This document shows positions 1-35,497 of a stretch of 35,497 nucleotides of DNA, one piece after another; position 1 is the stretch's first letter, and each line of letters starts with the position of its first letter. The notes under the pieces are model-generated. The model had not been told where the DNA came from. It saw nothing but the letters and a program-made list of their open reading frames with translations, and searched no databases. The position numbers and the translations under genes are program-made. The stretch is from Vicinamibacterales bacterium (GTDB lineage: Bacteria; Acidobacteriota; Vicinamibacteria; Vicinamibacterales; UBA2999). The DNA is taken from positions 1 to 35,497 of the forward strand of contig JAUXWO010000002.1 of the NCBI GenBank assembly GCA_030680175.1, written 5' to 3'.

Positions 1-449
1 CGCCGCCCCCGCCACCCCCGCCGCCTCCGCCGCCGCCGGGCCCGCCCGCGGCGGCGCCGCTGACGGAGGAGGAGATCTTCGCCCGCAAGTCGCTCGAGCA
101 GCTGAACGCCGAGCGTCCGATGGACGATGTCTACTTCGACTACGACCAGGCCGGCGTGCGCGCCGACGCGCGCGGCGCGCTGCAGAAGAACGCCGAGTGG
201 ATGAAGCGCTGGCCGTCCACCCGCGTCACCGTCGAAGGTCACGCCGACGAGCGCGGCACCGCCGAGTACAACCTCGGGCTCGGTGAGCGCCGCGGCAACT
301 CGGTGAAGGACTACCTGGTGAGCCTCGGCGTGCCCGCCGATCGCATCATGGTGGTGAGCAAGGGCAAGGAATCGCCCTTCTGCACCGAGAGCAACGAGAG
401 CTGCTGGCAGCAGAACCGCCGCGGCCACTTCGTGATCACGGCCAAGTAG
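1..449 (+). CDS. pal: Pal/OmpA-like peptidoglycan-associated lipoprotein, 3' part
   Basis: The open frame enters from the left edge, so the start, signal peptide and lipobox are missing. The visible part begins with a run of about a dozen prolines, then a P/A linker, then an OmpA C-terminal domain starting near the motif VYFDYDQ. The segment HADERGTAEYNLGLGERR is the peptidoglycan-binding signature of Pal: an Asp-Glu-Arg stretch followed by the NLxLxxxR helix. A Cys pair near the C-terminus (FCTESNESCWQQNRR) matches Pal proteins that end in an RR-containing strand. In the family the domain binds diaminopimelate in peptidoglycan and links the outer membrane to the wall as part of Tol-Pal. tolB and the other tol genes would be expected upstream, outside the window. 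The proline-rich linker could also fit another OmpA-family lipoprotein, but Pal is the best reading. Confidence 0.85.
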   Translation, partial: PPPPPPPPPPPPGPPAAAPLTEEEIFARKSLEQLNAERPMDDVYFDYDQAGVRADARGALQKNAEWMKRWPSTRVTVEGHADERGTAEYNLGLGERRGNSVKDYLVSLGVPADRIMVVSKGKESPFCTESNESCWQQNRRGHFVITAK

Positions 450-455
450 CCGCGG

Positions 456-710
456 TCAGCCGTTCGACCGGAGCCGCCGGAGCGCAGCGAGCAGCTGCGC
501 TTCGGCGATCCGCCCCCGCCCGACTTCCTGCCCCTCACACACCACGACCGGAATCGCCCAGCGATAGCGCGCGTACAGATCGGGATCACCCGTGATGTCG
601 ATGCTGGTGAGCGCGAGGTCGCACTCGTCCGCGATCTCCTCGAGCAGATCGCGCGCCTCGTCACAGAGATGGCAGCCGGGCTTGGTGTAGAGCACCACGG
701 CGCGCGGCAT
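456..710 (-). CDS. Glutaredoxin-like thioredoxin-fold protein (DUF836 type)
   Basis: An 84-residue protein with a complete small thioredoxin fold. The N-terminal strand VVLYTKPGC leads into a CxxC active site (Cys-His-Leu-Cys, about residues 13-16), followed by a helix, the strand SIDITGDPDL and a cis-proline loop (AIPVVV). CHLC with this short length is typical of the glutaredoxin-like DUF836 family, whose members are presumed thiol-disulfide oxidoreductases; the substrate is not known. The gene starts 5 bp after the pyrF stop and is probably co-transcribed with pyrK-pyrD-pyrF. It converges on the Pal gene with a gap of only 6 bp and no visible terminator hairpin. A link to pyrimidine synthesis is not implied by the sequence; position in the operon is the only connection. 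Confidence 0.8.
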   Translation of the reverse strand: MPRAVVLYTKPGCHLCDEARDLLEEIADECDLALTSIDITGDPDLYARYRWAIPVVVCEGQEVGRGRIAEAQLLAALRRLRSNG

Positions 711-715
711 GGCGC

Positions 716-1426
716 CTAGCTCGCCGCCAGGGTGTGCGCAATGCGCTCGGCCGCGGCCCTCGGGTCCGGCGCAGCGGTGATGGGACGGCCGATCACGAGG
801 TAGCTCGCGCCCGCGGCCACGGCGTCCGCCGGCCCCATGGTGCGCGCCTGGTCATCGCTGCCAGCCTGCGCGGCCTCGCGCACCCCGGGGGTCACGATCG
901 TGAAATCAGGACCGCAGGCGCGGCGGAGTGCCGCGGTTTCGAGCGGCGACGCGACGACGCCGTCGAGTCCCGATGCCTGGGCCAGCGCGGCCAGACGCAG
1001 CACCTGCGGCATCACGCCGGTCGTGACGCCCACGTCCGCGAGGGCGGCCTCGTCGAGGCTCGTAAGGACGGTGACCCCGATGACGAGCGGGCGTGCGCGC
1101 CCCAGCCGTGCCGCCGCGTCGCCGGCCGCGTCGGCGGCCGCGCGCATCATCGCGGCGCCGCCCGAGGCATGCACGTTGATCATCCACGCCCCGGTGGCGA
1201 CCGCCGTGCGCACCGCGCCGGCCACCGTGTTCGGGATGTCGTGAAACTTCAGATCCAGGAAGACGCGGTCCCCGCGTTCCACGAGCGCGCGCACGACTGC
1301 CGGCCCTTCCGCGGTGAAGAGCTCCTTGCCGATCTTCACGCCGCCGACCGCCCCGCGCAGGGCGTCGGCGAGCGCCAGCGCGCGCGCGGCATCCGGGACG
1401 TCGAGGGCGACGAGGATCGGGTTCAT
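716..1426 (-). CDS. pyrF: Orotidine 5'-phosphate decarboxylase
   Basis: The 236-residue product fits the short bacterial OMP decarboxylase (group 1). The substrate-binding Asp is in ALDV (about residue 9). The catalytic Asp-Lys-Asp array is in [12 protein letters not shown] (Asp58, Lys60, Asp63). The phosphate-binding loop is VIGRPIT near residues 211-217. It catalyses OMP to UMP, the last step of de novo UMP synthesis, in the cytoplasm. The start is the ATG that overlaps the pyrD stop as ATGA (1423-1426), which indicates translational coupling. A much longer frame exists upstream, but that part is a shadow of pyrD. The Grx-like gene follows after 5 bp. Confidence 0.95.
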
Positions 1427-2355
1427 GCGTGGGCCGCCGCGGGCGCCGAGGTATCCATCGTGCCGACCAGGTCCTGCAGCCGCGCGATCGAGTGGCGCTG
1501 CATGTAGCTGGTGAGCCCGTCCAGAATCTTGCCCCAGACGAACGGGTCCACGAAGTTGGCGGTGCCGATCTGCACGGCGTTGGCGCCGGCGATCATGAAC
1601 TCGAGTGCGTCCCGCGCGTCCATGATGCCGCCCATGCCGATGATCGGGATCTTCACTTCCTGCCGGCACTCCCAGACCATGCGGACCGCAATCGGCCGGA
1701 TGGCCGGGCCGCTCAACCCGCCGAGCACGTTCGACAGCCGCGGGCGCCGCGACTCGACGTCGATCGCGAGCGCGAGGAACGTGTTGACGAGCGAGATGGC
1801 ATCGGCGCCGGCGTCCTCGGCCGCCCGCGCGAACGTGGCGGGCGCCGTGACGTTGGGCGTGAGCTTCGGAATCACCGGCAGGGTCGTCGCCTTGCGGACG
1901 GCGCTCACGACCGCGTGCGTCCCCGTCAGGCTGCACCCGAACTGGATGCCGCCTTCCTTGATGTTGGGGCAGGAGATGTTCAGCTCGAGCGCGCCGACGC
2001 CCTCTTCCTGCGAGAGGATCTTCGCCAGCTCCACGTACTCGTCGATCGTCGTGCCGCAGATGTTGACGATCACCCGGGCGCCGGCCTCGCGCAGGCGCGG
2101 GAGCCGCTCGTCGATGAAGCGGTGGACGCCGATCCCCTGGAGGCCGATGGCGTTGAGCATGCCCGAGGGCGTTTCGACAATGCGCGGCGGCGGGTGGCCC
2201 TCGCGCGCGTTGAGGAAGAGGCCCTTCACGGCCACGCCGCCGAGCGAGGCGAGGTTCACCACTTCTTCGTACTCGAGGCCGTACCCGAAGCAGCCGCTGG
2301 CCGCGATGAGCGGGTTCGGCATCTCGAGCGACCCGATGCGTACCGACAGATCCAT
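1423..2355 (-). CDS. pyrD: Dihydroorotate dehydrogenase class 1B, catalytic subunit
   Basis: This 310-residue FMN protein oxidises dihydroorotate to orotate. The flavin/substrate motif [10 protein letters not shown] is near residues 17-26, a Lys near 44 lies in VAVKG, and the active-site loop NISCPN (about 126-131) has Cys129 as catalytic base. Cys at this place marks class 1 enzymes; class 2 (respiratory) enzymes have Ser. The class 1B assignment is supported by pyrK, which ends 2 bp upstream and provides the FAD/Fe-S electron path to NAD. The C-terminal part [19 protein letters not shown] is the phosphate-binding region of FMN. The start is the ATG at 2355; the longer open frame upstream is a shadow of pyrK. 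The stop overlaps the pyrF start by 4 nt. Confidence 0.96.
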
Positions 2356-2357
2356 CG

Positions 2358-3176
2358 CTACTCCCACACCACGGCCGCGCCGTCGAAGACGGGCCCGGCG
2401 ATGCACGAACGGACGAAGTGCGGCTGCGGATCGCCGGGTGACCGCACCGGCACCACGCAGCTGTAGCAGCCACCCAGGCCGCAGCCCATCACGCGCTCCA
2501 GCGAGACCTCGCACGGCTGATCGTGACGGGCGGCGAGGCGCGCCACCGCGGCCAGCATCGGCTCCGGCCCGCAGGCGTACACCGTGGTGGCCCCCGGCGC
2601 GGGCAAGGCGCCGAGTGCCGTCTCGAGCGGCACCGTCACGCGGCCGTGCGTGCCCCGGCTCCCATCCTCGGTGGCCAGCACGATGCGTACGCCCAGCCGC
2701 TCGAAGAACTCCAGGTAGAAGAGCTCCTCTCCGGTGCGCGCGCCGTAGAAGAGGGTGGCCGGCACCTCGAGCGCGGCCAGCGCCTCCGCCAGCGTGGCAA
2801 ACGGGGCGAGCCCCACGCCGCCGGCCACCATCCACGCCTCGCCGCCGTTGACCGGCGGCGTAAACGGGGTGCCAAGCGGCCCGAGGCAGGCGACGCGCGC
2901 GCCCGGTTCCAGCGTGTAGAGCCGTCCCGTGGTGACGCCTGCGCGCTTGTTGAGGATGCTGATGGCGCGGACCGTGCCGAGGTCGTCGCGGAGCACCTCG
3001 AACACCGAGAACGGCCGCCGCAGGAGCGGGTCCGTGCCCAGGCCGGGCTTGACCATCAGGAACTGGCCGGGCTCGGTTTCCGCGCCGATCTCCGGGGCGG
3101 CCAGCGTCAGCACGTTGTAGTCGGCCGAAAGCCGTACGTTCGAGATCACGGTCGCGTCGATGTCGAGCGGACTCAT
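2358..3176 (-). CDS. pyrK: Dihydroorotate dehydrogenase electron-transfer subunit
   Basis: The product of 272 residues belongs to the ferredoxin-reductase family. The order is an N-terminal FAD barrel (GQFLMVKPG then [11 protein letters not shown]), an NAD-binding fold ([19 protein letters not shown]) and a C-terminal [2Fe-2S] site. The four cluster cysteines are near 232, 237, 240 (CGLGGCYSC) and 258, the spacing seen in PyrK. It passes electrons from the FMN of PyrD to NAD+. Two in-frame ATGs compete, at 3188 and 3176. I choose 3176 because TATGAT at 3189-3184 lies 7 nt before it and overlaps the other ATG, which fits a leaderless mRNA. The 3188 start would add four residues. It is the first gene of pyrK-pyrD-pyrF-grx and diverges from the gene at 3240. 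Confidence 0.94.
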
Positions 3177-3183
3177 CCTGACG

Positions 3184-3189
3184 ATCATA
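3184..3189 (-). promoter_or_regulatory. -10-like hexamer for leaderless pyrK
   Basis: On the minus strand TATGAT is followed by 7 nt and then the pyrK ATG at 3176. This is the spacing at which transcription would start at or one base before the start codon. No Shine-Dalgarno sequence with normal spacing is present. A -35 box is not obvious. Confidence 0.5.
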
Positions 3190-3226
3190 ACCCAGCGCCG
3201 ACGCGGGGCGGCGCCGCGCGGTCGCG

Positions 3227-3232
3227 TAAGAT
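3227..3232 (+). promoter_or_regulatory. -10-like hexamer for leaderless gene at 3240
   Basis: TAAGAT lies 7 nt before the GTG at 3240. With the opposed hexamer at 3184-3189 it forms a compact divergent promoter pair only about 37 bp apart. The upstream region shows no clear -35 box. Confidence 0.45.
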
Positions 3233-3239
3233 CAGTGGC

Positions 3240-4997
3240 GTGCGCTACCTCCGGATGCTGTCGAACTCGGTGATCGCCGGCGCGCTCGCCTCCGGGTACC
3301 TCACCGTGCTCTTCCTGCAGCTGAACCCCGCGTTTCCGCTGGCGCCGGGGGCCCTGCTCCCCCTCGCGCTGATCCTCGGCGCGGTCTACGGCGCCAACCT
3401 CACCGTCGCTTTCTACGCGCTGATCGTGATCCGGCAACTCCTCGCCGTCGAGGTGCTCTCGCCCGGATGGGTCAGCGTGCGCCTGCTCTCGTGGCTCTCC
3501 ACCATGGCGGCCGCCGGGGCCGCCGGCGTGATGTGGCTGAACCTCGAGGCGTTCGGGCCCATGCTCGATGCCGAGACCACGCGGCGCATGATGCTCGGCA
3601 GCCTGGCCGTCTCGGCCTGTGGCGCCGTCTTCCTGGTGATGGCGCTCGCGCATGTCGGCCGTCGCGGGGGACGGCTCAGCGCGACGATCCTGACGACGAC
3701 CATGGCGCTCTCGATCGGGCTGCCGATGGCGTTGCGGGGGCCGGGCGTGACGCCGCCACCGGTGCCGCCGGCGGCGCCGGTGTCAGTGGCCGACGCCATG
3801 GATCAGGACGGCCGCGTGCTGTTTGTCGGCATCGATGGCGCGTCGCTCGACTTCATCACGGTGGCGGCGGCCCAGGGGCGGCTGCCAAATTTCGGCCGTC
3901 TGCTCGACGGCGGGGCGGCCATGCACCTGGCGACGCTCAGCCCGACACAGGCCGAGCCCGTCTGGACGGCCGTCGCCACAGGCCGGCTCCCCATGGCGAG
4001 CGGGGTGCGATCGTCGGCGCGCTACTTCGCCGGGCCGGCAGCGCCGGCCATCGACCTGCTGCCCGACTACTGCTTCGCGCGGGCGCTCGTGCGGTTCGGG
4101 TTCCTGCGCGAAGAGCCCCATACGCCGGCGTCGCTGCGCGCGCGCCCCGTCTGGGAGATCCTGAGCGGGCTTGGCGTGCCTGTCGGCGCCATCGGCTGGC
4201 CGCTCACGCATCCGGCGCCGCCGGTCAACGGCTACCTCGTCAGCGACGAACTGCACCGGCTGCCGGAGGCGAGGCGGGCGCTCGACGGCGCAGACGCGGT
4301 GCATCCCCCGGGACTCCTCGGCATGCTGCCCGACATCACCGCGTGGCCGCTGGCCGTGGACCCGTTCGCGGTGATCTCGACGCTCGGCGATCCGCCCGCC
4401 GGTGACGTGGACGCGCGCGCCGACCCCTCGCCGATCGTGGCCGACCGCCTGCACCTGCAGATCCTGGAGTTGATGGAGCTCCGCGCCCCGGTCCGCTTCG
4501 TCGGTGTGCGGCTCCCGGGACTCGACGCGGTCGCGCACTACTACCTGCGCTACGCCACCCCGCAGCCCTTCGGCGACGTCACCGAGGAGGAGCGGCAGCA
4601 GTGGGGGCGCGTGCTCGACGAGTACTACGGCGTGTTTGACGCCGTCATCGGCCGCTTGATGGCGGCCCTCGGACCCGAGGACCTGCTGTTGGTCGTCTCG
4701 CCGTATGGGATGGAGCCGCTCAGTCCCGGCAAGCGCGTGCTCGAGCGCGTGTTCGGCAATCCGCGCGTGAGCGGCTCGCACGAGCAGGCGCCGGACGGGT
4801 TCCTGCTCGCCTACGGTGCCGCGGTGGCGCCGCGCCGCCTGCCGCGCGCCTCGGTTCTCGACGTGACGCCCACCTTGCTCTACTACCTCGGCCTGCCCAT
4901 CGGCCGTGACATGGACGGCTTCGCGCGCACCGACGTGTTCACCGGCAGCTTCACCGAGGCCGTCCCGCTGACGTTCATTCCGAGCTACGGGCGATAG
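3240..4997 (+). CDS. Membrane-anchored alkaline phosphatase superfamily protein (type I phosphodiesterase-like), metal site altered
   Basis: A 585-residue protein. Residues 1-180 hold about five hydrophobic segments, then a Pro-rich linker, then an alkaline-phosphatase-superfamily domain starting at VLFVGIDGAS (Asp about 199). The likely nucleophile is Thr236 in SPTQAEPVW, followed by TAVATGRLP. Asp429 and His433 lie in GLDAVAHYY, and His514 in GSHEQAPDG. These match metal ligands and nucleophile of type I phosphodiesterases/nucleotide pyrophosphatases (PF01663). The usual SDHG motif with the paired ligands Asp-His reads SPYG here (residues 487-490), so two ligands appear lost. The substrate is unknown. 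The GTG at 3240 is chosen from the -10 spacing; the ATG at 3255 is the alternative. The gene is alone between the pyrK unit and a repeat-bearing gap. Confidence 0.75.
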   Translation: MRYLRMLSNSVIAGALASGYLTVLFLQLNPAFPLAPGALLPLALILGAVYGANLTVAFYALIVIRQLLAVEVLSPGWVSVRLLSWLSTMAAAGAAGVMWLNLEAFGPMLDAETTRRMMLGSLAVSACGAVFLVMALAHVGRRGGRLSATILTTTMALSIGLPMALRGPGVTPPPVPPAAPVSVADAMDQDGRVLFVGIDGASLDFITVAAAQGRLPNFGRLLDGGAAMHLATLSPTQAEPVWTAVATGRLPMASGVRSSARYFAGPAAPAIDLLPDYCFARALVRFGFLREEPHTPASLRARPVWEILSGLGVPVGAIGWPLTHPAPPVNGYLVSDELHRLPEARRALDGADAVHPPGLLGMLPDITAWPLAVDPFAVISTLGDPPAGDVDARADPSPIVADRLHLQILELMELRAPVRFVGVRLPGLDAVAHYYLRYATPQPFGDVTEEERQQWGRVLDEYYGVFDAVIGRLMAALGPEDLLLVVSPYGMEPLSPGKRVLERVFGNPRVSGSHEQAPDGFLLAYGAAVAPRRLPRASVLDVTPTLLYYLGLPIGRDMDGFARTDVFTGSFTEAVPLTFIPSYGR

Positions 4998-5009
4998 CCC
5001 TCACGTACG

Positions 5010-5121
5010 AAACACGAAGGACACGAAGGTCACGAAGACGCCACACGGAAACTCATTCCAAGGATGACCGGATAGAACATGGCATCCGTGCGTCCTTCGT
5101 TTCTTCGTGTCCTTCGTGTTT
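5010..5121. repeat. Long inverted repeat built of CACGAAG-type nonamers
   Basis: The 19-nt arm AAACACGAAGGACACGAAG (5010-5028) has its exact reverse complement at 5103-5121, with a 74-bp loop. The left arm continues as a 9-bp tandem (CACGAAG units at 5012, 5021 and 5030 with two variable bases). It lies between two convergent genes (stops at 4997 and 5133), so it could end transcription from both sides, although no T-tract follows. Translation of such repeats gives KHEGHEE-like peptides that are often annotated as spurious proteins. Confidence 0.7.
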
Positions 5122-5132
5122 GTCCGTGACCG

Positions 5133-7338
<2,206 letters not shown>

Positions 7339-7341
7339 GCC

Positions 7342-8296
<955 letters not shown>

Positions 8297-8313
<17 letters not shown>

Positions 8314-9628
8314 GGGCGGACGGGTGGTCGACCCCGTCAACGGCCTCGACGGACAGTTCGACGTGCTCATCGACGGTGACCGGATTGCCAGGGTCGGCGC
8401 CGACCTGCCGGCCAGCCTTGCCGAGGGCGGGGAGGTGGTCTCCCTGCCGGCGGGCCTCGTCGTCTGTCCGGGACTGATCGACATGCACGTCCACCTGCGC
8501 GAACCCGGGCAGGAGCACAAGGAAACCGTGGCCACCGGCGTACGGTCGGCGGTCGCGGGCGGCTTCACCGCCGTTGCCTGCATGCCCAACACGAATCCCG
8601 TGAACGACACGGCGGGCGTGACGCGGCTCATCCTGCAGAAGGCCGCCGAGGCCAACCTCGCGCGGGTGTACCCGATCGGCGCGGTCTCGCGCGGACAGAA
8701 GGGCGAGGAGCTCGCCGATATCGCGGAACTGCGCGCGGCCGGCTGCGTCGCGGTCACCGACGATGGGCACCCGATCGCGACGGCGCTCCTGGCACGGCGG
8801 GCGCTGGAGTACACGAGCATGTTCGGCATGCCCGTCATCGAGCACTGCGAGGATCCGACGCTCAAGGGCGACGGGTGCGCGCACGAGGGTCCGCGCGCGT
8901 CGGAACTCGGGCTGCGCGGCATCCCCGGGGTGGCCGAGGCCATCACGGCGAGCCGTGACATCCTGCTCGCGGAGATGACCGGCGGCCACGTGCACATCGC
9001 GCACATGAGCGCGTGGACGACGCTCGAGGCCGTGCGGCAGGGCAAGAGCCGCGGTGTGAAGGTCACGTGTGAAGTCGCGCCCCATCACTTCACGCTGACC
9101 GACGAGCTGCTGGCCGCGCCGATCCCGTTCGACACCAACGCGAAGATGAACCCGCCGCTGCGCGAGGCGCGCGACCGCGACGCGATGCTCGACGGGATCC
9201 GGGACGGCAGCGTCGACGTCATCGCCACCGACCACGCCCCGCACCACTACGACGAGAAGCACGTCGAGTTCGACCGCGCGCCCTTCGGCATTGTCGGGCT
9301 CGAGACGGCCGTGCCGATTGCGATCGACCGGCTCGTGCACGCGGGGGTCGTGTCGCTGTCGCGGATGGTGGAGCTGATGTCGGTCAACCCGGCGCGCATC
9401 CTGAACGTGCCGGGGGGATCGCTGGCCGAGGGGCAGCCGGCCGACATCACGATCCTCGCGCCCGACCTCGAGGTGACGATCGACCGCGCCCGGCTGCAGA
9501 GCAAGTCGAAGAACACGCCGTACGACGGCTGGACGTTCCGCGGCGGCGTCGCCGCGACGATCGTCGGCGGACGCGCCGTGTTCGTCAACTCGGCGGCCGG
9601 CCTGGCGATGGAGGCCGAGGGCGCATGA
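8297..9628 (+). CDS. pyrC: Dihydroorotase, type I
   Basis: The 443-residue amidohydrolase cyclises carbamoyl aspartate to dihydroorotate. The two zinc His are in [18 protein letters not shown] (about 59-76). [11 protein letters not shown] binds substrate, IEHCEDP and HIAHMSAWT carry the next His ligands, and the catalytic Asp is in [13 protein letters not shown] (about 310). Length and motifs place it in type I (Bacillus/Aquifex-like) dihydroorotase, which usually works with a type I pyrB. The ATG at 8297 has GGAG six bases upstream; a GTG at 8285 is less likely. The stop overlaps the next start by four bases (ATGA at 9625-9628). Confidence 0.96.
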
Positions 9629-10248
9629 TCACCGCGCGTCACGACGACATCCGGGAGCGCGCGCGGCAGGACCTGCGCCGGTTCGAGGTGGTGATGGACG
9701 GCCACTTCGACTTCGGCAACGGCTTCCACGGGCGGGTGTACCTGAATCCGCACCAGCTGTTCCGGAACCCGTCCACGATCTGGCGCGTGGCGCAGGACCT
9801 GATTGACGTGATGCCCGCGGCCCTCGTCGCGCAGGCCGAGGTGATCGCGGGTCCGGTCACCGGCGGCGCGCTGCTCGCGCATACCATCGCCGGGCTGCTG
9901 GACGGCCGCCGTGCCCTGTCGGCGCCGCCGCACATCTTTGCGCCCTTCGGGCGCGGCCCGGGCGGCGCGCCGGCGCTCAGCACGTTCTACGCGTCGGTCG
10001 TGCGCGCGCGCCGGGTGCTGCTGGCTGATGATGTCCGGAACACGGGCCAGACGTTCGCGCAGTGCGCGTCGCTCGTGGCAGAGGCGGGCGGCGTGGTGAT
10101 CGGCACCGTGGAGATCGTCGACCGTCTCGAGGCCGTGGCGACGCTCGACGTGCCGAACGTGGCGCTGGTGGACTACACGGCGCCGCCGAACTACCCGGCC
10201 ACGACGTGCCCGCTCTGCGCGGCCGGCGTGCCGATCACGTCCTTCTAG
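9625..10248 (+). CDS. Orotate phosphoribosyltransferase-like protein in the pyr operon
   Basis: A 207-residue type I phosphoribosyltransferase. The PRPP motif is RVLLADDVRNTGQTF (about residues 130-144), and VIAGPVTGGALLAHTIAGLL matches the pyrophosphate loop region of OPRT. The C-terminus has TTCPLCAAGVPI, parallel to EACPMCKAGSPV in the pyrE at 16083, so the two proteins share a Cys-Pro-x-Cys tail. The N-terminal part (DGHFDFGNGFHGRVYLNP) also resembles OPRT substrate strands. It may be a second OPRT or a PRTase with another base. Its start overlaps the pyrC stop (ATGA) and it should be under PyrR control. The stop TAG lies in the first bases of a 111-bp repeat. Confidence 0.75.
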   Translation: MITARHDDIRERARQDLRRFEVVMDGHFDFGNGFHGRVYLNPHQLFRNPSTIWRVAQDLIDVMPAALVAQAEVIAGPVTGGALLAHTIAGLLDGRRALSAPPHIFAPFGRGPGGAPALSTFYASVVRARRVLLADDVRNTGQTFAQCASLVAEAGGVVIGTVEIVDRLEAVATLDVPNVALVDYTAPPNYPATTCPLCAAGVPITSF

Positions 10249-10344
10249 TGGAGTGTATCGACTGAAGAGGTACTGCCCGCACCTCTGCTCAGCCGCGATT
10301 CCGCGGGCCGCCCAACGGGCGGCCCGGTAGTAGACCGTCAACGA
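10245..10344 (+). repeat. 111-bp inverted-repeat element, copy 1 (right end lost)
   Basis: It starts with CTAGTGGAGTGTATCGAC, with the TAG being the stop codon of the upstream PRTase gene. It agrees with copy 2 apart from a few bases and ends in GTCAACGAC, where the junction to copy 2 replaces the terminal ACACTCCACCAG. Internal hairpins are the same as in copy 2. Confidence 0.8.
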
Positions 10345-10353
10345 CACGTCCTT

Positions 10354-10464
10354 CGAGTGGAGTGTATCGACTGAAGAGGTACTGCCCGCGCCTCTGCTCA
10401 GCCGCGATTCCGCGGGCCGCCCAACGGGCGGCCCGGTAGTAGATCGTCAACAACACTCCACCAG
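10354..10464 (+). repeat. 111-bp inverted-repeat element, copy 2
   Basis: The ends are inverted repeats (GTGGAGTGT against ACACTCCAC, extended by GAC/GTC inside). Three inner helices can be drawn: CCGCG-ATTC-CGCGG; GGGCCGCCC-AAC-GGGCGGCCC, which competes with the former for its G-rich edge; and TACTGCC pairing with the distal GGTAGTA. It is identical in length to copy 3 (111 bp) and differs at about six positions. There is no open frame of note and no transposase nearby, so it looks like a MITE- or REP-like non-autonomous element. Confidence 0.8.
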
Positions 10465-10484
10465 TCCCTGTGAGGCAGCGTCCC

Positions 10485-11438
10485 ATGAGACATCTCCACC
10501 TGCGTGCGCTCCCCGCCCTCCTCGCGGCGGCGCTGCTCGTCGCGACCGGCTGCGGCCAGCCGTCTCCGGCCCCCACGCCGCCGCCCGCGCCCGCCATCGA
10601 CGGCGAGGCGCTCATGACAGTGGTGCGGATGCTGGCGGCGCCCGAGATGGAGGGGCGCGGCGCCGGAACGCCGGGGGGCCTCCGCGCGCGTGCATTCGTG
10701 CTGGAGCGCCTGCAGGCGACCGGCCTCGAGCCGGTGGGCGACGGCTTCCAGCTGCCGTTCCAGTTCCCGGCCCGCGCGGACGGAGCGATCACCGACGGCG
10801 TCAACCTCGCGGCGCGATGCGCGGGCACCGCGCCCGAGGCGCCGGTCATCGTCGTCTCGGCGCACTACGACCACCTCGGTGTGCGCGACGGCGAGGTGTA
10901 TCACGGCGCCGACGACAACGCGTCCGGCGTGGCCGTGCTGCTGGCGCTGGCCGCCGCCTGCCGCGAGGCGCCGTTCCATCACACCGTCATCTTCGTGGCG
11001 TTCGACGCCGAGGAGCACGGCTTGCGCGGCGCGCGCGCGTTCGTCGAGTCGCCACCGGTGCCGCGGGAGCGCATCGCCCTGAATGTGAACCTCGATATGG
11101 TGAGCCGCGGCGACACGGGCGAGCTCTACGCGGCGGGTACGCATCACACCCCGGCCCTCCGTGCGCCGCTCGAGGCGGTGGCGGCGCGGGCGCCTGTCGC
11201 CTTGCGGTTCGGCCACGATCGTCCCGAGGACGGCAGCAACGACTGGACCATGCAGTCGGATCACGGGCCGTTTCACGAGGCGGGCCTCCCGTTCATTTAC
11301 TTCGGCGTCGAGGACCACCCCGACTACCACCGGCCGACGGACACGGTCGACCGCATCGACGTCGCGTTCTTCACCGCGGCCGCGACGACGATCCTCGACG
11401 CGCTCCGGGCCCTCGACACCGCGCTGGCCGGGCGCTGA
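10485..11438 (+). CDS. M28-family zinc aminopeptidase, lipoprotein
   Basis: The 317-residue product begins with a signal peptide ending in a lipobox (LLVATGC, Cys about residue 22), then a Pro-rich tether. The peptidase domain has all M28 metal ligands: His in SAHYDHLG, the bridging Asp in GADDNASGVA, Glu-Glu in FDAEEHGLRG, Asp in NVNLDMVSRG, and a final His in VEDHPDYHRPTDT. It is therefore probably an active co-catalytic zinc aminopeptidase anchored to the membrane, used for peptide uptake or turnover. The ATG at 10485 has GAGG eight bases upstream; a GTG at 10470 is weaker and would lengthen the signal peptide. The next gene follows after 5 bp. Confidence 0.9.
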   Translation: MRHLHLRALPALLAAALLVATGCGQPSPAPTPPPAPAIDGEALMTVVRMLAAPEMEGRGAGTPGGLRARAFVLERLQATGLEPVGDGFQLPFQFPARADGAITDGVNLAARCAGTAPEAPVIVVSAHYDHLGVRDGEVYHGADDNASGVAVLLALAAACREAPFHHTVIFVAFDAEEHGLRGARAFVESPPVPRERIALNVNLDMVSRGDTGELYAAGTHHTPALRAPLEAVAARAPVALRFGHDRPEDGSNDWTMQSDHGPFHEAGLPFIYFGVEDHPDYHRPTDTVDRIDVAFFTAAATTILDALRALDTALAGR

Positions 11439-11443
11439 TCCGC

Positions 11444-12319
11444 ATGGGACTGCGGCGCGTGCCCACCGAGTCCCTCGCCCCACGGCTCGACCGCCTGTAC
11501 AGCGACTACAACCACGCGTATGTGGTGAGCGATCCGATCTGGATGGTCCGCCGGTTCACGCGCGCCGACGATCAGGAGATCGTGGCGTTCTGCGCGGCGG
11601 CGCTCGCGTTCGGGCGCGTGCAGAGCGTGCTGAACTCGATCGAAGGGCTGCTGCAGGTGATGGGGCCGCATCCCGCGGCCTACACCCGCTCGTTCGATCC
11701 CGCGCGCGAGGCGCGCCGCTTCGATCATCTCGTGCACCGGTGGACGCGCGGCGCGGACCTGGCTGCTCTGGTGTGGCTGCTGCACCAGATGCTGGCGCGC
11801 GCCGGGTCCATCGAGGGGTTCTTCGCGGAGGGGCACGACGAGGCGGCCGAGGATGTGGGGGCCGGACTCGAGTCGTTCTCGGCTCGGGCACTGGCGCTCG
11901 ACCAGGCGGCGGTCTACGGGCGGAGGCGGCCGCGGCCCGGGGTGGCGTACTTCTTCTCGCGGCCCTCGTCTGGCGGGGCGTGCAAGCGGCTGAACCTGTT
12001 TCTGCGGTGGATGGTGCGGCGCGACGAGGTGGACCTGGGCGTGTGGACGCGGGTGCGGCCGTCGCAGCTGGTGGTGCCGCTCGATACCCACGTGATCCGG
12101 GTGGGCCGGTGCCTGCGGCTGACGCGCTACCGGAGCCCGGGATGGCGGATGGCCGCGGACATCACCCGCGCGCTGCGGGTCCTGGACCCCGAGGATCCCG
12201 TGAAGTACGACTTCGCGCTCTGCCATCTGGGGATGATGGGGGCCTGCGGCTACGGGACGAAGCAGCGCGCCTCCCAGTGCCCCCTGAAGGGTAGCTGCTA
12301 CCCCGGGGTCAGATCTTGA
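11444..12319 (+). CDS. TIGR02757 (DUF2400) family protein
   Basis: The 291-residue protein matches the TIGR02757 family: the N-terminal LYSDYNHAYVVSDPIWMVRRF, the segment EIVAFCAAALAFGRVQSVL, and the C-terminal KRLNLFLRWMVRRDEVDLGVW followed by PLDTHVIRVGRCLRLT. The helix-rich region with LDTHV resembles HhH-GPD DNA glycosylases, and a Cys cluster near the C-terminus (CPLKGSC) recalls their Fe-S loop, but no activity is established. The gene is coupled to the M28 peptidase. Its last residues GVRS and the stop are encoded by the left arm of a perfect palindrome, so the native C-terminus may have been replaced. Confidence 0.8.
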   Translation: MGLRRVPTESLAPRLDRLYSDYNHAYVVSDPIWMVRRFTRADDQEIVAFCAAALAFGRVQSVLNSIEGLLQVMGPHPAAYTRSFDPAREARRFDHLVHRWTRGADLAALVWLLHQMLARAGSIEGFFAEGHDEAAEDVGAGLESFSARALALDQAAVYGRRRPRPGVAYFFSRPSSGGACKRLNLFLRWMVRRDEVDLGVWTRVRPSQLVVPLDTHVIRVGRCLRLTRYRSPGWRMAADITRALRVLDPEDPVKYDFALCHLGMMGACGYGTKQRASQCPLKGSCYPGVRS

Positions 12320-12350
12320 TTCTGAGCGCAAGGATCAAGATCTGACCCCG
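12304..12350. repeat. Perfect 17-bp palindrome between convergent genes, likely bidirectional terminator
   Basis: The arm CGGGGTCAGATCTTGAT (12304-12320) and its exact reverse complement (12334-12350) enclose a 13-bp loop. Both convergent genes end inside it: TGA at 12317-12319 on plus, and TGA at 12337-12335 on minus. Read from either side, the arm encodes Gly-Val-Arg-Ser-stop, so both proteins have the same four-residue tail. The GGGGTC-type palindrome recurs in reduced form at 17717-17729. Confidence 0.85.
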
Positions 12351-13429
12351 TACGCGGCGAGCGTGCCTTCGACGAGGTGCCCGATGTCGAATTGCCCCGC
12401 AACACGCCGCCGGCCGGCGGCGCCCATCTGGCGGCGCAGGGCGGGCGACTTCAGCAGCCGGATGATGGCTTCGGCCAGCGCGGCCGGATCCCCGGGCGGC
12501 ACGAGCAGCCCCGTTTCGCCATGCACCACCGCCTCCGGGATTCCCCCCGCGCGCGTGCCGACAACCGCCAGGCCCATCGCCATCGCATCGAGCAGGGTCG
12601 ATCCCAGGCCTTCCGTGATCGAACTCATCACGAACAGGTCGGCCGTCTTCGCGAGCGACAACACGTCCTCGCGGAACCCCGGCAACAGGACGTGCTTGTC
12701 GAGGTGCAGGTCCTTCACCTGGCGTTCCAGCGCCCCCCGGAGTTCCCCCTCGCCGAATATCACGGCGTGCGCGTCCGGCACCGCGCGGCGCACCCGGGGC
12801 ATCGCGTCGATCAGGTGCCGCTGCCCCTTGTGATCCACGAGCGCCGCCACGTTGACGATCACGGGCACCCCGTGCGGCAGCCACAGCTCCTGATGCAGGT
12901 CCACGGCCGGCATGCCGCTGATCCGTTCGACGTCGATCCCGTCGTGGACCACCACGATGCGTGAGGCTGGCACGCCGTCGCGCACGAGGATGTCGCGGAT
13001 CGCGCCCGAGGCGGCAATGAACCCGTCCACCTGCCGGTACACCCAACGCGAGAAGGAATGGCGCTGCAGGTGGAAGTCGACCCGCCGCGAGGCGAGGAGC
13101 CGCGGCCGCGGCACCGGCGCGCCGAACGAGAGCGCGAGCGCCGCCATCGACACCGCGTGGGCGTCCTGCGCATGCACCACGTCCGGCCGGTACTCGCGGA
13201 TCAGGCGCGACAACCGCCACGCGGCGCCGAGGTCCATGGCATTGCGCGGCGCCAGCGGCACGAGGTCCGGCCCCTCGCGCGCACGCTGGAACAGCACGCC
13301 CTGCGGATGCGCCACGAGCACCGTCCGGTGGCCGAGCCCCCGGAGGCCCAGCACCGTCAGGAACGCCTGGTTCTGCCCGCCGCGCCAGGTGCGTCCGGTA
13401 TCGATGTGGAGTGAGAACACAGCTCCCAC
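12335..13429 (-). CDS. GT4-family glycosyltransferase
   Basis: The 364-residue protein has the two Rossmann domains of GT-B enzymes. The N-terminal domain opens with FSLHIDTGRTWRGGQNQ, typical of GT4 lipopolysaccharide/exopolysaccharide enzymes. The C-terminal domain has VVHDGIDVERI, the strand VAALVDHKGQRHLIDAM, and the nucleotide-sugar motif MSSITEGLGSTLLDAMAMGLAVVGTRAGGIPE (residues about 270-300), including the EX7E-type arrangement. Sugar and acceptor are unknown; a GT2 partner suggests cell-surface glycan work. The start is a GTG at 13429, or possibly at 13420; either overlaps the end of the GT2 gene by 64-73 bp. The C-terminal GVRS-stop comes from the palindrome at 12334-12350. Confidence 0.87.
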   Translation of the reverse strand: MGAVFSLHIDTGRTWRGGQNQAFLTVLGLRGLGHRTVLVAHPQGVLFQRAREGPDLVPLAPRNAMDLGAAWRLSRLIREYRPDVVHAQDAHAVSMAALALSFGAPVPRPRLLASRRVDFHLQRHSFSRWVYRQVDGFIAASGAIRDILVRDGVPASRIVVVHDGIDVERISGMPAVDLHQELWLPHGVPVIVNVAALVDHKGQRHLIDAMPRVRRAVPDAHAVIFGEGELRGALERQVKDLHLDKHVLLPGFREDVLSLAKTADLFVMSSITEGLGSTLLDAMAMGLAVVGTRAGGIPEAVVHGETGLLVPPGDPAALAEAIIRLLKSPALRRQMGAAGRRRVAGQFDIGHLVEGTLAAYGVRS

Positions 13430-14154
13430 AGCTTGGCGAACTTCATGCCGACGTAGCCGGCGTTCATCAGCGAGATGATGAGGCCGGCCTGGCCGTCCCG
13501 AATGCCGCCACGCAGGATGTAGTTACGGAGAAACGCGGCGATCGGATGCAGCGCGAGATCGCTCCAGCCCGCGCGGCGTCCGTCCTCGAAGAGCTGGCGC
13601 GCCGCCAGCGTCGTATACCGGTCCATCGTCTGGAGATGATGCGAGAGATCGCGATACGCGTAGTGCTGCAGCTCGTGACGGAGCCGCAGGACGGGGCCAT
13701 CGGCCGTCACCGACTCGTGCACGTGCCGCCCGGCCCACCGCCCGCGCCGCCGGTCGTAGAGCCGGAGCTGGTAGTCGGGATACCAGTCCGTGGACCGAAT
13801 CCATCGGCCGAGGTGGAACGTCACGCGAGGCACGCGGTAGCCCGCCGCATCCGGCCCCACGCGCATCAGGGCCCGGATCTCCTCCGCCAGCGCCACGGGG
13901 ACGCGCTCATCGGCGTCGACCGACAGGATCCAGTCGTGGCTCGCCTGCTCGGCCGCGAAGTTCTTCTGTGCGACGTAGCCGGGCCACGGCCGCACGATCA
14001 CCCGCTCCGTGTACCGCCGCGCGATCTCCACCGTGTCGTCGGTGCTCTTGCTGTCGACGACGACGATCTCGTCGGCAAAGGCCACGGACTCGAGCGCCGC
14101 CGCCACGTTGGCGGACTCGTTCTTCGTGATGACCGTGGCCGTCAGGGCTGGCAC
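13357..14154 (-). CDS. GT2-family glycosyltransferase
   Basis: The 265-residue protein starts TATVITKNESANVAAAL, with EIVVVDSKSTDDT and the DxD-type metal site LSVDADERV (about residues 80-85), as in GT-A fold family 2 enzymes. The C-terminal YILRGGIRDGQAGLIIS with KFAKLWEL is the hallmark of the bacterial lipopolysaccharide-type GT2 proteins (WaaE-like). It probably adds a sugar to a lipid-linked or LPS-like acceptor at the inner membrane. The GTG at 14154 is chosen because TACACT lies exactly 7 nt upstream and no ATG is near. Natural homologues end near KLWEL; the extra residues here arise because the frame continues into the next gene. Confidence 0.88.
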   Translation of the reverse strand: MPALTATVITKNESANVAAALESVAFADEIVVVDSKSTDDTVEIARRYTERVIVRPWPGYVAQKNFAAEQASHDWILSVDADERVPVALAEEIRALMRVGPDAAGYRVPRVTFHLGRWIRSTDWYPDYQLRLYDRRRGRWAGRHVHESVTADGPVLRLRHELQHYAYRDLSHHLQTMDRYTTLAARQLFEDGRRAGWSDLALHPIAAFLRNYILRGGIRDGQAGLIISLMNAGYVGMKFAKLWELCSHSTSIPDAPGAAGRTRRS

Positions 14155-14161
14155 GGAACTG

Positions 14162-14167
14162 AGTGTA
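14162..14167 (-). promoter_or_regulatory. -10-like hexamer for leaderless GT2 gene
   Basis: TACACT on the minus strand is followed by the seven bases CAGTTCC and then GTG at 14154. The spacing suits a leaderless transcript. The heptamer array at 14175-14258 lies where a -35 box would be expected. Confidence 0.5.
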
Positions 14168-14174
14168 ATCGGAA

Positions 14175-14258
14175 ATGCAAAATGCAGAAGGCAGAATGCA
14201 GAAGCCGCAGGGCCGTAGGGCCGAGAGCTGATCGCCGAACGCTGAGAGCGGATCGCTT
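14175..14258. repeat. Heptamer array (12 units of 7 bp)
   Basis: Units run ATGCAAA, ATGCAGA, AGGCAGA, ATGCAGA, AGCCGCA, then GGGCCGT, AGGGCCG, AGAGCTG, ATCGCCG, AACGCTG, AGAGCGG, ATCGCTT. Units differ in sequence but the 7-bp phase is kept. It fills most of the gap between the GT2 promoter and the terminator hairpin of the TolC gene. Confidence 0.7.
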
Positions 14259-14266
14259 CGGCGAAG

Positions 14267-14307
14267 CCCCCCAGGCCGGGCCCGGCGCTCCAAGCCGGCC
14301 TGGGGGG
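14267..14307 (-). terminator. GC-rich hairpin after the TolC-like gene
   Basis: CCCCCCAGGCCGG (14267-14279) pairs perfectly with CCGGCCTGGGGGG (14295-14307) across a 15-nt loop. It lies 11 bp beyond the TolC stop on the minus strand. There is no T-tract, so termination may rely on the strong stem or on Rho. Confidence 0.6.
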
Positions 14308-14318
14308 GCTGACGACGA

Positions 14319-15932
14319 CTACTGCTGCTGCTGTCCGCCTGCCTGGACGGCCGTGACGCCGCCGGCGCCGCCGATGGGCGCGCGCTGCGCGGTTTCGTAG
14401 TCGACCACCGACTTCAGGTAGTCGATGAGCGCCTGCAGTTCGTTGTTCCGCGCCTGGTTCAGGTCGCGCTGGGCCTGGAAGACCAGGAAGCTCGTGGTCA
14501 TGCCCGCCTGGAACTTCTTTTCCTCGGCCTCGAGCCGGCGCTCCGCGAGCGAGCGCGACGCGCGCGTCGCCTCGACGCGCTTGCTGTTGGTCTGCACCGA
14601 GCGCGCGAAGTCGCGGATTTGCGTGGCCACCGTCAGCTCCTGGCTCTCGAGCTGCTTCTGGGCCTGCTGGTTCTGCAGGCGCGCGCGCGCCAGATTCGCG
14701 TCGGCATTCGACGTGCCGATCGGGTAGCTCACCTGCAGCGCGAAGCTCCACGTCGGGAAGGCGTTCCCGAACGCGTCGCCGAGCACCGAGCCGAACGATC
14801 GCTGGCTCTGGCCGACCACCTGCGGAGGGAACCCGGGGCCGAACTGCAGCTGCGTGCCGCCGAGGCCGATCGCGCTGTAGTTGACCTGGGCGTTCACGTC
14901 GGGCAGCGACTGGTTTCGGAAATAGCGGATGCTGACGTCGTTCGACTCGATGCGCTTCCGCGACTGCTCGAGGTCCGTCCGCTGGTCGAGCGCGCCGCGC
15001 ACGGCCGCATCCACGTCCACGATCACCGGCACGAACGTGGCCTCGTCCGCCGGCTCGATCCGCATGCTCCAGAAGTCGGGCGCTGACGGATTCGAGATGA
15101 GCGCGCGCAGCCGATCCTCGGCACGCTGAATCGCCGCCTCGGCCAGGATGACGCCCTCTTCACGCTGCGCGACCTCGGCTTCTGCCTGGACGATGTCGAT
15201 GGGGGCCATCGTGCCGACCTCGACCCGCGCGCGGTTGTCCTTCAGCGACTGCTCGGCGAGGCGCAGCGACTGGTTCTGCACGTCGAGGTTGCTGTTGGCG
15301 TAGACGAGGTCCCAGTAGGCGTTCTTCACGTTGCGCGTCGTGACCGCGATGACCTGCTGGAGCTGCACCTCGGAGATCTCGCGATTCTTGCGGGTCACGA
15401 GGATCTGCTGGCGCGTGTTGTCGATCGAGAAGTTGCGCAGCAGGGGCTGCGTGTAGTTGAACGCGAAGGTCGAACTCAGGCGCGGGTTGAAGGTGCTGAA
15501 CTCGTTGTTCGTCTCGGCGCGCCCGCTGTTCCACGACACGTTGTAGGAGCCGCCCCACGGGAGCAGCTGGCCGACGCCGAAGTTCGTCGTCAGCCGCTCG
15601 TCGGTGATCTTCGCGTCCGAGCCGGCGAGGAAGCTGTCCGACGGGCTGTTCTGCGTCTGGTTCTGGAGGGTGGACTGGAACGTCGGCACCCAGCCCGTGC
15701 GGGCCAGCGAGATGCTGACGTCCTGCACCTGCGGGTTGATCCGCTCGACCTGGAGGTCCAGGTTCTGCTCCAGCGCGAGGGTGACGGCCTCGTCAATGGT
15801 CAGGTGGCGGACCGGCCCCTGGCTGGCGCCGGGTGTCTGCGCGCGGACAGGCTCTGCTCCGAAACCGGACAGGCCCACGGCGACCAGGGACGCCATCAGG
15901 GTTCGGGTGAGGAAACGCTTCTCGTGACGCAT
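14319..15932 (-). CDS. TolC-like outer-membrane efflux channel protein
   Basis: The 537-residue product has a signal peptide (basic start, LMASLVAVGLSGFG, cleavage after VRA near residue 31). It follows with the duplicated outer-membrane-efflux (OEP, PF02321) architecture: LTIDEAVTLALEQNLDLQVERIN at the first repeat and a second repeat starting near residue 320 with VDAAVRGALDQRTDLEQSRKRIESNDV. The strands in FAFNYTQPLLRNFSID and FALQVSYPIGTS belong to the beta barrel. The C-terminus is Gln-rich. Such proteins form the trimeric tunnel for RND or ABC efflux, or for type I secretion; the partners are not in the window. The ATG at 15932 has GGAG nine bases upstream. The promoter region is shared with the divergent pyrE. 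Confidence 0.9.
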   Translation of the reverse strand: MRHEKRFLTRTLMASLVAVGLSGFGAEPVRAQTPGASQGPVRHLTIDEAVTLALEQNLDLQVERINPQVQDVSISLARTGWVPTFQSTLQNQTQNSPSDSFLAGSDAKITDERLTTNFGVGQLLPWGGSYNVSWNSGRAETNNEFSTFNPRLSSTFAFNYTQPLLRNFSIDNTRQQILVTRKNREISEVQLQQVIAVTTRNVKNAYWDLVYANSNLDVQNQSLRLAEQSLKDNRARVEVGTMAPIDIVQAEAEVAQREEGVILAEAAIQRAEDRLRALISNPSAPDFWSMRIEPADEATFVPVIVDVDAAVRGALDQRTDLEQSRKRIESNDVSIRYFRNQSLPDVNAQVNYSAIGLGGTQLQFGPGFPPQVVGQSQRSFGSVLGDAFGNAFPTWSFALQVSYPIGTSNADANLARARLQNQQAQKQLESQELTVATQIRDFARSVQTNSKRVEATRASRSLAERRLEAEEKKFQAGMTTSFLVFQAQRDLNQARNNELQALIDYLKSVVDYETAQRAPIGGAGGVTAVQAGGQQQQ

Positions 15933-16069
15933 TACGGGAATCTCCGCTCTAAAACACACACCGGCCGCCCATGCGGCTGCGATCGACGACAGCAAAACAA
16001 GTACCGGGGTTTGAGTCCCCTGAAGATAGACGGCGAAGGCCCGCCCGGGGTTCGACCGCTGGCGAACGC

Positions 16070-16075
16070 TATACT
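16070..16075 (+). promoter_or_regulatory. -10 box for leaderless pyrE
   Basis: TATACT lies 7 nt before the GTG at 16083 and is identical to the hexamer of the pyrRBC promoter. No Shine-Dalgarno with normal spacing can be placed, so a leaderless mRNA is likely. This transcript lacks a PyrR loop. Confidence 0.55.
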
Positions 16076-16082
16076 ACCGCCC

Positions 16083-16655
16083 GTGACCCAGAACGACCTG
16101 TTGCCCCTGTTTCGACGCTCCGGCGCCCTCCTCGAGGGCCATTTCCGGCTGTCGTCCGGCCTCCACAGCCCCGGCTACCTCCAGTGCGCGCTCGTCCTGC
16201 AGCACCCGGACGATGCCGGGACGCTCGGCGCAGCGCTCGGCGCCAAAGTGCGCAGTCTTGGCGCCACGGTCGTGCTGGCGCCCGCGCTCGGCGGGATTGT
16301 CATCGGCCACGAGGTCGGCCGCGCGCTCGGCCTCCGGGCGATCTTCGCGGAACGCCAGGACGGCACCCTGACGCTCCGGCGCGGGTTCACGCTCGCCCCC
16401 GACGACCGCGTGCTCGTCGTCGAAGACGTGGTGACGACCGGCGGGTCCACCCGCGAGACCATGGAGGTGGCCCGCGCGGCGGGCGCGACGGTCGTCGGCG
16501 CCTGCGCGGTGGTCGATCGGAGCGGCGGCCAGCCGAACCTCGACGTGCCCTTCGAGGCCCTGCTGCCGATGGCCCTGCCGACCTACGCGCCCGAGGCGTG
16601 TCCGATGTGCAAGGCGGGATCGCCGGTGGTCAAGCCGGGATCAAGAGATAGATAG
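16083..16655 (+). CDS. pyrE: Orotate phosphoribosyltransferase
   Basis: The 190-residue protein turns orotate and PRPP into OMP. The N-terminal GHFRLSSGLHSPGYLQC is the OPRT substrate loop. LAPALGGIVIGHEVGRAL and the flexible-loop region FAERQDGTLTLRRGF follow. The PRPP motif is VLVVEDVVTTGGSTRE (about residues 104-119). The tail EACPMCKAGSPV has the Cys pair common in one OPRT subgroup. The start is the GTG at 16083, from the -10 spacing. The gene is away from the other pyr genes and has no visible PyrR loop. Its last codons and the stop lie in a GATA tetranucleotide run, giving the tail SRDR. Confidence 0.93.
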   Translation: MTQNDLLPLFRRSGALLEGHFRLSSGLHSPGYLQCALVLQHPDDAGTLGAALGAKVRSLGATVVLAPALGGIVIGHEVGRALGLRAIFAERQDGTLTLRRGFTLAPDDRVLVVEDVVTTGGSTRETMEVARAAGATVVGACAVVDRSGGQPNLDVPFEALLPMALPTYAPEACPMCKAGSPVVKPGSRDR

Positions 16656-16901
16656 ATAGATGCTATCTCGTGACGTGGTGATGTGGTGATGTGATGATCG
16701 GATGTGCGATCTCCAGATGCGCGATCTATCTGGTGATCTGATGGTGCGCGATCTATCTGATGGCCTGCGGGCACCTCCGATCAGATCACCAGATAGATGT
16801 CACCGAGGGCGGGTGAGATCGGCGCATCGGACATCCAATCACCACATCACCACATCACGAGATCACCAGATTCACGTTTCTTATCTATCTATCTATCTAT
16901 C
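16647..16901. repeat. Large imperfect palindrome of microsatellite-like repeats between pyrE and truA
   Basis: The left arm opens with GATA units (16647-16661) and octamers GTGGTGAT, GTGGTGAT, GTGATGAT (16675-16698). The right arm mirrors it: ATCACCAC, ATCACCAC, ATCACGAG, ATCACCAG (16838-16869) and then five TATC units (16882-16901) ending just before the truA ATG. The centre holds GATCTATCTGGTGATCTGAT and its near complement. There is no gene in the 247-bp gap. The GATA run provides the pyrE stop and the TATC run abuts the truA start, so copy-number change would alter either gene's edges. Confidence 0.8.
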
Positions 16902-16902
16902 C

Positions 16903-17712
16903 ATGTCCCGCACCCTGAAGCTGACGCTGGCGTACGACGGCACGCGGTTCGCGGGCTGGCAGCGCCAGGAAGGGCTGCGCACCGTGCAGCAGGAGATCGA
17001 GGCCGCGCTCGCCGAGATCGAGGGCGGCCCGGTGGCGGTCGCGGCCGCCGGCCGCACGGACGCCGGCGTCCATGCCCTCGGACAGGTGGCCACCACCCGC
17101 GTCACCGGCGTCCACGACCCCGAGACCTATCGCCGCGCCCTCAACGCGAAGCTGCCGGAGGATGTCCGCGTCCTGGCGGTGGAGGAGGCGCCCGAGGGCT
17201 TTCACGCGCGCTTTGCGCCCTCCGTCAAGGCCTACCGCTACACGATCTGGAACAGCCGGCTGCCGCCGCTGCTGGCGCGGCCGATGGTGTGGCACGTCTC
17301 GTTCGCTCTCGACGTCCCGGCGATGCGCGAGGCCGCCGCGCTCGTCGTGGGCACGCACGACTTCGGCGCGTTTCGCGCGCGCGGGAGCACCGTCAGGACC
17401 TCGACGCGGACGATCGTCGGTTCGGACCTTCACGAGACCGCCGTCTCGCCCGGCTGGCCCCTCGATCCCGACCCCGACCCCGCGCGGCCGGTGCGGCTCA
17501 TCACCTACGACGTCTGCGGCCGCGGCTTCCTGCGCCAGATGGTCCGCATCCTGGCCGGCACGCTGGTCGAGATCGGCAGGGGACGCAGGCCTTCGGACGA
17601 GATGCGGCGGCTCCTCGCGGTCGGGGCGCGTGGCGAGGCCGGGGAGACGGCGCCGGCCGCCGGCCTCGCCCTTCGGTCCGTGCGATACGAGCGTCACGGT
17701 CTGGACTGTTGA
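16903..17712 (+). CDS. truA: tRNA pseudouridine(38-40) synthase
   Basis: The 269-residue protein has YDGTRFAGWQRQ at the N-terminus and the catalytic loop AAGRTDAGVHALGQVA (Asp about residue 53), both typical of TruA. VKAYRYTIWNS, the GTHDFGAFRARGS segment and GRGFLRQMVRILAGTLVEIGRG complete the family pattern. It modifies uridines 38-40 in the anticodon arm of many tRNAs. The ATG at 16903 starts two bases after a TATC microsatellite and has no good Shine-Dalgarno, so the initiation mode is unclear. Between 17713 and 17756 lies the small palindrome GGGGT-CTA-ACCCC and then uppS. Confidence 0.94.
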   Translation: MSRTLKLTLAYDGTRFAGWQRQEGLRTVQQEIEAALAEIEGGPVAVAAAGRTDAGVHALGQVATTRVTGVHDPETYRRALNAKLPEDVRVLAVEEAPEGFHARFAPSVKAYRYTIWNSRLPPLLARPMVWHVSFALDVPAMREAAALVVGTHDFGAFRARGSTVRTSTRTIVGSDLHETAVSPGWPLDPDPDPARPVRLITYDVCGRGFLRQMVRILAGTLVEIGRGRRPSDEMRRLLAVGARGEAGETAPAAGLALRSVRYERHGLDC

Positions 17713-17716
17713 AGTC

Positions 17717-17729
17717 GGGGTCTAACCCC
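17717..17729. repeat. Small GGGGT-CTA-ACCCC palindrome after truA
   Basis: A perfect 5-bp stem with a 3-nt loop, 4 bp after the truA stop. It shares the GGGGTC head with the palindrome at 12304-12350 and may be a reduced form of it. It might end truA transcription. Confidence 0.5.
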
Positions 17730-17743
17730 AAGTAACATCGACC

Positions 17744-17749
17744 TTTACT
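17744..17749 (+). promoter_or_regulatory. Weak -10-like hexamer before uppS
   Basis: TTTACT is 7 nt before the uppS ATG at 17757, the same spacing as other leaderless candidates, but the second base of the box is T instead of A. No Shine-Dalgarno is visible. Confidence 0.3.
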
Positions 17750-17756
17750 GGACCTC

Positions 17757-18548
17757 ATGGCGTCTGAAGAACTTCTCGCCTGGATTCCTCCCGGCCATCC
17801 CGACCGCGAGCTGGCCCTGCAGGTCGCTCCCGACCGGATGCCCGCCCATGTCGCGATCATCATGGACGGCAACGGGCGGTGGGCCGCGCAGCGACACCTG
17901 CCGCGGGTCGAGGGCCACCGCGCCGGCATCGACGCGGTGCGCGACACGGTCGAGGCCTCGGCGCGGCTGGGCCTCGGGGTGCTGACGCTGTACGCCTTCT
18001 CGGTCGAGAACTGGAAGCGCCCAAAGGCCGAGGTGAGCACGCTGATGTCGCTGCTCAAGCGCTACCTGCGCTCGGAGCTGAACACGCTGCTCAGCAACAA
18101 CATCCGGTTCCAGGTGATCGGCCGCGTCGACGAGCTGGCGCCGGACGTGCGCGACGAACTCGCGGCGGCGGAGGCGCGCACGGCGGCGAATACCGGGATG
18201 TGCTTCAACATCGCCCTCAACTACGGCGGCCGGGCCGAGATCGTCGACGCCGCCCGTCGCGCGATCCGCGAGGGCATCCGCCCCGACGATCTCGACGAGG
18301 CGCGGTTTGCGTCGCTGCTCTATACGGGCGGCCAGGCCGACCCCGACCTGCTGATCCGCACGAGCGGCGAGATGCGCGTCAGCAACTTCCTGCTCTGGCA
18401 GATCGCGTATGCCGAGATCTGGGTCACCGACACGCTGTGGCCCGACTTCCGCCGCCAGCACCTGCTCGAGGCGGTGCTGGCCTACCAGAAGCGCGACCGC
18501 CGCTACGGGGGCATCGCCGCGCCGCCGGTGGCCGCGGGCGTCAAGTAG
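17757..18548 (+). CDS. uppS: Isoprenyl (undecaprenyl diphosphate) synthase
   Basis: The 263-residue cis-prenyltransferase has HVAIIMDGNGRWA (about residues 31-43, with catalytic Asp and diphosphate-binding Gly-Asn-Gly-Arg). TLYAFSVENWKRP follows at about 79-91, and the C-terminal DPDLLIRTSGEMRVSNFLLWQIAYAEIW binds IPP. It makes the long-chain lipid carrier for peptidoglycan and other surface glycans. It heads a run uppS-cdsA-dxr-rseP found in many bacteria; the gap to cdsA is 24 bp. An N-terminal extension of about 25 residues precedes the usual start region; an internal ATG near 17839 (MPAHVAII) could be an alternative start. Confidence 0.95.
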   Translation: MASEELLAWIPPGHPDRELALQVAPDRMPAHVAIIMDGNGRWAAQRHLPRVEGHRAGIDAVRDTVEASARLGLGVLTLYAFSVENWKRPKAEVSTLMSLLKRYLRSELNTLLSNNIRFQVIGRVDELAPDVRDELAAAEARTAANTGMCFNIALNYGGRAEIVDAARRAIREGIRPDDLDEARFASLLYTGGQADPDLLIRTSGEMRVSNFLLWQIAYAEIWVTDTLWPDFRRQHLLEAVLAYQKRDRRYGGIAAPPVAAGVK

Positions 18549-18572
18549 GCGCGCGGCGCCCGTGACACCTTC

Positions 18573-19355
18573 ATGATCCGGCTGCTGAGCGGGCTGACGC
18601 TCGCGCTCCTCGTCGTGGCGCTCATCTGGCTGCTGTCGCCGGTGCAGCTGCTCGTGGTCGCGCTCGGCGTCGCGGGCCTCGCCTTCCGCGAGTACGCCCG
18701 CCTCGTCGGCGCAATCGGGGCGCGCGTGCCGTGGGGGTCGACGCTCGTGGCCACACTGGCAGCCTGCGCGATGGTGCCGTTCCCGTGGGTCGCCGTCGAG
18801 TCGGTCCTGGCCGTGGCGCTCGTGACCATCGCGGTGATGGTGATGAGCTCCGACCGTGAGGGGCCCGCCGTGCTCCACGACACCGCGGCGGCGGTGCTGG
18901 CGCCGGTCTACATCGGCCTGCCGCTCGGCGCGCTCGTCGGCGTGCTGGCGCTCGAAGGCCGCGAAGGCGTCCTGCTCCTGCTCGGGACCGTGGTGGTGAG
19001 CGACAGCGCCCAGTTCTACGCGGGCCGGCTGTTCGGCCGCCGCCTGCTGGCGCCGGTGCTCAGCCCGAAGAAGACCATCGAAGGGGCCATCGGCGGGGTC
19101 CTCGTCGCGCCGGCGGTGCTGGCGGCGGTGGGGCCGTACGTGCTGCCCCAGGTGTCGCCCCTGCTTCTGGCGGCGCTCGGCGTCGTGCTGGTCGCCGCCG
19201 GCATCTGTGGCGATCTGTTCGAGTCGATGCTGAAGCGCGCCGCGGGCGTGAAGGACAGCGCGTCGCTCATCCCCGGGCACGGCGGCGTGCTCGACCGGAT
19301 CGATGCGCTGCTGTTTGCCGCGCCGCTCTTCTACTTCTTCCTGCGCGCCACATGA
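18573..19355 (+). CDS. cdsA: Phosphatidate cytidylyltransferase
   Basis: The 260-residue protein has about seven hydrophobic segments. The C-terminal CDP-alcohol signature is clear: SPKKTIEGAIGGVL (about 166-179), GDLFESMLKRAAGVKDSASLIPGHGGVLDRIDALLFAAP (about 210-250). It makes CDP-diacylglycerol from phosphatidate and CTP in the inner membrane. Its last four bases overlap the dxr start (ATGA at 19352-19355), showing coupled translation. Confidence 0.94.
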   Translation: MIRLLSGLTLALLVVALIWLLSPVQLLVVALGVAGLAFREYARLVGAIGARVPWGSTLVATLAACAMVPFPWVAVESVLAVALVTIAVMVMSSDREGPAVLHDTAAAVLAPVYIGLPLGALVGVLALEGREGVLLLLGTVVVSDSAQFYAGRLFGRRLLAPVLSPKKTIEGAIGGVLVAPAVLAAVGPYVLPQVSPLLLAALGVVLVAAGICGDLFESMLKRAAGVKDSASLIPGHGGVLDRIDALLFAAPLFYFFLRAT

Positions 19356-20521
19356 CACGCATTGCCATCCTTGGCGCGACCGGGTCGATCGGCACCAGCG
19401 CGCTTGCCGTCGTCGAGACGCACGCCGGCCGGCTGCAGGTCGTCGGCCTGGCGGCCGGGCACAACGTCGAGGGCATGGCCGCGGCCATGGCGCGGCATGC
19501 CCCGGCGGCCGTGGCGATGGCGACGGGCGCGGGGCTCGATGCGCTGCGCGCCGCGTGCGGGGGCGTGCTGCCGCCCGTGCACGGCGCCGGCTCGGAGGGG
19601 CTCGTGGCGGTGGCGACGCACCCCGACGTCGAGATCGTGCTGTGCGCCTCGTCGGGCACCGCCGCGCTCGAGGCCGTGCTGGCGGCGATCGAGGCCGGCA
19701 AGACCATCGCGCTCGCGAACAAGGAAGTGCTCGTGATGGCCGGCGGGCTGGTGATGGACGCGGCGCGCCGCAAGGGCGTGCCGATCCTGCCGGTGGACAG
19801 CGAGCACAATGCCATCCACCAGTGCCTGCACGGCCACGCGCACGGCGAGGTGCGGCGGCTGATCCTCACGGCGTCCGGCGGGCCCTTCCGGGGCCGGCCC
19901 GCGGCCAGCCTCGCCGCCGTGACGGCCGCCGACGCCCTGCGGCACCCGACCTGGCAGATGGGCCCGAAGATCACGATCGACTCGGCGACCCTGATGAACA
20001 AGGGGCTCGAGGTGATCGAGGCGCACTGGCTCTTCGACGTGCCGGCCGCGGACATCAGCGTGGTCGTGCATCCGCAGTCGATCGTGCACTCGCTCGTCGA
20101 GTTCAGGGACGGCTCCATCCTCGCGCAGATGGGCCGGACCGACATGCAGCTGCCGATCCAGTACGCCTTCTCGTATCCCGAGCGCTGGGACGCGCCGGTG
20201 CCGTTCCTCGATCTGACCCGCATGGGCGCGCTGGAGTTCCACGAGCCGGCCTGGGACGACTTCCCCTGCCTGCGGCTGGCATTTCGCGCGCTCGAGGCCG
20301 ATCGGAGCCTGCCAATCGTGCTGAATGCAGCCAACGAGGTGGCGGTGGCGTCTTTCCTGGAGGGGACGCTCGCGTTCACGGGGATTCCCCGCGTGATCGA
20401 GGCGTGCATGAACGCCCACGACCCGGGGCCGGCCGCCACGCTCGACCAGGTGCGGCGGATCGACGCGTGGGCCCGCACGCGGGCGGCCGCCGAGGCGGCC
20501 CGCGATAGAATTGATCGCTGA
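19352..20521 (+). CDS. dxr: 1-deoxy-D-xylulose 5-phosphate reductoisomerase
   Basis: The 389-residue protein has the NADPH motif ILGATGSIGTSAL (about 5-17), LANKEVLVMAG, the metal and substrate loop VDSEHNAIHQCL (about 149-160), ASGGPFRG and KGLEVIEAHWLF. These are the hallmarks of Dxr/IspC, the second enzyme of the MEP isoprenoid pathway. It lies between cdsA (4-nt overlap) and rseP (12-bp gap). Making isoprenoid precursors beside uppS fits a shared role in lipid-carrier supply. Confidence 0.96.
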   Translation: MTRIAILGATGSIGTSALAVVETHAGRLQVVGLAAGHNVEGMAAAMARHAPAAVAMATGAGLDALRAACGGVLPPVHGAGSEGLVAVATHPDVEIVLCASSGTAALEAVLAAIEAGKTIALANKEVLVMAGGLVMDAARRKGVPILPVDSEHNAIHQCLHGHAHGEVRRLILTASGGPFRGRPAASLAAVTAADALRHPTWQMGPKITIDSATLMNKGLEVIEAHWLFDVPAADISVVVHPQSIVHSLVEFRDGSILAQMGRTDMQLPIQYAFSYPERWDAPVPFLDLTRMGALEFHEPAWDDFPCLRLAFRALEADRSLPIVLNAANEVAVASFLEGTLAFTGIPRVIEACMNAHDPGPAATLDQVRRIDAWARTRAAAEAARDRIDR

Positions 20522-20533
20522 AGGGGTAAGACC

Positions 20534-21853
20534 GTGACCACGCTGCTTGCGTTTGCTTTCGTCCTGGGAGTCCTCGTCTTCGTGCACGAGCTCGGCCATT
20601 TCATGATGGCCCGCTGGCACGGCGTGCGGGTGTTGACGTTCTCGCTGGGCTTCGGGCCCAAACTGCTCTCGATGCGCCGTGGCGACACCGAGTACTGCGT
20701 CGCGGCGATCCCGCTCGGCGGCTACGTCAAGATGGCGGGGGAGAACCCCGAAGACCCCCGCAGCGGGTCGGACGACGAGTTCCTGTCGAAGTCGAAGTGG
20801 CAGCGGTTCCAGATCCTGATCATGGGGCCGGTGATGAACCTGCTGCTGGCCGTGGTGCTGCTGTGGGTCGTGCTGCTGCAGGGCGCACAGGTCGCGGCGT
20901 TTCAGGACGAGCCGGTCGTCATCGGCGTCGTGCAGCCCGGGTCGCCGGCCGAACAGGCCGGCCTCAGGCCCGGTGACCGCGTCATGTCGGTGGCCGGCTC
21001 CGAGACGGCGACCTGGGATCAGTTCTCGCTCGCCATCGGCACACGGCCCGACCGCGACACCGAACTCGTGGTGATGCGCGAGGGCCTCGACGTCCGGATG
21101 ACCGTGCGGCCCAACGCGACGACGCGGTACGAGGTCGGCGACATCGGGGTGCTGCCGGATGTCTATCCGAGCATCGGCACCGTCAACCCCGGCGATCCGG
21201 CCGACCGCGCCGGCCTCAAGGCGGGGGACGTGCTGGTGTCGGTGGCGGGCGAACGCATGGTGTTCGCGCAGCATGTGTCGGCGGCCATCTCGAAGAGCGC
21301 CGGTCAGCCCATCGAAATCCGCGTCCGGCGTGACGGCGAGGAGCAGGCGTTCACGGTGACGCCGGAACTCCGCGGCGAGAGCGGCATCATCGGCGTGAGC
21401 CTCGCGAATGCGACGCGCACCTTCCAGCCCGGGCCGGTCGAGGCCCTCGGCCTCAGCGTGGAGCGCAACATCGAGTTCGCCGGCCTGATCCTCCAGACCG
21501 TCTGGGGGCTCGTCGTGGGCGAGACGTCGCCGCGGCAGCTCATGGGGCCGGTCGGCATCGCCCAGATCTCCGGCGAGTCGGCCCAGCTCGGCTGGGTGGC
21601 CCTCTTCGCCCTGATGGCCACCATCAGCCTGAACCTCGGCCTGCTCAACCTGCTGCCGATTCCCGTGCTCGACGGCGGGCACATCCTCATCATCGGCCTC
21701 GAGGCGGTGGCCCGCCGCGACTTCAGCATGCAGGTGAAGGAGAAGCTGTTCCTCGGCGGCTTCGCGCTGCTGATGGTGCTGATGGTCACGGTCATCTACA
21801 ACGACCTGACGCGCATCGCGTGGATCGAGCAGTTCATGCCCTGGCGGAACTAG
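20534..21853 (+). CDS. rseP: RIP metalloprotease RseP (site-2 protease)
   Basis: The 439-residue intramembrane protease has the zinc motif HELGH in the first membrane helix (about residues 18-22) and the distal NLLPIPVLDGGHI (about 375-387). Two PDZ domains lie between, marked by GSPAEQAGLRPGDRV (about 137-151) and GDPADRAGLKAGDVL (about 218-232). It cuts anti-sigma factors and leftover signal peptides in the membrane. The start is GTG at 20534 with AAGGGG upstream. The stop TAG is the TAG within CTAG at the left end of the third 111-bp repeat. Confidence 0.94.
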   Translation: MTTLLAFAFVLGVLVFVHELGHFMMARWHGVRVLTFSLGFGPKLLSMRRGDTEYCVAAIPLGGYVKMAGENPEDPRSGSDDEFLSKSKWQRFQILIMGPVMNLLLAVVLLWVVLLQGAQVAAFQDEPVVIGVVQPGSPAEQAGLRPGDRVMSVAGSETATWDQFSLAIGTRPDRDTELVVMREGLDVRMTVRPNATTRYEVGDIGVLPDVYPSIGTVNPGDPADRAGLKAGDVLVSVAGERMVFAQHVSAAISKSAGQPIEIRVRRDGEEQAFTVTPELRGESGIIGVSLANATRTFQPGPVEALGLSVERNIEFAGLILQTVWGLVVGETSPRQLMGPVGIAQISGESAQLGWVALFALMATISLNLGLLNLLPIPVLDGGHILIIGLEAVARRDFSMQVKEKLFLGGFALLMVLMVTVIYNDLTRIAWIEQFMPWRN

Positions 21854-21960
21854 TGGAGTGTATCGACTGCAGAGGTACTACCAGCGCCTCTGCTCAGCCG
21901 CGATTCTGCGGGCCGCCCAACGGGCGACCCGGTAGTAGATCGTCAACAACACTCCACCAG
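21850..21960 (+). repeat. 111-bp inverted-repeat element, copy 3
   Basis: This complete copy runs from CTAGTGGAGTGT to ACACTCCACCAG and is 111 bp, like copy 2. The rseP stop TAG is part of its left end. Its differences from copy 2 tend to keep base pairing: TACTRCC still pairs with GGTAGTA (A-U here, G-U there), and the C-to-T change in CCGCG-ATTC-TGCGG leaves a G-U pair. One change in the GGGCCGCCC stem makes a mismatch. Confidence 0.85.
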
Positions 21961-22002
21961 GCGATCCTCACGCCTGCGGCATCGCGGAAGAAGGGGGGCG
22001 TC

Positions 22003-22860
22003 ATGATCACTCACGGGGCGCGGCTGTTGGTGCTGCTGGCGATGCTCGGTCTCGGCGCGACGCCGGCGATGGCGCAGCCCGAGGTGTCGACCTCGGACAT
22101 CGAACGGCTGCAGACGATGGTCAACGAGGCGGGGCGGGAGGTGGCGTCACTGCGCGAGCGGGACACGGCGGCCGCCCGCCGGCTCCAGGCGGAGCTCGAC
22201 GAACTGCAGGACGAGGTGATCTACCTGCGCGTGAAGCTGCGCAAGGAGCGCAGCGTGCCGCGCGCGGAGTACGCCGAGCTTCGCGATCGGCTCGACCGCC
22301 TGCGCGTCCGCACGGGCGGCGACCCGCCCCCCGCCCCGGCGGCGGCCGCCGCCGAGGATGATCGTGAGATCCCCGTCGGCACCGAACTCGACGTCCGGCT
22401 GCAGACCGCCATCAGCTCCGGCACGGCCATGGTGGAAGACCGCTTCGAGGCGACGACCCTCGTGGACCTGCTGCGCCAGGGCCAGGTGGTCATTCCGGCC
22501 GGCGCCACCGTGCGCGGCGTGATCACCGCCGTGCAGGCAGCCGGCCGCGTCGAGCGCAAGGCGAGCCTGTCGCTGAGCTTCGACCGCCTGACCGTCCGTG
22601 GCCGCACGTATCCGCTGCGTGCGACGGTGACGGGGGCCATCGAGGGGGAGGGCATTCGTGGCGAGGCCGGCCGGGTCGGTACGGGCGCCGCGGTCGGCGG
22701 CGTCATCGGCGGCATCCTCGGCGGCTTCCGCGGCATGCTCGCCGGCATCCTGATCGGCGGCGGCGGCACGCTGGTCGCGACCGAAGGCCACGACGTCGAG
22801 CTCAAGCCGGGCACGGTGCTGCGCATGCGCTTCGACAGCCCGCTGGTCGTGGCGCAGTAG
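22003..22860 (+). CDS. Unknown secreted protein with coiled coil and glycine-rich zipper
   Basis: I do not recognise this 285-residue protein as a named family. It has a signal peptide (GARLLVLLAMLGLGATPAMA, cleavage near residue 24). A charged coiled coil of about 70 residues follows (SDIERLQTMVNEAGREVA to DRLDRLRVR), then a Pro/Ala linker. The C-terminal half is a beta-rich domain beginning VGTELDVRLQTAISSGTAMVEDRFEA, with VIPAGATVRGVITAV, and a Gly-rich hydrophobic stretch (VGGVIGGILGGFRGMLAGIL) resembling a glycine zipper. The beta domain recalls secreted proteins with TrbI-like or capsule-type barrels, but no function should be assumed. The ATG at 22003 has an AAGGGGGG stretch upstream. 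It follows the repeat element and converges on hemL. Confidence 0.7.
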   Translation: MITHGARLLVLLAMLGLGATPAMAQPEVSTSDIERLQTMVNEAGREVASLRERDTAAARRLQAELDELQDEVIYLRVKLRKERSVPRAEYAELRDRLDRLRVRTGGDPPPAPAAAAAEDDREIPVGTELDVRLQTAISSGTAMVEDRFEATTLVDLLRQGQVVIPAGATVRGVITAVQAAGRVERKASLSLSFDRLTVRGRTYPLRATVTGAIEGEGIRGEAGRVGTGAAVGGVIGGILGGFRGMLAGILIGGGGTLVATEGHDVELKPGTVLRMRFDSPLVVAQ

Positions 22861-22952
22861 TTCGCCGTTCGCTATTCGCTATTCGCCGTTCGCTATTCGC
22901 TATTCGCGGGAGCCGATAGCCGAAAGCCGAAAGCTGATCGCCGAAAGCTGAT
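22861..22952. repeat. Two heptamer arrays at the hemL 3' end
   Basis: 22861-22909 is seven heptamers (TTCGCCG, TTCGCTA, TTCGCTA repeated, ending TTCGCGG), giving a 21-bp higher-order period. 22911-22952 is six more (AGCCGAT, AGCCGAA, AGCCGAA, AGCTGAT, CGCCGAA, AGCTGAT). The upstream gene stops at 22860 and the hemL stop (minus, 22954-22952) overlaps the last heptamer, so the arrays fill the whole convergent gap. Confidence 0.8.
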
Positions 22953-24247
22953 CACCCCTTCCGCCTTGCGACTTTCCGCATGGCCGCGCGCGCGGCCTCG
23001 ATCGTCGTCGCGATGTCCTTCGCCGTGTGCGCGCCCGAGAGGAACCAGCTCTCGAACTGCGAGGGCGGCAGGTAGACGCCGCGATCGAGCATGGCGTTGA
23101 AGAACACGCCGAACGCCTTCGTGTTCGAGGTCGTCGCCGAGTCGAAGTCCCGCACGGGCACGTCCGTGAAGAACGGCGTGATCATGGACCCCATCGCGTT
23201 CACCTGCAGCGGCACGCCCGCGTCGCGCGCGGCCGAGGCCAGGCCCTCGGCCAGCGTCTGGCCCATGGCGGCGAGGCGCTTGTAGAGCGCGGGTGTCAGG
23301 CCCTTCAGCGACCACAGCCCCGCCGTCATCGCCAGCGGGTTCCCCGACAGCGTCCCGGCCTGGTAGATCGGTCCGGCGGGCGACACCTGGTCCATCACGT
23401 CGGCGCGACCGCCGTAGGCCGCCACGGGCAGCCCCCCGCCGATGATCTTGCCGAGGCAGGTCAGGTCCGGGCGCACGCCGAACGCCTGCTGCGCGCCCCC
23501 GGGCGCGAGGCGGAACCCCGTCATCACCTCGTCGAAGACGAGCAGGATGCCGTGGCGATCGCAGATCGCGCGCAGCCCCTGGAGGAACCCCGGCTGCGGC
23601 AGCACGACGCCCATGTTGCCGGCCACCGGTTCGATCATGATCGCGGCGATCTCGCGCGGGTTCGCCGTGACCAGCGCCTCGACGGAGGTGAGGTCGTTGA
23701 AGCGCGCCAGCAGCGTCCCGGCCACGGCGCCCGCGGGCACGCCGGGGCTGTTCGGGTGTCCGAACGTGAGCGCGCCGGATCCGGCCTGGACCAGGAACGC
23801 GTCGGCGTGTCCGTGGTAGCACCCGATGAACTTGACGATCTTGTCGCGGCCGGTCGCCCCGCGCGCCACGCGCGCCGCGCTCATCGCGGCCTCGGTGCCG
23901 GAGCTGACGAAGCGCACGCGCGCCATCGACGGCACCAGCGCCTTCACGCGCTCGGCCAGGTCCACCTCGAGCGGGCTCGGCGCGCCGAAGCTCGTGCCGA
24001 GCCTCGCCTGTCGTGCGAGGGCGCGCGTGAGGCCCGCGGGGGCATGCCCGTGAATCATCGGGCCCCAGGACATCACGTAGTCGATGTACTGCTGGCCGTC
24101 CACATCGCGCAGGCGGGCACCTGATGCGCTCGCGATGAAGCGCGGCGTGCCGCCGACGGCCTTGAAGGCGCGCACGGGGCTGTTGACGCCGCCGGGGATG
24201 ACGCGCTTCGCGCGCGTGAAGAGCCGGACCGAACGCGTGGATGCCAC
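22952..24247 (-). CDS. hemL: Glutamate-1-semialdehyde 2,1-aminomutase
   Basis: The 431-residue class III aminotransferase converts glutamate-1-semialdehyde into 5-aminolevulinate. The N-terminal RVIPGGVNSPVRAF is diagnostic of GSAM. SSGTEAAMSAARVARG binds PLP phosphate, VFDEVMTGFR carries the PLP Asp, and the Schiff-base Lys is in CLGKIIGGGLP (about residue 267). The start is GTG at 24247, 6 bp after the hemB stop. It is the last gene of the heme operon although it acts second in the pathway. The stop lies in a heptamer array. Confidence 0.96.
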   Translation of the reverse strand: MASTRSVRLFTRAKRVIPGGVNSPVRAFKAVGGTPRFIASASGARLRDVDGQQYIDYVMSWGPMIHGHAPAGLTRALARQARLGTSFGAPSPLEVDLAERVKALVPSMARVRFVSSGTEAAMSAARVARGATGRDKIVKFIGCYHGHADAFLVQAGSGALTFGHPNSPGVPAGAVAGTLLARFNDLTSVEALVTANPREIAAIMIEPVAGNMGVVLPQPGFLQGLRAICDRHGILLVFDEVMTGFRLAPGGAQQAFGVRPDLTCLGKIIGGGLPVAAYGGRADVMDQVSPAGPIYQAGTLSGNPLAMTAGLWSLKGLTPALYKRLAAMGQTLAEGLASAARDAGVPLQVNAMGSMITPFFTDVPVRDFDSATTSNTKAFGVFFNAMLDRGVYLPPSQFESWFLSGAHTAKDIATTIEAARAAMRKVARRKG

Positions 24248-24253
24248 CGGAAT

Positions 24254-25258
24254 CTATCCTCGTCTCAGCAGGCGCGCGGCCTCGCGCGCGTAGTAGGTGA
24301 TGATCATGTCGGCGCCGGCGCGGCGGATCGCGATGAGCGATTCCATCATCGCGCGGCTCTCGTCGATCCAGCCGTGGGCCGCCGCCGCCTTCACCATGGC
24401 GTACTCGCCGCTCACCTGGTAGGCGGCCGTCGGGTGGCCGAACGTGTCCTTCACGCGCGCGATCACGTCGAGGTACGGCAGCGCCGGCTTCACCATCACG
24501 ATGTCGGCGCCCTCCTCGAGATCCATCTCGACCTCGCGGAGCGCCTCCTCGATGTTCGGCGGATCCATCTGGTGTCTGCGCCGGTCGCCGAACTGCGGCG
24601 CCGAGTCCGCCGCGTCGCGGAACGGGCCGTAGAACGCCGAGCAGTACTTCGCCGCGTACGACATGATCGCGACCTGCTCGAAGCCCTCCGCGTCGAGCGC
24701 GGCGCGAATGGCGGCGACGCGGCCGTCCATCATGTCGGACGGCGCGACGATGTCCGCGCCGGCCTTCGCGTGCGACAGCGCCGCGCCCACGAGCCGTGCG
24801 ACCGTCTCGTCGTTCAGGATCTCCTCGCCCCGCAGCACGCCGCAGTGGCCGTGCGAGGTGTACTCGCACAGGCACACGTCGGTGACGACGACCAGGTCCG
24901 GCAGCGCCTGCTTGAGCAGCCGCGTGGCCGCCTGTACGGGGCCGTCCGGCGCCTCGGCCGACGAGCCCACCTCGTCCTTGTGCGCGGGGAGCCCGAACAG
25001 CAGCACGGCGGGCACCCCCTCGCCGTACGCGGCGCGCGCCTCGGCCACCGCCTCGTCGGCCGACAACTGGAAGACGCCCGGCATCGACGGCACCTCGCGC
25101 CGGACGCCGGCGCCCTCGACGATGAACAGGGGGTAGATGAACTGCTCGGGCGAGAGCCGGGTCTCGCGGACGAGGCCGCGGATGCCGGCCGATCGGCGCA
25201 GGCGCCGCGGGCGGCGCTGGAGCGGGAGCGAGGACGTGGGGGCGGACGGGTTGCTCAT
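24254..25258 (-). CDS. hemB: Delta-aminolevulinic acid dehydratase (porphobilinogen synthase)
   Basis: The 334-residue protein has the zinc cysteines in [14 protein letters not shown] (about 126-139), so it is a Zn-dependent type. The two Schiff-base lysines are in [17 protein letters not shown] (about 203) and [10 protein letters not shown] (about 257). [12 protein letters not shown] matches the substrate loop. It condenses two ALA to porphobilinogen. The ATG at 25258 overlaps the cobA-hemD stop by four bases, and hemL follows after 6 bp. Confidence 0.96.
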
Positions 25259-26808
25259 ACCTGGGCTTCGGGGGCCTCGTCGCCGTGCGTCCGGAAGTGC
25301 GTGACGATGGCGTCGACGAGCGAGGGAATCGTGTAGGTCGCGGGTGTGATGCGCACGCGGATGTTGTAGCGGGCGGCCGCTTCCGCCGTGACGGGGCCGA
25401 TCGTGGCCACGTCGGTGTGGTTCAACAGGTCGGCCGCCTGCTCGGCGCCGAAAAGGGCCACGAAGCTGCGGATGGCCGACGCGCTCGTGAACGTCACCAC
25501 GTCGATGCGATGCTCGAGGAGCTGTCCGTAGATGTCGAGGTCGCCGTCGCCCTCGGTCGCCATCGTGCGGTACGCCACGACCTCGGTGACCTCGGCCCCC
25601 GCCGCGCGCAGGGCGTCTCCGAGCACGTCGCGGGCGATGTCGCCCTGTGGCAGCAGGATGCGCTGGCCGCTGAGCGGCCCGAGCGCGGCCAGCGCACTGG
25701 CGATGGCCTCGGCACGATGTTCATCGGGGATCAGGTCCACCTTCAGCCCGAAGCGCGCGAGCCGCGCCGCCGTGCCCGGACCCACCGTGCAGATCCGCGC
25801 GCCGGCCAGGGCGCGCACGTCGCGCGGGCCCTCGAGCAGGCGGCGCATGAAGCTGTCGGCGCCGTTCGCGCTCGTGAACACGATCCAGTCGTAGCGGCCC
25901 GCCTCCGCGCAGGCACGCTCGAGCGGTCCCTCGTCCTCGGGCGCCGCGATGCGGATGAGCGGCGCTTCGACCGCTTCGGCGCCGGCGGCCTCCAGCAGAT
26001 CGACGAGCTCGCCGGCTTGATCGCGCGACCGCGTCACGAGCACCCGGCGGCCGAACAGCGGCCGCTCGTCGAACCAGCGCACCTTGTCACGCAGACCGAC
26101 CACCTTGCCGATGATGAGCAGCGCGGGCCCGCGTGCCGGCTGCTCCTTCAGCATCTGCGAGAGCGTGCCGATCGTGCCGCTGAGCGTCTGCTGGTCCGGC
26201 AGCGTGCCGTTGGCCACGATCGCGGCCGCGTCGTCCTGCGGGCGGCCGGCGGCCAGCAGGGCGTCGAGCATCTGGGGAATCTGGCGCGGGCCCGCGTAGC
26301 AGACGAGCGTGCCATCCAGCCCGGCGAGCCCCATCCAGTTCACCGCCGGCGGCTCGCGCCCGTCGTCTTCGTACCCGCGGACGAACGTGATGGTGTCGCC
26401 GCCACCGGGGAACGTGACCGGGATGCCGGCGTACGCCGGCGCGCCGAGCGCCGCCGGCACGCCGGGCACGACCTCGAAGCGAATGCCCTGCGCGCGCAGG
26501 AACACGGCCTCCTCGCCCCCGCGGTCGAACACGAACGGGTCGCCCCACTTGAGCCGCGCCACGACCTTGCCCTCGCGCGCCTTCTCGGCCAGCAGGTAGC
26601 AGATGGCTTCCTGGTCCACGCGCTGGGGCGCGGCGCTGCCGACGTCGATGCGCTCGGCAAACGGCAGCGCTTCGCGGAGCAGGCGCGCATGCACCATGTG
26701 GTCGTAGATGATCACGTCGGCGTTCTGCACCACGCGCAGGCCCCGCGCCGTGATCAGGTCCGGCGCGCCCGGGCCGGCGCCGATGAGGTACACGATGGGG
26801 CGGGCCAT
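25255..26808 (-). CDS. cobA-hemD: Fused uroporphyrinogen-III C-methyltransferase / uroporphyrinogen-III synthase
   Basis: The 517-residue product joins two domains. Residues 1 to about 245 are a SUMT/CobA methyltransferase: [18 protein letters not shown] at the N-terminus, [37 protein letters not shown], and NGTLPDQ. Residues from about 255 are uroporphyrinogen-III synthase ([25 protein letters not shown], then [30 protein letters not shown] and [11 protein letters not shown]). The enzyme cyclises hydroxymethylbilane and can methylate the product toward precorrin-2 (siroheme or cobalamin). The fusion is known in several phyla. The ATG at 26808 has TACAAT six bases upstream. It follows a 243-bp gap with inverted heptamer arrays after hemC, so it may have its own promoter. 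Confidence 0.93.
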
Positions 26809-26814
26809 GGGGGC

Positions 26815-26820
26815 ATTGTA
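26815..26820 (-). promoter_or_regulatory. -10-like hexamer for cobA-hemD
   Basis: TACAAT on the minus strand, then GCCCCC, then the ATG at 26808. The 6-nt gap predicts a leaderless mRNA and an internal promoter in the heme operon. No Shine-Dalgarno is visible. Confidence 0.5.
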
Positions 26821-26839
26821 GTCTGGCGACCCGGGAGAC

Positions 26840-26862
26840 GCGACTCGCGGCTCGCGAGTCGC
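26840..26862. repeat. 10-bp perfect hairpin upstream of cobA-hemD
   Basis: GCGACTCGCG (26840-26849) and CGCGAGTCGC (26853-26862) are complementary with loop GCT. It lies just upstream of the -10 hexamer for cobA-hemD on the minus strand, between the heptamer arrays and the gene. It could act as attenuator or operator. Confidence 0.6.
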
Positions 26863-26864
26863 CG

Positions 26865-27044
26865 CTGTCAGCCTTCGGCTCTCGGCTTACGGCTTACGGC
26901 CGTCAGCTCTCAGCTTTCGGCTGTCAGCTTTCGGCTTTCGGCTCGTGGGGTTCGTCGCCAGCGGGAAGTCGCCGGGAGCCGGAAGCTGAGAGCCGAGAGC
27001 TGAGAGCCGACCGCCGAGAGCTGAAAGCTGACGGCTCACAGCGA
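26865..27044. repeat. Opposed heptamer arrays in the heme operon
   Basis: 26865-26941 holds eleven heptamers of the CTNTCNG type (CTGTCAG, CCTTCGG, CTCTCGG, CTTACGG and so on). 26975-27044 holds about ten of the reverse type (GAAGCTG, AGAGCCG, AGAGCTG, AAAGCTG). A 33-bp spacer separates them. Because they are in opposite sense, long imperfect pairing is possible; for example 26900-26921 matches the complement of 27013-27034 at 20 of 22 bases. The gap has no gene. Confidence 0.8.
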
Positions 27045-27051
27045 AGCCGCA

Positions 27052-28038
27052 TCAGCTTCGCGCGCTCGCCAGCAGCGGCGCCGCGCCCGCGTCGAGCAGG
27101 GCCTGCGCCAGGCGGCGGCCCGTCGCTGCGGGATCCGCGGTGGTGCCGTGTGCCTCGGCCCGCACCGCCTCGGCGCCGTCGGCGCTCAGCACCACACCGC
27201 GCGCGTGCAATCGCGCCCCGTCCACCTCGGCGATGGCGCCGATCGGCATCTGGCATCCGCCGCCGAGCGCGGCCACCACGGCGCGCTCCGCGCCGAGGGC
27301 GGCCAGGGCTGGCGCGTCGCTGATCGCGCCGACGGCGGCACGCACGTCGGCGCGATCCGCCCGGACTTCGATCGCCACGATGCCCTGACCCGGCGAGGGC
27401 AGGCAGATCTCGAACGGCACCGCCCACGAGATGCGCGCGCCGAACCCGAGCCGCACGAGGCCCGCGGCCGCGAGCACGAGGGCATCGCACTGGCCGTCAT
27501 CGAGCTTGCGCAGCCGGGTATCGAGGTTGCCGCGAATCCCCGCGAACGTGCCCTCGGGAAAGGCGCCCTTCAGCTGCGCGACGCGGCGCACGCTGCTCGT
27601 GCCGATGCGCGGCGACGGACCGAGGGTGGCCTGCAAAGCCTCCAGGTGCCGCGGCGCCGTGCCGTGCGCCGGGAGCACCACCGCATCGCGCGGGTCCTCG
27701 CGCGGGAGCACGCCGCCGATGACCAGGCCGTCGGGCTGATCCGCCGGCATGTCCTTGCTGCTGTGCACGGCCAGGTCGATGCGCCCGTCGAGCAGCGCCT
27801 CTTCGATCTCCTTCACGAAGAGCCGCTTCACGTTGACGGCCGGTCCCGGCTCCGCGGCCGGCGCGCCGGGCAGCGTCGATCCGTCCGGGCCGCGTCCCGT
27901 GCCGGCCTCGTCTCCCGACGTCCGGATGACGACGATCTCGGTGGCCGTCCCGAGCGCCGCGAGCAGGCGCGCGACGGTCGTGGCCTGCCACAACGCGAGC
28001 TGGCTGCCGCGCGTGCCAAGCCTGAGCGGCCGCGTCAC
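27052..28038 (-). CDS. hemC: Hydroxymethylbilane synthase (porphobilinogen deaminase)
   Basis: The 328-residue protein polymerises four porphobilinogens. LRLGTRGSQLALWQA opens the enzyme. VHSSKDMPADQPDGL has the catalytic Asp-containing motif, RIGTSSVRRVAQL and GIRGNLDTRLRKLDDGQCDALVLAAAGL bind substrate. The Cys holding the dipyrromethane cofactor is in ALGGGCQMPIG (about residue 262). An insert of about 15 Pro/Ala/Gly residues (STLPGAPAAEPGPAVN) lies after about residue 50. The start is GTG at 28038, overlapping the hemA stop as GTGA. The stop lies inside a small GCGAAGC/GCTTCGC hairpin beside the heptamer array. Confidence 0.95.
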   Translation of the reverse strand: MTRPLRLGTRGSQLALWQATTVARLLAALGTATEIVVIRTSGDEAGTGRGPDGSTLPGAPAAEPGPAVNVKRLFVKEIEEALLDGRIDLAVHSSKDMPADQPDGLVIGGVLPREDPRDAVVLPAHGTAPRHLEALQATLGPSPRIGTSSVRRVAQLKGAFPEGTFAGIRGNLDTRLRKLDDGQCDALVLAAAGLVRLGFGARISWAVPFEICLPSPGQGIVAIEVRADRADVRAAVGAISDAPALAALGAERAVVAALGGGCQMPIGAIAEVDGARLHARGVVLSADGAEAVRAEAHGTTADPAATGRRLAQALLDAGAAPLLASARS

Positions 28039-29366
28039 TTCGCCTCCGGTGTCGCGTCCGGGATCGCCACCGGCGCCTTGGCGGTGGTGGCCGCGTCCGA
28101 GTCGTCGGCGAGCGCGAACAGCCGGTTCAGGGCGTCCGAATAGGCGACGACGGTCTCGCGGTCCGGCAGCGTCTTCAACTGCTCGGTCGGCTGCAGCAGC
28201 AGCTTCTCGACGATGAGCCGCGTGATCTCGTCGACGCGGCCGCGCGCCTCCGGCGGCAGCGCGGCGAGCTTGGGCTCGAGCCGTTCCAGCTCGGCGCGGC
28301 GGATCGCCTCGAACCGCTGCCGCAGGGCGACCACCGTGGGAATCGCGCCGCGCGACCGCTGCCACTGCGAGAACTTGCCGACCTCCGCATCCACGATCAT
28401 CTCGGCCTTGCCGACCTCGGCGCTCCGCTTGCTCAGGTTGTCGTGCACGATCGCCTGCAGGTCGTCGATGTTGTAGAGAAAGACCTGCTCGATCTCGCCG
28501 GCGTCGGCCTCCACGTCACGCGGCACCGCGATGTCGATGATGAACAGCGGCCGCGTGCGGCTGGCCGGCACCGCCGCCTGCACCATCGCGCGCGTCAGCA
28601 CCGGCTGGGCCGCGCCCGTGGCGGTGATGACGATGTCGGAGTCGACGAGCGTGGGCGCGAGGTCGCTCCACGGGATGACCTCGCCGCCCACGACGCTGGC
28701 CAGCTGCTGCGCGCTGGCCAGTGTACGGCTCGTGATCGCGAGGCGGCCGATGCCCTGCCCCTTGAGGTGGAGCGCGGTGAGCTTGCCCATCTCCCCGGCG
28801 CCGACCACGAGCACGCTCCGGCCCGCCAGGTTGCCGAAGATCTTCCGCGCGAGCGAGACGGCCGCGAAGCTCACCGAGACGGCGCCTTCGGCCAGTGCCG
28901 TTTCCGACCGCACGCGCTTGCCGACGCCGAACGACCAGTGGAACAGCTTGTTGAGCACCGGTCCGACGGTCTGCTTGGCCGACGCGACGCCGTAGGCGTC
29001 CTTCACCTGTCCCAGAATCTGCGGCTCGCCGACGACGAGCGAGTCGAGGCCGGACGCGACGCGGAAGAGGTGGCGCGCGGCGTCGGTGTCGACGCGCTGG
29101 TACAGGTGGTCCTGCACGTCCTCGGCGGACACCTGGTGGAACTCGCAGAGGAATGCCAGCAGGTCCTCGCGCGCGCGCTCCACGTCCTCGCACACAACGT
29201 ACATCTCCGCGCGATTGCACGTGGAGACGACCGCCGCCTCGCTCGCGGCCCGGCGCTCGGCGAGCGCCATCACGGCCGTGTCGAGCCCGCGGCTCGCAAA
29301 GTCGAGGCGTTCCCGGAGTTCGACGGGCGCCGTCCTGTGGCTGATGCCAACGAGCAGCAGATGCAC
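28035..29366 (-). CDS. hemA: Glutamyl-tRNA reductase
   Basis: The 443-residue protein reduces glutamyl-tRNA to glutamate-1-semialdehyde with NADPH, the first committed step of C5 tetrapyrrole synthesis. LLLVGISHRTAPVELRERL starts the catalytic domain, and the nucleophile is Cys50 in VVSTCNRAEMY. GEPQILGQVKDAY follows. The NADPH fold is VLVVGAGEMGKL near residue 187. The dimerisation helix is C-terminal. A roughly 20-residue Ala/Thr-rich tail follows. The start is GTG at 29366, one base beyond the hemX-like stop, so translation is probably coupled. hemC overlaps its stop. Confidence 0.96.
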   Translation of the reverse strand: MHLLLVGISHRTAPVELRERLDFASRGLDTAVMALAERRAASEAAVVSTCNRAEMYVVCEDVERAREDLLAFLCEFHQVSAEDVQDHLYQRVDTDAARHLFRVASGLDSLVVGEPQILGQVKDAYGVASAKQTVGPVLNKLFHWSFGVGKRVRSETALAEGAVSVSFAAVSLARKIFGNLAGRSVLVVGAGEMGKLTALHLKGQGIGRLAITSRTLASAQQLASVVGGEVIPWSDLAPTLVDSDIVITATGAAQPVLTRAMVQAAVPASRTRPLFIIDIAVPRDVEADAGEIEQVFLYNIDDLQAIVHDNLSKRSAEVGKAEMIVDAEVGKFSQWQRSRGAIPTVVALRQRFEAIRRAELERLEPKLAALPPEARGRVDEITRLIVEKLLLQPTEQLKTLPDRETVVAYSDALNRLFALADDSDAATTAKAPVAIPDATPEAK

Positions 29367-29367
29367 G

Positions 29368-30198
29368 TCAGTAGAAGTTATGGCTGCGGGTCAGGAAGTA
29401 GCTGACCGGCAGGAAGTTGAGCAGCACGATCGCGAAACCGGCTGCCGACAGCCACGCGGCGCGGCGGCCGCGCCAGCCGAGCGCGCGCCGCGCCACGATC
29501 TGGAACGTGTAGACGAGCCACGTCACGAGGGCCACGAGGATCTTCGGGTCGACAATCGACATCGCGCCCATGCGCGGGTCGTCGGGGGCAATCGCCTGCG
29601 CCTGCACGGCCCAGAGCGCCCCGAACGAGATGCCGGTGGTCAGGCACACCCAGCCGATGAGCGCGGCCCGCGAGTTCATCACGTCGAGGGACTGGAGCGA
29701 CGGGAGCCGCGTGTAGAAGAAGCCGAGGTGCTTCGCCTTGATCTCCTTGAACAGCAGGAGGTACGTGACGCTGATCACCGCGGCGAGTCCGAAGCTGGCG
29801 TACGACAGCAGCATCGCCGAGACGTGGACCCAGAACATCGGGCTCTCGAGCAGCGCCGACCGTGGCTCGACCCCGGGATCGCCGAGCACCGGCACGAGCT
29901 GGAGCGCGATGACGATGGGGAGGACGAAGACGCCCATCCCGCGCTCGTCGGCCGCCATCTCGGTGTAGAGATAGGCGATGACCAGCAGCCACACGAACGT
30001 CGAGATCGCCTGCGTCGTGCCCGCGAACGGCACGTGCCCGATCTCCATCGTCTGCATGCCGATCACGAACGCGTGCGCCAGCGCGCCGGCGCCGAGCAGG
30101 GTGGTGGCCGTACGGCCGACCGCCGGAGACCGGCCGCCGAAGTGCACGCCGTACGCCGCGGCGGCAAGGACGTAGAAGACGAGGGGGAAGAGCTGCAC
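29368..30198 (-). CDS. HemX/CcsA-family membrane protein
   Basis: The 276-residue polytopic protein belongs to the cytochrome c assembly family (PF01578), with about eight membrane helices. MFWVHVSAMLLSYASFGLAAVISVTYLLL is typical. In the region of the haem-handling WWD loop of CcsA, this protein has WAVQAQ to SIVDPKILVALVTWLVY: the DPK is kept but the loop tryptophans are not, which is more like HemX than a true haem exporter. HemX of Bacillus lies beside hemA and lowers the HemA level. The order here (this gene, hemA, hemC, hemD, hemB, hemL) mirrors hemAXCDBL of Bacillus with the first two swapped. The start is GTG at 30198 with GAGG upstream, 5 bp after the VWA gene. Confidence 0.8.
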   Translation of the reverse strand: MQLFPLVFYVLAAAAYGVHFGGRSPAVGRTATTLLGAGALAHAFVIGMQTMEIGHVPFAGTTQAISTFVWLLVIAYLYTEMAADERGMGVFVLPIVIALQLVPVLGDPGVEPRSALLESPMFWVHVSAMLLSYASFGLAAVISVTYLLLFKEIKAKHLGFFYTRLPSLQSLDVMNSRAALIGWVCLTTGISFGALWAVQAQAIAPDDPRMGAMSIVDPKILVALVTWLVYTFQIVARRALGWRGRRAAWLSAAGFAIVLLNFLPVSYFLTRSHNFY

Positions 30199-30203
30199 GG
30201 GCC

Positions 30204-31139
30204 TCAGTTGGTGGGGGCATAGTAGCCCCGCTTCGTGCGCGCCGTCAGGTTCGGACGCGCCACCTGCACGACGAGCCGGCGCCACGCGCCGTCGCGCCGC
30301 GGGTTCTTCGAGACGTAGCCGAGCGTGTACTGGCTCGACAGCTCGTCGGCGATCTGGCCGTAGATCCCCGCGAGTTCCTCCGCGCGCTGGACGAAGATGC
30401 TGCGCCCGCCGGTTTCCTGCGAGAGCTGGCGGAGGACGTATTCCGCCTCCCGGAAGCCGCGCGCCGCAGCCGCGTCGCGCGGCTGCAGGCCGATGGCGTA
30501 GATCGCGGTCTCGGATCGCTTCGCGAGTTCCAGCACCTCGTCGAAGCCGACGAGGCTCGACGTGTCTTCGCCGTCCGACAGCAGCACGATCGCCTGCCGC
30601 CGCACGTCGTCGGCCGTGGTGGCGCGAATCTTCGCGAGCTCCTTCAGGGAAATGTAGAGGGCATTGTAGAGCGCCGTCGAGCCGCCGGCCGACGTGGTCC
30701 GGATGGCGCGCTCGAGCGTGGCGGCGTCGTTGGTGAAGTCCTGTGCGATCTCGACGCGGCTGTCGAAGTCGACGACCTGGGCGAGGTCCTGCGGACGCAG
30801 GCGGCGGCTGAAGCCGATCGCCGCCTCCTGCGCAATCCCCATGCGCTGCTCCATGCTGGCGCTCGAGTCGAGCAGCAGCGACAGCGCAATCGGCTGGTTG
30901 ATGCGCGTGTAGTACATGAGGTCCTGTCCGGCGCCGTCCTCGAAGACCGTGAACTCCTCCTGCGCCACGTCCGTCACGTAGCGGCCCTGCGCGTCCACGA
31001 CCGTCACGTTGAGCGAGACGATGTCGATGCCCGTACGGAAGACCTGCTGCGCGGGATCCTGGCGCGGCTGGCCGGCGGCGCCGGCCGTCATCACCGCGAC
31101 CGCGACCGCCGCGGGGAGCCACACCGGGGGCCGGTGCAT
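30204..31139 (-). CDS. VWFA-related acidobacterial-type protein
   Basis: The 311-residue protein has a signal peptide (PAAVAVAVMTAGAAG), then the strand FRTGIDIVSLNVTVVDAQGRYVTDVAQEEFTVFEDG typical of the VWFA-related Acidobacterial domain (TIGR03436). The von Willebrand factor A domain has an intact MIDAS: Asp-Ser-Ser-Ala-Ser in LLDSSASMEQRM (about residue 90), with a Thr in SAGGSTALYNA and Asp in LLSDGEDTSS. The C-terminus (SSQYTLGYVSKNPRRDGAWRRL) is also family-typical. It is presumably exported and binds a divalent metal and a partner protein. The function is unknown; it precedes the heme genes in the same unit with 5-bp spacing. Confidence 0.85.
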   Translation of the reverse strand: MHRPPVWLPAAVAVAVMTAGAAGQPRQDPAQQVFRTGIDIVSLNVTVVDAQGRYVTDVAQEEFTVFEDGAGQDLMYYTRINQPIALSLLLDSSASMEQRMGIAQEAAIGFSRRLRPQDLAQVVDFDSRVEIAQDFTNDAATLERAIRTTSAGGSTALYNALYISLKELAKIRATTADDVRRQAIVLLSDGEDTSSLVGFDEVLELAKRSETAIYAIGLQPRDAAAARGFREAEYVLRQLSQETGGRSIFVQRAEELAGIYGQIADELSSQYTLGYVSKNPRRDGAWRRLVVQVARPNLTARTKRGYYAPTN

Positions 31140-31142
31140 GGA

Positions 31143-32042
31143 TCAGCCGCCCTTCTGGCCGCGCGCCGGCGTCGCACGCGCGTCCAGGCCCGGACGCGCC
31201 ATCGTGACCTCGACGCGGCGCGGGGGAATCAGGGTCTGGGGCCGCGCGTAGACGACGCGGTACTGGTGGGTGAGGACCGTCGCGAGTTCGCGCATGCGCG
31301 ACTCGTAGGCCTGGCTGGCGAGGACATCGATCCGCAGCCCGCCGGATTCGCGCACGCCGCGGTCCAGGACCGTCGCGCGGTTCTGCACGCGGTCGTCGCC
31401 GAAGGACCCGCCGGGGCGCGTCCACACCACCGCGTGGAGCGCGGCGCCGCTGTCGGCCACGGCCTCGAGCACCTGGGAGTAATGCGCGTCGCTGAACTCG
31501 ATGTGTTCGGCCACCAGCAGCACGATGGCTGCGCGCTCGCCCTCGCGGCGGCCGATGCCGCGCGCCGTTTCGATGATGCCGTCGAGCAGGGTGGCGCCGC
31601 TGCCCGGGACCGCGAAGACGCGGTTGATGGCGGAGGTGAGCGAGGCCGGCACCGTCGTGTAGTCGGCCAGGATCGTCGGGCGATCCGCCACCGAGATGAG
31701 CGCGATCGGCCCGAGCCCCTGCGCCGTCTCGGCAAAGGCGGTCAGGGCGCGCCGCAGATCGGCAATCGCCGGGCTGCTCGGGGCGCTGTTGTCGACGATC
31801 ACGGCGATTGGCATCGGCTCGGTGGCGCGGGTGACGCGCAGCACCTCGCGCGCGACGCCGTCCTCGCGCACCACGACGTCGGCGGGCGCCGGGGTCTCGG
31901 TCAGCGGTGCGTAGCTGCCGCCCTCGAACACGCTCACATAGACGACGCGCTCCAGCGCCTGTCCGGAGAGGGTGACGGCCAGGGCCAGGGTCGCGGCGAG
32001 GGCGGCCAGCGTGAGTCGGGCAGCCGAGGGGACGGTCTTCAT
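31143..32042 (-). CDS. VWA-like exported protein with altered MIDAS
   Basis: The 299-residue protein has a signal peptide (LTLAALAATLALAVTLSG) and resembles its downstream neighbour in layout. The strand VVVREDGVAREVLRVTR precedes the A domain. Where a MIDAS DxSxS is expected the sequence is DNSAPSS (in VIVDNSAPSSPAIADL), so the second Ser is displaced. GSGATLLDGIIETA gives the Thr position. The C-terminal YRVVYARPQTLIPPRRVEV parallels the other gene's tail. The pair probably arose by duplication (inference). The ATG at 32042 has GGTGG upstream; the next gene starts 3 bp after its stop. Confidence 0.7.
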   Translation of the reverse strand: MKTVPSAARLTLAALAATLALAVTLSGQALERVVYVSVFEGGSYAPLTETPAPADVVVREDGVAREVLRVTRATEPMPIAVIVDNSAPSSPAIADLRRALTAFAETAQGLGPIALISVADRPTILADYTTVPASLTSAINRVFAVPGSGATLLDGIIETARGIGRREGERAAIVLLVAEHIEFSDAHYSQVLEAVADSGAALHAVVWTRPGGSFGDDRVQNRATVLDRGVRESGGLRIDVLASQAYESRMRELATVLTHQYRVVYARPQTLIPPRRVEVTMARPGLDARATPARGQKGG

Positions 32043-32175
32043 GGGGTGTCCACCGGAACCTGGCGATTGGCGCCGGCCATCAGGCACGGCCTCCGGGAAG
32101 CCGGCGGCCAGGGGGCCGGGCGCTGGGAAAACGAAGGCAGTACGCCTGCCCGGCCAGTATAGCAACGCGCCGGAC

Positions 32176-32181
32176 TACACT
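32176..32181 (+). promoter_or_regulatory. -10-like hexamer for leaderless atpZ
   Basis: TACACT, then GAAACC, then the ATG at 32188. The 6-nt gap predicts a leaderless transcript. The same hexamer TACACT serves the GT2 gene on the minus strand. Confidence 0.5.
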
Positions 32182-32187
32182 GAAACC

Positions 32188-32454
32188 ATGGCCGGGCTGA
32201 CGCGGGGGGACACGATCAAGATCATCGGCCAGCTCAGTACGGTGGGGCTGTCCTTTGTCTTCGCCCTGGGGCTGGGCTTCGCCGGCGGGCTGTGGCTGGA
32301 CGGCGTCTTCGGCACCAAGCCCTGGTTGAGCCTGTGCGGGTTCGCGATCGGGCTGGCGGCCGGCGTCCTGAACGTCGTGCGCATCATGAAGGGCATCACC
32401 CGCATGGAGCAGGACCGCGCCCGCGCGGATGCCGGGTCCAAACCCGGAGCGTGA
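32188..32454 (+). CDS. AtpZ/AtpI-type ATP synthase accessory protein
   Basis: The 88-residue protein has two membrane helices: IIGQLSTVGLSFVFALGLGFAGGLWLD and a second beginning PWLSLCGFAIGLAAGVLNVVRIM. The GLxLD-x-xFGTKPWLSL loop between them is the signature of the AtpZ (PF09527) family, found at the start of ATP synthase operons, with a proposed role in c-ring assembly or Mg2+ or Ca2+ entry. The start ATG at 32188 follows a -10-like hexamer. The next gene begins 5 bp after its stop. Confidence 0.82.
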   Translation: MAGLTRGDTIKIIGQLSTVGLSFVFALGLGFAGGLWLDGVFGTKPWLSLCGFAIGLAAGVLNVVRIMKGITRMEQDRARADAGSKPGA

Positions 32455-32458
32455 CATC

Positions 32459-32833
32459 GTGAGCGCTGACCTGATGTTGCGCCGCGTGTCGCGGGACACG
32501 CTCGTGGTGCTGGCCGTGATGGCGGGCGCCGCGGCGGCGGTGCGGCCCGACGACCTGCGGCTGGCGTTCGGGGTGCTCGGGGGCGGGGCGCTGATGGCGC
32601 TCGGCGCCTGGGCCATCCGGTCGGGGGTGGGGGCGATCGGGGCGGACGGGACAGCGCCCGGCCGGACCTGGGCGCTAGTGAAGTATTTCACAAGACATGC
32701 TATTCTTGCCGTGGCGGCCTACGGTATGATGGTGCGTTTGCACCTCGATCCCCTGGGGATGCTGCTGGGGGTCTCGTCGCTCGTCGTCGCGGCGGCCGTC
32801 GAGGCGCTCCGCTCCTTCAGGGGAGCATCGTAA
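32459..32833 (+). CDS. ATP synthase subunit I (AtpI)-like membrane protein
   Basis: The 124-residue product has four hydrophobic segments: TLVVLAVMAGAAAAV, AFGVLGGGALMALGAWAI, HAILAVAAYGMMV and PLGMLLGVSSLVVAAAVEAL. Such small four-helix proteins between atpZ and the F0 genes belong to the ATP-synt_I family, which helps c-ring assembly in some species. Sequence match is weak, so position is the main argument. GTG at 32459 has GGAG nine bases upstream; an ATG at 32429 would overlap atpZ by 26 bp. Confidence 0.65.
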   Translation: MSADLMLRRVSRDTLVVLAVMAGAAAAVRPDDLRLAFGVLGGGALMALGAWAIRSGVGAIGADGTAPGRTWALVKYFTRHAILAVAAYGMMVRLHLDPLGMLLGVSSLVVAAAVEALRSFRGAS

Positions 32834-32863
32834 TCTAAGTGGTTCTGTGACGCGGCGGCAGCG

Positions 32864-32880
32864 GCCGGCCCCGGGCCGGC
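32864..32880 (+). promoter_or_regulatory. GC hairpin in the gap before atpE
   Basis: GCCGGCC (32864-32870) pairs with GGCCGGC (32874-32880) across CCG. It lies in the 114-bp gap where atpB would be expected. No T-tract follows, so it may be an RNA stability or processing element rather than a terminator. The rest of the gap shows only the Shine-Dalgarno GAGGAGG at 32933-32939. Confidence 0.5.
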
Positions 32881-32947
32881 AGGTGGCGCGCGTGTACATG
32901 TGTGAAGTAGGCGTGTTGAATAGACGCGTGCTGAGGAGGCGTTAGCT

Positions 32948-33289
32948 GTGAGCACCCGACGGACCGTGTTGGCTTCGTTCTTGATGTTTCTCGCCATGGG
33001 CGCGGTGTCGCCCGCCTATGCGCAGGAGGCCGGCGTGTCGCCCGACAGCGGCCTGGTGATGTGGTCGGTGATCACGGCCGGCTTCGCGCTGGCGTTCGCC
33101 GCGGCGTTCGGCGCGCTCGGGCAGGGCAAGGCCGTTGCGTCGGCCGCCGAGGCCATCGCGCGCAACCCCGGGGCGGCCGGCGAGATCCGCGGCGCGCTCA
33201 TCCTGGGCCTCGTGCTCATCGAGTCGCTCGTGATCTACGTGCTGCTCATCTCGCTGATTCTGTTCTTCATCAAGCCGTTCGGCGGCTAG
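32948..33289 (+). CDS. atpE: ATP synthase F0 subunit c, with N-terminal signal sequence
   Basis: The 113-residue proteolipid has an N-terminal extension of about 27 residues that looks like a signal peptide (VLASFLMFLAMGAVSPAYA-QEAG), then the two-helix hairpin. Helix 1 ends GALGQGKAVASAAEAIARNPGAAGEI; helix 2 is ALILGLVLIESLVIYVLLISLILFF with the ion-binding Glu92. Gln59 aligns with Gln32 of the Ilyobacter Na+ c ring and Glu-Ser-x-x-x-Tyr (92-97) is kept, while the residue after Ser is Leu instead of Thr. GTG at 32948 has GAGGAGG eight bases upstream. It follows atpZ and atpI with no atpB, and a hairpin follows the stop. Confidence 0.93.
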   Translation: MSTRRTVLASFLMFLAMGAVSPAYAQEAGVSPDSGLVMWSVITAGFALAFAAAFGALGQGKAVASAAEAIARNPGAAGEIRGALILGLVLIESLVIYVLLISLILFFIKPFGG

Positions 33290-33299
33290 GTGGGGAACC

Positions 33300-33321
33300 G
33301 GGAGCGGGTCCGCCTGCTCCC
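33300..33321 (+). terminator. Hairpin downstream of atpE
   Basis: GGGAGCGGG (33300-33308) pairs with CCTGCTCCC (33313-33321), with one mismatch and loop TCCG. It lies 11 bp after the atpE stop. No T-run follows, so termination is likely but not certain. Confidence 0.5.
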
Positions 33322-33472
33322 GACGAGACGAGACGGCTGACGCGCTCGGTACGCTGATGACAGCGCCTCTGGCTCACGCCGGGGCGCTGTTCGTCGTTTT
33401 CCGCCTTCCCATCGTCCCGCATGACGGCGCACCGGCGGGGCAGGCCCCCGCCGCCCCTGAGGCATCGCACCT

Positions 33473-34405
33473 GTGGCACAAGAGGCCCCCGAGGCACCAA
33501 CGGCACCCGTGGTCGCCCGCGCCCCGTTCGGCGGGCTCGACGTGCTGTTGCTCCTGATGATCGTCATCTGGGGCGCCAACTTCTCCGTCATCAAATACGC
33601 CATCCGCGACTTCCCGCCGCTGGTGTTCAATGCCCTGCGGCTGATCGTGGTGGCCGTCCTGTTCCTCGGCGCGATCGCGTACGAGCGGCAGCGGTCGGGC
33701 CCCGGCACCGGCTTCACGCGCGAGGAGTGGATCCGCGTGGCCCTGCTCGGGGTGCTCGGACACACCGTGTATCAGCTCTGCTTCGTCGGCGGCCTCGCGC
33801 GCACCAGCGTCGCCAACAGCTCGCTCATCTTCGGCTGCTCGCCGATCGCCGTGGCGCTGATGGCGGCCGCGGCCGGTCACGAGCGGGTTACCTGGCCGCG
33901 ATGGGTCGGCGCGGGCCTCTCGTTCGTCGGCCTCTACTTCGTCGTCGGCCGCGGCGCGCGCCTCGAGGTGAATTCGCTGACGGGGGACGCGCTGATGTTC
34001 GGCGCCATGCTCTGCTGGGCGCTCTACTCGGTGGGGTCGCAGCCGCTGCTGCGCCGGCACTCGCCGCTCGTGCTGACCGGCTGGTCGACGATGATCGGCG
34101 CGACGCTGTACACCGCGATCGCGGCGCCGGCGTTCGTGACGACGGACTGGGGCGCGATCCCGGCGACGAGCTGGGTGCTGATGTTCTTCTCCTCGGTGTT
34201 CGCGCTCGGGGTGGCCTACCTGATCTGGTACACCGGCGTGCAGCGGATCGGATCCACCCGCACGTCGGTCTACAGCAACCTCACCCCGGTTGTCGCGATG
34301 GTCGTCGCGTACGTGTGGCTCGCCGAGCCCGTGCTGTGGACGCAGGCAGTCGGCGCGACGGCGATCATCAGCGGCATCTTCGTGACCCGGTTCGCGCGCG
34401 GATAG
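33473..34405 (+). CDS. EamA/DMT-family transporter
   Basis: The 310-residue membrane protein has ten helices in two EamA repeats. The first begins LLLLMIVIWGANFSVIKYAIRDFPPLVFNALR, the second near residue 165 with GDALMFGAMLCWALYSVGSQPLLRR. A basic or acidic cytosolic loop joins helices. The C-terminal YSNLTPVVAMVVAYVWLAEPVLWTQAVGATAIISGIFVTR is the typical end. Family members move amino acids or metabolites, but the cargo cannot be told. The start is GTG at 33473 with GAGG ten bases upstream. It stands alone: atpE ends 183 bp upstream, with the hairpin and GC-rich sequence between. Confidence 0.87.
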   Translation: MAQEAPEAPTAPVVARAPFGGLDVLLLLMIVIWGANFSVIKYAIRDFPPLVFNALRLIVVAVLFLGAIAYERQRSGPGTGFTREEWIRVALLGVLGHTVYQLCFVGGLARTSVANSSLIFGCSPIAVALMAAAAGHERVTWPRWVGAGLSFVGLYFVVGRGARLEVNSLTGDALMFGAMLCWALYSVGSQPLLRRHSPLVLTGWSTMIGATLYTAIAAPAFVTTDWGAIPATSWVLMFFSSVFALGVAYLIWYTGVQRIGSTRTSVYSNLTPVVAMVVAYVWLAEPVLWTQAVGATAIISGIFVTRFARG

Positions 34406-34935
34406 GCCGCGGGGTGTGCGGCGGCCCGCAGCCCACCCGAACGAGCGTCCGGTTTTGTCCCCGAAAATCGACCATTGGCCCCCGGAAAGTACTTGCTTGT
34501 CCCTGAACGGTTGAGCTAAAAGCTCTGGGATGCGTGGACGGCCTTCGGGCCGTCCGCATTTTTCCGGCCCGGGATGCCCACGTCCCGGTCACCGGCTTCG
34601 ATGAGTGGGCCCCGGCCGGCCATCGACCGGGGACTGCGCGTCCGTCCGTTTGCCCCGCTCGTTCAGCAAGACCGTCCGTCCGTAGCTCGAACTCCGGAGC
34701 GCATTCCGGTGTCGTTCGTCGTCGTTGGGTGCCCGACCTTACGCGCGTCGTCTGCAAGCTTCGTTCGTCATAACCGGTCGTCCGCTGTCATCCCTCGTTC
34801 CGCTCGTTCGCTCGTCCGTTCGTGCACTCTCGGTCGTTCGCCGGTGTGAAGCCGTGTCCGGGCCGTTCCGCCAGGACCTTCGGCTTCGTTTGGCGCGCCG
34901 TGGCGTTTCGCGGCGTGCCGTGTGAGGAGAATGGT
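34406..34935 (+). other. 530-bp non-coding region upstream of the TonB receptor
   Basis: No credible gene is present; the open frames here are rich in Arg/Ser and start in several phases. At 34513-34525 a GAGCT-AAA-AGCTC hairpin precedes the strong terminator at 34530-34563. After this, 34600-34900 is pyrimidine-biased and full of CGTTCG and CGTCCG words, with a short run of direct repeats. The last bases give the Shine-Dalgarno GAGGAG (34924-34929) of the next gene. A small RNA or a regulated leader ending at the terminator is possible, since the terminator is 125 bp past the EamA stop. Confidence 0.6.
34530..34563 (+). terminator. Strong intrinsic terminator
   Basis: GGACGGCC (34536-34543) and GGCCGTCC (34548-34555) pair across a TTCG tetraloop. 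The outer ATGC (34530-34533) and GCAT (34556-34559) extend the stem with a 2-nt bulge. TTTTT follows at 34559-34563. It ends plus-strand transcription, either read-through from the EamA gene or a short RNA. Confidence 0.85.
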
Positions 34936-35497
34936 ATGCATCAGCGTGTATTGACAGGGTGTCTGATGATCGCGGCCCTGTTGCTTCTGTCCCCACAGGT
35001 TTGGGCGCAGGGCGGCGGCGCCAGTTCGACAGCAACGATTCAGGGGCGGGTCGCCGATACGAGCGGCGCGGTCCTTCCCGGTGTGACGGTCACGGCGGCG
35101 AGCCCGTCGATGCTCGGCCTCCAGACGTCGGTGACGTCGGAGAACGGGAACTACCGGTTCCCCGCGGTGCCCCCCGGCACCTACACGATCACGTACGAAC
35201 TCCCCGGCTTCAACACGGTGCGGCGTGAGAACGTCCAGCTGACGCTGGGCTTCACGGCGACCATCAACGTCGAGCTGGCGCTGGCGACGCTCGAAGAGAC
35301 GGTGACGGTGACGGGCGAGTCGCCGGTCATCGACACGCCGTCGACGCGCTTCGATCAGAACTTCAAGCTGGACTCGCTGAAGTCGATCACGAACGGCCGC
35401 GACATGTGGTCACTGCTGGCGGTGACGCCGTCGGTGCAGATGACCCGTATCGATGTGGGCGGCAACCGCGCCGGCACGCAGACGGGCTACTCGGCCT
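34936..35497 (+). CDS. TonB-dependent receptor with N-terminal carboxypeptidase-regulatory-like domain, 5' part
   Basis: The gene runs off the right edge; about 187 codons are visible. A signal peptide (GCLMIAALLLLSPQVWA) ends near residue 24. Next comes a CarboxypepD_reg-like beta domain: IQGRVADTSGAVLPGVTVTA, NGNYRFPAVPPGTYTITYELPGF, then NVELALATLEETVTVTGESP, which leads to the plug (DSLKSITNGRDMWSLLAVTPSVQM). Oar-like receptors of this type are abundant in Acidobacteriota. It would sit in the outer membrane and import a TonB-dependent substrate, not identifiable here. The ATG at 34936 has GAGGAG six bases upstream; an ATG at 34931 opens only a short frame. Confidence 0.88.
   Translation, partial: MHQRVLTGCLMIAALLLLSPQVWAQGGGASSTATIQGRVADTSGAVLPGVTVTAASPSMLGLQTSVTSENGNYRFPAVPPGTYTITYELPGFNTVRRENVQLTLGFTATINVELALATLEETVTVTGESPVIDTPSTRFDQNFKLDSLKSITNGRDMWSLLAVTPSVQMTRIDVGGNRAGTQTGYSA

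Follow-up and report, generated by a model that had tools for sequence, protein, structure and literature searches.

The window analysed here, a 35,497-nucleotide stretch of DNA from a Vicinamibacterales bacterium (contig JAUXWO010000002.1 of assembly GCA_030680175.1), contains two convergent genes, encoding a TIGR02757/DUF2400 protein and a GT4 glycosyltransferase, which meet at a palindrome (Table 1). As the first-pass annotation of this DNA had pointed out, the symmetry of the palindrome is exact, its arms being perfect 17-bp inverted repeats, and the two open reading frames share a Gly-Val-Arg-Ser (GVRS) end, with each TGA stop lying within an arm. According to a repeat finder, the arms reach 20 bp at 95% and are 7 nt apart. 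Folded as RNA, the hairpin reaches -36.0 kcal/mol on the + strand (shuffles averaged -11.6; z -9.96) and -30.6 kcal/mol on the - strand, lower than any of 200 shuffles. The domain matches of both proteins extend to the last profile positions. Stops on both strands in the first arm also occurred in 68% of shuffled hairpins; the capacity of this arm to stop translation from two sides is, thus, ordinary, and we rejected the idea of specially designed stops.

Table 1. Coordinates of the palindrome, of the genes that end in it and of other inverted repeats in the window
Feature	Position	Strand	Remarks
TIGR02757/DUF2400 gene	11450-12319	+	start approximate; element supplies final 4 codons and stop
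Palindromic repeat element (TIR hairpin)	12304-12350		47 bp; 45-bp core at 12305-12349
Left arm	12304-12320	+	contains GGG GTC AGA TCT TGA (12305-12319), the GVRS-stop of TIGR02757
Asymmetric centre	12321-12333		TCTGAGCGCAAGG; both orientations occur among copies
Right arm	12334-12350	-	has the same 15 bases, read on the - strand at 12349-12335, which end the glycosyltransferase with GVRS-stop
GT4 glycosyltransferase gene	12335-13429	-	start approximate (alternative 13420); element supplies final 4 codons and stop
AAACACGAAGGACACGAAG inverted pair	5010-5028 and 5103-5121		74 bp apart
ATCTATCTGGTGATCTGAT inverted repeat	16724-16742 and 16780-16798		perfect, 19 bp; 37 bp between
Imperfect inverted repeat	26864-27035		59 nt, 78%

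A search for the palindrome elsewhere in the genome, proposed when it was first described, revealed a dispersed repeat. The 15-mer arm GGGGTCAGATCTTGA has 59 exact copies in the 4.98-Mb genome, of which 30 are forward and 29 reverse, and a reversed-pattern control of the 15-mer had none in the same genome. When hits less than 120 bases apart were joined, the 59 copies formed 27 places. Nineteen of these are single 45-bp hairpins as at the locus described above, with the central 13 bases identical or closely related and in either orientation; the remaining places are longer, single-armed or small clusters, and close pairs of copies are present. The element is made of two inward-facing terminal inverted repeats (TIRs; GGGGTCAGATCTTGAT...) that form a short hairpin, and belongs to a dispersed family. 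Its ends are GGGG/CCCC, with GGGGTCAG, which fits GGGGWSAS, at both. Two flanking bases were complementary in 13 of 25 own copies (mean for shuffled pairs, 7.2) and in 5 of 24 copies from other organisms (mean, 1.8), indicating that the stem often reaches slightly outward beyond the element.

The exact 15-mer was found in none of 42 other genomes of the family, a count of exact matches only, which leaves variants aside, and viral contigs had no match to the hairpin pattern. A hairpin scan of a named genome collection returned 23 stretches in seven assemblies: three Acidobacteria, an Elusimicrobia, a Desulfofustis, a Geobacteraceae and one further bacterium. The window also holds other inverted repeats. 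The 19-mer AAACACGAAGGACACGAAG, with 110 copies in the genome (56 forward, 54 reverse), represents a second, larger dispersed repeat family; ATCTATCTGGTGATCTGAT occurs at a single place in the genome; and the imperfect inverted repeat is made of short GCTCTCAGC-like units.

We then placed the copies relative to genes, which were called with a simple codon-usage caller written for this analysis and no published gene finder. In this genome 23 of 28 element-facing gene 3′ ends overlapped the element or lay within 25 bp of it, and 3 of 22 gene 5′ ends did so (both counts omit the 2 of 27 places within genes); 10 of the 28 3′ ends stopped inside the element. The preference for 3′ ends is weaker in the other organisms, because there not only 23 of 28 gene 3′ ends, but also 10 of 15 gene starts, were within 25 bp or overlapping.

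The first-pass annotation had asked how often the palindrome carries stop codons. GVRS-stop closes genes at eight elements in this genome (ten ends) and at two elements in Acidobacteria nzgw76 (three ends). Besides the two genes of the window, those of this genome encode an S1-domain protein, a DAP epimerase fragment (at a contig edge), a Glucosamine_iso/6-phosphogluconolactonase-family protein, an FAD oxidoreductase, a transposase, an ADI/DDAH-type protein, an LPG_synthase_TM protein and a dksA/traR zinc-finger protein. Pfam matches that extend to their final, or almost final, positions within 30 residues of the C-terminus were found in 10 of the 12 GVRS proteins other than the transposase. 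Convergent genes are closed from both sides at three elements, namely that of the window, L081 and L131; one of the two genes at L081 is weakly scored yet Pfam-matched. At L077 (3603-3685) the frame of the Glucosamine_iso-family protein continues, without the element, for 494 codons into the next gene, so that the element now keeps two genes apart.

The frame in which genes enter the element is biased: 13 of 18 entries lead to GVRS-stop, five use the second frame (L069, L072, L116, L118 and L127) and none the third. The probability of at least 13 of 18, at one third each, is about 0.0009 for this hand tally, which includes the transposase itself and treats related events as independent. After entry in the second frame, the element is either an in-frame passenger within a gene, as in those for an alpha-amylase-domain protein (L069) and UvrA (L127), or gives the protein a tail whose stop is in the far arm (L118) or immediately past the element (L116). 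The passenger at L069 (3427-3516) is a 90-bp element in the sole open frame of a called 997-aa gene, to which it adds about 30 residues; that at L127 (1284-1347) lies within the uvrA gene of Acidobacteria RYN_30.

The position of the copies at gene 3′ ends, together with a strong RNA hairpin on either strand, would also suit a functional bidirectional terminator, or a stabiliser of mRNA 3′ ends, that is under selection and whose coding part is a by-product. A terminator serving both genes had been suggested at the outset. As an intrinsic terminator, however, the palindrome is unsupported, because the hairpin has no U-tract; there is no T-run on either side, and a scan was negative for terminator-like sites at this position. 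Convergent spots hold 6 of 25 placed copies compared with 30 of 169 gene pairs, which is no strong excess; three copies lie between divergent genes and two inside genes. In addition, ribosomes terminating at the stop, which is within the stem, would be expected to unfold the hairpin. We consider a selected terminator or stabiliser unlikely as the origin of the arrangement.

The genome has three Y1_Tnp matches, one of which, at C142, sits between inverted copies of the repeat (pairing traced to a 40-base limit, with up to 2 mismatches). The C142 transposase matches PF01797 and has both HUH and Tyr motifs, with HVH at residue 60 and YIVHNP at 119; the tyrosine of the latter is presumably the catalytic one. 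Its final codons and stop (..PGVRS) lie within its own 3′ repeat. At the C-terminus HTH_38 and HTH_23 were seen at 250-275 below the Pfam cut-offs (23.2 of 27 and 21.1 of 24.6, respectively), and the Y1 stretch of 109 aa, the sole part scanned against NF047646, reaches 45.8 bits, where the cut-off of that model is 80.

Y1 matches were present in five of the seven other hairpin-bearing genomes, at 15 loci in total. One of the 15, L170 in the MAG Acidobacteria RYN_30, carries the identical exact repeat on both sides, in inverted orientation. It matches the C142 transposase best, with 49% over query residues 1-277, and the two are sisters, with support 100/99, in a tree of 39 proteins, from which loci of fewer than 150 residues were left out (45 of the 47 loci given had a match). 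Among the 45 transposase loci compared, the exact repeat lies beside the transposase at C142 and L170 only. In an adjoining clade of four, three loci have GGGGTCAGGTCA repeats on both sides and the fourth has them on a single side, and in a further clade of three, GGGGTCAGACCC is on both sides at two loci and on one side at the other. The repeat sequence, thus, broadly tracks the lineage of the transposase, which is what a cognate pair should show. The match is loose elsewhere: many of the 45 loci lack a GGGGWSAS pair, and at L160 one side carries GGGGTCAGACCC despite the distance of this locus in the tree from the clade with that repeat. A GGGGWSAS pair of at least 14 bases was present at 7 of 32 transposase loci scanned, and in three of the seven (L031, L146 and L152) the transposase stop is inside its own 3′ repeat.

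Of the seven other hairpin-bearing genomes, then, one pairs a Y1 gene with the exact repeat, four have Y1 genes without it, and two (G043, with L118, and G044, with L122), each with several hairpin copies, had no Y1 match. The missing pairing could reflect gaps in MAGs or lost transposases. Judged from the sequences, the most probable agent of hairpin mobility is a REP-associated-type Y1 (HUH) tyrosine transposase (TIRYT/RAYT) whose gene is flanked by the same repeats.

A different source of mobility would be an ordinary DDE transposon, one MITE of which was inserted with target duplication and ended both genes by chance. Short inverted-repeat structure and dispersed copies are what such an element would show, and the QMITEs of Coxiella similarly overlap gene 3′ ends, according to the account available from PMC5896051. 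However, direct repeats of 4-5 bases flank none of 25 own copies and none of 24 others, and those of 2-3 bases are at chance level; given this lack of target duplications, a Y1 transposase fits better. A Y1 transposase gene flanked by the same repeats in two genomes also speaks against a DDE MITE, which we regard as very unlikely.

We compared both proteins of the window with their relatives, as the first-pass annotation had advised. TIGR02757 matches were found in 40 other genomes of the family, and of 29 loci fetched 28 had a visible end; the GT4 relatives are the eight found near a TIGR02757 gene. GVRS ends none of the 28 TIGR02757 relatives and none of the eight GT4 relatives, and no case of the same C-terminal residues without a palindrome, which we looked for in these two sets, came to light. 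In four TIGR02757 relatives the stop directly follows the conserved C-x-P, after which the protein of the window has GVRS, and the others have different, mostly short, tails. The GT4 gene retains ..TLAAY and then diverges from the tails of all eight relatives, which run 6 to 17 residues past this region. Since the relatives lack GVRS, and the 42 family genomes lack the 15-mer, the GVRS ends look acquired.

The spacing of the two genes varies among relatives. At L092 they are convergent with 98 bp between them, at L101 and L110 their 3′ ends share 11 and 13 bp, respectively, and in four others 526 to 1079 bp separate them; an apparent 22-bp overlap at L113 follows a 202-residue extension and is a doubtful reading. 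Because of the overlaps at L101 and L110, we do not claim that a spacer was lost at the position of the palindrome.

The first reading of the locus held that the palindrome arrived between two convergent genes and donated their ends. Donation is favoured by the comparison with relatives; simple arrival between the genes is not compatible with what happens when the hairpin is removed and the flanks are joined. The TIGR02757 frame then runs 204 codons further and the GT4 frame 326, which rules out plain insertion: the native stops, with the short tails that held them, are gone at both genes. When the element was removed from all 13 GVRS ends, 12 continued for at least 30 codons and one for 7. 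This genome is the sole member of its genus among the genomes compared and there is no empty site at the DNA level, so we infer the insertion rather than observe it.

The same long frames might arise from an assembly artefact, in which two copies with sequence between them collapsed to one in the MAG. The repeat occurs in 27 places, nearby pairs of copies exist, and neither gene has a nearby stop after removal of the element. Nevertheless, the two-sided arrangement recurs at L081 and L131, one of them in another assembly, and the convergent gene order is kept in relatives, at the distances given above for L092, L101 and L110. A 47-bp repeat is also shorter than many assembly k-mers, which counts against collapse. 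We give this explanation very little credence. A native origin of the GVRS ends, with a palindrome formed on the spot by chance, is already contradicted, and has a negligible probability: although first-arm stops on both strands are common in random hairpins of the same composition, the arm has 59 copies, no relative ends in GVRS, and the tail is common to unrelated protein families.

We consider it likely that a TIR hairpin copied by a transposase reached both gene ends through insertion and loss of the old tails. The Y1 transposase would copy the hairpin to new sites, one of them near the convergent ends of the TIGR02757 and GT4 genes, after which the genes would lose their old tails, the two native stops and any spacer. 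The loss may have proceeded by flanking deletions once the element supplied a stop, or, alternatively, by recombination of two nearby copies, one behind each gene. The insertion would be tolerated because the in-frame stop comes four residues after complete domains, and, the element being palindromic, it closes a gene in the same way from either side.

More tentatively, TIR hairpins might act as portable gene ends in general, recurrently replacing the tails, stops and any spacer of their neighbours and giving them a stop, a tail and an mRNA hairpin, with selection favouring the GVRS frame, which has the shortest tail. This wider proposal is possible, though we think it the less probable outcome. 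If it is true, tail-replacing insertion of TIRYT repeats would be a recurrent route of gene re-ending, and no single-locus accident.

The repeat fits a published class of elements. Di Nocera 2013 (PMC3733652) defined TIRYTs, some of them with GGGGWSAS repeats; in the parts of that paper available to us, figure legends mark flanking repeats that overlap the 3′ end of the transposase gene, and some TIRs are dispersed families, single, dimeric or grouped. Likewise, GGGGWSAS inverted repeats (here GGGGTCAG) flank a Y1 gene with HUH and Tyr motifs, may overlap its 3′ end and are dispersed. The TIRYT/TIRtron class of PMC3733652 is probably the TnpA_REP subclass 2.1 of PMC6006769; 20 of 26 TIRYTs fall in this subclass, which has a C-terminal HTH, an extension weakly detected in the C142 transposase. 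Unlike the TIR hairpins described here, the TIRs in those descriptions are credited neither with stop donation nor with two-sided ending. The comparison was by motif and description, so the published set may include an identical arm.

GTAG REPs, as described in the same portions of PMC3733652, are tied to RAYT genes and lie mainly downstream of coding regions, with some inside genes, and their termini often give TAG to flanking ORFs. They, and REPINs, resemble our element as short, RAYT-linked palindromes that supply stops and sometimes sit inside genes. In contrast, our element has no GTAG terminus, ends in GGGG/CCCC, provides GVRS and then TGA, the latter as the fifth codon of its arm, and is symmetric at its ends, so that both sides act alike. 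QMITE1 and QMITE2 of Coxiella burnetii overlap the 3′ ends of functional genes, one of them presumably providing 33 C-terminal residues (PMC5896051, from the text available); they are, thus, also miniature repeats at gene 3′ ends that supply a C-terminus, but are described there as MITEs of another kind and without two-sided ending.

Stop donation by mobile palindromes is, as these accounts indicate, already known for GTAG REPs, with Coxiella QMITEs being similar. One repeat that ends two convergent genes is not reported in the portions of PMC3733652, PMC6006769, PMC12306157 and PMC5896051 available to us. What is distinctive here is the repeat family, the closure of genes from two sides, the replacement of gene ends and the bias towards one frame (13 of 18).

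These results tie an orphan-looking palindrome to a little-studied class of transposases, the TIRYTs. For annotation, they mean that GVRS tails in this genome are repeat DNA rather than a conserved protein signal, and that an identical tail across unrelated proteins is a handy marker of insertion. Since this repeat is paired with one clade of transposases in two genomes, its recognition code can be put to the test. Repeats of this kind can rewrite the C-termini of ordinary genes, even those of two facing genes together.
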